Under the pieces are notes generated by a model. That model was not told the origin of the DNA. It ran no database searches and saw nothing but the letters and a program-made list of their open reading frames with translations. This document shows positions 1 to 64,000 of a DNA stretch of 64,000 nucleotides, one piece after another; position 1 is the stretch's first letter, and every line of letters begins with the position of its first letter. Both the position numbers and the translations under genes were made by a program. The DNA comes from Terriglobales bacterium (GTDB lineage: Bacteria; Acidobacteriota; Terriglobia; Terriglobales; Acidobacteriaceae): contig DATMAB010000012.1 in the NCBI GenBank assembly GCA_035573675.1, positions 1 to 64,000 of the forward strand, written 5' to 3'.

Positions 1-180
1 GCGGGCCTCGCTCCGGGCGGACCAGTGCCTCCCCGCCTCTGAGAGCAGCTTCAGCCTAGCCGGAGGGTGTGGAGGAGCGCAGTGACGGGGGTCACGTCAA
101 AATCAGGGCCAGGCGGAACAAGGCAGCTCGTAGGCAGACAACCGCCTCGCTCAAATCGAGCGAATGCGAATACCAAAAAC

Positions 181-267
181 GTCATCCTTCGGCCTGGCCC
201 GACTGCTGTCGTCCGCGCGTCCGCCGTGGCGGACTTGCTCCGCCATCTGTCGGGGCCGAAGGATGAC
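181..267. repeat. Long inverted repeat with nested hairpin
   Basis: Perfect 14-bp arms, GTCATCCTTCGGCC at 181-194 and its complement at 254-267, enclose a second hairpin (GTCCGCC/GGCGGAC). The outer ends read like other elements of the window that carry AGGATGAC or GGGATGAC ends (23608-23662, 24101-24137), so this looks like a REP-like dispersed element. Function unknown. Confidence 0.6.
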
Positions 268-515
268 AAGAAAGGGATCCGTCGCCAGTTACGCCACCCC
301 ATTCCCGCGGCTCTTGGGACAACAAGCGGGTCACTCCCAGCCTAATCTCGAAGATATAATTATTTTCTATCGGGCCTGTTCCACCTTCGCTGCCTCAACT
401 CCTTTCCTTCCAACCGTTTGCGGCCGTCCCGATTCGGGAATCACTTGTCAAGGCCTGTCACTTTAACAATTCCACGCATTTCATTGTAAACATGGACAAT
501 AAAGTAACTTTAAGT

Positions 516-543
516 TTGACGCTTTGGTCCCCTCCAATATGCT
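516..543 (+). promoter_or_regulatory. Candidate sigma-70 promoter
   Basis: TTGACG at 516-521 and TATGCT at 538-543 are separated by 16 bases. It could drive transcription toward the PD-(D/E)XK gene at 775, but a hairpin with a T-run follows within about 50 bases, so a short RNA or attenuated leader is also possible. Confidence 0.35.
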
Positions 544-572
544 ATCCTGAACTTAGATAGTGAGGAAAGGAC

Positions 573-596
573 GCGCGGGCCTCTCGCCGCGCTTTT
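573..596 (+). terminator. Weak terminator-like hairpin
   Basis: GCGCGG (573-578) pairs with CCGCGC (587-592) around an 8-base loop and is followed by TTTT (593-596). The T-run is short, so the call is weak. It lies just downstream of the candidate promoter at 516-543. Confidence 0.3.
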
Positions 597-671
597 CTGC
601 TGGTTAACCTGTTCCGCCGCCCTTGCGCTCCTACGTGAGACCTCAGTGTCCTTTGTGGTGGGGCGTTCCAC

Positions 672-706
672 TGATTCAATGACTCATTGACCTACTGATT
701 CAATTC
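672..706. repeat. Degenerate short-unit array (about 8 bases)
   Basis: Units related to TCAATGAC / TCATTGAC follow each other just upstream of the PD-(D/E)XK gene. The pattern resembles the other intergenic low-complexity arrays in this window, with a period near 8 instead of 7. Confidence 0.4.
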
Positions 707-774
707 ACTTCCTTCCTCCTCCCGCCTGACACCTGCTCTTCGCAGAACCAGAAACCTGAAACGAGAAACCAATC

Positions 775-1182
775 ATGTCCCTTCGCCTTCCCCCCAAGCT
801 CCAGGGCGAGGCCGCCGAAAGTGTGTTCCTCGCCCGCGCCGTCTCTCTCGGCCTTACCGTCTGCAAGCCCTGGGGCGACAGCGCCAAGTACGACTTCGTC
901 GTCGACAACGGCTGCCGCCTCTTCCGTACCCAGGTCAAGTCCGTCTCCCAGCTCGACGGCGACAGCTACCGCATCACTTCCGGCAGCGGCAACCGCGCCA
1001 AGACTCCGTACACCGGCGCCCAGATCGACCTCCTCGCCGCCTACGTCCAGCCCTTCGACACCTGGTACCTGATTCCCGTCGAAGCCTTCACGCCCGCGAC
1101 GACCATCCGCCTCTGCCCCCACCGCACCAGCCGCCGCAAATTCGAACGCTTCCGCGAGGCTTGGATGTTGCTGCAGGGGTAG
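775..1182 (+). CDS. PD-(D/E)XK endonuclease-like protein (PDDEXK_5 type)
   Basis: Small cytoplasmic protein of 135 residues resembling the PDDEXK_5 group of nuclease-fold proteins, first noticed as group I intron homing endonucleases. An N-terminal helix carries E12 and E15. The core shows D40 (in KYDFVV) and Q53-x-K55 (in TQVKS), in the order expected for a PD-(D/E)XK active site with Q in place of the second acidic residue. No intron, methylase or specificity subunit is adjacent, so the DNA target is unknown. It precedes the AbiV-like gene by 82 bases on the same strand. Nuclease activity is inferred from the fold motif only. Confidence 0.65.
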   Translation: MSLRLPPKLQGEAAESVFLARAVSLGLTVCKPWGDSAKYDFVVDNGCRLFRTQVKSVSQLDGDSYRITSGSGNRAKTPYTGAQIDLLAAYVQPFDTWYLIPVEAFTPATTIRLCPHRTSRRKFERFREAWMLLQG

Positions 1183-1264
1183 GATCGTGCGGAGCAGCCT
1201 GCACACAAACTCGGCAACGGCACTTCTTGCCCTGTTTCGTAAAATCTAGAAAGGACCTAATTCT

Positions 1265-1843
1265 ATGGTCGCCACTTCTTATCTGGCCGAAGGCATAGTT
1301 CGCTTTCTCGAAGCCGCTCATCAGTCTCTCTCGGATGCGATTCTTCTTTATCGCCACAAGAAATATGCAAGTAGCTGCATTCTGGGCGTGATTGCTGCCG
1401 AACACATAGGACAGGCCATTGGACTACGGCATTTACGTTTGTCACCCAGCCTTCCCGAATGTGCCGAGCTTAAACGCAGGCCAAAACATGAGGAACGATT
1501 GCGTCGTGCGTTGACTATCATCGAGCACCAACTGCCACAATCGACCAGCCTAGACGACATAGATGCTCTCCTGAGAGCGGCCGAGACATACAAGGGCCGT
1601 ACACCGAGAAGATTCCACGAATTGAGAACAAGGGCTCAATATGTCGAGCCGTCGGACGACTGCAGTAGTTGGAGCACGCCGACGAGTATTGGGCCCCAAG
1701 ACGTCTATCACCTTCTACTCAACGTTGGAAACAACTACCGCAATCTGCTGCTCGGACTCTTGCAAGACTCCGAGGTCGAAGCCGAGGTCGTTCGATTGGA
1801 CCTCCGGCAGACCCTTGAAGCTACAAGCGACATCTGGCCTTGA
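1265..1843 (+). CDS. AbiV-like HEPN protein (putative abortive infection)
   Basis: A 192-residue, mostly helical protein. Residues 15-55 (helix, then ILLYRHKKYASS, then AAEHIGQA) match the first helices of AbiV/HEPN proteins, where a small-xx-A-xx-A/E-E-x-xK pattern is typical. Residues about 120-140 (ELRTRAQYVEPSDD) fit the conserved 'R..YV(D/E)' segment of the same family. AbiV from Lactococcus blocks phage development, but no anti-phage role is shown here. An AAAGGA stretch lies about 11 bases before the ATG. The gene is visibly more AT-rich and uses different codons from the housekeeping genes to its right, suggesting acquisition. A plain HEPN-domain protein is the alternative. Confidence 0.6.
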   Translation: MVATSYLAEGIVRFLEAAHQSLSDAILLYRHKKYASSCILGVIAAEHIGQAIGLRHLRLSPSLPECAELKRRPKHEERLRRALTIIEHQLPQSTSLDDIDALLRAAETYKGRTPRRFHELRTRAQYVEPSDDCSSWSTPTSIGPQDVYHLLLNVGNNYRNLLLGLLQDSEVEAEVVRLDLRQTLEATSDIWP

Positions 1844-1860
1844 ATCCAGTGCGTCCGCCT

Positions 1861-1895
1861 ATTGCTTATCGCTTATCGCTTATTGCCTATCGCTG
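1861..1895. repeat. Heptameric repeat array
   Basis: Five consecutive 7-base units related to ATCGCTT / ATTGCCT lie between the AbiV-like gene and gapA. Two ATGACCAG units follow at about 1937-1952. One of many intergenic arrays with period 7 in this window. Confidence 0.7.
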
Positions 1896-2035
1896 GTGAA
1901 AACAGCCTCAGGCCCAGTTCTTGCGCTAGCGATGACGACATGACCAGATGACCAGATCGCCGCCCCGGTGTTAGCATTTCCCTTCCTCATTCCAGCCCCG
2001 CGCGCGTGTCGCACGGCGCACCTCCCGGAGGACAT

Positions 2036-3046
2036 ATGGCAATCAAAGTCGGCATCAACGGATTCGGCCGCATCGGGCGCAACATTTTCCGCACCGCCAT
2101 CGGCGACAAAGACCTGGAGTTCGTGGCCGTCAACGACCTCACCGACCCCAGGACGCTGGCCCACCTGCTGAAGTACGACTCCATCCTGGGCAATCTGCCC
2201 AACGACGTGAAGGCGGGGCAGGACTGCGTGGTGGTGGATGGCCGCAGCACGCGCGTGTTCGCCGAGAAAGACCCGGCCAAGGTGCCGTGGGAGCAGGTCG
2301 GGGCGCAGATCGTGGTCGAATCCACGGGGCGCTTCACCAACGCCGATGACGCCAAAAAGCACCTGCGCGGCCCGGTGAAGAAGGTCATCATCTCGGCGCC
2401 CGCCAAGAACGAAGACATCACCGTAGTGCTGGGCGTGAACGAGACCGCCTACGATCCGGCCAGGCACCACATCATCTCCAACGCTTCCTGCACCACGAAT
2501 TGCCTGGCGCCCATCGCCAAGGTGGTGCACGACAACTTCACCATCGTCAGCGGGACCATGACCACCATCCACTCCTACACCAACGACCAGGTGATTCTCG
2601 ACTTCCCGCACAAAGACCTGCGGCGGGCGCGGGCGGCGGCGCTCTCCATGATCCCGACTTCGACCGGCGCGGCCAAGGCGCTGCACCTGGTGATTCCCGC
2701 GCTCAAAGGGAAACTCGACGGCTTCGCCATGCGCGTGCCGACGCCCAACGTGAGCGTCGTCGACCTGGTGGCGTTCGTCGAGAAGAAGACCACCGCGGAA
2801 GAAGTGAACGCGGCGATGAAGAAAGCGTCCGAGGCCGGGCCGCTCAAGGGCTACCTGGGCTACGAGGAGGCCGAACTGGTCTCCATGGACTACCGCGGCG
2901 ACGAGCGCTCCTCCATCGTGGACGCCGCCATGACCCGCGTGGTCGCCGGCAACTGCGTCAAGGTCATCTCCTGGTACGACAACGAGTGGGGCTATTCGTG
3001 CCGGGTGAGAGACCTCATTCACTACTTGGCGGGAAAGGGATTGTAA
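2036..3046 (+). CDS. gapA: Type I glyceraldehyde-3-phosphate dehydrogenase
   Basis: Converts glyceraldehyde-3-phosphate, NAD+ and phosphate to 1,3-bisphosphoglycerate in glycolysis (cytoplasm). The 336-residue length is normal. The Rossmann motif INGFGRIGR is at residues 7-15, and N33-D34 after the second strand suggests NAD preference. The catalytic cysteine is C152 in SNASCTTNC. The C-terminal WYDNEWGYS is canonical. The ATG at 2036 was chosen because CGGAGG sits just upstream and translation begins MAIKVGING; an in-frame ATG at 2006 would add ten unlikely residues. It heads a cluster with pgk and tpiA, interrupted by a four-helix-bundle gene. Confidence 0.97.
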
Positions 3047-3049
3047 AGA

Positions 3050-3085
3050 AGCAATCAGCAATCAGCAGTCAGCATTCAGTCAATG
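3050..3085. repeat. Heptameric repeat array
   Basis: AGCAATC, AGCAATC, AGCAGTC, AGCATTC, AGTCAAT follow directly after the gapA stop codon. The array borders the inserted four-helix-bundle gene on its left. Confidence 0.8.
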
Positions 3086-3101
3086 CGTCTACGAGGTCAA
3101 C

Positions 3102-3461
3102 GTGAAGGACTTTCATGACCTGAAGGTCTGGGAGAAGTCGCATGCGTTTGCCCTTGAAGCCTACTCACTCACAGCAGCATTTCCCGTCGACGAACGCTTC
3201 GGTTTGACCGCGCAGATCCGCCGCGCTGCCTCGTCCATACCTGCGAACATTGCCGAAGGCTGCGGGCGAAGTGGAAACGGTGAGTTCTCACGGTTCCTCT
3301 ATATAGCCATGGGCTCCGCGTGCGAGTTGGAATATCATCTGCTGCTTGCAAGGGACCTGAAACTCATCGACCCGGAAGAATACAAGCGAGGTGTGGCTCG
3401 AGTTCTTGAAGTCAAGCGCATGCTCGCTGCCTTGATCTCTAAAGTGAACTCTGAGCGATAG
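3102..3461 (+). CDS. Four-helix-bundle protein (23S rRNA IVP / bAvd-like)
   Basis: A 119-residue helical protein of the family first found in intervening sequences of 23S rRNA genes and related to the Avd protein of diversity-generating retroelements. The family signature is clear: FHDLKVWEKSHAF at the N-terminus, FGLTAQIRRAASSIPANIAEG in the middle (R, S, P, N, E conserved), and a Y-x-x-L-region helix. The start is GTG at 3102 with GAGG six bases before it. It sits alone between gapA and pgk, flanked by heptameric arrays on both sides, with no rRNA or reverse transcriptase nearby. Its biochemical role when free-standing is not known. Confidence 0.85.
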   Translation: MKDFHDLKVWEKSHAFALEAYSLTAAFPVDERFGLTAQIRRAASSIPANIAEGCGRSGNGEFSRFLYIAMGSACELEYHLLLARDLKLIDPEEYKRGVARVLEVKRMLAALISKVNSER

Positions 3462-3480
3462 TTGCGCTGTGCATGGGTGC

Positions 3481-3549
3481 ACTGCTGAGTGCTGACCGCT
3501 GAATGCTTCGGTTTGGCTGAATGCTGATTGCTGAATGCTGAGTGCTAAC
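3481..3549. repeat. Heptameric repeat array
   Basis: Units such as ACTGCTG, AGTGCTG, ACCGCTG, AATGCTG and ATTGCTG repeat with period 7 up to a few bases before the pgk start. They are the complement of the AGCATTC-type units left of the four-helix gene, so that gene is bracketed by oppositely oriented arrays. Confidence 0.8.
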
Positions 3550-3557
3550 AGATAGAG

Positions 3558-4766
3558 ATGCCCAAACTTTCAATCAGAGACTTACCGCTGCAAGGCAAGA
3601 GAGTTTTTACCCGCGTCGACTTCAACGTCCCGCTCTCCGACGACGGCAAGGTCGCCGATGACACCCGCATCCGCGAGACCCTGCCCACCATTGACTATGC
3701 GCTGCGCCATGGGGCGCGGCTGGTGCTGGCTTCGCACCTCGGCCGTCCCAAGGGCAAGCCCAACCCAAAGATGAGCCTGAAGCCGGCGGCTGAGCGTCTG
3801 GCCGAGCTCGACCAGGAGCAGATGTACGCCGCGCACGTGGGTTTTGCGCCGGATTGTGTGGGCGCGGACGTCGAGGCCCTGGTTGCGAAGCTCAAGCCCG
3901 GTGAAGCGCTGGTACTCGAGAACCTGCGCTTCCATCCCGAAGAAGAAGCGAACGACGAGAATTTTTCGCGCGCGCTGGCCCGCCTGGCGGATTTCTATGT
4001 CAACGACGCCTTCGGCACCGCGCATCGCGCGCACGCTTCGACGGTCGGCATCACGAAGTTCGTCGAGAAATCCGCGGCCGGATTCCTGATGGAAAAAGAG
4101 CTGCAATACCTGGGCCGGGCGCTGGAGAGTCCCGAGCATCCGTTCGTCGCCATCCTGGGCGGCGCCAAGGTGTCGGACAAGATCGAGGTCATCCGCAACC
4201 TCATCCCCAAGGTGGACGCGCTGCTCATCGGCGGCGGCATGGCCTATACCTTCCTGAAAGCCTCGGGAATCAAGGTCGGCAAGTCGCTGGTCGAGGAAGA
4301 CAAGCTGGTGCTGGCGCGCAACCTCCTGGCGGAAGCTAACGAGCAGGGCGTGAAGTTCATGCTGCCCGTCGATCACGTCATCGCGGAAAAGATTGACGCA
4401 GCGGCGACGACCTCGGTGGTAGGCGAGAGTGGCATTCCCGACGAAAAGATGGGCCTCGATATCGGGCCGGAAACCGTGAGCGCGTTCGTGGCCGAGATCG
4501 CCAAGGCCAAGACCATAGTGTGGAACGGACCCATGGGCGTGTTCGAGGTCGCACCCTTCGCCGCCGGCACCATGGCCGTGGCCCAGGCCGTGGCCGCCAA
4601 CCGCGGCGCAGTTTCCATCGTGGGCGGCGGAGACTCGGTGGCCGCGGTCAAGGCCGCCGGCGTCGCCAACCACATTACGCATATCTCTACCGGCGGCGGC
4701 GCGTCGCTCGAGTTCCTGGAGGGCAAGAAACTGCCCGGCGTAGAGGCGCTGACGGACAAGAAATAA
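3558..4766 (+). CDS. pgk: Phosphoglycerate kinase
   Basis: Transfers the acyl phosphate of 1,3-bisphosphoglycerate to ADP, giving ATP and 3-phosphoglycerate. The length of 402 residues is standard. Visible signatures are RVDFNVPL near residue 20 (substrate binding), SHLGRPKG near 60, GGAKVSDKI near 200 (hinge region), WNGPMGVFE near 320 and GGGDSVAA near 355 (nucleotide binding). It lies between gapA and tpiA, separated from both by heptameric arrays, which gives gaps of about 100 bases. Whether the three are cotranscribed is not obvious; the spacers contain no terminator that I can see. Confidence 0.97.
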
Positions 4767-4767
4767 G

Positions 4768-4885
4768 GCTCTAGGCTTTTGGCTTTTGGCTTTTGGCTTT
4801 TGGGTGTGGGCTTCTCGCTTACTGCTTACTGCTTATTGCTTATCGCTTGTTACTGAATGCTGATTGCTGACTGCTGAGTGCTGCC
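4768..4885. repeat. Long heptameric repeat array
   Basis: The whole pgk-tpiA spacer is made of 7-base units. GCTTTTG repeats first, then GCTTACT, GCTTATT and GCTTATC, then GCTGATT, GCTGACT and GCTGAGT. The gradual change of unit sequence along a fixed period is striking and is the best example in the window. Confidence 0.85.
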
Positions 4886-4889
4886 CCTT

Positions 4890-5639
4890 ATGCGAACCAA
4901 ACTGATTGCTGCCAACTGGAAAATGTACAAGACCCCGGCCGAGGCCCAGGCCTTCGTGCGCGACTTTTTGCCGCTCATCGCCGGGCACACCCGGGACGAG
5001 ATCACGCTGTGCGCGCCCTTCGTCTGCCTGCCGGCCCTGGTCGAAGCCGTGCGCGGAAGTACGTTGGGCGTGGGCGCCCAGGACATGTTCTGGGAAAAAG
5101 AGGGCGCCTACACCGGCGAGATTTCAGCCGGGATGCTCACCGCCGTCGGCTGCACCCACGTCATCCTGGGACACTCCGAACGCCGGCAGTACTTCGGCGA
5201 GACCGACGACAGCGTGAACAAGAAACTGGAGCGCGCGCTGGAGGCCGGCCTGATCCCTATCGTCTGCGTCGGCGAGGTGACCGAAGAGCGCGAAGCCGGG
5301 CTGACCGAGGACGTCCTGCGGCGACAGTGTTCGCGCGCCTTCCGCGGCATCTCCGCGAAAAAAGCCGCGAAGCTGGTGATTGCTTACGAGCCGGTGTGGG
5401 CCATCGGGACGGGCAAGACGGCCACTCCGCAACTGGCCTCCGACGCCCACGGCGTCATCCGTCACGAGGCCGCGAAATCCTTCGGCCAAACCTTCGCCGA
5501 CGGGTTGCGCATCCTCTACGGTGGCAGCGTCAAGCCCGACAACGCCTCTGCCCTGATGGCGGAGCCGGAGATCGACGGCGCACTGGTCGGCGGCGCCTCC
5601 CTCGACCCCAGGTCCTTCGCTGCCATTGTGAAGTATTAG
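4890..5639 (+). CDS. tpiA: Triose-phosphate isomerase
   Basis: Interconverts dihydroxyacetone phosphate and glyceraldehyde-3-phosphate (TIM barrel, cytoplasm). Translation from the ATG at 4890 gives MRTKLIAANWKMYK with the substrate lysine in NWKM, and 249 residues, the usual size. HSERR contains the catalytic histidine. YEPVWAIGTGK contains the catalytic glutamate and starts loop 6. GGSVKPDN and GALVGGASL form the phosphate-binding end. A GTG four codons upstream lies inside the heptameric array and is less likely. Third gene of the glycolytic cluster. Confidence 0.96.
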   Translation: MRTKLIAANWKMYKTPAEAQAFVRDFLPLIAGHTRDEITLCAPFVCLPALVEAVRGSTLGVGAQDMFWEKEGAYTGEISAGMLTAVGCTHVILGHSERRQYFGETDDSVNKKLERALEAGLIPIVCVGEVTEEREAGLTEDVLRRQCSRAFRGISAKKAAKLVIAYEPVWAIGTGKTATPQLASDAHGVIRHEAAKSFGQTFADGLRILYGGSVKPDNASALMAEPEIDGALVGGASLDPRSFAAIVKY

Positions 5640-5666
5640 CGCGGCCGGCCCGCCGCAGCGCTTTGC

Positions 5667-5672
5667 TATAAT
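5667..5672 (+). promoter_or_regulatory. Extended -10 promoter for tRNA-Leu/secG
   Basis: TATAAT preceded by TGC, forming TGCTATAAT, an extended -10 element. It lies about 65 bases before the tRNA. No good -35 is visible. Confidence 0.5.
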
Positions 5673-5740
5673 CTCGATGGGAGTGAGTTCTCCCTCTTCC
5701 CTCCTCGTGCGTCGCTGAGGCGCGTCCGGTGTGGCACCGT

Positions 5741-5825
5741 GCGGAAGTGGTGGAATTGGCAGACACACCATCTTGAGGGGGTGGCGCCGAAAGGCATGCG
5801 GGTTCAAATCCCGCCTTCCGCACCA
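5741..5825 (+). tRNA. tRNA-Leu (anticodon GAG)
   Basis: An 85-base cloverleaf. The 7-bp acceptor stem GCGGAAG (5741-5747) pairs with CTTCCGC (5815-5821), followed by discriminator A and an encoded CCA (5823-5825). The anticodon stem CCATC/GGTGG encloses TTGAGGG, giving anticodon GAG at 5775-5777. A long variable arm (class II) and GGTTCAAATCC T-arm confirm a leucine tRNA. It lies between tpiA and secG, a tRNA-Leu/secG arrangement also seen in other bacteria. Confidence 0.95.
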
Positions 5826-5900
5826 TGGTGAAGAGCGAGGAATGCCCGAAGATGACTTATGGTGAAGAGTGAAGAATACTAAGGAGAAGGCCGCGAAGAC

Positions 5901-6254
5901 ATGATCCTTGCGTTGACCATCGTGCACGTGCTGGTTTGCCTGTTCCTGATCGTGGTGGTGCTGCTGCAGCATGGGAAGAGTGCGGACATCGCGGCGGCCT
6001 TCGGGGGCATGGGGAGCCAGACGGCGTTCGGGCCGCGAGGGACGGCTACGCTGCTCTCCAAGGCGACGACGGTGGCGGCCATCGTGTTCCTGCTGACTTC
6101 GATCACCCTGACCATGCTGTACACGCGGCAGAGGCCAGGCAGCGGTTCGGTGCTGGAGGGCGAAAAGCCGGCCGCGACAGAGACGCAACCCGCTCCGCCT
6201 GCCCAGCAGCCCGCGCAGCAGCCGGCCCAGCCACCGGCGACGCCGCAACAGTAA
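5901..6254 (+). CDS. secG: Preprotein translocase subunit SecG
   Basis: Small inner-membrane partner of SecYE. It has two hydrophobic segments (residues about 2-21 and 52-72) separated by the conserved loop GKSADIAAAFGGMGSQTAFG, which fits the SecG signature. The 117-residue protein ends in about 35 residues rich in Pro, Gln and Ala, a low-complexity cytoplasmic or periplasmic tail not needed for the core fold. AGGAGAAGG lies upstream of the ATG. It directly follows tRNA-Leu and is probably cotranscribed with it. Confidence 0.93.
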   Translation: MILALTIVHVLVCLFLIVVVLLQHGKSADIAAAFGGMGSQTAFGPRGTATLLSKATTVAAIVFLLTSITLTMLYTRQRPGSGSVLEGEKPAATETQPAPPAQQPAQQPAQPPATPQQ

Positions 6255-6255
6255 G

Positions 6256-6285
6256 CATTTCAGCCGTCAGCACTCAGCAGCCGCC
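6256..6285. repeat. Short heptameric array
   Basis: TCAGCCG, TCAGCAC, TCAGCAG units with period 7 directly after secG. The remaining bases up to 6424 show no gene. Confidence 0.5.
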
Positions 6286-6424
6286 AATCTTCCGTGGTCA
6301 GCCAGAAAGGCGCGCTGCGGAAGGTGGCGCGGCCGACTTCCCACCGGGCTCCACAGCGAATGCTGTGGAGCCCGGTGCGTTTGCGTGGGCCTCGAGACGT
6401 CTGTTGAGGCCGACGGATACAACG

Positions 6425-8275
6425 TCAGCGCTGGCGGATGAAGTAGATATCCCGGGTCAGGGTAGCCGCGTCAGTCCAGAGGACATACCGCGTCCACACC
6501 ACTCCGAGCTTGCCGTCAGGGAAGAAGTAGCTGCCCAGGTAATCGCCGGGCGCTTCGGTGCGATCGGCTGGCGATACCGGATGGTCGGGATCCAGGGATA
6601 CGAAGCTCTTGGCATCGAACTTCCCGCCTGCATTCCAGGTGCCGCCGGCAACGCTCCAGGCGAAGGTGTTGTCTGGGCGGAAGTAGACGGCAAGTCCGAG
6701 CTTCTTGCCGTCGGGCGACACAGCCAGCCAGGCGTATTGGTAGCGGCCACGGACGGGCGTGATCTCCTGGCGGGTCCAGGTCTTCCCCTGGTCGGTTGAG
6801 CGGAAGAGGAAGAGACGGTTGGTGTTGGGGATGGCGGAGTCCAGAAGCGGGTTGGCAGGGGGCATTACGTCATCCGAATCCAGGTAAAGGACCCACACCG
6901 TGCCGTCCGGGGCTACCTGGATAGAGGGGTAGCTCTGCGTGTCGTCGCCATCGTTGTAGGCGCCCATGACGTAGCGCTGCCAGTTCTGGCCGTCGTCGGT
7001 GCTGACGTAGGAATACAGGAGTCCGGCGTCGTTGGTACATGCCGCGTAGACCAGCTTGGAATTCGGCCTGTGGTCGGCGGCGGGCCGGCACCAGCCGGAG
7101 TCGGGCAGGATCTTCCCTTCGATATCCCAAGTGATTCCACCGTCGTATGAGGCATGGACTCTGTACCGACCACCATCAATGGCCTTGGTAGCATCGTTGG
7201 AGAAGTAGAAGACATGGCCGTTGCCGTGCGCAGTGATCCACGGACGATCGTCGGCTTCCGGCGAAGGAAGGATGGGCCGAGTAAAGTCGAAGAACACCTG
7301 TCCCAGGCCGTTGGTGGTCCAGCGAGTGATGGTGATGTCGGCCAGGTAGGTATCCACGAAATAGACGTGGCCGGCGTCGTCATAGGCGAGGTCGCCCTCG
7401 TCACCGGGCTGCTGATCTTCGAGGCTGAGCGGAGTGAGCCCAGGCGCGTTGCCCCAAGTCTGGCCGTTGTCCAGGGACAACCACATCCAGGACATGCTGC
7501 GGAGGCCGTCCGGAGAGTTCGGGTCCGGGGAGATGACCAGCTCGATATTCTCTTTGTGGGCAGTCGCGAAGGCATTGCCATACTTGTCGACCAACAGAGT
7601 GGGTTCATAGCCATGGCCGTTCTCGGGGGTGACCCGGACGGGAGCGCCCCACTTCTTGCCGGGTCCGGGCAGAAAGACCGGAGGAGGCGTGCCGCCCGTC
7701 GTAGTCGTGACTTGGAGGCTGGCGCCGTAGCCCTGCGGCAGGACGTTGGCGAAACCGCAGACGAGGACGCGATAGTCGCCGGCGGGGAGGTTGCTGACGG
7801 TCACCGTCTCCTGCGGATCGCCGCCGTCGCTGGAGCCAATATCTCCATCAGGACCGACCACGGTCAAGATGAGATCGTTGGTTGCGGTGTCGCCTGAGCT
7901 GGGATTCCATGTGATCTTGAACGTGAACACAGCGTTGATGGACTCGTAAGTACCGGGCAGGACGTTTACCGTGACGACATGCTGGTCGACGGGTGAAGAG
8001 GAAACCGGCGAACAGGTACTGGCGGGGTTCGCGCCCGGCAATACCTCGCCTGTCCAAGCATCGGTGACCGTCGAACCGGCGGTCGTGGGAACGGTGACGG
8101 TACTGGCCGGCGGGGTGGACGCTGAGGCCGGCACGATAAGCGCAAATGCGGCCACGAGGGTCAGGGCAGGAAGACAGCGTGTGGACGTGATGGGGCGCCG
8201 CCTCAGGAGCGGGTGCTGCGTGCGGCCCCAATACAACTTTCCGGCGTAGGTGTGAAATCCCAATAGGGAGGACAT
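6425..8275 (-). CDS. Exported Asp-box (BNR) beta-propeller protein, sialidase-like
   Basis: A 616-residue exported protein. Residues 35-53 form a hydrophobic signal segment ending in AxA after an Arg-rich stretch. Residues about 100-190 look like a beta-sandwich of the pre-peptidase C-terminal type. Four Asp-box motifs (S-x-D-x-G-x-T-W) follow at 267-274, 376-383, 425-432 and 493-500, marking a beta-propeller as in exo-sialidases and photosystem assembly-type proteins. The sialidase arginine triad and tyrosine/glutamate pair cannot be established by eye, so hydrolase activity is unproven. It may bind or process surface glycans. It is transcribed away from the TetR gene; about 295 bases separate the two. 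Confidence 0.75.
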   Translation of the reverse strand: MSSLLGFHTYAGKLYWGRTQHPLLRRRPITSTRCLPALTLVAAFALIVPASASTPPASTVTVPTTAGSTVTDAWTGEVLPGANPASTCSPVSSSPVDQHVVTVNVLPGTYESINAVFTFKITWNPSSGDTATNDLILTVVGPDGDIGSSDGGDPQETVTVSNLPAGDYRVLVCGFANVLPQGYGASLQVTTTTGGTPPPVFLPGPGKKWGAPVRVTPENGHGYEPTLLVDKYGNAFATAHKENIELVISPDPNSPDGLRSMSWMWLSLDNGQTWGNAPGLTPLSLEDQQPGDEGDLAYDDAGHVYFVDTYLADITITRWTTNGLGQVFFDFTRPILPSPEADDRPWITAHGNGHVFYFSNDATKAIDGGRYRVHASYDGGITWDIEGKILPDSGWCRPAADHRPNSKLVYAACTNDAGLLYSYVSTDDGQNWQRYVMGAYNDGDDTQSYPSIQVAPDGTVWVLYLDSDDVMPPANPLLDSAIPNTNRLFLFRSTDQGKTWTRQEITPVRGRYQYAWLAVSPDGKKLGLAVYFRPDNTFAWSVAGGTWNAGGKFDAKSFVSLDPDHPVSPADRTEAPGDYLGSYFFPDGKLGVVWTRYVLWTDAATLTRDIYFIRQR

Positions 8276-8525
8276 AGCGTTGGCTCCACATGTGTGAGAT
8301 GAATGGTGGTGCTACTACTATGCTTTTTGGTTGCCGACAGGGCATAAATGGTTGTGTGGTAACTATGGGTCCGGATAGCAGGACAGGCCGAAACCGTAAC
8401 CTTATTGCTATGAATGCCTTAGCTTCGCCAAAGGAGCTTCCGGCTGAGGTTGCGACGGCGCGGGGAGCACCAGGAAACAGTGCACAACCCGGGGAGAGCA
8501 TTGCTCCGGCGGGACTCGCGGGTTA

Positions 8526-8559
8526 GTATTCGAACTACGGAATGTAGTTGCACGAATAC
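8526..8559. promoter_or_regulatory. Palindromic candidate operator of the TetR gene
   Basis: GTATTCGAACTAC (8526-8538) is mirrored by GTAGTT-GCA-CGAATAC (8544-8559), with a 3-base insertion in the right arm. It ends 10 bases before the TetR start codon and covers its leader, so autoregulation is likely. It also lies in the divergent spacer upstream of the Asp-box gene. Confidence 0.55.
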
Positions 8560-8569
8560 CAGGGGAAGG

Positions 8570-9214
8570 ATGAGCCGGCGGGCAAAAAAGGCGAAGCCAG
8601 CGAAGGCGGGAACCGCGGGGGGCGCGGCATCCAGCCGGGACAGGTTGCGGCAAGCCGCCAAGACGCTGTTCGCGGAGCGGGGATATGAGGCCACGACGAC
8701 GGCCGCCATCGCGCGCATGGCGGGTACCAGCCAGTCACAGCTCATCAAGCATTTCGTAGACAAGCAGGGAGTGCTGGCGGCCATCTTCCAGGACGCCTGG
8801 GAAAGGATCAACCCGGCGCTGCGGCTGGCCCTGGGGAGCATCGCCTCGCCACGGGAAAGGATGCGCGTACTACGGGACATGGTGCTGAGCTTCCTGGAAC
8901 AGGACGAGGCCTTGCGCAAGCTGATGCTGCTGGAGGCCCGGCGGGTGCGGGGCGACGGACACATGACGGTGCTCGTGCCGGGGTTCCTGGAATTCATCGG
9001 CATCGTGGATGGCGTGCTGGAGGAGATGGCCGCGGGGGGAGAACTCGACCCGCGGCTGCCGCCCCAGGCAGTACGTTCTGCGTTGATGGGAACCTTCGAG
9101 GGTCTGCTCCGCGACCGGCTGCTGGCGGAGACTTCGGGCTTCCCTGCCGCTTACACGGAGACGGACATGCGCAGCGTGTTCCAGACCTTTCTGGCTTCGG
9201 TGGTGAGGAAGTAG
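8570..9214 (+). CDS. TetR/AcrR family transcriptional regulator
   Basis: A 214-residue regulator. A basic N-terminal tail (MSRRAKKAKP) leads into a TetR helix-turn-helix at residues about 24-70 (LFAERGYEATTTAAIARMAG, then SQLIKHFVDKQGVL). The rest is a helical ligand/dimer domain without recognisable ligand residues. The ATG at 8570 was chosen because AGGGGAAGG lies immediately upstream and a 34-base palindrome ends just before it; an upstream start would read through that palindrome. No efflux genes are adjacent. Its targets may be itself and perhaps the divergent Asp-box protein. Confidence 0.88.
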   Translation: MSRRAKKAKPAKAGTAGGAASSRDRLRQAAKTLFAERGYEATTTAAIARMAGTSQSQLIKHFVDKQGVLAAIFQDAWERINPALRLALGSIASPRERMRVLRDMVLSFLEQDEALRKLMLLEARRVRGDGHMTVLVPGFLEFIGIVDGVLEEMAAGGELDPRLPPQAVRSALMGTFEGLLRDRLLAETSGFPAAYTETDMRSVFQTFLASVVRK

Positions 9215-9225
9215 GACAGCACTTG

Positions 9226-9298
9226 GCAATCAGCCCTTAGCATTCAGCCGTTCCACGTCCGGTTTCAGTCTTCAGTCGTCCGTCTTCAGACTTCAGCC
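9226..9298. repeat. Heptameric repeat array
   Basis: Period-7 units (TCAGCCC, TTAGCAT, TCAGCCG; later TTCAGTC, TTCAGTC, GTCCGTC, TTCAGAC, TTCAGCC) fill the spacer between the TetR gene and the next gene. Confidence 0.65.
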
Positions 9299-9370
9299 AT
9301 GTGTGCCTTCCCTACAGGCAACCGGCACGATTGAGCGCGGCGAAGGACGCGGCGCAATTATCATGAAGAC

Positions 9371-10012
9371 ATGATCCACGAGATCCTGCCGGTGGGGCCG
9401 TTGCAATGCAATTGCTCGATCGTGGGCGATGAGGGCACGCGCGAAGCCATGGTCATCGACCCGGGCGATGACATCGAAGACATCCTTGCGGTCGTGAGCC
9501 GTCATGGATTGACGGTGAAGCAGATCGTCATCACGCACGCGCACATCGACCACATCGGCGGCGCCATGAAGCTCAAGGCGGCGACGGGAGCGCCGGTGCT
9601 GATGAACCAGAACGACCACGCCATCCTCAACCTGCTGCAAGAGCACGCGCGCTGGCTGGGCATGAAGCCGCCGGGGAAGGTGGAGACCGACGCCGGCCTG
9701 GAAGATGCGGCCACGGTGCGGGCGGGCGGCATCAGGGCCGAGGTGATGCACACGCCGGGACACACCGAGGGCAGCGTGTGCCTGTACATCCCGGAAGAGA
9801 AGACCTTGATTGCGGGCGATACGCTGTTCGCGGGGAGCATCGGGCGGACGGACCTGCCGGGCGGGTCGTCGCGCAAGATCATGGAGTCGCTGCGCGAGCG
9901 GGTGATGAAGCTGCCGGACGAGACGCTGGTGGTGCCGGGGCACGGACCGCTGACCCAGATCGGACGCGAGCGGGAGACGAATCCGTTCGTGTTGGGGCTG
10001 GTGAGGTTGTAA
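9371..10012 (+). CDS. Metallo-beta-lactamase-fold hydrolase, glyoxalase II-like (YcbL type)
   Basis: A 213-residue cytoplasmic Zn hydrolase. The HxHxDH motif is THAHIDHIGG with H56, H58, D60, H61. Further metal ligands are H in HTPGHTEGS, D in AGDTLFAGSIGR and H in VVPGHGP. The sequence GSIGRTDLPGG is typical of the YcbL/glyoxalase-II-like subgroup, which hydrolyses S-lactoylglutathione-like thioesters; the C-terminal glutathione-binding helices of true glyoxalase II are absent. Physiological substrate unknown. Alone on its strand, followed by a repeat-rich spacer. Confidence 0.85.
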   Translation: MIHEILPVGPLQCNCSIVGDEGTREAMVIDPGDDIEDILAVVSRHGLTVKQIVITHAHIDHIGGAMKLKAATGAPVLMNQNDHAILNLLQEHARWLGMKPPGKVETDAGLEDAATVRAGGIRAEVMHTPGHTEGSVCLYIPEEKTLIAGDTLFAGSIGRTDLPGGSSRKIMESLRERVMKLPDETLVVPGHGPLTQIGRERETNPFVLGLVRL

Positions 10013-10023
10013 GCGCGCGTCAA

Positions 10024-10146
10024 CCCACGTCTGCGCCGAACAGCGTGGCGCAGACATGGGCACCGTCGGCTCTAACCGCTGAGGACACAGAGGAACACGG
10101 AGCCCACCCTATCGCTCCAACAGCGGGAGCGATAAGGGTGGGGCAC
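10024..10146 (+). repeat. Composite two-hairpin repeat, copy A
   Basis: Hairpin 1 is CCCACGTCTGCGCC pairing with GGCGCAGACATGGG around GAACAGCGT. A tract related to GGACACAGAGGAACACGGAG follows. Hairpin 2 is TATCGCTCC/GGGAGCGATA around AACAGC. The same order recurs at 10200-10322 and 11064-11196. Confidence 0.8.
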
Positions 10147-10199
10147 CCCCGAACTTAGGTAGCAGGTCGCAGGTGTCGGGTCGCAGGCAGACACTTCCC

Positions 10200-10322
10200 T
10201 CACGTCTGAGCCGAACAGCGTGGCGCAGACATGGGGCACCGTCGGCGCTAGCCACAGAGGACAACAGAGGAACACGGAGCCCACCCTATCGCTCCAACAG
10301 CGGGAGCGATAAGGGTGGGGCA
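10200..10322 (+). repeat. Composite two-hairpin repeat, copy B
   Basis: Same orientation and order as copy A, with small differences in the middle tract. Two copies in tandem occupy most of the 412-base gap between the metallo-hydrolase and the macro-domain gene. I see no protein-coding signal in that gap. Confidence 0.8.
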
Positions 10323-10424
10323 CGCTCCTCGATTTGGTGATTTTCCACTTGTACCCAGAATAATTTCCAGAAGACGTCAACACCAAAGGAAGCCCTCAGC
10401 AGCCATGAGATTGTCAGCAGGGTG

Positions 10425-10970
10425 TCAGGAAAACAGCCGGTCGGCGGCGCGTTCGAAGGCGGAGAGGGCCTGGGCGTCGAAAAGGACGAAGCGGACGAGT
10501 TCGATCTGCTTGTGCTCACTCTGTCCCTGGGAGGCAAGGAAGTCACGGACGGTGGTGAGGGCGATGGGGGCGGCTTCATCGAGGGGGTAGCCGTAAGCGC
10601 CGGTGGAGATGGCGGGAAAGGCGACGGAGCGCAGGCCGTGGCGCGCGGCCAGCTCGAGCGCGTTGCGGTGGGCGGCGGCGAGCAGCTCGGCGTCGCGCGG
10701 GCGACGGCCGTAGACCGGGCCGACGGCGTGGATGACGTAGCGGGCCTTCAGCCGATACCCCTTGGTGATGCGGGCCTCGCCGGTGGGACATCCGCCGAGC
10801 ACGCGGCACTCGGCGAGCAGCTCCGGGCCGGCGGCGCGGTGGATGGCGCCATCGACGCCGCCGCCTCCGAGCAGCGAAGTGTTGGCGGCGTTGACAATGG
10901 CGTCTACGTCCTGATGGACGATGTTGCCCTGGAGGAGGTCGATGGTGGCGGAGCCGATCCGATAGGACAT
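10425..10970 (-). CDS. Macro-domain protein, O-acetyl-ADP-ribose deacetylase-like
   Basis: A single macro domain fills the 181-residue protein (MacroD/YmdB class). Conserved elements are [16 protein letters not shown] (residues 15-30, ADP-ribose adenine and distal ribose binding), [14 protein letters not shown] (37-50, substrate loop), [15 protein letters not shown], and [13 protein letters not shown] (phosphate loop). These predict binding and hydrolysis of O-acetyl-ADP-ribose or ADP-ribosylated protein. No sirtuin or ADP-ribosyltransferase is adjacent. It stands alone between two clusters of composite repeats. Confidence 0.9.
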
Positions 10971-10976
10971 GGGGAT

Positions 10977-11013
10977 TGATTCATTTTCTCATTTGTTCAT
11001 TCGCTCATTGGGA
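10977..11013. repeat. Octameric repeat array
   Basis: Units related to ATTCATTT, TCTCATTT, GTTCATTC, GCTCATTG follow each other with period 8 just upstream of the macro-domain gene start. Confidence 0.6.
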
Positions 11014-11063
11014 AACAGTGAGATTCCAGTTGGAAAGGCTGGACCACAAAGGACACGAAGGCA

Positions 11064-11196
11064 ACCCCACGTCTGCGCCGAACAGCGTGGCGCAGACATG
11101 GGGCACCGTCGGAGATAACCACAGAGGACACAGAGGAACACGGAGCAAAAGCCTCCCACCCTGTCGCTCCAACACGGGGAGCGACGAGACGGGCTA
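11064..11196 (+). repeat. Composite two-hairpin repeat, copy C
   Basis: Hairpin 1 is nearly identical to copies A and B. The middle 9-mer-like tract is present, and hairpin 2 has diverged to GTCGCTCC/GGAGCGAC. It ends at the stop codon of the exported TPR gene and could serve as that operon's 3' end. A CCACAAAGGACACGAAGG unit precedes it at 11042. Confidence 0.75.
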
Positions 11197-12540
11197 AGGG
11201 GTGACGCTCTCGTAAACCTTGAGAATCTTGGGCGAGACGAGGCGGTTGTCCGGAGCCTTGAAGCCGGCGGTCTTCTTGGCCACCTTGAAGTGGTCATTGG
11301 CTTCGTTGATGAGGCGGCGCTCGTCGGAGCGCTCACCGTTGAGGTAATAGCGGGTGAGCTTGGTCACGCCCAGGTAGAACTGGCTGAGCGCGGTCTTGGA
11401 ACCGTTGAACTCGAGGTAGTCGCGGATGTGGACTTCGGCCTGGTCGTACTTGCCCTGATAGAACTCGCCGATGGCGCGAGCCAACATGACGTCCGCCTCG
11501 GAAGTGGCCTTGGGAGCCTGTTGCCCTTCCTCCTTGGGCAAGGTTTCGAGGGCCAGACGAGCCTGGCGGTTACTGGGGTCGGTGCCGAGGATTGCCAGGT
11601 ACTTGCCGCGGGCGGCGGCGATGTTGCCGGCGGCTTTGGCAGCTTCCGCTTCGCGCATGAGCTTGGCGGTGTCGATGGTCGGGCGGGCGGGCTCCTTGAC
11701 GGCGGCTTCAACCACACGGCTGGGCGTGGGACCCGGGGGCGCAGAGGTGACGGGCGGGCGCGTCGCGGTGGCGGTGGTGGCGACCGGAGGCGCAGTCGTA
11801 GTGGGCGTGGGAGCCGAGGCCCTGGCGAGTTCGGCCTGCATACGCGAGGCTTTGGCGCGGGGGTCGCCGGGGCCATCGGGCTTGATGGTGGCGGCGTCGT
11901 TATAGGACTGAAGCGCGCCGCGGAAATTGCTGGCGGAAGCGAGGCGGTCTCCCTCGCCCATGGCCTGCTCGTACTCGCGAATCTTGTTGAGGTAGTTCCG
12001 GGCTTCGCTCTCGCGGCGACCGCTGATCTGGCCGAAGAGGCTGCGGGCGGAGTTGAAGTCGTTGCGCGTGTAAGCGCCGACGGCGTCGTCGAACCTGGCG
12101 CTCATGGCGGATTCGTTGGCTTCCGCCGCCTTGGCGGCCTTAGCGGCGGGGATACGGCTGGAGAGATACTGGCGGGCTTCCTCCAGGCGCGGACCACCGC
12201 GGATGTTGCGGAACTTCTGCTCGGCGTCGTCCCAGCGGCCGGCGTTGAAGGCGGCCACGCCTTCCTGGAATCGGTCCTCGTTGCGCTTGCGCTCGCGCTC
12301 GGCCTCCTGCTTCATGACGTTGCAGTTCATCTGCGCGTCCTTGTACTTGGCGTCCATGCCCGCGAGTTGGCAGTAGAGGCGGGCGGCGTCCTCGACCTTG
12401 CCGGCGGAAGCAGCGGCCTGGGCCTGCTTGTAGAGGTCGTCCTTCTTGTCGGCAAAGGCAGAGAGGGGCACGAGCAGAAGCAGGGCCAGAGCCAGCCAGG
12501 AGAGGCGGCAATCAGTAGGTTCTGAGGATCTGTTCCACAT
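11194..12540 (-). CDS. Exported TPR-repeat protein
   Basis: A 448-residue protein with a signal peptide (hydrophobic WLALALLLLVPLSAFA, cleavage after AFA about residue 30). Helical repeats of TPR size follow (for example FQEGVAAFNAGRWDDAEQKF and KAAGNIAAARGKYLAILG), divided by a Thr/Pro/Ala-rich linker at about 230-270. It is probably periplasmic and protein-binding. Its start codon lies 29 bases inside the end of the kinase gene, so the two are translationally linked. The repeats resemble those in the middle of the upstream kinase, which suggests a shared origin or partner; that is inference. Confidence 0.75.
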   Translation of the reverse strand: MWNRSSEPTDCRLSWLALALLLLVPLSAFADKKDDLYKQAQAAASAGKVEDAARLYCQLAGMDAKYKDAQMNCNVMKQEAERERKRNEDRFQEGVAAFNAGRWDDAEQKFRNIRGGPRLEEARQYLSSRIPAAKAAKAAEANESAMSARFDDAVGAYTRNDFNSARSLFGQISGRRESEARNYLNKIREYEQAMGEGDRLASASNFRGALQSYNDAATIKPDGPGDPRAKASRMQAELARASAPTPTTTAPPVATTATATRPPVTSAPPGPTPSRVVEAAVKEPARPTIDTAKLMREAEAAKAAGNIAAARGKYLAILGTDPSNRQARLALETLPKEEGQQAPKATSEADVMLARAIGEFYQGKYDQAEVHIRDYLEFNGSKTALSQFYLGVTKLTRYYLNGERSDERRLINEANDHFKVAKKTAGFKAPDNRLVSPKILKVYESVTP

Positions 12541-15500
12541 CGATGGCCTCGAAGACGGGCGTGTAGCTGCCCGGGGATTCTTCGCTCACGGTAAGAGTTT
12601 CCGACTTTTCGACGCCGCTGGGACCCGCGACCACGACCTTGTACTCGCCCGGGGGCACACGGAGGCGGAGAGGGGTGTGGGTTTCGGCGGGCAACTGCAC
12701 GGCTTCGCCGTCGCCGTTGGTGACGCTTTTCACCGTACCCCAAGGTACGGCATTGATTTCCATGTAAGCCGTGGCCTCGACCGGTCCCTTGCGCAGGGCG
12801 AAGTAGGCGCCCACAGCCAGCACCAGCACGACGACGACGCCGATAGCGCCATACATCAGCATGGGCGAGCGCGCCGGGGCGGGCGGAGGAACCGGCGGAC
12901 GGGCGAGGGGCGGCTGAGGAATGGAGGGCGCACGAGCGGGCGCGGGGCGGCCACGGGCGGGAGCGGCAGGAGCTTCCACCTCGGCGGAGCCGGCGACCAT
13001 GGTCTGGCCGGCTTCGGCGGAGCCGGCGACGATGGTCTTACCGAGTTCGACCTCCTTCTGCATGCGGGAGGCGCCACTGGAGGCGTCCTTGCGCAAAGAC
13101 TCCCATTGGGTGCGCAGCTCGGGAGGCGCGGCGGGAGCGAGGTCGGCAACGGCATCGAGACCCTTGAGTGCGGCGGCATACTGGCGGCCGAGCAGGAGGG
13201 CGCGGGCGTCGCGGACGGCTTTTTCCAGCGCGGTCTTGGCGATGGAGGCGCGCTTGGCCTCGAGGTCGGCGATGGCCTGCTTGAGCTCCGGAGTCTCACC
13301 GTAGGTCTTCTTGCAGGCCTCGAGAATCTTGACGGCGTTGGAGAAGTCGCCCTTGGTGGCGGATTCGCGGGACTTTTCGATGGCGCCGGAAACGCCCTTG
13401 ATCTGGTCCTGCTCGGTGCGGGCCTTCTCCAGCAGAGCGGTAAAGGCATTGGAACGGGCAAAAGACTTGGGCTGCTTTTCGAGAAAGCTGACGGCCTCGT
13501 CGACGTTGCGGGCCTCCAGCAGACGCTTGGCGCGGGTGACGGCACCCTCGACCTTCTTGTTGAAGTCTTCGAAGCGGCGCTTGGCCTCGACGAGGACGAC
13601 CTTGAGCTCCTCGTCGGGGGTGTCCTTCATGGTGGCTTCGAGGACGGAGACGGCGCGCTCGAATTCCTCGTCGTTGATGAGGCGGGTGGCCTCCTCGGCG
13701 GCGGCCTCGATCTTGCGGCGGCGGGCCTGGGTGACAGCTTCGTCGCGGGCGAACTGCAGCAGGTCGTTGATCTCGGCGGAGCCTTCGACCTCGTCCTGGG
13801 CTTCCTCCAGGATCTTGACGGCAGCGGCGTAATCCTTCTTGCCAATGGCCTTGCGGGCCTCGGCGATGAACTCGTTCTTGCGCTGCTCGGCCTTTTCGCG
13901 CTCGGCGGAGTCGCGGACGACGGCCAGCAGGGACTGCAAACGGCGCTCGCCCGGAGCCTTCTGCACCGCCTTTTCCAGCACGGCCAGAGCCTCGGCCTGC
14001 TTGCCGGCGGCCACCAGCTTGTTGGCTTCGGCGACCTGCTCATCCACGAACTTCTTGCGGTCGGCGGTCTCTTTCTGCTTGTCGGCCAGGGCCTTGAGCT
14101 TGAGCAGGGCGGGATCGCTGGGGAACTTCTGCAGGGCGGCGTTGGCCTGCTCGGAGGCCTGGGCATATTGCTCGCGGTTGAGCAGGTCCTGGATCTCGGT
14201 GCTGAGCTTTTCCAGGTCGCGGCGGCGCTGCTCCTGCTCGCGGCCGCTGGAGGCAAGGTTCTTGAGGGCATGGACCTCGGGACTGGCGGGATCGATCTGC
14301 TCGGCCTTGGTGAGGACCTCAAAGGCGGAGGTAAACTTGCGCCCGGAGATGGCCTTGCGGGCCTCCTCCAGGTATCCCTGCACCTGCTTCTGGCGTGATT
14401 TCTCCTGCAGTTCCTTGCTGACGGCGGCATGCAGGGCCTTGGCCTGGGTGTTATCGGGGTCGGCGGCCAGAACCTCCTGGAGGGCCCTGGCGGCGGCTTC
14501 GAGGTCGCCATCATGCTGGGCGGCTTCGGCGCGAGCGAGAGCTTCATCGACCTTCTTCTTCCTGTCGCGAGCGGCCTGGATCTCGTCGCGGAGGTTGCGC
14601 AGCTCGGTGTTGGCCTTGTCGAGGGTGATGGCCTGTTCGAGGTAGCTGATGGCGTCGTCGAATTGCTTCTGCTGGAGGGCGTCCTCGGCGTGGGCGCGAA
14701 GCTGCTTGATCTGCTCGCCGCGAGCCTGGCGCTGCATGCGGGTCTGCACTTCGTGCATGAGCTCGCGAGCGACGGAATGCTGCGTGTCCACGCGCAAGAC
14801 CTGCTGCAGCAGCTCCTTGGCCTTGGAGAATTCGCTGCGCTCGAGAGATTCCTTGGCCTTGTTGACGTACTCGCTCACCATCTGCTTCTTGAGCGATTCC
14901 TGCACGCGGCTGAGGTCAAAGGCGAAGTCCTCGGCGGTGGCGTAGCGCTCCTCGCGGTCCTTGGCGAGAGCACGGTGCAGGCACTCTTCCAGCTCCGGCG
15001 GGTAGACGGGCAGGTAGTTCTTCAGCGGGGGCGGGGGCTCGTGAATGATCTTGAGGAGGGTGGAGGCGGTGTCCTTGCCATCGAAGGGAAGCTTGAAGGT
15101 GAGCAGTTCGTAGAGCATGACGCCGCAGGAGAAGACGTCGGTGCGGCCGTCGACAACCTGGGCGTTGATCTGCTCCGGCGACATGTAGGTGATGGTGCCC
15201 ACCACCTGGCCGGTGCGGGTGAGCGAAGCGTCGCCCATGCGGGCGATACCGAAGTCCACGATCTTGACGGCGCCGTCGCGGAGGATGATGAGGTTGCCGG
15301 GCTTGATGTCGCGGTGGACGATGCCTTTCTGGTGGGCGTAGCTCAGGCCGTTGAGCGCCTGGATGATGTAGTCGAGCTTCTGGACCAGAGAGACTTCGCG
15401 GCGGGAGGCGATGACCTTGTCGAGGGCCTCGCCCTCGAGGAACTCCATGACCAGGTAGGGGTTGCCTTCGTGCTCGCCCAAGTCGTAGACGATGACGATG

Positions 15501-15709
15501 TTGGGATGCTGCAACATCGCCGTGGCCCGGGCCTCGCGGTAGAAGCGCTTGAGCAGGTCGGGGTTTTCCGCAAAGCCACCGGTCATCATCTTGATGGCGA
15601 CGGTGCGGTCGATCATGGGATCCATGGCCTTGTAGACCACACCCATGCCGCCCTTGCCGAGAACCTCCAGCACCTCGTACTTGCCGACTTTTTGGACCGG
15701 CGGAGCCAT
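12512..15709 (-). CDS. Transmembrane Ser/Thr protein kinase with long TPR/coiled-coil region
   Basis: A 1065-residue PknB-like kinase. Kinase domain, residues about 10-280: glycine loop GKGGMG 18-23, VAIK with K40, catalytic HRD 132-134 with K136 and N139, DFG 152-154, and a TYMSPEQ activation-segment end. Residues about 285-860 are Ala/Glu/Lys-rich TPR-like and coiled-coil helices. A Pro/Ala linker is followed by one membrane segment at about 951-972. The C-terminal 90 residues, predicted outside the membrane, contain a PEGA-like element (RVPPGEYKVVVAG). All catalytic residues are present, so it should be active. It follows the cyclase-FHA gene by two bases and overlaps the exported TPR gene. 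Confidence 0.9.
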   Translation of the reverse strand: MAPPVQKVGKYEVLEVLGKGGMGVVYKAMDPMIDRTVAIKMMTGGFAENPDLLKRFYREARATAMLQHPNIVIVYDLGEHEGNPYLVMEFLEGEALDKVIASRREVSLVQKLDYIIQALNGLSYAHQKGIVHRDIKPGNLIILRDGAVKIVDFGIARMGDASLTRTGQVVGTITYMSPEQINAQVVDGRTDVFSCGVMLYELLTFKLPFDGKDTASTLLKIIHEPPPPLKNYLPVYPPELEECLHRALAKDREERYATAEDFAFDLSRVQESLKKQMVSEYVNKAKESLERSEFSKAKELLQQVLRVDTQHSVARELMHEVQTRMQRQARGEQIKQLRAHAEDALQQKQFDDAISYLEQAITLDKANTELRNLRDEIQAARDRKKKVDEALARAEAAQHDGDLEAAARALQEVLAADPDNTQAKALHAAVSKELQEKSRQKQVQGYLEEARKAISGRKFTSAFEVLTKAEQIDPASPEVHALKNLASSGREQEQRRRDLEKLSTEIQDLLNREQYAQASEQANAALQKFPSDPALLKLKALADKQKETADRKKFVDEQVAEANKLVAAGKQAEALAVLEKAVQKAPGERRLQSLLAVVRDSAEREKAEQRKNEFIAEARKAIGKKDYAAAVKILEEAQDEVEGSAEINDLLQFARDEAVTQARRRKIEAAAEEATRLINDEEFERAVSVLEATMKDTPDEELKVVLVEAKRRFEDFNKKVEGAVTRAKRLLEARNVDEAVSFLEKQPKSFARSNAFTALLEKARTEQDQIKGVSGAIEKSRESATKGDFSNAVKILEACKKTYGETPELKQAIADLEAKRASIAKTALEKAVRDARALLLGRQYAAALKGLDAVADLAPAAPPELRTQWESLRKDASSGASRMQKEVELGKTIVAGSAEAGQTMVAGSAEVEAPAAPARGRPAPARAPSIPQPPLARPPVPPPAPARSPMLMYGAIGVVVVLVLAVGAYFALRKGPVEATAYMEINAVPWGTVKSVTNGDGEAVQLPAETHTPLRLRVPPGEYKVVVAGPSGVEKSETLTVSEESPGSYTPVFEAIDVEQILRTY

Positions 15710-15711
15710 GG

Positions 15712-17007
15712 TTACTCGGTCACCTTCAGCATCTGGCCGCCCATAAGAACGACGGCGCCGACGGGGACGGGAGCGGTGCCGCGCACGCGCAGGAACGAGC
15801 CGTTGCGGCTGCCCAGGTCCTCGATGAAGAAGTCCTCGCCGCGCTGGTAGAGCTTGGCGTGCTGGCCGCTCATGAAGCCATCGTCGGGGAAAATGTAGGT
15901 ACCGCGGTTGCGGCCGAGAATGATCTCCTCGTCATTCAGGGGGAAGCGGACGCTCTCATCGGGGCCGGTGGCGGTCATGCGGACCAGCTCGGCCACGGGC
16001 TCTTTCAGGATGGAAGCCATGTTCATGATGGTGGTGCCGGTGGCGGCGGCGGTCTGCATGGCTTCGGTCTTCTCGCGGAACTGCAGCATCTGACGGCCGG
16101 TGAGGATGACGTCGCCGTCCTGCAAGGTGTAGGTGGCGACGAGGCGCACGAAGACGCCGGGGCCGTTGGACAGGTCCTCGACAAAGAGCTGGCCGCGCTC
16201 GTAATAGAAGCGGCCGTGCAGAGGGGCCATCTGGGCGTCGTTGGAAAAGGTGACATCGCCCTGGTTGCGGCCGACCATGAGCTTGCCGTCCTTGAGCGGA
16301 TACTCGGCGCCGACGGTGCCGTCGCGCTTGATGTGAAGCAATTTGAACTTGGGCACCACCATGTGGGCCTTGACCACGGTAGTGACGGCGGTGTGAGCCA
16401 CGGTGGTGCGGGCGTGCGAGACCTCGTTCCACAGCACCTCGTAGAGGTCGCGGTCGCCTTCCTTACCCTTGAGAGCGAAACGCCCGAGGTGGACGATGTT
16501 GAACTCGCGGCTGGAGGCGACCTGCTGCTGCATGGTGTCGGAGATGACAATCTGCTCGGGCTGGGCGACGCTCTCGACGCGGGAGGCGACATTGACGACG
16601 TCGCCGAAGACGTCGTTGGACTTCACGATGCCCAAGCCATAATTCAGCCCGATGCGGATGAAGACGTGGTCCTGGGGCGGCTTGGGGGCGTTGAACTCGA
16701 TGAGCTGCTTCTGCATCTTGACGGCGGCGCGAATGGACTGCTGGCAGTCCTCGAAGGTGGCCATGATGGCGTCGCCGATGGTCTTGACGACGCGGCCGCC
16801 GTGGGCCTCCACAATGGCGCGCAGCTCCTCGTTGCACTGGTGGACCATCATCAGGCCGGCCACGTCGCCGTACTTTTCAAAGTAGGCGGTGGAGCCCTTG
16901 ATGTCGGTGAACATCACGGTGATGTTGCGGCGGAACTTTTCCAGCTCGGCCAGCAGGTCCGACTGGCCGCGCGCCGCACTAATGATCTGGGTGACGCTGT
17001 TCGACAT
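15712..17007 (-). CDS. Class III adenylate cyclase with two FHA domains
   Basis: A 431-residue soluble protein. Cyclase domain, residues about 25-190, with the full catalytic set: metal aspartates D35 (FTDIKGS) and D79 (TIGDAIMA), adenine-selecting K75 and D132, transition-state N139 and R143 (DVVNVASR). It should therefore make cAMP. FHA-like domain 1 (about 235-325) has the GR turn but lacks the usual S-x-x-H and N-G pair; FHA domain 2 (about 345-425) is canonical, with LGRNRG, MSGQH and GSRNGS, and should bind phosphothreonine. The ATG at 17007 was chosen; an in-frame GTG at 17019 is possible. First gene of the kinase operon, so the kinase may supply the FHA ligand. Confidence 0.9.
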   Translation of the reverse strand: MSNSVTQIISAARGQSDLLAELEKFRRNITVMFTDIKGSTAYFEKYGDVAGLMMVHQCNEELRAIVEAHGGRVVKTIGDAIMATFEDCQQSIRAAVKMQKQLIEFNAPKPPQDHVFIRIGLNYGLGIVKSNDVFGDVVNVASRVESVAQPEQIVISDTMQQQVASSREFNIVHLGRFALKGKEGDRDLYEVLWNEVSHARTTVAHTAVTTVVKAHMVVPKFKLLHIKRDGTVGAEYPLKDGKLMVGRNQGDVTFSNDAQMAPLHGRFYYERGQLFVEDLSNGPGVFVRLVATYTLQDGDVILTGRQMLQFREKTEAMQTAAATGTTIMNMASILKEPVAELVRMTATGPDESVRFPLNDEEIILGRNRGTYIFPDDGFMSGQHAKLYQRGEDFFIEDLGSRNGSFLRVRGTAPVPVGAVVLMGGQMLKVTE

Positions 17008-17284
17008 AACCTCTCGCACGCGTCCCCATCGGGGATGGTGCCAACCCTGTTGCCTCCGACGCCTCAGGCCTGGCTACAGAAGCCTCTCCCTCTGGGCGCA
17101 CTACCTTGCACACCCGGGCGTTAGCGTGTCACCGAGCGGCTCGGGCATCCCAGGAGGTAGCCGGATTGCACAGTACAGTAGCACGGAAAGCACTCACAGG
17201 AAAGCAGTTTTCAGACTCCAAAGTAACGAGGGCGGCCATTACCGGCACCACCAGTAACCATTGTGTTGCAACAAGTTGCAGGGA

Positions 17285-18505
17285 CTAGGAGGAGGCGGAC
17301 AGGTGCGCGAGCGTGCGTCGCAGGCCCTCGGCAAAAATGTCCGGCGGGGTGAGAAGGCTGAGGACGAGATGGCCTTCGGAGGGGAAATCGTAGAAATGGC
17401 CGGGATGGAGCAGCACTCCATGGCGGCCGAGCAGGGCGAGCGCCAGGTCTTCGTCCGGCTGGTGGGCGGGAACGCGAAGCACGACGTACCAACCGCCCTC
17501 CAGCTCCAGCCGCTGTACCAGGCTCTGGGCGGCGAGGCGGCGGTCGAGTTCGTCCAGATTCGTCGTCAGCCGCGGGCGAGCCTGAGCGAGGAACCTGTGG
17601 CGCGTCTCGAGCAGGTGCGGCAGGGCGAGCAGGATGGGAGTGCTCATCGAAAGATACGTGTCGGCGATGACTTCGAGGCGATCCAGAGCGGGACGGGCCA
17701 GGCCGGGCGGACCGCTGATCACCACCCAGGCGACCTTCATCTGCGGCAAGCCGGCCAGCTTGGAGAGCCCACTCAACGTGAAGGTGAGCGCCGCGGTTTG
17801 AGTGGCGAAGCTGCGTGGCGCGGCGGAGGTCAAGGGAAAGTCCAGAAACACTTCGTCGGCAATGAGCGCGAGGCCGCGGTCGGCACAGAGGCGGGCGAGG
17901 TATTCGGCCTCGGCCGGCGGGACGAAGCTGCCGGTCGGATTGTTGGGGTGAACGACAACCAGCGCGCGGGTGCGGGACGACAAGGCCGATTCGAGCGCGT
18001 GCCGGTCGAGGTGCCAGCCGTGGTCGTAGAAGAGCGGGTAGGGCGTGAGACGGACGTCCTGGAGGCCGGCCAGGAACTCGAACAGCGGATAACTGGGACG
18101 CGGGATGAGCACTTCGTAATCCGGGTCACAGAGCAGGCGGAAGAGAAAGGAATACGCTTCGCTGGTGGAGGTGGTGAGCAGGATGCGGTCCGCCGAGACC
18201 TCTTCGCCGCGATCGCGATAGTAACCGGCAACGGCTTGGCGGGCGGAGAGCAATCCGAGGGGCTCGGGACGGTAGTCGAGAGAAGCGGGCTGGGCGAGCG
18301 CCGCCAGGATGGCAGGCTGATCGTATTCAAAGCCGCAACGCGCAGGGTTGGACTCGGTGAGGTCCAGGACTTCCCTGCCCAGGCGGCGGGCGTCGGCCAG
18401 CGCCACCGCAAGGCGGTTGGAGGAGAGATCCCATGCGGTGCGGAGAGCGAACACGTCGGGAACTGTACTACGAGCAGGAAAGCCGGGCCAGACCGGGAAG
18501 GTCAT
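17285..18505 (-). CDS. PLP-dependent aminotransferase, class I/II
   Basis: A 406-residue fold-type I aminotransferase. The PLP lysine is K249 in SGLSKLAGLPQMK. HPNNPTG is at 186-192 (cofactor N), and DEVF at 217-220 (PLP pyridine Asp). The sequence most resembles aspartate/aromatic aminotransferase-like proteins; amino acid specificity cannot be told. It begins 29 bases after the stop of the M20 hydrolase on the same strand, so the pair probably forms an operon in amino acid turnover. The start at 18505 is the first in-frame codon with a plausible length. Confidence 0.85.
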   Translation of the reverse strand: MTFPVWPGFPARSTVPDVFALRTAWDLSSNRLAVALADARRLGREVLDLTESNPARCGFEYDQPAILAALAQPASLDYRPEPLGLLSARQAVAGYYRDRGEEVSADRILLTTSTSEAYSFLFRLLCDPDYEVLIPRPSYPLFEFLAGLQDVRLTPYPLFYDHGWHLDRHALESALSSRTRALVVVHPNNPTGSFVPPAEAEYLARLCADRGLALIADEVFLDFPLTSAAPRSFATQTAALTFTLSGLSKLAGLPQMKVAWVVISGPPGLARPALDRLEVIADTYLSMSTPILLALPHLLETRHRFLAQARPRLTTNLDELDRRLAAQSLVQRLELEGGWYVVLRVPAHQPDEDLALALLGRHGVLLHPGHFYDFPSEGHLVLSLLTPPDIFAEGLRRTLAHLSASS

Positions 18506-18534
18506 CCTGCGACTGGAGCCCCGGCCGGCAAGTG

Positions 18535-19887
18535 CTACCGAGGAGAGGTAGAGAGGACTACAGTATCCAACGCCAGAATGGTGTGCAACAGGACGTCGGC
18601 GCCCTGGGCGATCTGGTCCCAGCGGCTGAACTCACGCGGGGAGTGGCTGATGCCGCCGACGCTGGGCACGAAGATCATGCCCATGGGGCCGAGGCGGGCC
18701 ATCATCTGGGCGTCGTGGCCGGCGCCGCTGGGCAGACGCGTGTGCCGCAGGCCGAGAGAGTCGGCGGCTTGCTCGATGGCCCTCTGCACGGCGGGTGTAG
18801 CCAGAGCGGCCTCGTGGTGGCTGGCGAGCTTCATGTCGATTTCCGTGCCGGTGCGGGTGGCGATAGCGCGAGCGGCGCCGCGAACGCTCTCCGCCAGGCG
18901 CGCGATCTTCTCGCCGGAGAGGTCGCGGAGTTCGACGGTGAGACGTACACGGCCGGGAATGACGTTGGGCGCGTTGGGCTCGACCAGAAGCCGACCCACG
19001 GTGCCCACCTGGCGGCCGGGCTCGGAGCGCACGATGCGGTTGACTTCGAGGGCCAGTTCGCTGGCGGCCAGCAGGGCGTCTTTCCGACCGGGCATGGGTG
19101 TAGTTCCGGCGTGGTTGGCGAAACCGCGGATTTCGACGTCATAGTGGTCGATGGCCACGATGCCTTCCACAATGCCGATGGGAATACCGGCCTGGTCGAG
19201 CGTCCCGCCCTGCTCGATGTGCAGCTCGAGATAGCAGTGGAAAGAACCGGGCTTCCGCTGCGCTTCGGCGATGCGCTCGGGAGCGCCGCCGACCTTGCGG
19301 ATGGCATCGGCGCGGGCCACGCCGTTCCAGACTTCTTCAAGTTCGCCGGGCATGAGCTGGCCGGCAGCGGCGCGGCTGCCGTCGAGACCTTTGCCGTAGG
19401 CGACGCCTTCTTCGTTCGCCCAGATGACCACTTCAAGAGGATGGCGGGTGGTCTTCCCTGCTTCCCGCAGCGTGTGCGCGACCTCGATGGACGACATGGA
19501 ACCGACGTCCCCATCGAAGTTGCCGCCATTGGGGACGGAATCGATGTGCGAGCCGAAAAGGATGGGCGGCAGCGCGGCGTCGGTTCCGGCGCGGCGGGCC
19601 AGGATGTTGCCGGCGGGGTCGATGCGGGGCTCGAGACCGGCGGCGCGCATCTGGTCCATGACCCAGGCGCGGGCAGCGACGTCGGCGTCCGAATACCCGA
19701 GGCGGCTGACGCCATCGGCGAAGCTGCCGCCCTCGGGACGACCAAAGATGCTAAGAGCCTCCAAGCGCCGGCGCAGGCGTCCAGGGTTCACCCGGAGGTC
19801 TGTGTCTGGCGGCCAAGCGAAACTTCCTGCAGGTGTGGCTAGAGCGGTGGCTGTTATTCCGTACAAGAACTCCCGGCGGGTAGGCAC
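18535..19887 (-). CDS. Tat-exported M20 amidohydrolase (allantoate/N-carbamoyl-amino acid hydrolase type)
   Basis: A 450-residue Zn hydrolase. A twin-arginine signal (TRREFLYGI, then a hydrophobic stretch ending SFA) at residues 3-25 predicts folded export. The metal site begins with [16 protein letters not shown], typical of allantoate amidohydrolase and N-carbamoyl-L-amino acid hydrolase, and ANEEGVAYG supplies the catalytic Glu. The GTG at 19887 was chosen because it gives a clean Tat signal; a start at 19929 would translate a heptameric repeat array. The export signal is unusual for this family, whose known members are mostly cytoplasmic. An aminotransferase follows in the same direction. 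Confidence 0.85.
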
Positions 19888-19911
19888 GGCGGCGATTGTA
19901 ACAAGCCGTCC

Positions 19912-19937
19912 GCAGTCAGCAATCAGCATTCAGCAAG
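19912..19937. repeat. Heptameric repeat array
   Basis: AGTCAGC, AATCAGC, ATTCAGC units lie just upstream of the M20 gene start. They decide against the longer N-terminus for that gene. A CCACAAAGGACACGAAGG-type tract follows at about 19945-19970. Confidence 0.65.
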
Positions 19938-19981
19938 AGCTCAACCACAAAGGACACGAAGGAAGCACGAAGGAGACTTTC

Positions 19982-19997
19982 CTGTTTTCCAAAACAG
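19982..19997. promoter_or_regulatory. LexA-like box upstream of ssb
   Basis: CTGTTTTCCAAAACAG fits CTGT-N8-ACAG, the SOS box known from gamma-proteobacteria, with 7-base mirrored arms. It is about 77 bases before the ssb start and upstream of its candidate -10. The LexA motif of this phylum is not known to me, so the call is tentative. Confidence 0.3.
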
Positions 19998-20034
19998 AAT
20001 GAGGCCGGACGGTACTGCTCGTGCGATGGTCTGG

Positions 20035-20040
20035 TATAGT
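20035..20040 (+). promoter_or_regulatory. Candidate -10 for ssb
   Basis: TATAGT lies 33 bases before the ssb ATG. No clear -35 element is visible. Confidence 0.4.
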
Positions 20041-20073
20041 GGGCGAACTTTCGACAAGGAGAGCAAAAGACAC

Positions 20074-20520
20074 ATGGCGCGCAGCGTGAACAAGGCGATC
20101 CTGCTGGGGAACCTGGGGCGCGATCCGGAAGTTAAATACACGCCGAACGGCACGGCGGTGGCCCGCTTCACCGTGGCCACGAACGAGCGCTACAAGGACA
20201 AGAGCGGCCAGTGGCAGGACCGCACGGAGTGGCACAACGTGGTGGCCTGGCAGCGGATGGCGGAGATTGCCGGCGAATACCTGAAGAAGGGGCGCTCGGT
20301 GTACATCGAGGGGCGCATCCAGACGCGCTCCTGGGACGACAAGCAGACCGGCCAGAAAAAATACATGACGGAAATCGTGGCCAGCGACCTCGTACTGCTG
20401 GGCGGCCGTGAGGCGGGCGGCGAAGGACGGTCGCGCGGCGGCGACGAGATGGATCAGCGCGCTCCGGAACCCGCGGCGGCGCCGGGACCGGAGATTACGG
20501 ACGAAGATATTCCGTTCTGA
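20074..20520 (+). CDS. ssb: Single-stranded DNA-binding protein
   Basis: Binds single-stranded DNA during replication, repair and recombination. A standard OB fold occupies residues about 1-110 ([41 protein letters not shown]). A Gly/Arg/Pro/Ala linker follows, then the acidic tip DEDIPF, which recruits partner proteins. The length of 148 residues is normal. The ATG at 20074 was chosen because AAGGAGAG lies 12-17 bases upstream and the family starts at MARSVNK; the frame stays open further upstream without support. A LexA-like box lies upstream. Confidence 0.96.
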
Positions 20521-20523
20521 AAG

Positions 20524-20590
20524 CAGCTACTAGCTGCTGGCTTCTAGCTACTGGCTCCTAGCTCTTGGCTCTTGGCTTTTGGCTCTTAGA
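20524..20590. repeat. Heptameric repeat array
   Basis: AGCTACT, AGCTGCT, GGCTTCT, AGCTACT, GGCTCCT, AGCTCTT, GGCTCTT, GGCTTTT, GGCTCTT: nine or more 7-base units directly after the ssb stop codon, each keeping GCT at a fixed place. Confidence 0.85.
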
Positions 20591-20649
20591 CTTTACCAGT
20601 GCGTGAGTCCGAAAGACCCTCCAAGAACCGCCCACCCAGAGTCAGTAAG

Positions 20650-21696
20650 CTAGACCGAGGACTTCAACTTTCGCTTGAGGTCTTCGGCGATCTGGTGGCC
20701 GTGGAAACGGCCGTTCTCAATGAAGATCTCGCTGGTGCGGGAGCCCGCCACGATCACCCCGGCGACGTAGAGGCCGGGAATGTTGCTCTCCAGCGATTCC
20801 GGATCGCAGAGGGGGCGGCAATGGTCGGGTGAAAGCTCGATGCCCAGGCTGCGCAGGAAGTCGAAGTCGGGATGGTAGCCGATGAGGGCAAAGACGAAGT
20901 CGTTCTCCAGGACGACGTCGCCTTCGGGCGTCGAGAGGAGAACGCTGTCGGGCAGAATCTCGCGCACGTGGGCGTTGAAGTAGGCGGCGATCTCGGCGTT
21001 CCTGATGCGGTTCTCGATATCCGGCTTGAGCCAGTACTTCACGTTGGCGTGGATGCCGTGGCCGCGATGCACCAGGGTGACGCGCGCGCCGTGCCGCCAC
21101 AGGTCGAGCGCGGCCTCGGCGGCCGAGTTCTTGCCGCCGATCACGACCACGTCCGAAGCGTAGAACGGGTGCGGCTCGCGATAGTAGTGGAAGACCTTGG
21201 GCAGGTCCTCGCCGGGGACGCCGAGGCGATTGGGCAGGTCGTAGTAGCCGGTGGCAACCACCAGCTTGCGGGCGTGGTAGTGAACCACCTCGTTGTGTGA
21301 AGTGACGGTCTCAACGTGGAAGTCGCCATCCTTGCCGCTGACGCGTACGACGCGCTCGTACTGGCGCACGTCGAGGCGGTAGTGCTGGGCGACGTGGCGA
21401 TAATATTCGAGCGCTTCCTGGCGGGTGGGCTTCTGGTGCGCGGTGGTGAAGGGGATGTCGCCGATCTCCAGCAGTTCCGGCGTGGTGAAGAAGACCATGT
21501 TGGCCGGGTAGTGATAGATGGAGTTGACCAGGCAGCCCTTGTCGACCAGCACGGCGGAGAGGCCGCGCTTCTGCGCTTCGATGGCGCAGGCCATGCCGGT
21601 GGGACCGGCGCCGATACAGAGGACGTCGAAGAGATGGCCCGGTGTGTGGCGCTCGGTCCGCTTGACTTGCGTGGCGAGCGTGGGCTCGGCGTTCAT
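20650..21696 (-). CDS. ypdA: YpdA-type FAD/NAD(P) disulfide reductase (putative bacillithiol disulfide reductase)
   Basis: A 348-residue flavoprotein. The FAD Rossmann motif is GAGPTG near residue 28, and the NAD(P) motif IGGKNSAAEAAL near 185. KGCLVNSIYHYPANMVFFTT and the C-terminal AGVIVAGSRTSEIFIENGRFHG are characteristic of the YpdA (Bdr) family, which regenerates bacillithiol in Firmicutes. These proteins lack the CxxC pair of thioredoxin reductase, and none is visible here. Bacillithiol use in this organism is not shown by anything in the window. Single gene, opposite in direction to ssb and fumC. Confidence 0.85.
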   Translation of the reverse strand: MNAEPTLATQVKRTERHTPGHLFDVLCIGAGPTGMACAIEAQKRGLSAVLVDKGCLVNSIYHYPANMVFFTTPELLEIGDIPFTTAHQKPTRQEALEYYRHVAQHYRLDVRQYERVVRVSGKDGDFHVETVTSHNEVVHYHARKLVVATGYYDLPNRLGVPGEDLPKVFHYYREPHPFYASDVVVIGGKNSAAEAALDLWRHGARVTLVHRGHGIHANVKYWLKPDIENRIRNAEIAAYFNAHVREILPDSVLLSTPEGDVVLENDFVFALIGYHPDFDFLRSLGIELSPDHCRPLCDPESLESNIPGLYVAGVIVAGSRTSEIFIENGRFHGHQIAEDLKRKLKSSV

Positions 21697-22047
21697 GATG
21701 GCTAGAGGGGAATCGTAACACGCGGAAGTCGCGGGAAAAGCTCACCACAAAGGACACGAAGGGAACACGAAGAACGAGGGCAGGGGCGCAGGGCTCAGAA
21801 GGATAGCCTCACGAAAGTGGGACCCACGTTAGCGCCCAACTGCAGGTGTGAACGAGGCACCCTCGGCCAAATTCCTGGTTGGCGCCCAAATTAGAACTTG
21901 AAGGTGCCCCGTGTCTGCGCCGTGCTGTTCGGCGCAGACGTGGGGGAAACGAACCTTTGCGTGAGCCTGAGTCAACTGAGTCACGATGGGCACTCAACCC
22001 ACGTACGCGCCAAAGGCAGGCGCGAACGTGGGGCACCAGGCCGCTGC
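21697..22047. repeat. Repeat-rich spacer upstream of fumC
   Basis: No gene seen. The spacer holds a CCACAAAGGACACGAAGG unit (21743-21772), a hairpin almost identical to hairpin 1 of the composite repeats but inverted (21903-21944, GTGTCTGCGCC/GGCGCAGACGTG), and a diverged relative at 21992-22035 (CCCACGTACGCGCC/GGCGCGAACGTGGG). A third degenerate version seems to begin near 21824. Confidence 0.7.
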
Positions 22048-22053
22048 TATAAT
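22048..22053 (+). promoter_or_regulatory. Extended -10 promoter for fumC
   Basis: TGCTATAAT, an extended -10, lies 48 bases before the fumC ATG, directly after the repeat-rich spacer. Confidence 0.5.
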
Positions 22054-22101
22054 TCGGCTTCCTTCCTGCAAACGCACACATCCATACAGAGGGGTGTCCT
22101 C

Positions 22102-23508
22102 ATGGCGACGGCAATGAAGAAACCAGCCACCCGCACGGAATCCGACAGCATGGGCACCATCGAGGTGCCGTCCCATGTGTACTGGGGAGCGCAGACGCAG
22201 CGTTCGCTGCTGCACTTCAACATCGGCCGGGACACCATGCCGCCGGAGCTGATCCGCGCTTTCGGCATCCTGAAGAAGGCGTGCGCGCTGGTGAACCAGG
22301 ACCTGGGCAAGCTGCCCGCAGACAAGGCCAAGCTGATCGTCGAGGCTGCCGACGAAGTCATCGCCGGCAAGCTGAACGACCAGTTCCCCCTGCGCATCTG
22401 GCAGACCGGCTCCGGCACCCAGACGAACATGAACGTGAACGAGGTCATCTCCAACCGCGCCATCGAGCTGGCCGGCGGCGAGCTGGGCTCGAAGAAGCCC
22501 ATCCATCCCAACGATCACGTGAACATGTCGCAGTCGTCGAACGACACGTTTCCCGCGGCCATGCACATCGCGGCGGCCGAGCGGGTGGAGCGCGCGCTGA
22601 TCCCCGCCGTCGAGAGCGTGGCCAGCGCCATCCGCGCCAAGGCGAAACAGTTCCAGGACGTGGTGAAAATCGGGCGCACCCATTTGCAGGATGCCGTGCC
22701 GCTGACCATCGGGCAGGAGTTCGGCGGCTGGGCCAGCCTGCTGGAGCGCGACATCACCCGCCTGAAGCAGGTGCTGGAAGGCCTGTACGAATTGGCCATC
22801 GGAGGGACGGCGGTGGGCACCGGGCTGAACGCCCATCCCGAGTTCGCCGAGCGGGCGGCGAAGAAGATCGCCGAGCTGACCGGACTTCCCTTCCGCTCCC
22901 ACCCCAACAAGTTCGCGGCGCTCTCGGCGCACGATGAAATCGTTTTCGCGCAAGGAGCACTGGAGACCCTGGCTGCTTCCTTCATGAAGATCTCCAACGA
23001 CATCCGCTGGCTGGCCTCCGGCCCGCGCTGCGGCCTGGGCGAACTGAGCATCCCGGAGAACGAGCCCGGCTCCTCCATCATGCCCGGCAAGGTGAATCCC
23101 ACCCAGTGCGAGGCCATGACCATGGTGTGCGTCCAGGTGCACGGCGCCACCGCCGCGGTGGGCTTCGCCGGTTCCCAGGGCAACTTCGAGCTCAACGTCT
23201 TCAAGCCGGTGATGATCTACAACTTCCTGCATTCGGTCACCCTGCTCACCGACGCCTGCCACGGCTACGTCGAGTACATGGTCAAGGGCATCGAGGTGGA
23301 CAAGGCCAAGGTGGAGTGGTACGTGAAGAACTCGCTCATGCTGGTGACCGCCCTCACTCCCAAGATCGGCTACGACAAGGCGGCCCAGGTGGCGCACACG
23401 GCGCACGTCGAGCACACCAGCCTGCGCGAAGCCGCGCTCAAGCTGGGTTACTTGACGGGCGAGGAGTTCGACCAACTGGTGAAGCCGGAGAGGATGACGC
23501 ACCCGTAA
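22102..23508 (+). CDS. fumC: Class II fumarate hydratase
   Basis: Interconverts fumarate and malate in the TCA cycle (soluble homotetramer, no iron-sulfur cluster). 468 residues, the family's usual size. Signatures: [15 protein letters not shown] near residue 105, [11 protein letters not shown] near 148, [10 protein letters not shown] near 193, and the flexible-loop motif [11 protein letters not shown] near 328 with the catalytic serine. The ATG at 22102 was chosen because GAGGGG precedes it; the frame stays open upstream through repeat DNA. Aspartase is a close relative, but the motif set and N-terminus favour fumarase. Confidence 0.95.
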
Positions 23509-23607
23509 GCCCTTCACAGGTGCCGGGGTGCGCGGTACGGGATGAAGATTAGGGCGAATGAGGATGCGGCCCAAGCGCGCGATTTCGGCCCTCCGCTTCG
23601 CTTCGGG

Positions 23608-23662
23608 CTTCGCGCGGGCCGCCCAGATCCTTCGCAAGAGCGGCTCGCTCAGGATGACAATC
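23608..23662. repeat. REP-like element with AGGATGAC end
   Basis: The spacer between fumC and the thioesterase contains CAGATCCTTCGC and GCTCAGGATGAC, resembling the ends of the inverted repeat at 181-267. Probably a dispersed intergenic element. Confidence 0.4.
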
Positions 23663-23668
23663 CCAAAA

Positions 23669-24091
23669 TCAGATCAAGGACAACGTCTCGGTGGCCTTGG
23701 CGACCAGCTTCTCCTCACCGTCCTTCACCGCAAAGACTTCCGACTCACTGACGACGATGGACTTGCCGGCGCGCAGGACGCGGGCGCGGCAGCGCAGGCG
23801 GTCGCCCACGGCCGGACGCAGAAAGTTGATTTTGAACTCGATGGTGATGACGTCGCGCTCGCCTGAGGCGGCCCGAGCCGCGCCGCCGGCGGTGTGGTCG
23901 GCGAGGGTGGCCAGAACGCCGGCGTGGATGTAGCCGTGCTGCTGGCGGTGATGCTGCTTCACGGCCAGTGCGGTTTCACACCAGTCCGGGCCGACCGCGG
24001 TCAGTTCGATGCCGAGGTGGCGGAGGAAGTCGGCCTTGTCGAAGATGGAGCGGACGTGGTCGGGAACAGAAGCGTTCATAGCGTCAACCAT
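23669..24091 (-). CDS. PaaI-family hotdog thioesterase
   Basis: A 140-residue hotdog-fold protein probably hydrolysing acyl- or aryl-CoA thioesters. The motif HGYIHAGVLATLADHTAG contains the family's H-G-G/H-x-G pattern with the acidic D at the central helix. EFKINFLRPAVGDRLRCRARVLRAGKS is the usual second half. The start may be ATG 24091 or ATG 24079 (MNASV). It lies 52 bases after fabH on the same strand, which fits a role around acyl thioesters. Substrate unknown. Confidence 0.85.
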   Translation of the reverse strand: MVDAMNASVPDHVRSIFDKADFLRHLGIELTAVGPDWCETALAVKQHHRQQHGYIHAGVLATLADHTAGGAARAASGERDVITIEFKINFLRPAVGDRLRCRARVLRAGKSIVVSESEVFAVKDGEEKLVAKATETLSLI

Positions 24092-24100
24092 GGGAAAGGG

Positions 24101-24137
24101 CGGTCATAGGAGTCCCTCGCCGCGCTCGGGATGACCG
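24101..24137. repeat. Small inverted repeat between fabH and thioesterase genes
   Basis: CGGTCAT (24101-24107) pairs with ATGACCG (24131-24137) around CTCGCCGCGCTCGGG-containing sequence. It resembles the other elements with ATGAC ends and may be transcribed within the fabH operon. Confidence 0.45.
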
Positions 24138-24143
24138 CAACAC

Positions 24144-25139
24144 CTAGTACGACCAGCGCAGCAGTGTGGCGCCGACGGTGAAACCTGCGCCGACAGCGGC
24201 CAGCAGCACCAAGTCTCCCTTCTTCAATTTGCCTTGCTGGCGCGCGGTGTGCATGGCCAGCGGGATGGTGCCGGCGGTGGTGTTGCCGTACTCGTCGATA
24301 TTGATGATGACGCGGTCGGCGCACATGCCCAGGCGGTCCGCGGTGGCGGTGATGATGCGGCGGTTGGCCTGGTGCGGAATGAACGCGGCCACGTCCTTGC
24401 CGGTGTATCCGTTGCGCACCAGGATCTTCTCGCAGACTTCGGCCATCTTGCGCACCGCGTACTTGAAGACCGCCTGGCCGTCCTGGTGCACGTAGTGCAT
24501 CTTCTTTTCTACGGTCTCGCGCGAGGCGGGGTGCAGGCTGCCGCCCCCGGGCATGTAGAGCGAACAGCCTCCGGAGCCATCGACTTCATGCAGGAAGTCG
24601 AGGAGGCCATCGTCAGGGTCGGATGTGGGCTCGAGCAGCACGGCGCCGGCGCCATCGCCGAAAATCACGCAGGTGGCGCGGTCGGTGTAGTCGATGATGG
24701 AAGACATCACGTCGGCGCCGATGACCAGCACTTTCCTGTGCGCGCCGCCCGCGACGAATTGGGCGCCGGTCTGCAGCGCATAGACGAAGCCCGAGCAGGC
24801 CGCGGAAACGTCGAAGCCCCAGGCGCCCGGCGCGCCCAGCTTGTGCTGCACCAGGCAGGCGGTGGAGGGGAACATCATGTCGGGAGTGACGGTGGCGATG
24901 AAGATGGCTTCGACCTCGGTGGGCGGAATGCCACGCTCGGCCAGGCAGGCACGCGCCGCTTCCACCGCGAGGTCGGACGCGGCCACGCCCTGGTCCACAA
25001 TGTGGCGCTGGCGGATGCCGGTGCGCTCGAGGATCCATTCGTTGGAAGTCTCGACCATCCTCTCCAAGTCCTGGTTGGTCAGCAGGCGGGGCGGTACGTA
25101 CGTGCCCAGCGCCGTGATCTTCGCCCGCAGCGTGCTCAA
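24144..25139 (-). CDS. fabH: Beta-ketoacyl-ACP synthase III
   Basis: Starts fatty acid chains by condensing acetyl-CoA (or a branched acyl-CoA) with malonyl-ACP. The catalytic triad is visible: Cys in [11 protein letters not shown], His in IPHQANRRI, Asn in [10 protein letters not shown]. From the TTG at 25139 translation begins [17 protein letters not shown] and gives 331 residues, matching the family; GGGAG lies nine bases before it. An upstream ATG at 25238 would read through the 3' end of the SRP RNA gene and is rejected. No other fab genes are adjacent. Confidence 0.93.
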
Positions 25140-25220
25140 ACCTGATTTCTCCCGGAAAAATGAAGCGACTATTGTGGACGATGGGGCGATGAATGTCCAT
25201 TCAGTCGCAACAAGGATGCC

Positions 25221-25321
25221 GGGCACCGGGAGAACCACTGCACACGCACGAGCCCGTTACCGTTGCTTCCTTCCGGACCTGGCGGGGTTGGCGGGATTGC
25301 GTTGCGTGGGACCCGATGCCC
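25221..25321 (-). ncRNA. ffs: Signal recognition particle RNA (small bacterial type)
   Basis: On the minus strand the domain IV signature GGTCCGGAAGGAAGCA appears (complement at about 25263-25280), which contains the Ffh-binding internal loop and GGAA tetraloop. The ends close perfectly: GGGCATCGGG at the 5' end (25321-25312) pairs with CCCGGTGCCC at the 3' end (25230-25221), a 10-bp terminal helix. The 101-base length fits 4.5S RNA. It works with Ffh and FtsY (ftsY is at 36815) in membrane targeting. It lies just upstream of fabH on the same strand. Confidence 0.95.
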
Positions 25322-25328
25322 GACCCAT

Positions 25329-25400
25329 CAGTTTACAGTTGCCAGTTGCCAGTTGTCAGTTCAGCACATCAGTTCTCGGTTCTCAGTTCTCAGTTCTCGG
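25329..25400. repeat. Heptameric repeat array
   Basis: AGTTGCC, AGTTGCC, AGTTGTC, AGTTCAG, then AGTTCTC, GGTTCTC, AGTTCTC, AGTTCTC. It lies immediately upstream of the SRP RNA gene (minus strand) and before the transglutaminase-like gene (plus strand), so it may cover the SRP promoter region. Confidence 0.85.
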
Positions 25401-25446
25401 AGAAGACCTTCCTTTTGTGCGACGAGTGGAGAACAATAGAGGCCAC

Positions 25447-27630
25447 ATGGCGCAGGCGAGATTCACAGGCGGCGGATTGGCGGGTACGCGCAGCACGGTG
25501 GAGCGCTACTTCGAGATCGCGCTCTACCTGATGATCGTCACCGGGTTCACCACCCTGGCGGGGACGGGCAAGCTGGACCTGCTCTCGGTGCTGGTGGTGC
25601 TGGTGGCGCTGGGGCTGCGCGGCTACCTGCTGCTGCGAGAACGCACGGTGGTCATCCCCGAGAGCTGGACATCGTATATCGCCATCTTCTACGCGCTGTT
25701 CTACGTGGTGGATTTCCTGCTGCTTTCGGGCAGCTTCGTCACGGCGACGGCGCACCTGGTGCTGCTGATCCTGGTGGTCAAGCTGTTCTCCGTGCACCGC
25801 AACCGGGACATCGTGTGGTTGTGCGTGCTGGCGTTCCTCTCCGTGCTGGCGGCAGCGGTGCTCACGGTGGATACGCTCTTCCTGGCCGCTTTCGCCCTTT
25901 TCCTCCTGCTGGCCGTGGCGACCTTCACCAGTTGGGAGATGGCGCGGTCCGCGGCCGCCGCAGCGGGACGCGCACGCGAGGCCGCGGGCGGCAAGCGCCG
26001 CATGGCGTGGTCGCTCTCCACCACCGCCGCCATGCTGATGGTTTCCATCCTGCTGGGCGCAGCAGGCATTTTCTTCGTGCTGCCGCGGGTGACGGGCGGA
26101 TACCTGAGCCAGTATGCGCCGCGCAACCAACTGGTCAGCGGGTTCAGCGACGACGTACGCCTGGGCGAGATCGGGGAGATCCAGCAATCGAGCCAGGTGA
26201 TCATGCGCATCGAGATCGAGGGCGACACCGCGGGCAGCTACGACCTGATGTGGCGGGGCGTGGCGCTGGCGTCCTTCGACGGCCGGCGCTGGTTCAATCC
26301 GCCGCATCAGCTCACGCTGTGGATGGCGCAACAGGGACGCTACGACCTGGAAGCGGCCGCGCGGGCAACCCAGTCCGAGACCGCTACCCAGGGGGCGGCG
26401 CCGACACTGATCCACTACCGCGTGGTCATGGAGCCGGTGGACACGAACGTGTTCTTCCTGGCGCCGGTGGCGCGCGAACTAACCGGGAGCTATCGGCAGA
26501 TCGCCCTGGACAAGGCGGGAACGGTTTACAACCAGGACCGCTTCCGTCCCGTCACCTATTACGCGGCCACGAGCGACATCACGCGGCCGCGAGCGACGAC
26601 GCTGCGAGCAGCCGAAGGCACGCCTTCGCGAGAGGTCCTGGAGCCCTACCTGCAACTACCCGCACTCGACCCGCGCATCCGCGACCTGGCCCGCCAGATC
26701 ACCTCCGGCGCGGGGAACAACTATGATCGCGCGGCGCAGATCGAGAACTACCTGAAAACGCGGTTCGGCTACACGCTGCAGCTCAGTGGCACGAAGGAGG
26801 GCGATCCGCTGGCGCACTTTCTGTTCGAGCGTCGGCAGGGCCACTGCGAGTACTTCGCCTCCGCCATGACGGTGATGCTGCGGGCGCTGGGTGTGCCGGC
26901 GCGCATCGTCAACGGCTTCCGCGGGGGCGAGTTCAATGACGTCACGGGCAGCTACATCGTGCGGGCGCGCGACGCACACTCCTGGGTGGAGGCGTACTTC
27001 CCCGGGCAGGGCTGGGTGGCGTTCGACCCCACGCCCGCCGCCGACCGCCCGCAACCCGGCGCCTGGCAGCGCTTCCTGCTTTACGTGGACGCGGCGCGCG
27101 AGTTCTGGCGCGAGTGGGTGATCAATTACGACTTCACGCATCAAAACCAGCTCGGCAGCACCATGCTGGAGGCCAGCCGGCGACGGCGCCTGGACACCTT
27201 GAAGTGGATCCGGGAGCGTTATCGCATGCTGGTGCGGGCGGCCCGGGAAACGCAGCAGCGCGCCAAGGAGTCGCCGCAAGAGTGGGGTGTGGGAGCGGTA
27301 GCGACACTGGCGAGCCTGATGGTCCTGTTGAATTCGCGGCGCCTATGGCGGGGATGGCGCAACCGGCGAACGGCCGCACGTCCTGAGCGGGCGCCGCGGG
27401 CAGCCGCCAGCATCTGGTACGAGCGGCTGCTCAAGCGGCTGGCGCGTCGCGGCTGGCCCAAACGGCCTTCGCAGACGCCAGAGGAGTTTCTTGCGACTCT
27501 GGGCGACGCACATTTGCGCCAGCAGGTAGCTCAGTTCACCGGGCACTACGAGCGGGCCAGGTTTGGGGAGTCGGCTGAAGACGCGAAGAAGCTGCCGGAG
27601 CTGTACGAAGAAATCACTGCCAGCCGCTAG
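25447..27630 (+). CDS. TgpA-like membrane protein with DUF3488 and transglutaminase domains
   Basis: A 727-residue inner-membrane protein. About six hydrophobic helices lie in residues 20-215 (DUF3488 region). An external domain carries the transglutaminase-like triad: Cys near 466 (QGHCEYFASAM), His near 510 (DAHSWVEAYF) and Asp near 527 (FDPTP). Another membrane helix near 618-632 is followed by a C-terminal cytoplasmic DUF4129-like tail (RRGWPKRPSQTPEEF). This is the TgpA architecture, where the role is likely periplasmic peptide processing or crosslinking. The ATG at 25447 starts MAQARF; upstream frame runs through repeat DNA. Partner MoxR and DUF58 genes, often adjacent, are not in this window. 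Confidence 0.88.
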   Translation: MAQARFTGGGLAGTRSTVERYFEIALYLMIVTGFTTLAGTGKLDLLSVLVVLVALGLRGYLLLRERTVVIPESWTSYIAIFYALFYVVDFLLLSGSFVTATAHLVLLILVVKLFSVHRNRDIVWLCVLAFLSVLAAAVLTVDTLFLAAFALFLLLAVATFTSWEMARSAAAAAGRAREAAGGKRRMAWSLSTTAAMLMVSILLGAAGIFFVLPRVTGGYLSQYAPRNQLVSGFSDDVRLGEIGEIQQSSQVIMRIEIEGDTAGSYDLMWRGVALASFDGRRWFNPPHQLTLWMAQQGRYDLEAAARATQSETATQGAAPTLIHYRVVMEPVDTNVFFLAPVARELTGSYRQIALDKAGTVYNQDRFRPVTYYAATSDITRPRATTLRAAEGTPSREVLEPYLQLPALDPRIRDLARQITSGAGNNYDRAAQIENYLKTRFGYTLQLSGTKEGDPLAHFLFERRQGHCEYFASAMTVMLRALGVPARIVNGFRGGEFNDVTGSYIVRARDAHSWVEAYFPGQGWVAFDPTPAADRPQPGAWQRFLLYVDAAREFWREWVINYDFTHQNQLGSTMLEASRRRRLDTLKWIRERYRMLVRAARETQQRAKESPQEWGVGAVATLASLMVLLNSRRLWRGWRNRRTAARPERAPRAAASIWYERLLKRLARRGWPKRPSQTPEEFLATLGDAHLRQQVAQFTGHYERARFGESAEDAKKLPELYEEITASR

Positions 27631-27655
27631 CTCCTGGCCGCTGGCTTCCAGCCAA
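27628..27655. repeat. Short heptameric array
   Basis: CTAGCTC, CTGGCCG, CTGGCTT, CCAGCC units begin at the stop codon of the TgpA-like gene. Confidence 0.6.
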
Positions 27656-27694
27656 GGCTGTCACGCCCCCGGTCAAGCGCTCCGAGCCCCCTGT

Positions 27695-27700
27695 TAGAAT
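27695..27700 (+). promoter_or_regulatory. Candidate -10 for rimO, very short leader
   Basis: TAGAAT ends 10 bases before the rimO ATG, so a typical start point would give a leader of only a few bases. No Shine-Dalgarno sequence is visible. Confidence 0.45.
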
Positions 27701-27710
27701 CTAGTGTTCG

Positions 27711-29222
27711 ATGCCCACAGAACTTCCAGTCTTGGAATGCGGCGACGCGACGACTGCCGAAGGCCCGCGCACAAATCAGGCCGCCAAGGTCGGCTTCGTG
27801 AGCCTGGGGTGTCCCAAGAACCTGGTGGACAGCGAAGTCATGATGGGCATGCTGGCGAAGGCCGGGGCGGAAATCACTCCGCGGGCCGAGGACGCCGACG
27901 TCATCGTCGTCAACACCTGCTCGTTCATCGAAAGCGCACAGCAGGAGTCGGTGAACACCATCCTGGAAATGGCCGGCCACAAGGCGTCGGACACGAACCC
28001 CGGCGGGCGGGCGAAGAAGCTGGTGGTGGCCGGATGCCTGGTCGAGCGTTACCGCGACGAGATTCGCAGGAACATTCCTGAAGTGGATGCGGTGGTGGGA
28101 ACGGGGGAGCTGGACCGCATTCTGGATGCCGCGGGGATTCGAAATGGGCGGGCATCCGCGGGGTCCGCTCCGTTCACGATATTGAATTCGCGGCCGGAAG
28201 GCACCGTCCGCGAGGCAGCGGGCCGCTTCGCCCGCGACGCGTGGCAGGGCGCGATCGCCGACCTGCCGAATTATCTCTACGACGACACCACCCCACGCCT
28301 GCTGGCGACACCCAGGCACTCGGCGTACATCAAGATCGCCGAGGGCTGCGATCATCCCTGCTCGTTCTGCATCATTCCGCAACTACGCGGCAAGTTCCGC
28401 TCAAGGCGCTTCGAATCGGTGGTCGCGGAGGCCGAGCGCCTGGCGCGCAGCGGGGTGCGAGAAATCACCCTGATCGGCCAGGACACCACCTGCTATGGCG
28501 AAGACCTCGGCCTGGAGGACGGCCTGCCCTTGGTGCTGGAGCGGCTGGCTGGGATCGAGGAGTTGCGCTGGGTGCGATTTCTTTATGCCTATCCCAACAA
28601 GATCACCGGGCGCCTGCTGGAGACAATCGCGCGACACGACAAGGTGTGCTCCTACATTGACGTGCCGTTGCAGCATGCCTCGCCCGCGGTGTTGAAGCGC
28701 ATGAAGCGCGGCGCCGGGGCGGAGATCTTCCTGCGCTCGATCGAGAAGATGCGCCGCACCATCCCCAACCTGACGCTCAGGACCTCGTTCATCGTGGGCT
28801 TCCCCGGCGAAACGGAGCGAGACTTCGACGAGTTGTGCGATTTCGTGCGGGCCGCCGAGTTCGATTGGATGGGCGTGTTCGCCTACTCGGACGAAGCCGG
28901 CTCCGAGGCCTACCACCTGGCGAGCAAGCTGGAACCCAGGGAGATCGAACGGCGTCGCAGAAAGCTGATGCAGGTGCAGAAACAGGTGAGCCGACGGAAG
29001 AAACGGAAGCTGCTGGGCCGCGAGTTCGACCTGCTGGTGGAGGGTCCTTCGGAAGAAAGCGCGCTGCTGTGGGAGGGACGCACCGAGATGCACGCACCGG
29101 AAATTGACGGCAAGGTCTTCGTCAGCGACTTCGGACCGCACCGCCTGCCGACACCCGGCGATTTCTACCGGTGCGAGATCGTGGAAGCGCACGACTATGA
29201 CCTGGTGGTGAAGCTGCTGTAG
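27711..29222 (+). CDS. rimO: Ribosomal protein uS12 methylthiotransferase
   Basis: Radical SAM enzyme that adds a methylthio group to the conserved Asp of ribosomal protein S12. The N-terminal UPF0004 domain starts GFVSLGCPKNLVDSE near residue 28, with three cluster cysteines. The radical SAM motif is CDHPCSFC near residue 213, and FVVGFPGET-like IVGFPGETERDF near 360. A C-terminal TRAM domain ends the protein. At 503 residues it is longer than the usual 430-450, mainly through an extra segment between UPF0004 and the radical SAM domain. It heads the run rimO-yacG-pgpA. Confidence 0.94.
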   Translation: MPTELPVLECGDATTAEGPRTNQAAKVGFVSLGCPKNLVDSEVMMGMLAKAGAEITPRAEDADVIVVNTCSFIESAQQESVNTILEMAGHKASDTNPGGRAKKLVVAGCLVERYRDEIRRNIPEVDAVVGTGELDRILDAAGIRNGRASAGSAPFTILNSRPEGTVREAAGRFARDAWQGAIADLPNYLYDDTTPRLLATPRHSAYIKIAEGCDHPCSFCIIPQLRGKFRSRRFESVVAEAERLARSGVREITLIGQDTTCYGEDLGLEDGLPLVLERLAGIEELRWVRFLYAYPNKITGRLLETIARHDKVCSYIDVPLQHASPAVLKRMKRGAGAEIFLRSIEKMRRTIPNLTLRTSFIVGFPGETERDFDELCDFVRAAEFDWMGVFAYSDEAGSEAYHLASKLEPREIERRRRKLMQVQKQVSRRKKRKLLGREFDLLVEGPSEESALLWEGRTEMHAPEIDGKVFVSDFGPHRLPTPGDFYRCEIVEAHDYDLVVKLL

Positions 29223-29251
29223 TTACGCGCGCATTCTTCCGACGCGCTCGA

Positions 29252-29494
29252 ATGACCAAGAAGAAAAGAATTCGCAGCCTCCGCTGTCCGACGTGCCGCA
29301 AGCTGGTACTGCGTTCCGAGCCCGAGTTTCCTTTTTGCAGTGAGCGCTGCCGGTTGATCGATCTGGGCAAGTGGGCGAGCGGGCAGTACGTCATCTCGAC
29401 TCCCATCACAGCGCCTGAGGGCGACGCGCCGGGACAAACCTCGCAATCCCAGCCACAGCAACCTGCGAAGCGCGATGGAAACCACGAGCGATAA
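29252..29494 (+). CDS. yacG: Zinc-binding DNA gyrase inhibitor YacG
   Basis: An 80-residue protein with the YacG zinc knuckle: C12, C15, C29 and C33 (CPTC and FCSERC), followed by RLIDLGKWASGQYVI, which is the family signature. In E. coli YacG binds GyrB and inhibits gyrase. A Gln/Pro-rich tail follows. Its end overlaps the start of pgpA by 20 bases, implying coupled translation. Confidence 0.9.
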   Translation: MTKKKRIRSLRCPTCRKLVLRSEPEFPFCSERCRLIDLGKWASGQYVISTPITAPEGDAPGQTSQSQPQQPAKRDGNHER

Positions 29495-29984
29495 TCCTGT
29501 CCCGCTGCCCAAAGCGCCCCTGTGGGCGTGGATGGTCGCCACCCAACTGGGAATCGGACATCTACGGCCGGCGCCGGGGACCTGGGCTTCGGCAGCGACG
29601 GTGGGGCTGTGGGTGGCTCTGGCTTCTTCACTGCCATCAGAACTGCACTGGCCGGTAGCGACAGGACTGGCCGTGGCCGCGGTCCTGGCCGGGATTCCCG
29701 CGGCTGCGGCGGTGGCCCGGGAGCGCGGCACCGACGACCCGCAGTCGGTGGTGATCGACGAGGTGGCCGGCCAGATGGTCGCGCTGTTGGCGCTGCCGGT
29801 GGCTTGGAAATCGCTTCTGGTGAGCCTTATACTTTTTCGCGTCTTCGACATCGTGAAGCCGCCGCCGCTGCGCCGGCTGGAAAAGCTCCACGGCGGTCTG
29901 GGCATCATGATGGATGACGTCGCAGCGGGACTGTACGCGCGCCTGGGCGCCGAACTGCTGCTGCGAGCGGGCTGGCTGACGTAG
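29475..29984 (+). CDS. pgpA: Phosphatidylglycerophosphatase A
   Basis: Removes the phosphate from phosphatidylglycerophosphate to give phosphatidylglycerol in the inner membrane. The family signatures are visible: GIGHLRPAPGTWASAATVGLW near the N-terminus, DDPQSVVIDEVAGQMVAL near residue 95, and FRVFDIVKPPPLRRLEKLHGGLGIMMDD in the C-terminal half. At 169 residues with several hydrophobic helices it fits the family. The start overlaps yacG. plsY and gpsA further down make this a partial phospholipid cluster. Confidence 0.93.
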   Translation: METTSDNPVPLPKAPLWAWMVATQLGIGHLRPAPGTWASAATVGLWVALASSLPSELHWPVATGLAVAAVLAGIPAAAAVARERGTDDPQSVVIDEVAGQMVALLALPVAWKSLLVSLILFRVFDIVKPPPLRRLEKLHGGLGIMMDDVAAGLYARLGAELLLRAGWLT

Positions 29985-30007
29985 AAGCGCACGAGCGTTG
30001 GGGGACG

Positions 30008-31063
30008 ATGGGGATCTCCGACCGCATCCTGGGAAGAAAAAACATCAACGGGAAACCGCACATCGAGGCGGTCATCCCGCCGGCTGCGCTGCCCGGGGGC
30101 GAGGTCCGCATCGTGGGCAGTGCCCTGAAGCCGCCTTCGCTGGGCCGGCCGCGCGTTCGGTTCGGCGAGGTGGAAGGCTCGGTCGTCATCAGCTCGGAAG
30201 ATTTTCTGGTGGCCCGCGTCCCGGAGGGCGCCGTGGCCGGGCCGGTTGTGGTTTCCACCAACGGACACAATTCGAACGCGCATCATGTGGAAGTGGCGTT
30301 TCCCGTGGCGGAGAATCTTCACCCCGTAGCCAATCCCGCGCTCGACGCCGAAGGCAACATCTACGTGACCTTTTCCGGCTCACGCGGGCAAAAGGTCCCG
30401 GTCTCGGTCTACAAGATCGACACGCACTACAACGTGAAGCCGTTCCTGACGGACGTGATGAACGCCACCGCGATGGCGTTCGACCGTGAAGGCCGCCTGT
30501 ACCTGACCTCGCGTTACGACGGCACGGTCTACCGCGTAGCGTCGAACGGCACACTCTCCACCTACGCCGAAGGCATGGGCATCGCTACCGGGATGGCGTT
30601 CGACCGCGAGGGCAACCTGTACGTCGGCGACCGAAGCGGCACCATTTTCAAGATCGCCCCGGACCGGCAGATCTTCGTGTTCGCCACTATTGAGCCGAGT
30701 ATCGCCGCGTACCATCTGGCGTTCGGGACGGACGGCCATCTGTACGTGACCGGCCCGACCACGTCGAGCTTTGATGTCGTGTACCGCATCAGCCCCGCCG
30801 GGGACGTCTCCGTGTTCTACCGCGGACTGGGACGACCCCAGGGCATCGCTTTCGATGTCCACGGCAACCTGTACGTAGCGGCATCGCTGGGGGGCAAGCG
30901 CGGCATCGTGAAGATCGCGCCCGACGGACAGGCCTCCCTGGCGGTGGCCGGCTACGGCCTGGTAGGGCTGGCGTTTGCCCCCGGGAAGTCGGCCATCCTG
31001 GCGACTACGAATGCCGTGCACCATCTGGCGTGGGGAATCCAAGGGAAGCCGCTAATCGACTGA
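30008..31063 (+). CDS. NHL/SMP-30-like beta-propeller protein with N-terminal IPT-like domain
   Basis: A 351-residue protein without a signal peptide. Residues about 20-100 look like an IPT/TIG immunoglobulin-like domain (AVIPPAALPGGEVRIVGSAL ... VVVSTNGHNSN). The rest contains repeated blades such as AMAFDREGRLYLTSRYDGTVYRV and GMAFDREGNLYVGDRSGTIFKI, typical of NHL or SMP-30/gluconolactonase propellers. The metal ligands of SMP-30 cannot be assigned, so this is more likely a binding scaffold. It sits 23 bases after pgpA and before cinA inside a housekeeping run, an uncommon neighbour. Confidence 0.75.
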   Translation: MGISDRILGRKNINGKPHIEAVIPPAALPGGEVRIVGSALKPPSLGRPRVRFGEVEGSVVISSEDFLVARVPEGAVAGPVVVSTNGHNSNAHHVEVAFPVAENLHPVANPALDAEGNIYVTFSGSRGQKVPVSVYKIDTHYNVKPFLTDVMNATAMAFDREGRLYLTSRYDGTVYRVASNGTLSTYAEGMGIATGMAFDREGNLYVGDRSGTIFKIAPDRQIFVFATIEPSIAAYHLAFGTDGHLYVTGPTTSSFDVVYRISPAGDVSVFYRGLGRPQGIAFDVHGNLYVAASLGGKRGIVKIAPDGQASLAVAGYGLVGLAFAPGKSAILATTNAVHHLAWGIQGKPLID

Positions 31064-31167
31064 CCGAGTGAGTCCTTGCTTCATTGAAGCATTGGAAAGG
31101 CTGTGGAAGCGGTCCGGGAGTGGCATGTCCCGCCCTGATTATTCGTGACTCAATGAGAAAATGATCC

Positions 31168-32418
31168 ATGTCCGTCTCCGCCGAGATCATCGCCGTCGGC
31201 TCTGAGTTGCTCACTCCTTTCCGCCAGGACACGAATTCCCTGTTTCTCACCGAGCAACTGAACCGCCTGGGAGTCGAGGTCATTTTCAAGACCATCGTCG
31301 GCGATAACCGCGGACACATCGAGGAAACCGTACGGCTGGCGCTCGACCGGGCGGACGTGATCCTGATCTCCGGCGGCCTGGGCCCGACCGAGGACGATCT
31401 CACCCGCGAGGCCGTGGCCGCCGCGCTGGGACGGGAACTCAAGCGTGACCCGGGCCTGGTGGGCGAGCTCTATGCGCGCTTCGCGGCACGTCGCATCAAG
31501 ATGCCGGAGAACAACCTGCGCCAAGCCGACCTGGTGGCGGGCGCTAAAGCGATACCCAACCCCAGGGGTTCCGCTCCGGGACAGTGGATCGAAGGCACGC
31601 TGGACGGGCGCGAGAAGATCGTGCTCCTGCTTCCCGGACCGCCGGTCGAATTGGAGCCGATGTTTCTCGACCACTGCGCCGAGCGTTTGCGCGCGAAGCT
31701 GCCGCAGGTGTTCATCGCCACACGGGTGCTCAAGGTGGCGATGGTTCCTGAATCGCAGCTCGATTCCAGAGTGGCGCCCATCTACAGCAAGCAACTGCGG
31801 GTGCAGACCACGATTTTGGCGTCGCCCGGGGAGTGTCAACTTCACCTGCGGGCTCGCGCCGTCTCGCAGGAAGAGGCGCAGCAACTGGTGGACGACCTGG
31901 CGGAGGAACTTGAGGACGAGCTGGGCGACCTGATCTTCTCCCGCGAAGGGGAAACGCTGGAGCAGATCGTCGGCTACTACCTGCAGATGAGACAAGCGAC
32001 GCTGGCGGTGGCTGAATCGTGCACAGGTGGGATGATCGGACAGCGCATCACTTCTGTGAGCGGCAGCTCGCGCTACTTCGTGGGCGGCACGATCGTGTAT
32101 TCGAACGAATTGAAGACCAAGCTGGCAGGCGTCCCGGCGAAACTCATCAAGGCGCACGGCGCGGTGAGCCGCGAGGTGGCTTCTGCGCTGGCGGAGGGCG
32201 TGCGCGAAAAAGCAAAAGCCCGGATGGGGCTGGCGGTCACGGGAATCGCCGGCCCTACCGGGGGCACAGAGGAAAAGCCCGTGGGGCTGGTCTTCCACGC
32301 ACTGGCCGACGGAAAGAAAACCGAGGTCATCGAACGCAAGTTTCCCGGCGACCGGGAAATGGTCCGGCGGCTGGCCAGCCAGCAGGCGCTGGATATGGTG
32401 AGGAGGAGACTGCTTTGA
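31168..32418 (+). CDS. cinA: CinA family protein (NMN deamidase / competence-damage protein)
   Basis: A 416-residue two-domain protein. Residues 1-170 are the MoCF-like COG1058 domain (AEIIAVGSELL, GDNRGHIEETV, ISGGLGPTEDDLT, LPGPPVELEPMF), linked to ADP-ribose pyrophosphatase activity in some members. Residues about 255-416 are the PncC/CinA domain (VAESCTGGMIGQRIT, GIAGPTGGTEEKPVG), which deamidates nicotinamide mononucleotide. The full-length form is expected. It is followed by thpR after a spacer that contains a heptameric array. Confidence 0.93.
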   Translation: MSVSAEIIAVGSELLTPFRQDTNSLFLTEQLNRLGVEVIFKTIVGDNRGHIEETVRLALDRADVILISGGLGPTEDDLTREAVAAALGRELKRDPGLVGELYARFAARRIKMPENNLRQADLVAGAKAIPNPRGSAPGQWIEGTLDGREKIVLLLPGPPVELEPMFLDHCAERLRAKLPQVFIATRVLKVAMVPESQLDSRVAPIYSKQLRVQTTILASPGECQLHLRARAVSQEEAQQLVDDLAEELEDELGDLIFSREGETLEQIVGYYLQMRQATLAVAESCTGGMIGQRITSVSGSSRYFVGGTIVYSNELKTKLAGVPAKLIKAHGAVSREVASALAEGVREKAKARMGLAVTGIAGPTGGTEEKPVGLVFHALADGKKTEVIERKFPGDREMVRRLASQQALDMVRRRLL

Positions 32419-32455
32419 GCGTCCAATTACACCGAGACCGCAGACCCGACCTCAC

Positions 32456-32500
32456 GCTACTAGCTTCCAGCCTCCAGCCACTAGCTAGGAGCTAGGAGCC
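32456..32500. repeat. Heptameric array that supplies a ribosome binding site
   Basis: CTACTAG, CTTCCAG, CCTCCAG, CCACTAG, CTAGGAG, CTAGGAG units occupy the cinA-thpR spacer. The last two contain AGGAG, which sits at the right place to act as the Shine-Dalgarno sequence for the GTG start of thpR at 32504. Confidence 0.7.
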
Positions 32501-32503
32501 GCC

Positions 32504-33085
32504 GTGCGACTCTTTGTTGCGATAGACATCGAGGACGCAATTCGCCAGCGGCTGGCCCGATTCATGGAAGGTGTGCGTGGATTTGCGCCGGAGGTGCGCT
32601 GGGTGCGGCCGGAATCGCTGCACCTGACGCTGAAGTTCCTGGGTGAGACGGATGAAGCCACGGCGGAGCGCGTTCGTCAGAGCCTGGCTGGAATACGGAA
32701 TAGAGCGCCACAGATCTCGTTCGGCGGCACCGGCTTCTTCCCTACTCCGCGGTCGGCACGAGTCTTCTGGATCGGCGTGGAAGCCAGCGAACCTCTGGCT
32801 GAGCTGGCAGAAAAAGTTGAGCAGGCGATGGAGGGTCTGGGCTACGAACGCGAGCGACGGGAGTTTGCGCCCCACCTGACGCTGGCGCGCTCCGGCTCCG
32901 GGCGACCGGGGCGCGGGCCCGAGGACAAACCCAACCTGCGCTTTCGCCGCCTGCAGGAAAAGCTGGCCGCGATGCCGCCTCCGGACTTTGGTACCATGAC
33001 GGCCCGCGAGTTCCATCTGTACCAGAGCAGGCTCTCGCCGAAAGGCTCCGAGTACACCAAGCTCGCGAGCTTCAAGCTGGATTGA
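32504..33085 (+). CDS. thpR: RNA 2',3'-cyclic phosphodiesterase (2H family)
   Basis: A 193-residue 2H phosphoesterase, the family formerly called 2'-5' RNA ligase. Both catalytic HxT motifs are present: HLTLKFLG near residue 45 and HLTLARSG near residue 125. It starts MRLFVAIDIEDA at GTG 32504 with AGGAG upstream. The stop codon is directly followed by the plsY ATG (TGAATG), so the two are translationally coupled. Confidence 0.9.
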   Translation: MRLFVAIDIEDAIRQRLARFMEGVRGFAPEVRWVRPESLHLTLKFLGETDEATAERVRQSLAGIRNRAPQISFGGTGFFPTPRSARVFWIGVEASEPLAELAEKVEQAMEGLGYERERREFAPHLTLARSGSGRPGRGPEDKPNLRFRRLQEKLAAMPPPDFGTMTAREFHLYQSRLSPKGSEYTKLASFKLD

Positions 33086-33778
33086 ATGGAAAAGCTTGCC
33101 ATAGTCGCCGGGCTTTCGTATTTGCTGGGCTCCATTCCGTTCGGATACCTCCTAGTGCGCATCTTCCACAATGAGGACGTGCGACGCACTGGCAGCGGGA
33201 ATATCGGAGCAACAAATGTGGCCCGCAGGTCTGTGGCCCTTGGGATCGCAACACTGGTGCTCGATGCAGGCAAAGGGTTTGCCGCAGGTGTGGTACTTGT
33301 TCAGCTAACATACTGGCGGGAAATCATCGATTGGGCTTACCTGAACGTGCCCTGGTCCCAGGATCCTTGGCCACATCCTTTTCCCTCCGAGATATACGTC
33401 GCCGCAGCCGCGGCTAGCCTCTTTGCCGTGGTCGGCCACATCTTTCCCATCTGGCTCAAGTTCCGGGGCGGTAAGGGTGTAGCGACGGCCGCCGGAAGCT
33501 TTGCCGTGCTGGCTCCGGACGCTATGCTGGCGGCGTTTGGCGCGTTCCTGCTGATGGTAATGCTGTTTCGCTATGTTTCACTAGGATCCATGGTGGGGGT
33601 TGCGGTCTTCCCCGTGGCGGCCTACCTCCTTCATCGCCAGGCGCTCCCGGCCAGCGCGTATGCCCTGATGGGGGTCGGCTCGGCGCTCATCGTCGGCAGA
33701 CACCACGCCAACATCCGGCGACTGTTGGCGGGCACGGAAAACCGCCTGCACTTCCTCCGGCACAAGGAGAGCGCGTGA
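33086..33778 (+). CDS. plsY: Glycerol-3-phosphate acyltransferase PlsY
   Basis: Inner-membrane enzyme that acylates glycerol-3-phosphate from acyl-phosphate, the first step of phospholipid synthesis. The three family motifs are visible: YLLGSIPFGYLL at residues 11-22, GSGNIGATNVAR at 38-49, and KFRGGKGVATAAG near 128. At 230 residues it is somewhat longer than usual because of an insertion of about 25 residues (DWAYLNVPWSQDPWPHPFP) between membrane helices. It ends in a 4-base GTGA overlap with gpsA, which makes its substrate. Confidence 0.94.
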   Translation: MEKLAIVAGLSYLLGSIPFGYLLVRIFHNEDVRRTGSGNIGATNVARRSVALGIATLVLDAGKGFAAGVVLVQLTYWREIIDWAYLNVPWSQDPWPHPFPSEIYVAAAAASLFAVVGHIFPIWLKFRGGKGVATAAGSFAVLAPDAMLAAFGAFLLMVMLFRYVSLGSMVGVAVFPVAAYLLHRQALPASAYALMGVGSALIVGRHHANIRRLLAGTENRLHFLRHKESA

Positions 33779-34806
33779 GCGAGATCGCGGTCATCGGCGC
33801 GGGGGCGTGGGGCACGGCCATCGCCATCGCTCTCGGACGCCGGGGCACGCACCGCGTCCGCTTGTGGGCGTACGAGAAGGAAGTGGCCGAATCGCTGGCA
33901 CGCGAACACACCAATCACCTCTTTCTCCCCGATTTCAAGGTTCCGAAGACGGTCGCAGGAACGAACAGCATGGAGCAGGCGCTTATGGGAGCGGAAATGG
34001 CGGTCACAGTGATGCCGTCGCACCATTGCCGCCGGCTCTACGAGCAGATGGCTCCCCATCTGACGCCGCAAATGATGCTGTTAAGCGCAACCAAGGGCAT
34101 TGAGAACCAAACGCTGCTGCGCATGACCGAGGTGGCCACGGAGGTGCTGGCCAAGGCCCGACCGGAGATGAAGCCCCGCATCGGCGCGCTGAGCGGTCCG
34201 TCGTTCGCCAAGGAAGTAGCGCGGGGCGATCCCACAGCGGTCGTGGTCGCTTCGAAGGATTCCGAACTAGCGGCATATGCGCAACAGGCGCTGAACGACT
34301 CCAACTTCCGCGTCTACACCAGCGACGACGTGGTCGGCGCAGAGATGGGTGGGGCGCTGAAGAACATCATCGCCATCGCCGCGGGCGTGTGTGACGGGCT
34401 GGGGCTGGGACACAACACCATCGCCGCGCTGATCACCCGCGGGCTGGCAGAAATCACCCGGCTGGCCGTGGCTTGCGGCGCGCGGCGCGAAACCATGTTC
34501 GGTCTGGCAGGCGTCGGTGACCTGGTGCTGACCTGCACCGGGGGCCTCTCGCGCAACCGCTCCGTGGGCGTGGAACTGGGACGCGGACGCAAGCTCGATG
34601 ACATCGTCGCCGGCATGCAAGGGATGGTCGCGGAGGGCGTACTCACCCTGAATGCCGCTCGCGGGCTGGCAAAACGGCACGGCGTGGAAATGCCCATCAC
34701 CGAACAGATGCACGCCGTACTGTACGAGGGCAAGGCTCCCATGGCCGCCATCCATGAGCTGATGACGCGCCCTGCCCGGGGCGAATGGGGCGCTGGAAGT
34801 GCCTGA
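33775..34806 (+). CDS. gpsA: NAD(P)-dependent glycerol-3-phosphate dehydrogenase
   Basis: Reduces dihydroxyacetone phosphate to glycerol-3-phosphate for phospholipid synthesis. The nucleotide-binding motif IGAGAWGTAIA is at residues 6-16. SATKGIENQT and GALSGPSFAKEVARGDPTA follow, and the catalytic lysine is in GGALKNIIAIAAG. C-terminal FGLAGVGDLVLTC and SRNRSVGVELGRG complete the family. 343 residues, normal size. GTG start overlapping the plsY stop. Confidence 0.95.
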   Translation: MSEIAVIGAGAWGTAIAIALGRRGTHRVRLWAYEKEVAESLAREHTNHLFLPDFKVPKTVAGTNSMEQALMGAEMAVTVMPSHHCRRLYEQMAPHLTPQMMLLSATKGIENQTLLRMTEVATEVLAKARPEMKPRIGALSGPSFAKEVARGDPTAVVVASKDSELAAYAQQALNDSNFRVYTSDDVVGAEMGGALKNIIAIAAGVCDGLGLGHNTIAALITRGLAEITRLAVACGARRETMFGLAGVGDLVLTCTGGLSRNRSVGVELGRGRKLDDIVAGMQGMVAEGVLTLNAARGLAKRHGVEMPITEQMHAVLYEGKAPMAAIHELMTRPARGEWGAGSA

Positions 34807-34912
34807 GCCGATGCGGGTTGCCTGGCCTCAAAGCCCACTCCTCCGGCCGCAGCAGCACCTTGGTAACTGCCTCAGAGCGGGGATTCAGGGTCGTTTCGCC
34901 CGCCTTTCGCGC

Positions 34913-34918
34913 TACAAT
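34913..34918 (+). promoter_or_regulatory. Candidate -10 for the HD-GYP gene
   Basis: GCTACAAT, with TACAAT 33 bases before the ATG at 34952. It matches the GCTAYAAT pattern seen before several genes here. Confidence 0.45.
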
Positions 34919-34951
34919 GCGCTGCAGTTTGCCGGCTCGGATCGGGGCTGA

Positions 34952-36754
34952 ATGCCAACGCTGACGCGCATCTCCATTCTGTACGTCATCCTGGGCGTGC
35001 TGATCGTCGTGAGCGTAGTCCCGCCTCTCTTCTATGGCACGCTGGTCGCCAGCCGCAACCGCGAGCGGCTGGAACGAAACGAAAAGCTCCTGCAGAACAC
35101 CATCACGCGCTCGCTCGGCGAAGACATCGCACAGCGGCACACCGGGTTGCTGACCATGCTGTCGAATCTGTCCTCCGCCATCCAGGTGACCAGCGGCGGG
35201 GACATCGAGCCGGAGCCGAAAGTGACGTCACCCGAGCTGCGGGCGTTGCTGGAACGCTTCGTCTCTTCCTCGGAGGACATCGCCTACGCCACGCTCCTGA
35301 ATACGCAGGCGCGGGGCATCTCAGCCGGGCGCATCACGCCCGACGACTTCATGCGCCGCGAGCTGGAGCATGCCTTCACCGCCGCCAAGGAAGGGCGCTC
35401 GTACACCGGGCAGACGTTGGCGACCGGCTCCGGGAAGGAAACCAGCACGATGATGCTGGTGAGCACGCCGGTGATGGTGAACGGGCGGTTCATCGGCATG
35501 GTGGGGGCCATCGTCAACCTGCGCTATTTGCTGCAGCGTTTGCGGGACGCGAGCACGGGAGGACTTTCCGCCTACGTCGTGGACCGGCGGGGCCGCCTGG
35601 TGGCCAGCGCCGATCCCAAGTATGCGACCGGGCGTGACATGACGCAGTTCGAGATCGTCAAGACCTTCGTCGAGCAGGGCGCGCGCCTGCGTCTGGCGGA
35701 AACCCGGCCGTTCACCATCCGCGAGAACGACGAGACCCTGGACATGCTGGGCACTTACAGCCCGGTGCCGGCGCTGGAATGGGCGGTGATCGCGCAGAAG
35801 CCGCAGGAGGAGGCTTATCGCGAAGCCCGCGAGATGCAGCGCACCGCGCTGGGGCTGGCCGTGGTCTTCGTGCTGGTCAGCGTGCTGATCAGCACCTACG
35901 CCGCCCGGCGCATCACCTTCCCCCTGCAGACATTGACGGAATCCAGCCGAGCCATTGCGCGCGGCGACTTCTCGCAACGGGTGCGTCTGAAGAGCCGCAC
36001 CGAGATCGGCGAACTGGCCGAGACCTTTAACATCATGACCGGCGACCTGGAACGCCTGGTCGCTGACCTGAAGCGGGCGGCGGAGGAGAACCGCACCCTC
36101 TTCCTCAGCTCCATCCAGATGCTGGCCGGCGCGGTGGACGAGAAGGATCCCTATACCAAGGGCCACTCCGACCGCGTCACCCGCTACTCAGTCATCCTGG
36201 CCACGGAGATGAAGCTGCCGCAGGAGGAGATCGAGAAGATCCGCATCGCCGCCCTGCTGCACGACGTGGGCAAGATCGGCATCGAGGACCGCATCCTCAA
36301 AAAGCCGGGCGCGCTCACGCCGGAAGAGTTCGAGATCATGAAGACGCATACCACCAAGGGCGCCACCATCCTGCGCCCGGTCGAGATGCTGAAGGACATG
36401 ATCCCTGGCATCGAGCTGCATCATGAATCGCTCGATGGGCGCGGCTATCCGTACGGGCTCAAGGGCGACCAGCTTCCGCTGCTGCCGCGCGTCATCACCG
36501 TGGCCGATACCTTCGACGCCATGACCACCAACCGCCCCTACCAGGCCGCGATGGAGACAGGCTACGTGGTGCGCATCATCAATTCGCTGGCCAACACCAA
36601 GTTCGATCCCCGCGTGGTGGCCGCGCTCACTTCAGTGTTCGAGCGCGGCGCGCTTCGCCTGCATCGTGCGGCCACGATCTCCGCCGAGCAGGCTGCGGCC
36701 GCCGGCGTCGGCACTACCACCGACCGCGAACTCGGCCAGGCCTTTCTGGGCTAG
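34952..36754 (+). CDS. Membrane HD-GYP phosphodiesterase with Cache and HAMP domains
   Basis: A 600-residue signalling protein. An N-terminal membrane helix (residues 5-30) and a second near 298-318 flank a periplasmic Cache-type sensor. HAMP follows at about 318-370 (TFPLQTLTESSRAIARGDF). The HD-GYP domain at about 385-575 has the HD pair near 437-438 (LLHDVGKIG), HHESLDGRGYPYGLKGD near 490 and DTFDAMTTNRPY. These predict hydrolysis of cyclic di-GMP. In the GYP position it reads GYPYG, the normal form. Ligand of the sensor is unknown. Confidence 0.92.
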   Translation: MPTLTRISILYVILGVLIVVSVVPPLFYGTLVASRNRERLERNEKLLQNTITRSLGEDIAQRHTGLLTMLSNLSSAIQVTSGGDIEPEPKVTSPELRALLERFVSSSEDIAYATLLNTQARGISAGRITPDDFMRRELEHAFTAAKEGRSYTGQTLATGSGKETSTMMLVSTPVMVNGRFIGMVGAIVNLRYLLQRLRDASTGGLSAYVVDRRGRLVASADPKYATGRDMTQFEIVKTFVEQGARLRLAETRPFTIRENDETLDMLGTYSPVPALEWAVIAQKPQEEAYREAREMQRTALGLAVVFVLVSVLISTYAARRITFPLQTLTESSRAIARGDFSQRVRLKSRTEIGELAETFNIMTGDLERLVADLKRAAEENRTLFLSSIQMLAGAVDEKDPYTKGHSDRVTRYSVILATEMKLPQEEIEKIRIAALLHDVGKIGIEDRILKKPGALTPEEFEIMKTHTTKGATILRPVEMLKDMIPGIELHHESLDGRGYPYGLKGDQLPLLPRVITVADTFDAMTTNRPYQAAMETGYVVRIINSLANTKFDPRVVAALTSVFERGALRLHRAATISAEQAAAAGVGTTTDRELGQAFLG

Positions 36755-36777
36755 AACGTCCCTCCTGACCCGACCGC

Positions 36778-36783
36778 TATAAT
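36778..36783 (+). promoter_or_regulatory. Candidate -10 for ftsY
   Basis: GCTATAAT, with TATAAT 31 bases before the ftsY ATG. No -35 element is visible. Confidence 0.45.
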
Positions 36784-36814
36784 TGACTTTTGGGCTGCGC
36801 CACGCCCGCGAATC

Positions 36815-37765
36815 ATGATCCAGACCCTGTTCGGCAGCGAGGAGAAAAAGACCGGCTTCCTGGACCGCCTGAAGCAGGCGGTAGAGCGCACGCGCGAGAA
36901 CCTTAGCGAGCGCATCGAAGCGGTTGCCGCCATTGGCAAGGAGATCGACCGGCAGACGCTTGACGAATTGGAAGCCTCGCTGGTGGGTGCTGATCTGGGC
37001 ACAACTACGACCCACGAGGTCCTCGAAAAGCTCCGGCAAAAGGTCGATCGACGGCAGATTGCCGATGTCCAGGAACTGAAACGACTGCTGAAAGAGGAAC
37101 TGCTCGCCATCCTGGCCAGCGCCAACTCGCGTCCTGCAAGACGCGTGGAGCAGGGGCCGGAGGTCATCCTGGTCGTAGGCGTGAACGGCACCGGCAAGAC
37201 CACGACCATCGGGAAGCTGGCGCATGTGTTGAGGGCCCAGGGCAGGAGCGTCTTGCTTTGCGCGGCGGACACCTTCCGCGCTGCCGCCATCGAGCAACTG
37301 GAGATCTGGGGCCAGCGCACAGGGGCGGAGGTCATCAAGACGCGGCCGGGCGGCGATCCCGCCGCTGTGCTGTACGAAGCGCTGGAGGCGGCCAAGGCGC
37401 GCAAGATTGATTACGTCATCGCGGATACGGCCGGCCGCCTTCACACCAAGACCAACCTTATGGCCGAGTTGGAGAAGATGGGCCGTACCGCGCAGCGCCT
37501 GGTGCCCGGAGCGCCGCACGAGATCCTCTTGGTGATGGACGCCACGACCGGACAGAACGGGTTGCAGCAGGCGCGGCTGTTCACACAGTCCGCGGGGGTG
37601 ACGGGAATCGTGCTCACCAAGCTGGATGGCACCGCCAAGGGCGGCGTGGTCGTCGCCATTTGCCGGGAATTGGGCCTGCCGGTGCGCTACGTGGGCGTGG
37701 GCGAGAAGCCCGCCGACCTGCTGCCGTTCGATCCCCGGGAGTTCGTGGATTCGCTGTTCGAGTAA
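36815..37765 (+). CDS. ftsY: Signal recognition particle receptor FtsY
   Basis: SRP receptor GTPase that docks Ffh/SRP RNA complexes at the membrane. The NG domain is complete: P-loop GVNGTGKTTTIGKLAH at about 122-137, DTFRAAAIEQL, DTAGRLHTK, TKLDGTAKGG and GVGEKPADLLPFDP. At 316 residues it lacks the long acidic A domain of E. coli FtsY and keeps only a short amphipathic start (EEKKTGFLDRLKQAVERT). The SRP RNA gene is about 11.5 kb to the left. Confidence 0.95.
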   Translation: MIQTLFGSEEKKTGFLDRLKQAVERTRENLSERIEAVAAIGKEIDRQTLDELEASLVGADLGTTTTHEVLEKLRQKVDRRQIADVQELKRLLKEELLAILASANSRPARRVEQGPEVILVVGVNGTGKTTTIGKLAHVLRAQGRSVLLCAADTFRAAAIEQLEIWGQRTGAEVIKTRPGGDPAAVLYEALEAAKARKIDYVIADTAGRLHTKTNLMAELEKMGRTAQRLVPGAPHEILLVMDATTGQNGLQQARLFTQSAGVTGIVLTKLDGTAKGGVVVAICRELGLPVRYVGVGEKPADLLPFDPREFVDSLFE

Positions 37766-37784
37766 TCCTTGAAGGATCGCCCCG

Positions 37785-38948
37785 ATGGCCAACCGTATCG
37801 AAGACGAAGTGTTCATGAGGGAGGCGCTGGAACTGGCGCGCCAGGGCATCGCGCTGGCTTCTCCCAACCCGCACGTCGGAGCGCTGCTGGTGCGGGAAGC
37901 GCAAGTGATCGGCCGCGGCACGCACACGTGGGAAGGCGTGAAACACGCTGAGGTACTCGCCCTGGAGCAAGCGGGCGAGAAGGCACGCGGCGCGACGCTC
38001 TACCTGACGCTTGAGCCCTGCTGCCATGAAGGACGCACCGGTCCGTGTGTAGAGCAGGTGATTACGGCCGGCATCCGGCGGGTGGTGGTCGCCACCAAGG
38101 ATCCCAACCCGCTGGTGCAGGGACGCTCGCTCGAGCGGCTGCAAGCAGCAGGCATCGAAGTCGCGGAAGGCGTGAGCCAGCACGAGGCGCGCAAGCTGAA
38201 CGAGGCTTTCGCCAAGCATATCCGCACCCGGACGCCGCTGGTCACCCTGAAAGCGGGCATGACGCTCGACGGCAAGATCGCGCCGCCGCCGGGTGAGAGC
38301 GAGAACCCGTCCGCCCTCGGCGTCGGTGGCGCCACCGGCGGGTGGATCACCAGCGAAGTGGCGCGGGCGCACGTGCAGGAGCTGCGCCATTCCATGGACG
38401 CCATCATGGTGGGCGTGGGCACCATCATCGCCGACGATCCTCTGCTCACTGACCGCACCGGCCGCCCCCGCCGGCGGCCGCTGCTGCGCGTCATCTTGGA
38501 CTCGCGCCTGCGCCTCTCTGACGAGTCACGGGTCGCCAAAACGGCTAAGGACGACGTGCTGGTGTTCTGCTCTTTCGCCGAAGAAAAGAAGAAGAAGCGG
38601 CTGGAAGAGCTCGGCATCCGCGTCGAGCAGGTGCCGCTGGGCGCCTCTGACGGCCGTCCCGACCTGCGCAAGGCGATGGAAAAGCTCGGCCAGATGGACA
38701 TCACCAGCGTGCTCATCGAGGGGGGCGCGCTGGTCAACTGGACCGCGCTCGCCTCCGGCGTGGTGGACAAGGTCTTTCTCTATTACGCTCCCAAGATCCT
38801 GGCGGGGACGGGCTCAGTGCCGTTTGCCAGCGGCGCGGGGTTCCGGCGCATGAGCGAAGCCGCCCACATCAAGATGCTCACCGTGCACCGTTTCGGCGAG
38901 GACTTCGCCGTCGAAGGCTACCTGCGCGATCCCTACGAGGGACTCTGA
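37785..38948 (+). CDS. ribD: Bifunctional riboflavin biosynthesis deaminase/reductase RibD
   Basis: Performs the second and third steps of riboflavin synthesis. The N-terminal deaminase domain has the zinc site HAEVLALEQAG and PCCHEGRTGPC near residues 50-90. The C-terminal reductase begins near 150 (TLKAGMTLDGKIA) with MVGVGTIIADDPLLT and SVLIEGGALVNWT. 387 residues is typical. AAGGAT precedes the ATG. Its TGA overlaps the ribE ATG by one base. No FMN riboswitch fits in the 19-base gap after ftsY. Confidence 0.95.
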   Translation: MANRIEDEVFMREALELARQGIALASPNPHVGALLVREAQVIGRGTHTWEGVKHAEVLALEQAGEKARGATLYLTLEPCCHEGRTGPCVEQVITAGIRRVVVATKDPNPLVQGRSLERLQAAGIEVAEGVSQHEARKLNEAFAKHIRTRTPLVTLKAGMTLDGKIAPPPGESENPSALGVGGATGGWITSEVARAHVQELRHSMDAIMVGVGTIIADDPLLTDRTGRPRRRPLLRVILDSRLRLSDESRVAKTAKDDVLVFCSFAEEKKKKRLEELGIRVEQVPLGASDGRPDLRKAMEKLGQMDITSVLIEGGALVNWTALASGVVDKVFLYYAPKILAGTGSVPFASGAGFRRMSEAAHIKMLTVHRFGEDFAVEGYLRDPYEGL

Positions 38949-39604
38949 TGTTCACCGGCATCATCGAGGAAGTCGGCCGCGTGGTAAGGGTTGAGACGAT
39001 TACCGCGCGCAACGGCGCCGCTCACTCCCGTATCACTGTGGAGGCCCCCGCTGTGAGTCGCGAGTTGAAGAGGGGCGACAGCGTTTCCGTCAGCGGTGTG
39101 TGCCTGACGGCGGTGGCGATCACCCCGGGCTCCTTCAGCGCCGATCTCGCCGCCGAAACCGTGGCCCGGACTTCCTTTGGCCGCATCGCAACCGGCGCGT
39201 CCGTGAACCTCGAGCTGCCCATGAAGGCGGGGGCACGCATGGGCGGGCACGTGGTACAGGGTCATGTGGACGGCGTAGGCACGCTGGTGGCGCTCACGCC
39301 GGTCGAGGGCGGCGACGACTCCTGGTTGCGCGTGAAGATTCCTCCAGAGCTCGCGAAGTATGTCGTTTTCAAGGGCTCCATCGCCATCGAGGGCATCAGC
39401 CTGACCGTCGCTCGCATCGAAGGCACCACCGTGACCTGCGCCATCATTCCGCACACACTCGGGGCCACGAACCTTGGCTCACTCCAGCCGGGAGACGACC
39501 TCAACATCGAGGTGGACATCCTCGCCAAGTACGCCGAGAGGTTGAAGGGTGAGGAAGTTCCCAGCGAGGTCACGTTGGAGCGACTGGTGCGGGAAGGATT
39601 CTAG
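38948..39604 (+). CDS. ribE: Riboflavin synthase, alpha subunit
   Basis: Makes riboflavin from two molecules of lumazine intermediate. The protein shows the internal duplication of the family: MFTGIIEEVGRV with SGVCLTAVAI in the first half, and GHVVQGHVDGVGTL with IEGISLTVARIEG in the second half. 218 residues, normal. ribBA and ribH, which usually follow in a full operon, are not adjacent; the next gene is convergent and overlaps by four bases. Confidence 0.95.
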   Translation: MFTGIIEEVGRVVRVETITARNGAAHSRITVEAPAVSRELKRGDSVSVSGVCLTAVAITPGSFSADLAAETVARTSFGRIATGASVNLELPMKAGARMGGHVVQGHVDGVGTLVALTPVEGGDDSWLRVKIPPELAKYVVFKGSIAIEGISLTVARIEGTTVTCAIIPHTLGATNLGSLQPGDDLNIEVDILAKYAERLKGEEVPSEVTLERLVREGF

Positions 39605-40359
39605 GCGATCACCAGCTCATCCAGCCTGAGGAACTGCTGCACGACGGGGTCATCCGACGCATCCATCTGCTGCGGCGTGCCGAAAAAGTGGACCCTTGCC
39701 TCGTGCAGAAAGACGATGCGGTCGGCGAGTTTCCGGGCCAGGCGCATGTCGTGCGTCACCACGATCGAGGTCAGCTTGAGCTGGTACTTGAGCTTCTTGA
39801 TGAGGTCACCCAGGAGCTGGGCCATCAGCGGATCCACCTGGGTGGTGGGCTCATCGTACAGGATGCATTCCGGCTGCGCAGCCAGCGCGCGCGCGATGGC
39901 CACCGAGCGCTTCATGCCGGTGGAGAGGTCGGAGGGCAGCAGGTCGCGCATCTCCCGCACGCCGACCATGTCCAGCAGGCCGTCCACGATCTGGTAGATC
40001 TGTTCCTCGTCCAGGTCGCGCCGCTCGCGCAGCGGAAAGGCCACGTTCTCACCCACCGTGAGCGAGTCAAAGAGAGCACCGTTCTGGAACACCATCGTCA
40101 CTTTCTTGCGGATGCGCTCCAGTTCCGCCTCCGGATAGTCGGTGATGTCTTCAAACGCTACGATTACCCGGCCGGAATCCGGCTTGAGGAAACCCATGAT
40201 GTGGTGCAGCGAAACCGACTTGCCCACGCCGCTGCGCCCGATGATGCACACCGTCTCCGCCGGAAAGACGTTGAAGCTCACATGGTCCAGGACCACGTGC
40301 TCGCCGAACGCCTTCGAAACGTCGCGGAACTCGATGTAGGGGATGCGCTCCTGAGTCAT
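39601..40359 (-). CDS. ABC transporter ATP-binding protein, MlaF-like
   Basis: A 252-residue ATPase resembling MlaF/Ttg2A, which energises phospholipid transport between outer and inner membranes. Walker A is GRSGVGKS, the Q-loop FQNGALFDSLTV, Walker B ILYDEPTTQVDP, and switch His in VVTHDM. The signature reads LSTGMKRS where MlaF normally has LSGGMKKR. DEPTTQVDP and the length match the Mla group. No MlaE permease, MlaD or MlaC gene is adjacent; mobA precedes it with a 4-base overlap. Confidence 0.85.
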   Translation of the reverse strand: MTQERIPYIEFRDVSKAFGEHVVLDHVSFNVFPAETVCIIGRSGVGKSVSLHHIMGFLKPDSGRVIVAFEDITDYPEAELERIRKKVTMVFQNGALFDSLTVGENVAFPLRERRDLDEEQIYQIVDGLLDMVGVREMRDLLPSDLSTGMKRSVAIARALAAQPECILYDEPTTQVDPLMAQLLGDLIKKLKYQLKLTSIVVTHDMRLARKLADRIVFLHEARVHFFGTPQQMDASDDPVVQQFLRLDELVIA

Positions 40360-40991
40360 GGGCCGGCCTGAAGGGCGCGAAGTCGCGCGCGGGCGCGCTC
40401 GAACTCCTCGCGCGTGTTGAGATTCTGGAACATCGCCGGGTCAAAGGCAAATCGCTGCATTTCTGCCTCTTCGATGATGCGGGTGGCGACGCAGGTGAAC
40501 AGCGCATCCACCTTGTGGTTGCCCTGTTCCAAGGCCGCCTGGGCGGCGTCGCGGAGATTTCGATGGTACACGGCGCACAATGGCTGAAAGCCGCCACCCG
40601 CACGGGGCACCGTGACCATGGCGCCGCTCCTGCCAGCCTCGAGCACTAGGTACTGGAGAAAACCCGGCTCCACAAAGGGCGAATCCACGCCCAGCACCAG
40701 GTTGAGCGCGCTTGACGTCGAAGACAACGCAGCGTGGATGCCGCTGAGTGGCCCGCGTCCGGGAAAAATATCCTCGACCACCGAACCGTGGGACTGGTAG
40801 AGGCTCGCCGGGCCCACAATCGCGACACTTGGACTGAGTGTCCGCGCCAGTTCCAGAGCACGGGCCAGCAGCGTCTTCCCTTCCAGCTCCATGAAGGCCT
40901 TGTCGCTTCCCATGCGGCGGCTGCGGCCGCCTGCCAGCACGAAGACCGCCAGATCCTTCCCTGCCTGCGTGTCTGGGATGAATCGGGGCAA
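40356..40991 (-). CDS. mobA: Molybdenum cofactor guanylyltransferase
   Basis: Attaches GMP to molybdopterin to form the bis-MGD precursor. The nucleotidyltransferase motif LAGGRSRRMGSDKAFMELEGKTLL near residues 19-42 is diagnostic. PGRGPLSGIHAAL and the metal Asp in VLGVDSPFV follow. 211 residues is within range. The stop overlaps the start of the MlaF-like gene. MobA and molybdate nucleotidyltransferases of other pathways are similar, but this N-terminus favours MobA. Confidence 0.85.
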   Translation of the reverse strand: MPRFIPDTQAGKDLAVFVLAGGRSRRMGSDKAFMELEGKTLLARALELARTLSPSVAIVGPASLYQSHGSVVEDIFPGRGPLSGIHAALSSTSSALNLVLGVDSPFVEPGFLQYLVLEAGRSGAMVTVPRAGGGFQPLCAVYHRNLRDAAQAALEQGNHKVDALFTCVATRIIEEAEMQRFAFDPAMFQNLNTREEFERARARLRALQAGP

Positions 40992-41051
40992 GACCCCTCC
41001 TGAGGCCGCATTCTAGCCGACCGACGGCCGCTGCCGCCGCGGCGCACATGC

Positions 41052-41057
41052 TACAAT
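41052..41057 (+). promoter_or_regulatory. Extended -10 promoter for the K+ channel gene
   Basis: TGCTACAAT, an extended -10, 46 bases before the ATG at 41104. Confidence 0.5.
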
Positions 41058-41103
41058 CCCGCGCGATTCATCCCCTGCACCTGAGCCATCCACTGACGCA
41101 CGT

Positions 41104-42159
41104 ATGGATCTCCGCCGAAGACTCGGCCTTGCGCTGATTGTTCTGACGGTCACCACGGCGGCAGCCGTGGCCGGATACCGCATCATGGGTGGAACGTCCG
41201 TCTCCCTCCTGGACGCCGTGTACATGGCCGTGATCACGCTGGCCGGGGTTGGTTACGGCGAGTTTGTGGACACCAGCCGGGTCGCCGCCCTGCGCGTATT
41301 CAACATCTTCGTGGTCATTATCGGCGTGGCAGTGACTCTCTACGTATTCTCGGTCGTGACGGCGTTCCTGGTGGAAGGGGACATCAGTAGAATCTTCTGG
41401 AGACGCAAGATGCTGAAACGGATCGGCGAACTCAAGGACCACTACATCGTCTGCGGCCTGGGAGACACGGGCCGCCACGTCGTCGAGGAGCTCCAGAAGA
41501 CCGGCACGCCGTATGTCGTCATCGAGCAGCGGGAGGAGCACGTCAGACACTTCCAGGAGCACCACGGCGAAGCGTTTGGCGACCTCTTGTACTTGCTGGG
41601 CGACGCAACGGACGAGGCCGTGCTGGACCTGGCCGGCATCGACCGCGCCCGCGGCTTGATTGCCGCCCTGCCCTTCGAGAAGGAGAATCTGGTCATCACC
41701 GTGATGGCGCGTCAGAAAAACACCGGATTGCGCATCGTGGCCCGCTGCACCGACCTGAAGTTTTCCGAGCGCATCCTCAAGGCCGGCGCCAACGCCACCG
41801 TCTCGCCTGACCACATCGGCGGGCTGCGACTGGCCAGCGAAGTACTCCGTCCGCATGTCGTGAGCTTTCTGGACATCATGCTGAAGGAGCAGAGCCGCAC
41901 CCTGCGCATCGAGGAGATCGCAGTCGAGGCCGGCTCACTCTGGGTCGGCAGGAGGATGGCTGAGCTGAACCTGCGGGCGGGCTACAACCTGTTGCCGCTG
42001 GCCATCCGCACGGCCGACGCCGCCGGTGCGCAGTTCGTCCCCAACCCCGCCGACGACCGTCCCCTGCTCGGCGGTGATGTGATCATTGTCATGGGTGCGA
42101 TGGACGATGTGCGCCGCGCGCGTGAAGCCGCGCGCGCTGTCGCCTCACAAGCTATGTAG
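41104..42159 (+). CDS. Potassium channel with RCK (TrkA-N/TrkA-C) domains
   Basis: A 351-residue channel of the 2-TM type. The first membrane helix is at residues about 8-26. The pore loop and selectivity filter TLAGVGYGEF lie at about 46-55; the second helix follows at about 65-92. The cytoplasmic TrkA-N domain begins HYIVCGLGDTGRHVVEEL near 115 with a Rossmann nucleotide site, and a TrkA-C domain occupies about 255-340 (AVEAGSLWVGRRMAELNL). It should gate K+ flux in response to nucleotide or ions. Its stop codon directly abuts that of the next, convergent gene. Confidence 0.9.
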   Translation: MDLRRRLGLALIVLTVTTAAAVAGYRIMGGTSVSLLDAVYMAVITLAGVGYGEFVDTSRVAALRVFNIFVVIIGVAVTLYVFSVVTAFLVEGDISRIFWRRKMLKRIGELKDHYIVCGLGDTGRHVVEELQKTGTPYVVIEQREEHVRHFQEHHGEAFGDLLYLLGDATDEAVLDLAGIDRARGLIAALPFEKENLVITVMARQKNTGLRIVARCTDLKFSERILKAGANATVSPDHIGGLRLASEVLRPHVVSFLDIMLKEQSRTLRIEEIAVEAGSLWVGRRMAELNLRAGYNLLPLAIRTADAAGAQFVPNPADDRPLLGGDVIIVMGAMDDVRRAREAARAVASQAM

Positions 42160-42540
42160 TCAGTGGACTTCCACGCCGATGATGCGACCCGCCGCGTCCA
42201 GTTCCAGGTTGGCCGCCGCCGTGAATACAGCATCGCCGTTGAAACCGGGCACGGAGATGAACACTCGCGGGTCCACGTAGCTGACTGGACCCTGGCTTTC
42301 CCGGGCCGCCTGGCCCGCCTTGTTGATCAGGGAGAGCGCCTGCTGGGTACGATACTTCTTGGGAACCTCAAAGGACAGGTCAGCCAGGTCGCCGGTCTCA
42401 GAGACAGAGAGAGCCACCTCCACCGGGATGCGTACCTGCACATCCAGGTCGTCGCGCTTGAGGTGCGGCTGCAGCGAGACGTAGTACTGGCAGCGCCCGT
42501 CTTCCGGATTCATCTCCGATCGTTCCACCCGGATGCTCAT
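42160..42540 (-). CDS. Hypothetical protein, about 126 residues
   Basis: I do not recognise a named family with confidence; the middle (SETGDLADLSFEVPKKY) is reminiscent of DUF2283-type proteins. It has no signal peptide or membrane helix. The C-terminus (DGVYFTA-like DAVFTAAANLELDAAGRIIGVEVH) looks beta-rich. The ATG at 42540 was chosen because GGGGTGAG lies about five bases before it; the frame stays open upstream to 42744. It is convergent with the K+ channel gene, with no base between the two stop codons. Confidence 0.6.
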   Translation of the reverse strand: MSIRVERSEMNPEDGRCQYYVSLQPHLKRDDLDVQVRIPVEVALSVSETGDLADLSFEVPKKYRTQQALSLINKAGQAARESQGPVSYVDPRVFISVPGFNGDAVFTAAANLELDAAGRIIGVEVH

Positions 42541-42647
42541 AAAACTCACCCCAAAGGGGACACTTCTTGTATCACACCCAAGCCGCCATGCAAATACCGA
42601 GTCCCCCGGCTCACCCCAGGTTCCCGGTTGCCACCGCAACTCGCTGC

Positions 42648-42653
42648 TATGAT
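42648..42653 (+). promoter_or_regulatory. Extended -10 promoter for the BON lipoprotein
   Basis: TGCTATGAT, with TATGAT about 91 bases before the ATG at 42745. Confidence 0.45.
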
Positions 42654-42744
42654 TCGGGTTCAGAACCAATGGGTTGTCTGCGATGCCGGCGGGTGCATCT
42701 AATGACCCAGTGGAGCTGTTACCGATCCCAGTGAGGGCAATCAC

Positions 42745-43773
42745 ATGAAGTCCAGGGGCAGGACGTACATTCCGGTTCTGGTGATTCTGACCATGGGGCT
42801 GGCTATCGGCTGCTCACGCGGCCGCACCGACGCCCAAATCGTGGCTGACGTGCAAGCCCGGCTGTTCGCCGATCCCGCCGTCACGACGAAGCAGATTCAG
42901 GTGAGCGCGGAGAACGGCACGGTGACGCTCACCGGTACCGTAGCCAGTGAAATGGAGCGCGCTGCGGCGGCGAACAGCGCCGCCCAGGTCGCCGGCGTGA
43001 AGACGGTGGTGAACAACCTGACCGTTGCCCAGGCCGCTGTGTCGGCTACTATACCCGTGGAAGCACCGGCGCAGGTAGAGCCCGCCGCGCCGGCTCGCCC
43101 GCGCGCGTCTTCACGCTCCACGGCAGCGCGGAGCTCGGTTCCCGCTGCTGCGCCGGCCGCTCCTGTGCAGCCCGTGAGCGCTCCGGCCCAGCCGGCGGCT
43201 CCGAGGACCCCGGAGCCGGTGACGCTGGACGCCGGCACCACGCTCGAAATCCGCTTGATTGACTCGATTGACTCCGAGCGCAATCAACTCGGCGACGTCA
43301 TCCGCGCCACGCTCGAGCATCCGCTGGTCTACGGCGACCGCGTCGTCGTACCCAAGGGCGCGGAGGTCGAAGGCCGCATCGTGGAAGCCAAGAGCGCCGG
43401 GCGCTTCAAGGGCCGCTCGGAAATCGCCCTGGAGCTGACCCGCCTGATCGTGAACGGCAGGTCGTACGCCATTCAGACCGACCAGTTCACGCGCGAGGGT
43501 AGTTCGCGCGGGAAGCGGACGGCGGCGACCATTGGCGGCGGAGCAGCGCTCGGGGCCATCATCGGAGGACTGGCGGGTGGCGGGAAGGGCGCCGCCATCG
43601 GTGCTGCCGTAGGCGCGGGCGCTGGTACCGGAGTCCAGGCGGCCACCAAGGGCGAGCAGATCCGTATTCCGTCGGAGACGGTAATGACCTTCCACTTGCA
43701 GAACTCTCTCACCGTCACTCCGGTAGGACGCATCGAGCGCTCCGCAACCGAAAGCACTGAATACAACGAATAG
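42745..43773 (+). CDS. BON-domain lipoprotein with glycine-zipper C-terminus
   Basis: A 342-residue envelope protein. A signal peptide ends in the lipobox LAIGC (Cys about residue 23). A BON domain at about 28-95 (AQIVADVQARLFADPAV ... VKTVVNNLTV) suggests membrane or phospholipid association. A 70-residue Ala/Pro-rich linker follows, then a beta-rich domain with LEIRLIDSIDSERNQLGD, as in proteins tied to surface stress. Near the C-terminus GGGAALGAIIGGLAGGGKGA is a glycine zipper, possibly membrane-inserting. A strong terminator follows at 43787. Confidence 0.85.
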   Translation: MKSRGRTYIPVLVILTMGLAIGCSRGRTDAQIVADVQARLFADPAVTTKQIQVSAENGTVTLTGTVASEMERAAAANSAAQVAGVKTVVNNLTVAQAAVSATIPVEAPAQVEPAAPARPRASSRSTAARSSVPAAAPAAPVQPVSAPAQPAAPRTPEPVTLDAGTTLEIRLIDSIDSERNQLGDVIRATLEHPLVYGDRVVVPKGAEVEGRIVEAKSAGRFKGRSEIALELTRLIVNGRSYAIQTDQFTREGSSRGKRTAATIGGGAALGAIIGGLAGGGKGAAIGAAVGAGAGTGVQAATKGEQIRIPSETVMTFHLQNSLTVTPVGRIERSATESTEYNE

Positions 43774-43786
43774 CGAGCCATCCTGA

Positions 43787-43820
43787 GCGGGATCCGGATT
43801 CTTCCGGATCCCGCTTCTTC
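43787..43820 (+). terminator. Intrinsic terminator after the BON lipoprotein gene
   Basis: A perfect 12-bp stem, GCGGGATCCGGA (43787-43798) and its complement (43803-43814), with loop TTCT, followed by TTCTTC. The T-run is interrupted, but the stem is very stable. Confidence 0.8.
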
Positions 43821-43833
43821 GTTCTTGATGGCG

Positions 43834-43839
43834 TAGAAT
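43834..43839 (+). promoter_or_regulatory. Candidate -10 for the glycosyltransferase-like gene
   Basis: TAGAAT, 15 bases before the ATG at 43855, giving a leader of under 10 bases. Confidence 0.35.
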
Positions 43840-43854
43840 CCCGGCCTGCGCGCT

Positions 43855-44322
43855 ATGCCGACGCTCACTGCCCTTCTTCACACGCATAACGACGAGCGTG
43901 CTCTGGGCCGGGCACTGGAGTCGCTTCGCCCCTGCGATGCGATGCTAGTCGTAGATCATGGCTCCACAGACGGCACGCTGGCAGTAGCACGCGAATACGG
44001 TGCAGCCATTCTCAAGGCAGGCGAAGGTCCTTTTCTCGAGGCCGCCACCGGCGACTGGGTGCTCTGCCTTCTGCCCACCGAGGCGCTCTCGGAGGAGCTC
44101 GAAGGCCGGCTGTACGAGTGGAAACAGGGGGCGCCGAGCGCAGTCAACGCCTACGCACTGCGCATCCGTGAGGAGACTTCTGCGGGCTGGCGTTTCCATT
44201 CGCCGCAGACGCGCCTGGTCCGCCACGGCGCTATGTACTGGAAACGCAAGCTTCCACCCAGAGTAGAAGGTGCACCCGTGTTTCCGGGCGATATCCTGCG
44301 GCTGACCGTCGCGGGTCGCTAG
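43855..44322 (+). CDS. Short GT2-like glycosyltransferase protein
   Basis: A 155-residue protein. Residues 1-90 look like the nucleotide-sugar half of a GT-A family 2 transferase (LLHTHNDERALGRALESL, VVDHGSTDGTLAVAREYGA, ATGDWVLCLLPTEAL). The usual DxD appears as WVLCLLP, without the acidic pair, and the acceptor half is much shortened. It is therefore probably not an active transferase of the standard kind. It could be a degenerate relative or a reduced lineage-specific form. It is in the frame from 43855 without internal stops. Confidence 0.6.
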   Translation: MPTLTALLHTHNDERALGRALESLRPCDAMLVVDHGSTDGTLAVAREYGAAILKAGEGPFLEAATGDWVLCLLPTEALSEELEGRLYEWKQGAPSAVNAYALRIREETSAGWRFHSPQTRLVRHGAMYWKRKLPPRVEGAPVFPGDILRLTVAGR

Positions 44323-44351
44323 CCGCCTCGGCCAGGTACGCGCTTCCGACG

Positions 44352-44357
44352 TATAAT
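44352..44357 (+). promoter_or_regulatory. Candidate -10 for the prepilin peptidase operon
   Basis: TATAAT, 31 bases before the GTG start at 44389. Confidence 0.45.
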
Positions 44358-44388
44358 CGGCGCAACTGTCGAGAGTGATGAATCGCGC

Positions 44389-45324
44389 GTGACTGAGGCC
44401 TTCGAACACCTGTTTCCCCTTTTTCTGTTTCTGCTGGGATTGGCCTTCGGCAGTTTTCTGAACGTGTGTATCTATCGGCTGCCGCGAAGGCTGTCTGTAA
44501 TCCGTCCGAGGTCGGCCTGCCCCGCGTGCGGCGCAGCGATCCCCGCCCACGACAACATTCCCGTGTTGAGCTGGATCCTGCTCCGCGGCCGCTGCCGCCA
44601 TTGCAAGGCGCGCATCTCCATTCGCTACGCGGTGGTCGAACTTCTGACGGCTCTGCTTTTCCTGCTGTGTTACTTCAGCTTCGGACCGACGCTGTTGACG
44701 CTGAAATACGCCGTCTTCGGTTTCCTGCTGCTCGGCCTGATTTTCACCGACGCGGAAACCAAGCTGCTTCCCGACAAGCTCACCTTGCCGGGCATGGCGC
44801 TCGGGTTCTTCTTCAGCTTGCTCGTTCCGGTGGGTGGACTGGTAGGCTGGCTGCTGCCCGAACTGGTACCCGCCAGCTTCGATCCGGAGGTGTCGTGGCG
44901 GCTGCATTCGCTCGCCGACTCCCTGCTGGGTGCGGCGGTGGGCTCTTCCTTCATCTACGGGGCTGGGGCTCTGTACCTGCGCGCCCGAGGCGTGGAAGGC
45001 ATGGGCTTCGGCGACGTGAAGTTGATGGGGATGATTGGCGCGTTCCTGGGCGTCCAGCTCACGATCTTCACGTTGTTTTCGGCCTCGCTGGCCGGCTCAC
45101 TGTTCGGTCTGACCACCGTGCTGACCGTTTGGGTACGGCGCTTCCGTCGCATCGTGGCTCGTGGCCGCGAACCGGCTGCAGCCCGCCGTCGAGCCTGGCG
45201 GTCGGCTCAGCTGGTGTACCGTTACTATGAAATGCCCTTCGGCGTCTTTCTGGGAAGCATGGCGCTGGTGGCGGTCTTTCTAGGCGACGCCTTCTTCCGC
45301 TGGTACGCAGGGCGCTACTCGTGA
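44389..45324 (+). CDS. pilD: Prepilin peptidase / N-methyltransferase (type IV pilus or type II secretion)
   Basis: A polytopic inner-membrane aspartic protease that cleaves and N-methylates prepilins. The zinc-binding cysteines are C44, C47, C69 and C72, marking the bifunctional class. The catalytic aspartates are D121 (FTDAETKLLPDK) and D209 (GFGDVKLM). 311 residues with about seven further membrane helices. GTG start at 44389. It overlaps the following histidine kinase gene by four bases. No pilin genes are in the window. Confidence 0.93.
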   Translation: MTEAFEHLFPLFLFLLGLAFGSFLNVCIYRLPRRLSVIRPRSACPACGAAIPAHDNIPVLSWILLRGRCRHCKARISIRYAVVELLTALLFLLCYFSFGPTLLTLKYAVFGFLLLGLIFTDAETKLLPDKLTLPGMALGFFFSLLVPVGGLVGWLLPELVPASFDPEVSWRLHSLADSLLGAAVGSSFIYGAGALYLRARGVEGMGFGDVKLMGMIGAFLGVQLTIFTLFSASLAGSLFGLTTVLTVWVRRFRRIVARGREPAAARRRAWRSAQLVYRYYEMPFGVFLGSMALVAVFLGDAFFRWYAGRYS

Positions 45325-46667
45325 GGCTGCTGGACAACCCGCTGATGCTGGCTCTCCTCCTGGCCACACTGACCGTGGGCGCCATGGTCGTGCTCGGCGC
45401 CTGGCTGATACTTCACTTCCGCCGGGGCGCAGTAGACACAAGCGAGCCGGCGCCATCGGCCAGACCCCTCGCCGAAAGCGAAGCCTTCGCCGCCGCCGCC
45501 GTGCAGGGTGTGATCCAGAGGCTCAAGGAGCAGGAGAAGGAACTGGCGCGCCTGCGACAGGCGGAACGAGAACGCGCCCAGGCTTCAGAGACGGTCAGCG
45601 CCGCCGTGCTCTCCAATCTGGCCAGCGGCGTGATTCTCTTCAGCCCTACGGGCACGGTTCGCCAGGCGAACGAGGCGGTGCGCAGCATTCTGGGATTTGC
45701 CTCGCCTACCGGGCTGCACGCCCGCGACTTGTTTCGCGGCGTGACTGCCCTGCGTCTGGAAACGGGAGAGGCGGCCCCCTCGAACGAGCCTCTGCTGGGT
45801 GCGCTGCAGGCCGCACTCGGAACCGGCCAGTCCTTCCGCCGCCTGGAAGCCGATTACACCACGCCGGATGGTGCACAGCGCGTGCTCGGCGTTGCGCTCT
45901 CACCCGTCCGCGGGTCTGCGGGCGAGATGCTGGGAGTTACCTGCCTGGTCAGCGACCTAACGGAAATCACCGGCTTGGCCCGCCAGATCCGCCTCAAGGA
46001 CAACCTGGCTTCCCTGGGCGAGATGTCGGCCGGCATCGCCCACGAATTCAAGAACTCGCTCGCCACCATCTCCGGCTATGCCCAGATGCTCACCGCAGAG
46101 AACGATGCCGCAACGGTGCGCCAGTTCGCCTCCAGGATCGTGGCGGAAACCGGCAATCTCACGCGTATCGTCACCGACTTCCTGAACTTTGCGCGTCCCC
46201 GCGCGCTCGAACCTGAACTCATCGACCTGCGCCAGTTGCTGGAGGAATGCGCTCGTGAGTGCCCGATCGAGGTCCGCCTCGGATTACCGGAGGGCTTCTC
46301 CCTCGTAGGCGACCGCACAGCGCTCCGTCAGGCCTTCAGCAACCTGCTGCGCAACAGCGCGGAGTCGGGAAAGAACGGCGTCCCCGTGACGGTAGAGGTG
46401 ACCGGCGAGACCGACGCTCAGCAGGCGCGGGTGGTCCTGCGCGACAACGGCGCCGGCATCCCTGCCGAAGACCTGGCCCGCATCTTCATCCCCTTTTTCA
46501 CGACCAAGTCCGGAGGCACAGGACTCGGTCTGGCCCTGGTGCACCGTATCGTCACCCAACATGGCGGCACGATCGCCGTGACCAGCAACCCGTCCGGAAG
46601 TACGTTTACCCTCTCGCTTCCGGTCGGAAAACCCGTGCCGCCTTCGACGCCATCAGAGTTACAATGA
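45321..46667 (+). CDS. Membrane PAS-containing sensor histidine kinase (NtrB-like)
   Basis: A 448-residue kinase. One membrane helix at residues about 8-35 is followed by a coiled-coil (about 65-95) and a PAS domain (about 95-215). The phosphoacceptor H is near residue 241 in GIAHEFKNSLATISGYAQML. The ATPase has an N-box (FSNLLRNSAES), G1 (DNGAGIP) and G2 (GGTGLGLAL). This subclass pairs with sigma-54 activators; one lies at 47328, separated by a small exported-protein gene. It overlaps pilD by four bases, so regulation of pili or secretion is possible. Confidence 0.9.
   Translation: MRLLDNPLMLALLLATLTVGAMVVLGAWLILHFRRGAVDTSEPAPSARPLAESEAFAAAAVQGVIQRLKEQEKELARLRQAERERAQASETVSAAVLSNLASGVILFSPTGTVRQANEAVRSILGFASPTGLHARDLFRGVTALRLETGEAAPSNEPLLGALQAALGTGQSFRRLEADYTTPDGAQRVLGVALSPVRGSAGEMLGVTCLVSDLTEITGLARQIRLKDNLASLGEMSAGIAHEFKNSLATISGYAQMLTAENDAATVRQFASRIVAETGNLTRIVTDFLNFARPRALEPELIDLRQLLEECARECPIEVRLGLPEGFSLVGDRTALRQAFSNLLRNSAESGKNGVPVTVEVTGETDAQQARVVLRDNGAGIPAEDLARIFIPFFTTKSGGTGLGLALVHRIVTQHGGTIAVTSNPSGSTFTLSLPVGKPVPPSTPSELQ
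46660..46665 (+). promoter_or_regulatory. Candidate -10 for the 184-residue protein gene
   Basis: TACAAT overlaps the stop codon region of the histidine kinase gene, 61 bases before the ATG at 46727. Confidence 0.3.
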
Positions 46668-46726
46668 GGTAACCGTCCGGATCGCGTCCCCCGAACCGGG
46701 AGCGGACGGCGTTTGCAGGTGCCGCT

Positions 46727-47281
46727 ATGAAACAGATTCTATTGAGTTTGGCTGTAGTCGGGCTGTTTGTCGGAAGCGCCCTTGCGCAGCAGTCACTCGG
46801 CGATATCGCCCGGCAGGAACGGCAAAAGAAGCGGCCGCCGGCACCCTCGGCCAAGGTCTATACCAACGAGAACCTGCCCACGACCACCACCATCAGTGAG
46901 GTCGGTCCCGCCCCTGCTGCTCCGGCTGCCCGCGAAGCCGCTTCGCCTGCGGCCGCCGCTGCCCAGGCCGCCCCGAGCGGAGAGGATCAGGCCAAGCAGG
47001 AAGCCGAGTGGAAGAAACGGTTCCAGGAACAGAAGGACGCGATTGCGCTGCTGGAGCGCGAGCTGGACGTCCTGAAGCGCGAGAACAAACTGCGCGCTGC
47101 GACCTTCTACGCAGATGCCGGCAACCGGCTGCGCGATGAAGCCAAGTACGCCGCCGAGGACCGCAAGTACCAGGCCCAGACAGCCGAGAAGGAACAGCAA
47201 CTGGCCGCCGCCAAGCAGAAGCTGGAGGACATGCGGGAAGAACTGCGCAAGGCCGGCTTGCCCGCCTCCTGGGGCGAATAG
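46727..47281 (+). CDS. Exported coiled-coil protein, function unknown
   Basis: A 184-residue protein with a clear signal peptide ([20 protein letters not shown], cleavage about residue 20). The next part reads [16 protein letters not shown], followed by an Ala/Pro-rich stretch (about 60-90) and a long charged coiled coil (about 90-175). I know the SLGDxAR opening from small acidobacterial exported proteins without assigned role. It lies between the NtrB-like and NtrC-like genes, and a terminator follows directly. Confidence 0.75.
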
Positions 47282-47298
47282 TGACCGTGGATTCCTGA

Positions 47299-47322
47299 GC
47301 CCCCGGCAAACGGGGGCTTTTT
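47299..47322 (+). terminator. Terminator hairpin abutting the NtrC-like start
   Basis: GCCCCCG (47299-47305) pairs with CGGGGGC (47311-47317) around GCAAA and is followed by TTTTT. The ATG of the response regulator is only five bases past the T-run. The 3' arm also holds the only G-rich, Shine-Dalgarno-like sequence before that ATG. Confidence 0.8.
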
Positions 47323-47327
47323 CCTTT

Positions 47328-48689
47328 ATGGACCGCATCCTTCTGGTCGAGGACAAAGCCGAGCTTCGTGAAATGTTGCGAACGGCCCTGGCCCGCATGG
47401 ACTATGAGGTGGAGCCTGCTGCCGGCCTTGCCGAATCTCTGGCGAAGCTCCGCCAGTTCCGTTTCTCGGCGGTGCTCACCGACCTGAAGCTACCCGACGG
47501 CTCGGGCATGGATATCCTCCGCGCCACCTTGGAAGCGGATCCCGCCATGCCCGTGGTCATCATGACCGCCTACGGAGGCATCGCCGACGCGGTGGCCGCG
47601 ATGCGCGACGGCGCCTACGATTTCATTCAGAAGCCTATCGACCTGGAACATCTCCGTCACTTGCTCGCGCGGGCCATCGAGCGCCAACAGCTCCTGCGCG
47701 AGAATCTGGTCCTGAAGGAGGATTACGCCCGTCGCTATGGCTTCCCCCGCATCGTCGGCGAGCATCCTGCCATGCTGGCCGCGGCACGCGAGATGCAGCG
47801 CATCGCGCCTGCCAGCAGCACGGTTTTGCTTCTCGGCGAGAGCGGAACCGGCAAGGAGCTGTTCGCCCGCGCCATCCACCAGCTCAGCCCGCGCGCCAAC
47901 CGGCCCTTCGTCGCGCTGAACTGCGCCGCCATACCGGAAGCTTTGGTGGAGAACGAACTCTTCGGACACGAGCGTGGCGCATTTACCGGCGCCGATCGCC
48001 GCCGCGCCGGCAAGTTCGAACTGGCCCACGAGGGCACCATCTTCTTGGATGAAATAGGCGAGTTGCCCGCGGGCTCGCAGGGGAAACTTCTCCGAGTCCT
48101 TGAAGAACACGTGATCGAACGCCTGGGAGGGACCACGACCGTCCCGGTGGACGTACGCGTGATCGCGGCTACCAACCGTGATCTGGAATCGGCCGCCGCA
48201 CGCGGCGAGTTCCGCCAGGACCTCTATTACCGGCTGGCGGTGGTGCCCATCCGTATCCCGGCGCTGCGGGAGCGGGGCGAGGATTTGCGACTCCTCGCCG
48301 AGCACTTCCTGGAGCGCTTCCGCAAGGAACTCAAGAAGCCGCGCCTGGCGTTCTCGCCGGACGCAATCGCCGCCTTGCGCGCCCACCCCTGGCCCGGAAA
48401 CGTGCGCGAGCTGCAGAATGCAGTCGAGCGGGCCTCCATACTGAACGACGGAGAACTCTCGGCCGCCGACCTCGGACTCGCCGCGAACGTGCGTCCCGCT
48501 CCGGTACGCGGCAGCGACCTGGGCGGCTCGCTGGCTTCGGCGTCGTCGCGTGCGGTCGAGTCCGTCGAGCGCGCCAAGATCGAGGCCACGCTGCGCGAGT
48601 GCAAATGGAATAAGGCCGCCGCGGCCCAGCGCCTGGGCATCTCGTATAAGACGCTGCTCAACAAGATCCACGCCTACGGGCTGGATTGA
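47328..48689 (+). CDS. Sigma-54-dependent response regulator (NtrC family)
   Basis: A 453-residue activator. The receiver domain has phosphoacceptor D52 ([12 protein letters not shown]) and the acidic pair E8-D9. The AAA+ domain (about 140-375) shows Walker A GESGTGKE, the sigma-54 contact loop GAFTGA, Walker [10 protein letters not shown], and the arginine finger region. The C-terminus has a Fis-type helix-turn-helix ([20 protein letters not shown]). The ATG at 47328 starts [13 protein letters not shown]. Likely partner of the NtrB-like kinase at 45321. Start region lies right behind a terminator hairpin. Confidence 0.95.
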
Positions 48690-48692
48690 ATC

Positions 48693-49193
48693 TTATTGGC
48701 TCCGCAATCGCTCGATTTGCTTCATGTGGTGCCGCGTATGAATGAGGTGGAACCGCCTCCATTGCCTTACGCTCAACGGCCCGATCACGGGGTGATTTGC
48801 GATCTTCACTTTCAGGCCGAACCGCTCCTCGCAGCGGCTGAGGACCGCGTCCATGGCCGCAAGGTTGTCGCGGATCTGCTGCATCGCTTTTTCCGGCGGT
48901 ATGCCCTGCGGGCGCGTGAACTCCGGCGCCGCGCGCCCGGAGGGGAAGTAACCGATATCGGTGAGCAGGAAGGCGGCCACCCGGTGGTAGAGTGTCGGCG
49001 CAGTGGCTCGGCACTGGCCGCTCTCTACGCATTTCGCCAGCACTCTCTCCGTCGAGCCGAAGGTGATGGAGAGATGCTCCAGGATCTGCGCCGCCGACCA
49101 CTTCCCTTCCGCGTGCCGGGAAAGCTGGTCGGCAGTCAAATCACGCGTCGCCGCGTCGATGGCCTGCAGCGCTTGTGCGAGGTCGGGATGCAT
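48693..49193 (-). CDS. DinB family metal-dependent protein
   Basis: A 166-residue four-helix DinB/YfiT-like protein. Typical elements are EGKWSAAQILEHLSIT near residue 30 (first metal His) and HLIHTRHHMKQIERL at the C-terminus (second and third His). Relatives act as bacillithiol S-transferases or in stress responses; activity here is unknown. It is convergent with the NtrC-like gene, with three bases between the two. A YpdA-type gene in the same window makes the bacillithiol link worth noting. Confidence 0.8.
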   Translation of the reverse strand: MHPDLAQALQAIDAATRDLTADQLSRHAEGKWSAAQILEHLSITFGSTERVLAKCVESGQCRATAPTLYHRVAAFLLTDIGYFPSGRAAPEFTRPQGIPPEKAMQQIRDNLAAMDAVLSRCEERFGLKVKIANHPVIGPLSVRQWRRFHLIHTRHHMKQIERLRSQ

Positions 49194-49255
49194 CCGCTCG
49201 TTTAGAATGGAGGACTGTCCAACCCTGCTGAAGGGCCCATTATACGGTGCATGTT

Positions 49256-49888
49256 ATGCGAACACTTGCAGCACTCGGTTTCGTACTTGCGTTGATCGCC
49301 GGTTGTACTTCCGAAGCTCCCAAAGAACAGCCGGGCACCGCGGCGCCGGCAAAGCCTGCCGCCAAGCCGCCCGAGTACGACACCGGGCGCGTCGCCTTGC
49401 AGCGCCTCTATGTGACGGCGCGCCAGTGGGCCCCGGACGTCCAGCCCTTCCGCCTGGAATCGCAGTACGTCCAAGGCGCTCCCGTGACGGAAGGCAAGGC
49501 CGGCGTGTGGCGGGGGAGCTTCGCCTCCGTGTCGCGCCGCGCCGCCAAGCCCTATCTATGGTCCGGCGTGACCGCCGAAGACGCGCCCGAACGCGGCATT
49601 ACTCCCGGCGTGGAAGACGACTTCAACCCGCAGAACCAGTCGACCCGTCCCTTCGACATTGCCTTCCTCAAGGTGGATACCGACAAGGCCTTCACCGTCG
49701 CCCAGGAGCACGGCGGCGCCGCCATCCTCAAGAAGGCTCCGGATCAGCCCGTCAGCTTCGTGCTGGATTGGGATGCGCGCAAGAACCAGCTTGTGTGGCA
49801 CGTCATCTACGGTATTTCTCGGGCCGACGCCAGGCTGACCGTGGCCGTGGACGCCTCTACCGGGGAGTTTCTGCGGGTGGAGAAGTAG
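49256..49888 (+). CDS. Lipoprotein, function unknown
   Basis: A 210-residue predicted lipoprotein with a signal peptide ending in LIAGC. After an Ala/Pro/Lys linker comes a domain of about 165 residues with no family I can name. The end (LTVAVDASTGEFLRVEK) resembles a PepSY-like closing strand. The ATG at 49256 was preferred over GTG 49247 for the cleaner signal peptide. The 3' end overlaps the convergent TPR gene by 32 bases. Confidence 0.7.
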   Translation: MRTLAALGFVLALIAGCTSEAPKEQPGTAAPAKPAAKPPEYDTGRVALQRLYVTARQWAPDVQPFRLESQYVQGAPVTEGKAGVWRGSFASVSRRAAKPYLWSGVTAEDAPERGITPGVEDDFNPQNQSTRPFDIAFLKVDTDKAFTVAQEHGGAAILKKAPDQPVSFVLDWDARKNQLVWHVIYGISRADARLTVAVDASTGEFLRVEK

Positions 49889-50603
49889 CGGCCTTCTCCG
49901 CGCGAGGCTGCAGGCGCGCCAGCGCCTTTTGCGCCTCGGCAGCCCATTCGCCGTTCGGCAGGATCTGCAGGTAACGCTCGTACAGACTGCGCGCTTCGTC
50001 GACTTCGCCGGTCGGCTCCAGCGCCTGCGCCAGCCGGAACATGGCCAGGGCGTAGTTGGGCTTGTTCTCCAGCGCCGAGCGGAAGCGATAGATGGCTGCC
50101 TTGTAGTTCTTCCGCTTGAGATAAAACTCGCCGACCTCGATGTCTTTCTCTGCCTGGTGCGGGTCGTAATGCTTCAGCTCCGTGACCTCGCTCTCGCCGG
50201 CGGGTTCCTTCTTGCGCTCGGCGCCGGTCATGACGGCGATGGTCTCGCGGCTGGAACTGTAATCACCTTCCGTGTCCGCATCCGAACGCGGCACGGATTC
50301 ACCCGCCGGTGCGGTCTGTCCCTTCCCTTCCGATCCTCTCTGGTCGTTCTCCTCAGGCTTCTTTTTCTTGATGTCGTAGCAGGGAGAACCCGCCACGTGG
50401 ATGCAAAGGTCGGAAAGGGGATTATTGAATCGCTTGCGTTTCTTCTTGGTTTGCGTCCCCTCCTCGGTTTTCTGGGTATCGGCCGGCTGCTCCTCGGCCT
50501 TTGTTTCTGGGCTGGGCGCAGGCTGCGGAGCCGGCGACGTCTCCTGGGCGCAGAGCAGCACGGAAAACCCGAGCAGCACGACAAGAGTGAAGCGTACGCG
50601 CAT
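49857..50603 (-). CDS. Exported TPR-repeat protein
   Basis: A 248-residue protein. Signal peptide RFTLVVLLGFSVLLCAQ at the start (the Cys near residue 19 may be a lipobox, LLCAQ is a poor fit). A Pro/Glu-rich linker, a basic segment, then about three TPR motifs at 145-235 (EFYLKRKNYKAAIYRFRSALENKP, FRLAQALEPTGEVDEARSLY). This layout resembles BamD-like lipoproteins but is shorter. ATG 50603 is preceded by TAGAAT eight bases upstream, suggesting a leaderless mRNA. Divergent from uvrC. Confidence 0.75.
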   Translation of the reverse strand: MRVRFTLVVLLGFSVLLCAQETSPAPQPAPSPETKAEEQPADTQKTEEGTQTKKKRKRFNNPLSDLCIHVAGSPCYDIKKKKPEENDQRGSEGKGQTAPAGESVPRSDADTEGDYSSSRETIAVMTGAERKKEPAGESEVTELKHYDPHQAEKDIEVGEFYLKRKNYKAAIYRFRSALENKPNYALAMFRLAQALEPTGEVDEARSLYERYLQILPNGEWAAEAQKALARLQPRAEKAATSPPAETPR

Positions 50604-50611
50604 CAAGGCCT

Positions 50612-50617
50612 ATTCTA
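50612..50617 (-). promoter_or_regulatory. -10 of the TPR gene, leaderless start
   Basis: On the minus strand TAGAAT ends eight bases before the ATG at 50603, so transcription should start at or next to the start codon. Confidence 0.45.
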
Positions 50618-50643
50618 GACCCTTTCGGATGCTCCGCCCTCGA

Positions 50644-50663
50644 CCGGCCGTTGTATCGGCCGG
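50644..50663. promoter_or_regulatory. Inverted repeat in the uvrC/TPR divergent spacer
   Basis: CCGGCCG (50644-50650) and CGGCCGG (50657-50663) around TTGTAT form a perfect 7-bp hairpin or operator. It lies at the place of a -35 box for uvrC. Confidence 0.45.
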
Positions 50664-50665
50664 GG

Positions 50666-50671
50666 TAGAAT
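50666..50671 (+). promoter_or_regulatory. -10 of uvrC, leaderless start
   Basis: TAGAAT ends four bases before GTG 50676 and seven bases before GTG 50679, so the transcript probably begins at a start codon. Confidence 0.4.
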
Positions 50672-50675
50672 CTGG

Positions 50676-52532
50676 GTGGTGGCGCGGCGGCCCGTCGTCG
50701 CGCTCCCCACTGCGTCCTTGGACTTCGAGGCCAAAATCCGCAGCCTGCCCGCCTCGCCCGGCGTGTATCTCTACAAAAATGCCGAAGGCGAGATCATCTA
50801 CGTCGGCAAGGCCAAGAACCTGCGCGCCCGCGTACGTACCTATTTCGCCGACCGCGGGATCGCCGACGCCAAGACCGGCTCCCTGCTGCGCGAGGCCGCC
50901 GACCTCGACTACATCCTGGTGGACAACGAGAAAGAGGCGCTGGCTCTCGAGAACAACCTCATCAAGCAAAAGAAGCCGCGTTTCAATATCCTGCTGCGAG
51001 ACGACAAGACCTATCCCTACATCAAGCTCACTGCCTTCGAACGCTACCCGCGCGTCTACGTCACGCGACGCCTGCGAAAGGACGGCAGCGCCTACTACGG
51101 TCCCTACTTCCCCGCCAGCCTGGCACACCGCCTGGTGGATCTTATCCACCGCCACTTCCTGGTGCCCTCGTGCAAGGTGGACTTGACGCGCTACCACCCG
51201 CGTCCCTGCCTGCAGTACTACATCCGCCGTTGCCTTGGGCCGTGCGTCAAGGGCCTTACTACACCGGAGGCTTACCAGGAAGCCGTGCGTGACGTCCGCT
51301 TGTTCCTCGAAGGAAGGCCCACCGACCTTGTCCACTCCCTCCGCGCGCGCATGGATCACGCGGCAGCAGCGGAGGAGTACGAACGCGCCGCCAAATATCG
51401 CGACCTGATCTCCACCGTCGAGCAGATGCAGCAGAAGCAGCGCATGGCTGCGGTCGAAGGCGAGGACGCCGATGTCTTCGGCTATCATTACGAGAACGGC
51501 ATGCTGGCCGTCAACCTCTTCCATATGCGCGGCGGACGCGTCCTGGACCGCCGCGAGTTCTTCTGGGAAGACCTGCCGGAAAGCATCCCTGGGTCCGGCT
51601 TCGACCCTGGCGAATTCTTCTCCGCTTTGCTCAAGCAGCTCTATCTGGATCAGCACTACGTGCCGCGCAGCCTTCACGTCCCGGTGGATTTCGAAGACCG
51701 CCAGCTTCTGGAGGAGCTCCTTGCCGAGAAGCGCCGTGGCAAGCTCGAGATTCTGGTGCCGCAGCGTGGCGAGAAACGCTCGCTGGTCGATCTGGTGGCC
51801 CGCAACGCGCGCCAGTCCTTCGAGCAGCGCTTTCGCGTCATGAAGCCGGCGGCCCGTGCCGTGCAGGAAGCCCTGCAGGACGCCCTCACGCTGCCGGAAT
51901 TGCCCACGCGCATCGAGTGCTTCGACATCTCGCATATCCAGGGCGCGGAAACCGTGGCATCCATGGTGGTCTGGGAGAGCGGGCGCATGAACAAAGCGGA
52001 ATATCGCAAGTTCATCGTGCGCTCGGTGGATGGCGTGGATGACTTCGCCGCCATGCGCGAAGTCGTGAGCCGCCGCTACCGCCGCCTGCAACAGGAGCAG
52101 CGGCGTTTGCCCAGCCTGGTGTTGGTGGATGGCGGAGTCGGTCAGCTTCATGCCGCGGCCCAGGCGCTGGAGGGACTGGAGATCATCAACCAGCCGCTGG
52201 CCGCCATCGCCAAGCGTGAGGAACTACTTTACGTCTACGGACAGGAACAGGAACCCATCGCTCTCGACCATCATTCTCCGGTTCTGCATCTCATCCAAAG
52301 CATCCGCGACGAATCGCACCGGTTTGCGCTCACCTTTCACCGCAAGCGCCGCCAGATGCGCGACCGCGGTTCCGAGCTGCTGCAGGTCCCCGGCATCGGC
52401 CCCGCGACCCGCCGCCGCCTCCTGGAGCATTTCGGCAGCCTGCGCGCCGTGCAGCAGGCCAATGCCGCTGCGCTCGCTGCTGTAGTCACTCCCAAACAGG
52501 CCGAAGCTATTCATCAGCATTTTCATAAGTAG
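50676..52532 (+). CDS. uvrC: Excinuclease ABC subunit C
   Basis: Nucleotide excision repair nuclease that cuts on both sides of a lesion. The GIY-YIG domain is near residues 28-50 (PGVYLYKN ... YVGKAKNLRARV). A UVR domain is at about 205-245. The RNase H-like second nuclease domain includes IECFDISHIQG and VDGGVGQLHAA. A helix-hairpin-helix pair ends the protein (QVPGIGPATRRRLLEHFGS). 618 residues, normal. The start is uncertain: GTG 50676, GTG 50679 or TTG 50718 (MDFEAKIRSLP) are all possible. Confidence 0.95.
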   Translation: MVARRPVVALPTASLDFEAKIRSLPASPGVYLYKNAEGEIIYVGKAKNLRARVRTYFADRGIADAKTGSLLREAADLDYILVDNEKEALALENNLIKQKKPRFNILLRDDKTYPYIKLTAFERYPRVYVTRRLRKDGSAYYGPYFPASLAHRLVDLIHRHFLVPSCKVDLTRYHPRPCLQYYIRRCLGPCVKGLTTPEAYQEAVRDVRLFLEGRPTDLVHSLRARMDHAAAAEEYERAAKYRDLISTVEQMQQKQRMAAVEGEDADVFGYHYENGMLAVNLFHMRGGRVLDRREFFWEDLPESIPGSGFDPGEFFSALLKQLYLDQHYVPRSLHVPVDFEDRQLLEELLAEKRRGKLEILVPQRGEKRSLVDLVARNARQSFEQRFRVMKPAARAVQEALQDALTLPELPTRIECFDISHIQGAETVASMVVWESGRMNKAEYRKFIVRSVDGVDDFAAMREVVSRRYRRLQQEQRRLPSLVLVDGGVGQLHAAAQALEGLEIINQPLAAIAKREELLYVYGQEQEPIALDHHSPVLHLIQSIRDESHRFALTFHRKRRQMRDRGSELLQVPGIGPATRRRLLEHFGSLRAVQQANAAALAAVVTPKQAEAIHQHFHK

Positions 52533-52596
52533 CTCGCGACAGAGACACAGAATGACCGAGACTTTCTTGTCACCAACACGCTGGCTCAGGAAGACG

Positions 52597-53502
52597 ATGA
52601 AACGGCATGGGCTATGGCTCAGTGCGCTGTTGATCGCCGGCTTCTCCGCTGGACAGGAACAGAAGCCTGCTGAGGCTCCTGCGCCCGCTACCATGCAGGT
52701 GATCACGCTGGGCACGGGCTTCCCTCGCCCCAGCAACGAACGCGCCGGCCCGGCCACCGCCGTGGTTGTGAAGGACAAGGTTTTTCTGGTCGACGCCGGA
52801 CGCGGCGTCGTGATGCGCCTGGCCGCCACCGAATTCCCGTTGAAGTCCGTGCGGGCCGTGTTCCTCACTCACTTGCATTCGGACCACACGTCCGGCCTGC
52901 CCGATCTCTTCACCAGCACCTGGATCTTCGGCCGAAGAACGCCTCTTGAGCTCTACGGGCCGAAAGGCACCAAGCAGGTCGCGGACGCGTTGCTGAAGTT
53001 TTTCGAGGAAGACATTCACATCCGTCGCGATCTCACCGAAATGCAACCTGCCGAGGGAGCGAAGATCCGCACTCACATCGTGCGCGAGGGCGTGGTCTAT
53101 CGCGACGAGGATGTTCGGGTCACCGCTTTCGCGGTAGACCATCGGCCGGTGGAGCACGCTTACGGCTACCGCTTCGATTCCGCCGGTAAGAGCATCGTCA
53201 TCTCCGGCGACACGCGCTACAGCTCGAACCTGGTCCGCTTCGCCAGGGGTGCCGACGTCCTGGTGCACGAAGTCGCTCTGCCCGAATGGTTCGACGACGT
53301 GGACCCTCCTCAGGTCGCCGCCCGGCTCAAGGCCTACCACACCCCGCCGGAGGAGGCCGGCCGCGTGGCCCGCGAAGCAGGGGTAAAGATGCTGGTCCTC
53401 ACGCACCTCGTCCCGGCGGACGAAGAGGACAAGATCCGCCAGCGCGCTGCTAAGGAATTCTCCGGAAGGGTGGAGATAGCTAGTGATTTAATGAGATTCT
53501 AA
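52597..53502 (+). CDS. Exported metallo-beta-lactamase-fold hydrolase (RNase Z/arylsulfatase-like)
   Basis: A 301-residue Zn hydrolase with a signal peptide (MKRHGLWLSALLIAGFSAG). The metal motif is LTHLHSDHTSGLPDL (H-x-H-x-D-H) near residue 91, with a second His region VDHRPVEHAYGYR, ISGDTRYS and a final His in VLTHLVPA. The layout matches RNase Z-related and AtsA-type arylsulfatase hydrolases; export argues against a tRNA-processing role. The ATG at 52597 has AGGAAG just upstream; an ATG 15 codons earlier (52552) is less likely. Confidence 0.85.
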   Translation: MKRHGLWLSALLIAGFSAGQEQKPAEAPAPATMQVITLGTGFPRPSNERAGPATAVVVKDKVFLVDAGRGVVMRLAATEFPLKSVRAVFLTHLHSDHTSGLPDLFTSTWIFGRRTPLELYGPKGTKQVADALLKFFEEDIHIRRDLTEMQPAEGAKIRTHIVREGVVYRDEDVRVTAFAVDHRPVEHAYGYRFDSAGKSIVISGDTRYSSNLVRFARGADVLVHEVALPEWFDDVDPPQVAARLKAYHTPPEEAGRVAREAGVKMLVLTHLVPADEEDKIRQRAAKEFSGRVEIASDLMRF

Positions 53503-53542
53503 CTGTCCTATATACAGCTAATTAGCAGATATATATAATGTC
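53503..53542. other. AT-rich convergent spacer
   Basis: Between two convergent stop codons the DNA turns very AT-rich, containing CCTATATACAG, the palindrome GCTAATTAGC and ATATATATAAT. No gene. It may help end transcription from both sides. Confidence 0.4.
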
Positions 53543-54316
53543 TCACTTGCGCTCACGACTTTCCAGCTCCTGCATTAGGTACATCTTGATGTTGGCCTCC
53601 AACCGGGCGTGGCGGAGCACGTCGCGCAGGCTGGCGGTGGGCAGCGCTTGCGCGAACTGAAGCACGCGTGCGAATGGCGTCTTTGCGTTACGCACCAGGG
53701 CCACGCGCACTTCCTGCCGCAACGACCACTTCTGGTGACGGCAGGTCATCTCGACGAAAGCTTGCGGCGCGTCTTCGTTCATCAGCGTTTTGACCACCCA
53801 GGCTTCGGTCAGGTGCGGATTGTTCAGCGCCGCCTCGATGACTCGGTCCTCTTTATCCAGCAACAACGCCGCGGCCACACGGGTAGAGCACCGGCGCGCC
53901 AGACTCAGCCGTTCCCCCGACGAAACGGTTTCCAGCCGTCCCACGATGGCTTCTTCGGCCGCCATCTTGATGTCCGCCGGCACCTGTGGCGTCAGGGCGA
54001 CGTGCATCAATTCGAACGTGTACAGGTGCCGGATGATGGGCAGCGAGACGTGCCGCGGCGCTCGGGGATGCATCACGATGGCGCTGATGACCTTCCGGCT
54101 CTTCATCACGCCCGCGTTTTTTGTGAGGTCTTCGATCGCCGTGCGCGCCAGGTCCCGCCGTGCCAGGAAGGCCAGGGCCAGGTCTTCATTCAGATGCGGG
54201 TGCGCTGCGACGTGCCGCTGCACCTCTTCGGCAGGATGGTGCAGGAGGTTTTCGAGCGGACCTTCCTCGGCAAGTCGCGCAGGCCGCGTGGCGGGATTCG
54301 ACCGGTGCTGATCCAT
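53543..54316 (-). CDS. HEAT/leucine-rich-variant-like repeat protein
   Basis: A 257-residue helical protein without signal or membrane segment. Repeated pieces such as LLHHPAEEVQRHVAAHPHLNE, LTKNAGVMKSRKVISAIVMHP and AALNNPHLTEAWVVKTLMNE have the spacing of leucine-rich-variant or HEAT repeats (DUF2336-like proteins look similar). I cannot name the family with certainty. The ATG at 54316 starts MDQHRSNP; an upstream ATG at 54385 would overlap the kinase gene by 44 bases. It follows the kinase gene by 25 bases on the same strand. Confidence 0.65.
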   Translation of the reverse strand: MDQHRSNPATRPARLAEEGPLENLLHHPAEEVQRHVAAHPHLNEDLALAFLARRDLARTAIEDLTKNAGVMKSRKVISAIVMHPRAPRHVSLPIIRHLYTFELMHVALTPQVPADIKMAAEEAIVGRLETVSSGERLSLARRCSTRVAAALLLDKEDRVIEAALNNPHLTEAWVVKTLMNEDAPQAFVEMTCRHQKWSLRQEVRVALVRNAKTPFARVLQFAQALPTASLRDVLRHARLEANIKMYLMQELESRERK

Positions 54317-54341
54317 GCTTCGTCGGAATCCTCGGCGGAGT

Positions 54342-55268
54342 CTACACCATGATCGCGGCCGGGCGCGTGGCGCCCCGCCGGGCATACGCCAGGGCGCCGG
54401 CGGCGGCGTCCACCATGCCGAAGGTGACTGCGGCGTCGGGACGCTCGGCTCGCAGCGAATTCTCGAACACCTGTTGCACGCAGAACGAGTTCATGAACAC
54501 GCCGCCACAGATGCGCACTCGCACCGCACTCTGCCCCGGCCACAGACGCCGTGAAACAATGCGCGCGAGTTGCGCCAGCTCCGTACCGGCGCGGATCAGA
54601 ATGTCGCGCGCCAGCGCATCGCCTCGGTCCGCTGCCGTCAGCGCTATCGGAAAGAGTGCGGCAAAATCCGGCGGCGGATGGGAGTTGGCCATGCGCGCCA
54701 CGTCATCGCGTGTCGCCACCTGCCAGGCATTGAGGATCCCGGCGGCCAGAGCCGTAGTGGTACCGGCGTCGAAGGCGCGCAGCGCGGCTGCCACCGCGGC
54801 CCGGCCGATCCAGTCGCCGGAGCCCTCGTCGGAGACCACAGGGCCCCAGCCTCCGGCGCGCGCCGTCTCGCCACGCTCATTGCGCCCATAGGCGATCGAA
54901 CCCGTCCCGGCGCTCACCAGTACCCCGGCTCCTTCGCGAAAGGCCGCTTCGAACGCAACCACCATGTCGCCGACCACTTCGACCGAGGCCGGCACCACTT
55001 CTGCCACGATGCGCTGCACCACCTGGCAGGAATCGGTGTCCGAGGCACCCGCCAGCCCGACACACACGCGGGAAACGCCGCGCGGCTCGACGCGCCCGGC
55101 GCGGCAAGCTTCGGCGATGGCCTTCTGCAGGTTCGCGCGCGCCTCGGCCTCTCCCACCCGAGTTACCTTGCAGCCGCCGGTGGTCGCTCGTCCCAGCACG
55201 GCATGGTCGTCGCCCACGACGCAGTCGGTCTTTGTGCCCCCGCCGTCGATGCCGATGTACAGGCCCAT
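54342..55268 (-). CDS. BadF/BadG/BcrA/BcrD ATPase family kinase (N-acetylglucosamine kinase-like)
   Basis: A 308-residue ASKHA-fold kinase. Phosphate 1 motif GIDGGGTKTDCVV is at the N-terminus; GLAGASD, GDMVVAFEAAF, SAGTGSIAYGRN and GGWGPVVSDEGSGDWIGR follow. This combination is that of eukaryotic-type GlcNAc kinases and their bacterial relatives, so phosphorylation of an amino sugar is likely. The ATG at 55268 gives MGLYIGIDGGG and a complete domain; upstream frame is unsupported. Divergent from a sodium:solute symporter gene, which could import the sugar. Confidence 0.85.
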   Translation of the reverse strand: MGLYIGIDGGGTKTDCVVGDDHAVLGRATTGGCKVTRVGEAEARANLQKAIAEACRAGRVEPRGVSRVCVGLAGASDTDSCQVVQRIVAEVVPASVEVVGDMVVAFEAAFREGAGVLVSAGTGSIAYGRNERGETARAGGWGPVVSDEGSGDWIGRAAVAAALRAFDAGTTTALAAGILNAWQVATRDDVARMANSHPPPDFAALFPIALTAADRGDALARDILIRAGTELAQLARIVSRRLWPGQSAVRVRICGGVFMNSFCVQQVFENSLRAERPDAAVTFGMVDAAAGALAYARRGATRPAAIMV

Positions 55269-55371
55269 CGGCCCCTTTTCTACCACATACCACGCGGAAT
55301 CCGGCGCGGCGTTTCTACCCCAGGAGATGCTTGCCCGGATGCCGCCTGCCGCGTATCGTAGCCGCAGCCCG

Positions 55372-56817
55372 ATGGCGCTGCGCCCCCTGGACCTGCTGAT
55401 CGTCGCGCTGTACCTGGCCGGCATCACCGCCTTCGGGATCCGCTTTCGCAAGCCAGGCCGTAGCTTGCGCGACTACTTCCTCGCGGACCGCAACGTGCCC
55501 TGGTGGGCTATCTCGCTCTCCATCGTCGCAACCGAGACCAGCACTCTCACCATCATCAGCATTCCCGGCCTCGCCTTCGACACCAATCTCGGCTTCCTGC
55601 AGGTCGCCCTGGGCTACTGCGTGGGCCGTGTGGTCATCACTTTTGTCCTGCTGCCGTTGTATTTCCGCGGCGAACTGTTCACCGCCTACCAGCTCATCGA
55701 ACATCGTTTCGGCTCCGGTCTCCGCAGCCTGACCGCCGGCATGTTCCTGCTGCTGCGCGCGGCGGCCGACGGCGTCCGCGTCTGGGCCGTTTCCATGGTG
55801 GTGATGCTCGCCATCGGTGCCGGCGACGTGGCCTCCGTCGCGCTGATTACCGTCCTGACGCTCATCTATACCCTGGAAGGCGGATTGGCCGCCGTCATCT
55901 GGACTGATGTGGTTCAACTTTTCATCTATCTCGCTGGCACGCTCGTCGGCCTGTTTTTGATTCTTGCCGCCGTGCCCGGAGGATGGCCTGCCATCGTCGA
56001 ACTCGGCTCTGTCCACGGCAAGTGGCAGGCGTTGGATTTCTCCTGGACCTTCGCGACACCCTATACGTTTTGGGCGGGCCTGATGGGCGGCGCCTTTCTC
56101 ACTACCGCCAGCCACGGCACCGACCAGCTCATGGTGCAGCGGCTGCTGGCGGCTCGCGGATTGCGGGAATCGCGCCTGGCGCTGCTTTCGAGCGGCGTCG
56201 TCATCTTCCTGCAGTTCGCTCTTTTCCTGCTGATCGGCGTCGCCTTGTTCGCCTTCTACCGCCTGGTTGAACCTTCTGCCCGTTTCGCCAAGTCGGACCT
56301 CGTCTTCCCGGCCTTCATCGTCCAGCACATGCCTCCGGGTGTCACCGGATTGCTCATCGCAGCAATACTGGCGGCCGCCATGTCTACCCTGAGTTCCTCG
56401 CTGAGTTCCTTGGCTTCGACCACGGTCGTGGACTTCCTGCTGCGCCGCCGTCCCGAGGCCGACGAGCCGCGCCGCCTGCGCCTCTCGCGCCGCATCACGT
56501 TCGTGTGGGCGATCGTGCTGTTCGTCGTGGCCCTGCTCTCACGGCGCAGCGGGCGCGTCGTCGAGGTCGGCCTCGCCATCGCTTCTGTGGCCTACGGCGC
56601 GCTGCTCGGAGTCTTCCTCCTGGGAGCGCTCACGCGCGCCGCAAACAGCCGTGGCGCTTCTATCGGGATGGCTGCGGGGCTGGCGGTCAACCTTTACGCG
56701 TGGGTAGCCACCTCGCTTCCCTGGACCTGGTACGTGCCGCTGGGGACCCTTGTGACTTTTGCCGTCGGCTACCTCGCCAGCGCTCGGCTGGCCGGGACTG
56801 GACAGGCCCATGCCTGA
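55372..56817 (+). CDS. Sodium:solute symporter family (SSS) transporter
   Basis: A 481-residue membrane protein with about 13 hydrophobic helices. The start LRPLDLLIVALYLAGITAFG and the segment RSLRDYFLADRNVPWWAISLSIVATETSTLT are characteristic of SSS transporters, including the sodium-site helix. GTDQLMVQRLLAARGLRESRLALL is another family mark. Substrate is not determinable; the adjacent sugar kinase suggests a sugar or amino sugar. Start may be ATG 55339 or 55372. It overlaps the APC permease gene by eight bases. Confidence 0.87.
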   Translation: MALRPLDLLIVALYLAGITAFGIRFRKPGRSLRDYFLADRNVPWWAISLSIVATETSTLTIISIPGLAFDTNLGFLQVALGYCVGRVVITFVLLPLYFRGELFTAYQLIEHRFGSGLRSLTAGMFLLLRAAADGVRVWAVSMVVMLAIGAGDVASVALITVLTLIYTLEGGLAAVIWTDVVQLFIYLAGTLVGLFLILAAVPGGWPAIVELGSVHGKWQALDFSWTFATPYTFWAGLMGGAFLTTASHGTDQLMVQRLLAARGLRESRLALLSSGVVIFLQFALFLLIGVALFAFYRLVEPSARFAKSDLVFPAFIVQHMPPGVTGLLIAAILAAAMSTLSSSLSSLASTTVVDFLLRRRPEADEPRRLRLSRRITFVWAIVLFVVALLSRRSGRVVEVGLAIASVAYGALLGVFLLGALTRAANSRGASIGMAAGLAVNLYAWVATSLPWTWYVPLGTLVTFAVGYLASARLAGTGQAHA

Positions 56818-58192
56818 CGCCGGCGCAGCCCGCGCTCATCTCGCTCGCGATTTGAGCATCCGCCATGCTGCCGCTCTGGTGGTGGGCATCATCATCGGCA
56901 GCGGAATCTTCCTTGTCCCGAAGGAAATGATGCAGGCCGTCGGCTCGGTCGAGATCGTGCTTCTGGCCTGGCTGACGGGCGGCGTGCTCTCGTTCTTCGG
57001 CGCCGTCACCTATGCCGAGCTGGGCGCCATGAGGCCCAGCGCTGGAGGTGAGTACGTCTACATCCGCGACGCCTACGGCCCCCTGCTCGGATTTCTTTAT
57101 GCCTGGGCCACCTTCACCATCAGTAAGCCCGCTTCCATCGCCACCGTGAGTAGCGGCTTCGTACGTGTGCTCGGCAATTTCCCCGCCCTGCATTTCCTGA
57201 GCCATGAGCTGCTGAGTGTGCCCATCTTCTCCGAGCGCATGGTCATCACCTGGGGCCATTTTCTGGCGGTCACGGTGATCATCCTGCTCACGGCGCTGAA
57301 CTGGATTGGCGTGCGCCGTGCGGGCGAGTTCCAGGTGGTGTTCACAATCCTGAAAGTCGCCATGATCGTGGGCATTGCCGCGGTCTGCTTCACCTTGACT
57401 GGCGGCCAATGGGAAAACTTTTCCAGCCACTACCCGGAGGCCAAGGGTGGCATCGCGGGCTTCATGATCGCCCTGATTGCGGCACTCTGGGCCTATGACG
57501 GCTGGAACAATCTTCCTATGGTGGCCTCGGAGATTCGCCAGCCTGAGCGCACCATTCCCCTCGCCCTGATTGCGGGCATCTTCGCTGTGGCCTTCCTCTA
57601 CATCCTGATGTATGCGGCGGTCCAGTACGTCATGCCTGCGGAAGCCGTGGCGGCCGCCGAACGCCCTGCTTCCCTGGCCACCCAGATGGTGGCTGGCCCT
57701 TTCGGCGCCGGACTGGTCACCGCCGGCATGGCGCTCTCCATGTTCGTCACCATGAACGGACAGATCCTGGCCGGCGCACGCATCCCGTTTGCTGCCGCCC
57801 AGGACGGGTACTTCTTCCCCCGCCTGGCGACCGTTCATCCCCGCTACCACACTCCGACCATGGCGCTCTTGTTCCAGTCGGGCCTGACGATTCTGCTGAT
57901 CCTGGTCGGCGGCAGCTTCCAGCAGTTGTTCTCGCTGGCTATCTTCGCGGAGTGGATTTTCTACATGATCGCCGCCGGCAGCATCTTCGTCTTCCGCCGT
58001 CGTGAACCCGATGCGCCGCGCGCCTACCGCGCCTGGGGATACCCGATTGTGCCCGGCCTCTTCATCGCCGCCTCAGCCGTCCTGCTTTATTACTCGTTCA
58101 CCGAGAATCTGCGGAATTCGATGTGGGGATCGCTCGTAATCCTCGCGGGTGTGCCCGTGTTCTACTTCTTCGCCAGGAAGCCAGGAAGGTGA
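56810..58192 (+). CDS. APC superfamily amino acid permease
   Basis: A 460-residue transporter with 12 predicted helices. The first helix contains the substrate-binding GIIIGSGIF signature of the APC family (residues about 24-32), followed by LSFFGAVTYAELGAMRPSAGGEYVYIRDAYG. The type resembles LAT/SteT-like exchangers. Specificity unknown. The ATG at 56810 overlaps the end of the symporter gene, so both are probably made from one mRNA. Confidence 0.9.
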   Translation: MPDAGAARAHLARDLSIRHAAALVVGIIIGSGIFLVPKEMMQAVGSVEIVLLAWLTGGVLSFFGAVTYAELGAMRPSAGGEYVYIRDAYGPLLGFLYAWATFTISKPASIATVSSGFVRVLGNFPALHFLSHELLSVPIFSERMVITWGHFLAVTVIILLTALNWIGVRRAGEFQVVFTILKVAMIVGIAAVCFTLTGGQWENFSSHYPEAKGGIAGFMIALIAALWAYDGWNNLPMVASEIRQPERTIPLALIAGIFAVAFLYILMYAAVQYVMPAEAVAAAERPASLATQMVAGPFGAGLVTAGMALSMFVTMNGQILAGARIPFAAAQDGYFFPRLATVHPRYHTPTMALLFQSGLTILLILVGGSFQQLFSLAIFAEWIFYMIAAGSIFVFRRREPDAPRAYRAWGYPIVPGLFIAASAVLLYYSFTENLRNSMWGSLVILAGVPVFYFFARKPGR

Positions 58193-58207
58193 AGTGAAGC
58201 AGAGCTG

Positions 58208-59668
58208 TTACGCCGCGGTCGCCGGCCGGGCCTGCCGTGCGCGTTCATACACGCGCACGTACTCCTTCGCTGAAGCCAGCCAGGAAAAGTCCTTGCTCAT
58301 GCCGTTGCGCATGAGCACCTGCCATCCTTCGCGGTCTTGGTAGGCGGCGAGCGCCGTGCGGATGGTGGCCAGCAGAGCTTCACCGCTGTACTCGCTGAAC
58401 TTGAACCCTGTCCCTTTCCGCGTGCGCGCGTCCCACGGCTCGATGGTGTCGTCCAGGCCGCCGGTCGCCCGCACGATTGGGACGGTGCCGTACTTGAGGC
58501 TGTAGATCTGGTTCAGCCCGCAGGGTTCGTACCGGGAAGGCATCAGAAACATGTCCGCGCCCGCCTCGATCTTGTGCGCCACCGCGTTGTCGTACGCCAC
58601 CTTGACCGCGAACTTCTGCGGATATTGCCGGTTCAGGTTGCGGAACAGTTCCTCGTACTCGGCGTCTCCGGTGCCCAGCGCCACGATGATCAGCTCCTCG
58701 CGGACCAGGCGGTCGGCCACCTGCGCGATCAGGTCAAAGCCTTTCTGCGCCGCGAAGCGCGAAACGATGCCGATGACGGGCAGGTCCCGCGCCGTGTCCG
58801 GCACGCCGAAGGTCGCCAGCAGGTCCTTTTTGCACTCCTTCTTGCCGCTCAAGTCCTCCGGAGAGTACTTGGCCACAGTGAACTTGTCGTTCTCCGGACT
58901 CCACTCGGCGTAATCCACGCCGTTCAGGATGCCGGTGACCGACGCCGCGCGCCCGCGCAGTACGCCCTCCAGGCCGAAGCCGTACTCCGCCGTCTGGATC
59001 TCCTGGCTGTACTTCTTGCTCACCGTGGTGATGAAATCGGAAAACACCAGGGCGCCTTTCAGGAAGTTCACCCTTCCGTAGAACTCCAGCTTCGAGATCG
59101 TGAACAGGTCCCAGGGCAGCATGAGCAGCGGCAGCGTGTCGGGAGGGAACAGGCCCTGGTATCCCATGTTGTGGATGGTGAACACGATCGGGACGTTGTG
59201 GAACACCGGATCCTCGGCGTACACCGTGCGCAGGAGGATGGGAATCAGCGACGACTGCCAGTCATGGCAATGGAACGCATCGGGGATGCCCAGGATTTTC
59301 GAGGCTTCCAGCACCGCACGGCTGAACAGCGCGAAGCGCTCGGCGTTGTCCGGGTAATCGCCGCTCGGCGTGCCGTACAACTGGTCCCGGTCGAAGAAGG
59401 GCGGATACTCGATGAAGTAGAATCGGACGCCGGCTCGTGTGCCGCCGTCGAGCACCGAGCAGAAGCGGTAACGGTCGTCGAACGGGATGGTCAGGCTGCG
59501 GATCGCCGTCCTGGCATCGCTGAGCTTCGTCTGCCGGTAGCGCGGGAGGAAGACGGTGACCTGGTGGTCGAGGGCAGCCAGCGCGGAAGGCAGGGCTCCC
59601 ACGACGTCCGCCAGGCCTCCAGTCTTCGAGAACGGTACGCACTCCGAGGCAGCGAACGTGATGTGCAT
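58208..59668 (-). CDS. glgA: Glycogen synthase (ADP-glucose type)
   Basis: Extends alpha-1,4-glucan chains from ADP-glucose (GT5, GT-B fold). The N-terminal motif SKTGGLADVVGALPSAL at residues about 14-30 binds ADP. SRYEPCGLNQIYSLKYGTVPIV and ATGGLDDTI near residues 375-405 form the C-terminal sugar-nucleotide site. 486 residues, normal. The ATG at 59668 is preceded by GGAGGTT. No glgB, glgC or glgP gene is adjacent. It is divergent from rsmA with 50 bases between. Confidence 0.94.
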   Translation of the reverse strand: MHITFAASECVPFSKTGGLADVVGALPSALAALDHQVTVFLPRYRQTKLSDARTAIRSLTIPFDDRYRFCSVLDGGTRAGVRFYFIEYPPFFDRDQLYGTPSGDYPDNAERFALFSRAVLEASKILGIPDAFHCHDWQSSLIPILLRTVYAEDPVFHNVPIVFTIHNMGYQGLFPPDTLPLLMLPWDLFTISKLEFYGRVNFLKGALVFSDFITTVSKKYSQEIQTAEYGFGLEGVLRGRAASVTGILNGVDYAEWSPENDKFTVAKYSPEDLSGKKECKKDLLATFGVPDTARDLPVIGIVSRFAAQKGFDLIAQVADRLVREELIIVALGTGDAEYEELFRNLNRQYPQKFAVKVAYDNAVAHKIEAGADMFLMPSRYEPCGLNQIYSLKYGTVPIVRATGGLDDTIEPWDARTRKGTGFKFSEYSGEALLATIRTALAAYQDREGWQVLMRNGMSKDFSWLASAKEYVRVYERARQARPATAA

Positions 59669-59718
59669 GCTGGGAACCTCCCGTCGGCGCGTGGGATGCG
59701 AAGAGATTGCATAGTCTA

Positions 59719-60576
59719 ATGGCACGGACAATCAGGGTCAACGCAAAGCGGCGGCCGCGACTCGGCCAGAATTTTCTTTCCGACCCGCACGCCGCCCAGC
59801 GCATCGTAGATGCCCTCGGCGACCTCTCCGGCTCCACCGTAGTCGAGATCGGACCGGGACGCGGAGCGCTTACGGACCTTCTGGCCCGCCGTGCCCGCCG
59901 CCTCATCGCCATCGAAGTCGACCGCCTGCTGGCCGCGCAGCTTGGTTTGCGCTATGCCCGCCAACCCAATGTTGAGATCGTCGAGGCCGACATCCTCTCC
60001 GTCGACCTTTCCTCTCTTATCGCCATTGAACCCGGCGCGGTGATTCCCCGTCGTGTCGGCGGCAGGGCGGTCGTGGTCGGAAACCTGCCCTACTACATCA
60101 CCTCGCCCATTCTCATGCGCCTGTTCACGTTTGCCGGCTCCATCGAGCGCATTGTCGTTCTGGTGCAGCGTGAAGTAGCCGAGCGCGTCATCGCACGCCC
60201 CGGCACGCGGGATTACGGCGTCCTGTCCGCCACAGCCCAACTTTACGCCCGCGTGGAGAAACTCTTCACTCTCCCGCCCGGCGCCTTTTCGCCCCCGCCC
60301 AAGGTGCATTCCACCTTGTTGCGGCTTACCATATCCCCGAGGGACGCCGAGCTGGGGATCGTCGCCGAAGAGTTCGTGGAATTCCTCAAGCTCTGTTTCG
60401 GACAAAAGCGCAAGACGCTGCGAAACAATTTGAAGTTCCGTTACGAGGAGCCGGCAGTTCTGCGGGCGTTGGCCGAGGCGGACGTTCGCGGTGACGTCCG
60501 CGCCGAGGCGCTCTCGTTGGAGAAGACCGCGGCTTTGTTCCACAGTCTTCGTCACAGGACGCCGGCGATTGAATGA
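59719..60576 (+). CDS. rsmA: 16S rRNA dimethyladenosine transferase
   Basis: Dimethylates two adjacent adenines near the 3' end of 16S rRNA. RPRLGQNFLSD near residue 12 and the SAM motif VEIGPGRGALTDLL near 42 are diagnostic, and the catalytic motif is NLPYYITSPIL. The C-terminal helical domain includes LCFGQKRKTLRNNLK. 285 residues, slightly longer than average because of a small insertion before NLPYY. ATG 59719 starts MARTIRVNAKRRP. Confidence 0.95.
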   Translation: MARTIRVNAKRRPRLGQNFLSDPHAAQRIVDALGDLSGSTVVEIGPGRGALTDLLARRARRLIAIEVDRLLAAQLGLRYARQPNVEIVEADILSVDLSSLIAIEPGAVIPRRVGGRAVVVGNLPYYITSPILMRLFTFAGSIERIVVLVQREVAERVIARPGTRDYGVLSATAQLYARVEKLFTLPPGAFSPPPKVHSTLLRLTISPRDAELGIVAEEFVEFLKLCFGQKRKTLRNNLKFRYEEPAVLRALAEADVRGDVRAEALSLEKTAALFHSLRHRTPAIE

Positions 60577-60649
60577 TGGCCGGCAGTGCCTTTGCGGCCT
60601 TGGCCGCTGAAGCGACGGAACGTAATCTTCCTCCGGACTGGAGGAGCCC

Positions 60650-61462
60650 ATGAGCACCGCAGTGCGCGAACCCGCCGTGGCCGGCTATTTCTATCCCGGC
60701 CGGGCGGAGACTCTGCTCCGGGACGTGCGCTCTTACATCGGGTCGCCCTCCGGGAAACTGCGCGCCGTGGGCTGTGTGGCGCCGCACGCCGGTTACATGT
60801 ATTCCGGACACGTCGCCGGCGCTGTGTACGCGCGCCTCGAGCTGCCTCGCCGCTTCCTGATTCTCTGCCCCAATCACACGGGTGCAGGTGAGCCGTTGGC
60901 CATCATGTCGCGCGGCGCATGGCGCACGCCGCTGGGGGACGTCCGCATCGACGAACCCCTGGCCGCACAGCTCCTGGCGCGCTGCGATCTGCTGAGCGAC
61001 GACGCGCTCGCCCATCGCTCCGAGCATGCGCTGGAGGTGCAGCTTCCCTTCCTGCAGGCGCTTCGCACCGACTTTGTGTTCGTGCCGATCGCGATCGGGG
61101 TCGGCTCGTTTCAGCCGCTGGCCGAGCTGGGTGACGCAATCGCCGAGGTCATCGCCGCACACAGCGAACCCGTTCTGATCATCGCCTCCAGCGACATGAA
61201 CCACTACGAATCGGACGCAGTCACGCGCGTCAAGGACGCCAAGGCCATTGAACCTATGCTGGCTGTGGACGCGCGCCGGCTCTACGACGTCGTCCGCAAC
61301 GAGCAGATCAGCATGTGCGGCTTCGGGCCGGCCGTCACCATGCTGACCGCGGCCAAACGCCTGGGTGCGACCCAAGCCGAACTAGTGAAGTACGCTACGT
61401 CGGGTGATGTTTCCGGCGACCGCGCTCGTGTCGTTGGATACGCAGGCATCGTCGTCCATTGA
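60650..61462 (+). CDS. MEMO1 family protein (AmmeMemoRadiSam system protein B-like)
   Basis: A 270-residue MEMO-fold protein. PAVAGYFYPG opens the domain; metal-site residues appear in APHAGYMYSGHVAGAVYARL (His), LCPNHTG (His), SSDMNHYE (Asp, His) and MCGFGPAVTML (Cys), corresponding to the iron/copper-binding set of human MEMO1. The bacterial family often sits with AMMECR1 and a radical SAM gene, neither of which is present here. GGAGGAG precedes the ATG. Biochemical role unknown. Confidence 0.88.
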   Translation: MSTAVREPAVAGYFYPGRAETLLRDVRSYIGSPSGKLRAVGCVAPHAGYMYSGHVAGAVYARLELPRRFLILCPNHTGAGEPLAIMSRGAWRTPLGDVRIDEPLAAQLLARCDLLSDDALAHRSEHALEVQLPFLQALRTDFVFVPIAIGVGSFQPLAELGDAIAEVIAAHSEPVLIIASSDMNHYESDAVTRVKDAKAIEPMLAVDARRLYDVVRNEQISMCGFGPAVTMLTAAKRLGATQAELVKYATSGDVSGDRARVVGYAGIVVH

Positions 61463-61478
61463 GCACCGGTTCACAACG

Positions 61479-61507
61479 AAAAAGGGGCGGCGGCAAAGGC
61501 CGCCCCC
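61479..61507 (-). terminator. Intrinsic terminator of the FecR/DUF6600 gene
   Basis: GGGGCGGC (61484-61491) pairs with GCCGCCCC (61499-61506). Read on the minus strand the hairpin is followed by TTTTTCGTT, a good terminator 25 bases after that gene's stop. It is also at the end of the plus-strand MEMO gene. Confidence 0.85.
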
Positions 61508-61531
61508 GGTCTGGGTTGTGAAGAGAAGGAA

Positions 61532-63190
61532 TCAGCGCGGATTCGAAGAGGCTCCTCTGCTTGCACCGCCCCCGCTGCTGCCGCCGGACGAGCGTGCTCC
61601 CCCTCCGTAGTTCCCGCCCGCGGACCTTCCTCCGGAATAACCGCCGGCGGCTCCACCCGACGACCGGTACGACGGCGCTGGACGCGCCTGCGTTGAAGCG
61701 CCGCTGCCGGGGCTCGCCTGCCGGCCCGAACTCCCGCCGCTGTCAAAACTGCGCCAACCGCGGTCTGCGACTCGACCCTCCTGACGTAATTCTGGTGCGG
61801 CGCGCGACTGACCCTTGCTGACCACGCCAGCATCGCGGCTGCCCACATCACGATCCATGGTCCGGCCACGCATCACAGTGGGTTCGCTGCCGCTCGAACC
61901 TGAGTTCACTCCGCCACCGCGCTGCACGCCACCGCCGCCGAAGCTGGAGTCTCCGCGAGATCGCTCCACGGCCGGCTCGGGCTCCACTCGCGTTGTCGTG
62001 ATGCCGCCGCGGAACGCGTTACCCTGCGGATTGCCTGAGGTCTGGAGGTCCTCGATCACGGCCCGCCTGCGGCCGGGCGCTCCGCGCTCGCCGTCGTTGC
62101 GGTTCGGAACTATGGGCTGCAGGCCGCTTCCCACGGGCACGACTGCGCCCGCCGACCGGGAAGGAGGGGCCGGCGCGGTGAAGCCGCGCGGCGCGCGGTA
62201 CACCGGCGTCACCGTGTGCCAGTTGTTCCACCGCCAGCGGTTATGGCCCAGTTGCCAGCACCATCCGTAGCCCGACAGGTAGAACCAACCGCCGTAACGA
62301 TAGGGCAGCCAGCCCCACGGATACGCCGAAACCCACATGTACCCGAAGCCGGGATAGTAAACCCAGGCGCCGTTCAGGTAGGGATTCCAGTATGCGTCCA
62401 CGAAGAACGGACGCCACACGTAGCCGTACCCCGGCACGAAGATATAGTTCCCGTAGTAGTTCAGATCGCTCCAGCCGTAGCCCGCATACGAAGAGTAGCC
62501 GCCGTACGACGAACCGTTGGAATAGCTGGACCGGGAGTAGCGTTCGCGGTAGTCGTCCCGGTCACGGTTCCACTGATCGTAGGAGCCTTCTTCGATGGAG
62601 CGCGCCAGGTAGTAACGGCCCGGATCTTCAAAATCCAGGTTGAAGGTCTCGTTCTTACGCACGGCCACGACCGTGCCCGGCCCGGAAACGGTAACCTCGC
62701 CCTTGTACACGGCCAGTTCCATCTGGCGCTGGCCCACGGTCAGGCGGAAGCGCGAATCCTTGCGCAGGGTGATTTCCTGGCGTCCCGCCAGCACGTGGAA
62801 GTCGTCGTCGCGATTCTCATTCAGATCGAAGTAGGCCGTGCCGTCTTCCAGCAGGGCGACGGTATATCGCTGTCCGGAACCGCGCAGGCCCAGCTCTTGC
62901 AGTTCGACCAGGGTGTTGGGCGTCAGCCGGATGGTGTCGCCGTCCTCGAACTCGACCTCGGCCAGGGCGCCATGTCCCGTCTGTACGCGGTTCCCGTGCG
63001 CCACCGGCATGTTCATCACGGCGCGCTCGAAACCGCGGCCGTCGCGGCGGTCCAGGTACACGTCGCCGTCGGCATAGCTCAAGCGCACAATGCGCACGCT
63101 GGAATCGGCAAACGCGGCGGGTACGAACAGGGTGGCGGCCAGCGCAACCAGCGCCACCACCGGTACAGGACCCAGCTTTCGGATGGTCAT
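61532..63190 (-). CDS. Exported FecR-domain protein with DUF6600-like aromatic region
   Basis: A 552-residue exported protein. Signal peptide at 1-28 (VVALVALAATLFVPAAFA). FecR-like beta domain at about 30-190 (VRIVRLSYADGDVYLDRRDG, VQTGHGALAEVEFEDGDTIRL). Residues about 215-345 are rich in Tyr, Trp and Gly (SYGGYSSYAGYGW, YWNPYLNGAWVYYPGFGYMW), as in DUF6600 proteins. The C-terminal 190 residues are low-complexity Ser/Gly/Arg. Likely cell-surface or periplasmic; no TonB receptor or sigma factor is adjacent, so iron regulation is not implied. ATG 63190 has AGGGGG upstream. Confidence 0.82.
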   Translation of the reverse strand: MTIRKLGPVPVVALVALAATLFVPAAFADSSVRIVRLSYADGDVYLDRRDGRGFERAVMNMPVAHGNRVQTGHGALAEVEFEDGDTIRLTPNTLVELQELGLRGSGQRYTVALLEDGTAYFDLNENRDDDFHVLAGRQEITLRKDSRFRLTVGQRQMELAVYKGEVTVSGPGTVVAVRKNETFNLDFEDPGRYYLARSIEEGSYDQWNRDRDDYRERYSRSSYSNGSSYGGYSSYAGYGWSDLNYYGNYIFVPGYGYVWRPFFVDAYWNPYLNGAWVYYPGFGYMWVSAYPWGWLPYRYGGWFYLSGYGWCWQLGHNRWRWNNWHTVTPVYRAPRGFTAPAPPSRSAGAVVPVGSGLQPIVPNRNDGERGAPGRRRAVIEDLQTSGNPQGNAFRGGITTTRVEPEPAVERSRGDSSFGGGGVQRGGGVNSGSSGSEPTVMRGRTMDRDVGSRDAGVVSKGQSRAAPELRQEGRVADRGWRSFDSGGSSGRQASPGSGASTQARPAPSYRSSGGAAGGYSGGRSAGGNYGGGARSSGGSSGGGASRGASSNPR

Positions 63191-63302
63191 AGGACCCCCT
63201 CTGTGCCCCGCTCTATTAGATACATTCATTCTAACCCCCGGATGCAGGAATCCACGCTCCAGAAGCCCGCAAAAGGGTGGGACAGGCCGCCGGGGGGCCA
63301 CT

Positions 63303-64000
63303 TTAGTGGGGGGCCGGCCCGGCCGCCGCGCCGCCCGGCATCGAGGCCAGCAGGCGCTCGGCACGCTGCCGGGCGATCTTCATCACAGCCGGGTCCTTGG
63401 CGATGGAGCGCAGCAGGCCCGCGATGGACTGCAATTCCGGCAGGCCCGCGGGCCTGCCCTTGACCTGTTCTTCCATGCTCCTCAGCTCAGCATCCAGACC
63501 CAAGCGGTCGTAGCGGCGCAGGAACTCCAGACGCCGCCCGAACTCCTGCGTGCTCCCGATGCCCATGAAGATGGTCGTCAGATCGTCGATGTACCCGTTC
63601 TCCGACCAGTTGTAGCTGGTGGCGATGCGCTCGGTGCCGTCCCACCACACCAGGGTCTTGCGTCCCATGTTGGCAATCTTCCGCCTGGTGTAGTCGAAAT
63701 CGCCCCGGAAAAGGTTCACGCTGTGAGCCAGCGCAAAGATGCGGTCGCGAGTGGGCGCCGAAACGAGAAAGCTTTTCCGATAAGGCTCGTCGAGCTCAGC
63801 GGGCTCTTCGGGAAACCCGTGGTCGCGCGACTCGTACACCGCCTGTCCGGTTGCATCCAGAGTAATGGAGAAGTAGGCCGGCCGGCCGCGGGGAAAATCG
63901 AACGTGAAGGTGATGGTGGGCGGCGTCAGCTTGGGGCCGACCGAGGCGGCCTGGCCCGTCTCATCCGCAACCGCAGCGCCTACAAGCACCAGTACGACGA
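63303..64000 (-). CDS. Exported hypothetical protein, cut by the window edge
   Basis: The frame is open to the right end of the window, and the first visible residues (VVLVLVGAAVADE) look like the end of a signal peptide, so the true start is beyond 64000. About 230 residues are visible, mixed alpha/beta with no family I can name; a segment WWDGTERIATSYNWSENGY is distinctive. A Gly/Ala-rich tail ends it. Transcribed in the same direction as the FecR-like gene, 112 bases upstream of it. Confidence 0.65.
   Translation of the reverse strand, partial: VVLVLVGAAVADETGQAASVGPKLTPPTITFTFDFPRGRPAYFSITLDATGQAVYESRDHGFPEEPAELDEPYRKSFLVSAPTRDRIFALAHSVNLFRGDFDYTRRKIANMGRKTLVWWDGTERIATSYNWSENGYIDDLTTIFMGIGSTQEFGRRLEFLRRYDRLGLDAELRSMEEQVKGRPAGLPELQSIAGLLRSIAKDPAVMKIARQRAERLLASMPGGAAAGPAPH

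What the first reader, a model, noticed from the sequence alone, without database searches (positions are those of the whole stretch)
3050..3549. Four-helix IVP/Avd-like gene inserted into the gapA-pgk cluster between opposed 7-mer arrays
A free-standing member of the 23S rRNA intervening-sequence protein family splits a glycolytic cluster and is bracketed by heptameric arrays in opposite orientation (AGCATTC type left, GAATGCT type right). That bracket could be a footprint of insertion, or the arrays may be where such genes land.
Basis: partly seen in the sequence, partly recalled or inferred. Interest (0 to 1): 0.5.

Follow-up and report, generated by a model that had tools for sequence, protein, structure and literature searches.

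The report
Small mobile genes with mirrored repeat ends
A tiny bacterial gene of unknown function sits between two mirror-image arrays of 7-letter repeats, and the same design recurs with different repeat 'brands' at dozens of sites in many bacteria, which points to an undescribed family of jumping elements and a source for the common 7-letter repeats whose role was unknown.

Summary
The gene at 3102-3461 is a 23S_rRNA_IVP/TIGR02436 four-helix protein between inverted heptamer arrays (3050-3083, 3480-3549) inside gapA-pgk. All 11 such genes in this genome have 7- or 8-bp periodic flanks, with the same period on both sides. Arms match their own partner, inverted, although the unit differs between loci: in two sets (81 and 27 loci) none of 10,000 permutations of partners reached the own-pair mean. 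Array type follows the protein, also between Acidobacteriota and other phyla. The sister species has two empty sites, and different elements at two shared sites, gapA-pgk included. The genome carries many gene-free arrays, solo or as small hairpins; 45% of 44 match resident arms, against 2% of shuffled controls. Ten stretches (200 kb) from 9 relatives lacking the gene have none. Best reading: a mobile element family whose protein recognises its own array hairpin and which seeds intergenic heptamer arrays. Mobility is inferred from comparative genomics; how the element moves is unknown, and no RVT_1 reverse transcriptase was found in this genome. Ten searches of an open-access library showed no description.

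The parts
3050..3083 (+). left arm: heptamer array (TCAGCNN type, about four units)
   Evidence: pairs with 3513-3546 (score 26)
3102..3461 (+). IVP (23S_rRNA_IVP / TIGR02436) four-helix bundle gene, 119 aa, GTG start
   Evidence: AF2 model pLDDT 96.8, four helices; best fold matches 2gsc and 2rld, then Avd 4dwl
3480..3549 (-). right arm: inverse heptamer array, in two blocks split by CTTCGGTT; 3513-3546 pairs with the left arm
3050..3546 (.). whole element (arm - IVP gene - inverted arm); folds as a stem closing the gene
   Evidence: no IVP gene in this gap in the other genera read
2036..3046 (+). gapA, host gene upstream
3558..4766 (+). pgk, host gene downstream
4767..4885 (.). array without an IVP gene between pgk and tpiA: 17 successive heptamers in one register, three unit types (GGCTTTT, TGCTTAT, TGCTGAT)

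Best explanation
The feature is one copy of a mobile element family: [tandem 7- or 8-mer array] - IVP gene - [the same array inverted], about 0.5 kb. SHOWN: the anatomy; arms that match within a locus and differ between loci; array type that follows the protein, also between Acidobacteriota and other phyla; presence/absence and replacement at orthologous sites in the sister species; many arrays and mini-hairpins of the same types without the gene; no arrays in the sampled stretches of related genomes without the gene. INFERRED: the IVP protein, a small four-helix protein with the fold of Avd, recognises the hairpin made of its own array units (as RNA or as single-stranded DNA) and drives or protects the spread of that hairpin. 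Arms form as inverted copies of each other and then decay while the unit core is kept. Mini-hairpins and solo arrays are derivatives without the gene. In transcripts of host operons the stem would enclose the gene and could be cut out by RNase III, as shown by others for 23S rRNA intervening sequences. The strand-transfer chemistry is unknown.
For: Own G000: 11 PF05635 matches; best flank period is 7 (9 loci) or 8 (2 loci) and equal on both sides in 11 of 11. Flank complementarity >=18 in 11 of 11, against 6.3% of 1,500 random 330-nt segments; for L001 that score came from a coding stretch, its arrays alone pair at 16. Own genome and relatives: 81 loci, own mean 23.6, permuted 12.65 +/- 0.46, 0 of 10,000 reach it. 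Set from other genomes, 27 loci: 28.4 against 12.9 +/- 0.95, 0 of 10,000. Type follows protein: Mantel r 0.48, 0 of 500; Acidobacteriota-other pairs r 0.49, 0 of 500. TCAGC-type arms in 28 of 39 kept named relatives of this protein, against 1 of 67 other kept loci. Mobility: empty sites in sister species G001 for L011 and L004; at the L001 site G000 and G001 carry IVP genes that do not align as DNA, in opposite orientation, with different arrays; at gapA-pgk L005 and L042 likewise differ; at the L006 site four genomes hold an IVP element, short solo arrays or a mini-hairpin. Derivatives: 44 arrays in a 400-kb control that holds no IVP gene, 45% match resident arms at cosine >0.5, against 2% of column-shuffled arrays. 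Dependence: 0 arrays in 200 kb of IVP-free relatives, 14 in 200 kb of IVP-bearing ones.
Against: 11 of 81 loci score below 18; L024 has arrays in the same orientation on both sides. In the named set only 22 of 75 have three-unit TCAGC arrays (one mismatch allowed) on both sides, 24 upstream only, 6 downstream only and 23 neither; wrong-way arrays occur in 10 upstream and 6 downstream flanks. Inverted look-alikes (score 15-19) also lie 450-1,500 nt from 7 of the 44 control arrays, across other genes, so a bracket alone is not unique to IVP genes. 4 of 10 stretches from IVP-bearing relatives have no array. 5 of 24 genomes with TCAGC arrays have no IVP match. The protein has no match to a nuclease, transposase or polymerase family. 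No target-site duplication was seen (by eye). Binding of arrays by IVP is untested. Transposition was not observed, only inferred.
Confidence: 0.68

Rival explanations
1. RNA-processing cassette rather than a mobile element: the arms are kept because they form an RNA stem that is cut by RNase III and uncouples the IVP gene from the host operon; spread is incidental (ordinary horizontal transfer and recombination).
For: The arms close the whole gene in the predicted RNA fold. The known IVS of 23S rRNA has the same plan, a 28-bp terminal stem cut by RNase III with tandem heptamers at its 5' end (passages of PMC4990558).
Against: It does not explain gene-free hairpins and solo arrays of the same types, nor different insertions at the same site in opposite orientations, nor why array type follows the protein across phyla.
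Confidence: 0.15
2. Arrays are primary: heptamer arrays arise by slippage or another process, and IVP genes are cargo captured between two of them by recombination.
For: Arrays greatly outnumber IVP genes (44 in 400 kb without an IVP gene). Some arrays have inverted look-alikes across other genes. One gap holds 17 heptamers of three types in one register.
Against: Chance pairing would give arms of mixed type; own pairs beat permuted pairs in both sets. IVP-free relatives have no arrays in the sample. Type follows the protein across phyla.
Confidence: 0.08
3. The element is mobilised in trans by a known enzyme (Y1/RAYT-type transposase or a reverse transcriptase), with IVP only an accessory, as Avd is for DGRs.
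For: The fold is that of Avd (4dwl, TM 0.77). Y1 transposases occur in 33 of 41 genomes searched, 7 in G000.
Against: RVT_1 has no match in G000, G001, G002 or G008, which carry 11, 6, 7 and 9 IVP matches. Y1_Tnp has no match in G025 with 4 IVP matches, nor in G020, G031 and G034 with one each. Other enzymes were not searched.
Confidence: 0.09

Closest known systems
Intervening sequences (IVS) of bacterial 23S rRNA with an S23p/IVP ORF (e.g. the Coxiella IVS, PMC4990558; abstract and passages seen; IVP ORFs in CPR rRNA insertions, PMC11270868, passages seen)
   Same: Same protein family in the loop of a stem made by terminal inverted repeats; Coxiella has tandem heptamers GACAGAT at its 5' RNase III site.
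   Different: Here the element lies between protein genes, with 11 copies of several types in the genome, matched arrays as arms and gene-free derivatives. RNase III excision is not tested.
REPIN / RAYT systems (PMC3116915, seen in a search listing only; details recalled)
   Same: Works alike: inverted repeat hairpins dispersed in intergenic DNA, linked to a resident protein gene flanked by the same repeats, with more gene-free copies than genes.
   Different: The protein is not a Y1 transposase; the ends are tandem 7/8-mer arrays whose type varies from locus to locus.
Diversity-generating retroelement Avd
   Same: Same fold (4dwl, TM 0.77).
   Different: Below the Avd model cut-off, and no RVT_1 match in this genome.
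Intergenic tandem heptamer repeats (SPADE survey PMC6344855; TAACTGA repeats of Beggiatoaceae PMC4679880; passages seen)
   Same: Same period and intergenic placement. [quoted passage not shown]
   Different: 'four helix', 'intervening' and 'S23' have no occurrence in the main text of either paper.

Membership tests
23S_rRNA_IVP (PF05635) protein family | profile match over the curated cut-off | tested here: met
   130.8 bits against a cut-off of 33.8; fold 2gsc TM 0.94
23S rRNA IVS element | IVP ORF inside a stem of terminal inverted repeats | tested here: met
   (prediction)
23S rRNA IVS element | located inside an rRNA gene | tested here: not met
   between gapA and pgk
23S rRNA IVS element | excised from the transcript by RNase III | not testable with these tools
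   needs RNA work
DGR Avd | Avd model over cut-off and a partner reverse transcriptase | tested here: not met
   23.4 bits against 80 for DivGenRetAVD; no RVT_1 match in G000
REPIN/RAYT | protein is a Y1-type transposase | tested here: not met
   the only Pfam matches up to E 0.1 are PF05635 and bAvd
Mobile genetic element (general) | presence/absence at orthologous sites with intact flanks | tested here: met
   L011 and L004 empty in G001; L001 and L005 replaced
Mobile genetic element (general) | target-site duplication or defined cut site | tested here: inconclusive
   none seen by eye at the L011 empty site
Mobile genetic element (general) | observed movement | not testable with these tools
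   -

The most novel reading that the evidence does not exclude
A class of mobile element without a transposase or reverse transcriptase, in which a small Avd-fold protein recognises a hairpin of its own 7/8-mer array. It carries its cognate array across phyla and is the source of much of the tandem heptamer DNA found in prokaryote intergenic regions.
Probability: 0.4. Interest if true: 0.95.

Novelty: categorically new. Interest (0 to 1): 0.83.

Why it matters
It joins two open questions. IVP/S23 proteins are widespread and have solved structures, but the function is not known (recalled; 2gsc and 2rld are titled as hypothetical or of unknown function). [quoted passage not shown] If the first are the gene of a mobile element and the second its ends and remains, both become testable with one binding assay and one movement assay, and a selfish element family without a recognisable recombinase would need explaining.

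Tried and rejected
Rejected: insertion into a standing array (it would give arms in the same direction; only L024 was seen to look so). Rejected: arms as one fixed terminal repeat, as in an IS (types differ within one genome). Rejected: a needed reverse transcriptase or Y1 transposase, as far as PF00078 and PF01797 show. L226 was first taken for an insertion in 23S rRNA because of one short motif; Rfam found no rRNA there. Loops of ten mini-hairpins (nine of G000, one of G004; 12 to 121 nt) show no common sequence by eye. The test that arms are in-register copies (56 of 104 variable letters equal in own register, 181 of 584 in others) is biased because the register was picked by alignment; I treat it as a hint.

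Rows dropped. One search lists 90 matches; 83 went into, two of them (L030, L083) had too short a flank, leaving 81. In one search, 107 of 156 loci with both flanks (own-pair score >=16 and periodic arms) entered the Mantel test; 49 were dropped. One search used 10 of 11 G000 arms; L001 was left out because its best alignment fell in coding sequence. In one search three array-bearing genomes match the reversed control pattern more often than the pattern (G089, G153, G162); without them the link with IVP presence is 16 of 21 against 56 of 125, p 0.009, instead of 19 of 24 against 56 of 125, p 0.003; G125 and G158 match the control once. In one search (75 of 80 named loci) own pairs (median 17) hardly exceed mismatched ones (mean 14.6, 95% at 24), because many share one array type; that set supports type conservation, not pair matching. 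The control stretches were set by me at round coordinates, not drawn at random; none holds a PF05635 match.

Full report
What is there. Between gapA (to 3046) and pgk (from 3558) lies a 119-aa ORF, 3102-3461, a member of PF05635/TIGR02436. It is bracketed by an AGCAATC-type array at 3050-3083 and its inverse at 3480-3549. The predicted RNA fold closes the whole gene inside a stem of the two arms (z -4.7). An AlphaFold2 model (pLDDT 96.8) has four helices and fits the Xanthomonas XCC0516 protein 2gsc (TM 0.94), BT_0352 2rld (about 0.8) and Avd 4dwl (0.77). Gene order and the named relatives of the protein suggest Acidobacteriota; I did not test this directly.

Other copies in the genome. G000 has 11 PF05635 matches. 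Reading their flanks showed arrays on both sides, of one type within a locus and different types between loci, for example GCGATAA/TTATCGC at L006, GTGGTTA/TAACCAC at L002 and GGTAATTT/AAATTACC at L011. By script, the strongest of the periods 6 to 10 close to the gene is 7 on both sides in 9 loci and 8 on both sides in 2. At least three genes look damaged: L001 has an internal stop, and L008 and L011 match only part of the profile. That would fit a selfish element.

Statistics. In 41 genomes (own plus 40 relatives) 30 have the family. For 81 loci with both flanks (83 of 90 matches used, two dropped for short flanks), I scored the upstream flank against the reverse complement of the downstream flank. 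The own-pair mean is 23.6. With partners permuted it is 12.65 +/- 0.46, largest 15.8 in 10,000; 70 of 81 score 18 or more, against 6.3% of 1,500 random 330-nt segments of G000. The 11 that fail include L024, whose arrays run the same way on both sides. A second set of 27 loci from other genomes of the phylum (23 of the 27 from other families than the window's) gives 28.4 against 12.9 +/- 0.95, 0 of 10,000, with 25 of 27 at 18 or more.

Array type goes with the protein. The 80 nearest named relatives found in genome contigs (80 kept of 394) come from Acidobacteria, Planctomycetes, Nitrospirae, Chloroflexi, several Proteobacteria, cyanobacteria, Actinobacteria and others. Of 75 with both flanks, 46 have three TCAGCNN units (one mismatch allowed) upstream in the expected direction and 28 have the inverse downstream (22 both, 23 neither). 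Wrong-way arrays occur in 10 and 6. Five resampled versions of each flank gave none. Over 107 loci with usable arms, protein identity and array similarity correlate at r 0.48 for pairs from different genomes and 0.49 for Acidobacteriota-other pairs, each above all of 500 permutations. This is what cognate ends carried along with the protein would give.

Mobility. Against the sister species G001, the L011 element is absent with flanks joined, and the L004 site is empty too (15 bases between the aligned flanks). At the L001 site both species have an IVP gene, but in opposite orientation, not alignable as DNA, with AGTTCTC arrays in one and AGTACC arrays in the other. At gapA-pgk the two species have IVP genes of very different profile score (130.4 and 53.7 bits) with different arrays (7-mer against 8-mer, by eye). 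At the L006 site G000 has an IVP element, G001 and G002 short solo arrays, and G004 a gene-free TCAGC hairpin (by eye). Of 30 gapA loci read, 25 have a pgk motif downstream. Two of the 25, both in this genus, have an IVP match in the gap; three others have unrelated ORFs there. Copies can also persist: L002 and L009 align throughout with loci of G001, and at the L007 site G001 has an IVP gene too, though its DNA did not align.

Gene-free arrays. In 20 stretches (400 kb) of G000 without an IVP gene there are 40 period-7 and 4 period-8 arrays, against 1 and 0 in one Markov resampling; periods 9 to 11 give 1 array in all, period 6 gives 8, period 5 gives 2 against 9. Ten places are hairpins with inverted arms and a short loop. 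Seven arrays have a weaker inverted look-alike 450-1,500 nt away across other genes, so not every inverted pair brackets an IVP gene. 45% of the 44 match resident IVP arms at cosine >0.5, against 2% of column-shuffled arrays; with relatives' arms included it is 84% against 13%. In ten 20-kb stretches from 9 genomes of the same family without IVP matches there is no period-7 or -8 array (3 of other periods); in ten stretches from IVP-bearing genomes there are 14, in 6 of the ten. Six of the 9 IVP-free genomes are of one genus, so the comparison is not fully independent. In a phylum draw of 149 genomes, four-unit TCAGC arrays occur in 24, of which 19 have IVP matches, against 56 of the other 125 (Fisher p 0.003; 0.009 after dropping three doubtful genomes). 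In the listing, all 9 opposite-strand pairs within 500 bases (counted by eye, listing incomplete) face the same way. One of them, G158:C5, brackets an IVP gene found separately.

How it may work. Shown: the anatomy, cognate types, presence/absence, derivatives, dependence on the gene in the sample. Inferred: IVP protein binds the array hairpin, and copies spread with arms formed as inverted copies. Two young-looking elements (L145 and L106) have arms identical over 41 of 42 and 32 of 32 letters, including the variable letters and unit order, and at L004 the right end repeats, inverted, five bases of the host sequence beyond the left arm (by eye). These are hints of foldback copying, not proof. 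Neither RVT_1 nor Y1_Tnp is a constant companion. Excision from RNA by RNase III is known for 23S rRNA IVSs (PMC4990558; abstract and passages) and is untested here.

Relation to what is known. The protein is a family member; the element is not a 23S IVS (it is not in rRNA), not a DGR and not a RAYT system, though it works like a mixture of IVS and REPIN/RAYT. Ten searches of the open PMC library (capped listings, plus passages of four papers) showed no paper that links IVP genes to inverted heptamer arrays outside rRNA. Most subscription journals and bioRxiv are not held, so this is no proof of absence.

Noticed in passing
window 4767-4885: 17 successive heptamers in one register (NGCTNNN in 15 of 17) whose unit changes from GGCTTTT to TGCTTAT to TGCTGAT. 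Array types may evolve into each other or be laid down in phase.
   Followed up: partly
window 775-1843: A PD-(D/E)XK endonuclease-like ORF (PF11645) next to an AbiV-like HEPN ORF (PF18728), possibly a defence pair, just upstream of gapA.
   Followed up: no
window 1855-1894, 19905-19936, 20547-20590, 25327-25402: Further arrays without an IVP gene; at 25327-25402 two different types lie side by side.
   Followed up: partly
L007 (G000:C13), about 1300-1490: A stretch with a GCTCTCC-type array and a short inverse is present twice in tandem just upstream of the IVP gene.
   Followed up: no
L099 (G008:C13), L091 (G022:C37), L081 (G039:C14): Two or three IVP matches lie within about 1 to 6 kb of each other; G072:C223 and G098:C7 also list three IVP matches on one contig.
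   Followed up: no
G103, G114, G170, G082, G185: Genomes with four-unit TCAGC arrays but no PF05635 match; perhaps remains after loss of the gene, perhaps assembly gaps.
   Followed up: no
L024 (G031:C31): IVP gene with long GCGCAGA arrays that run the same way on both sides, the clearest exception to the inverted plan.
   Followed up: no
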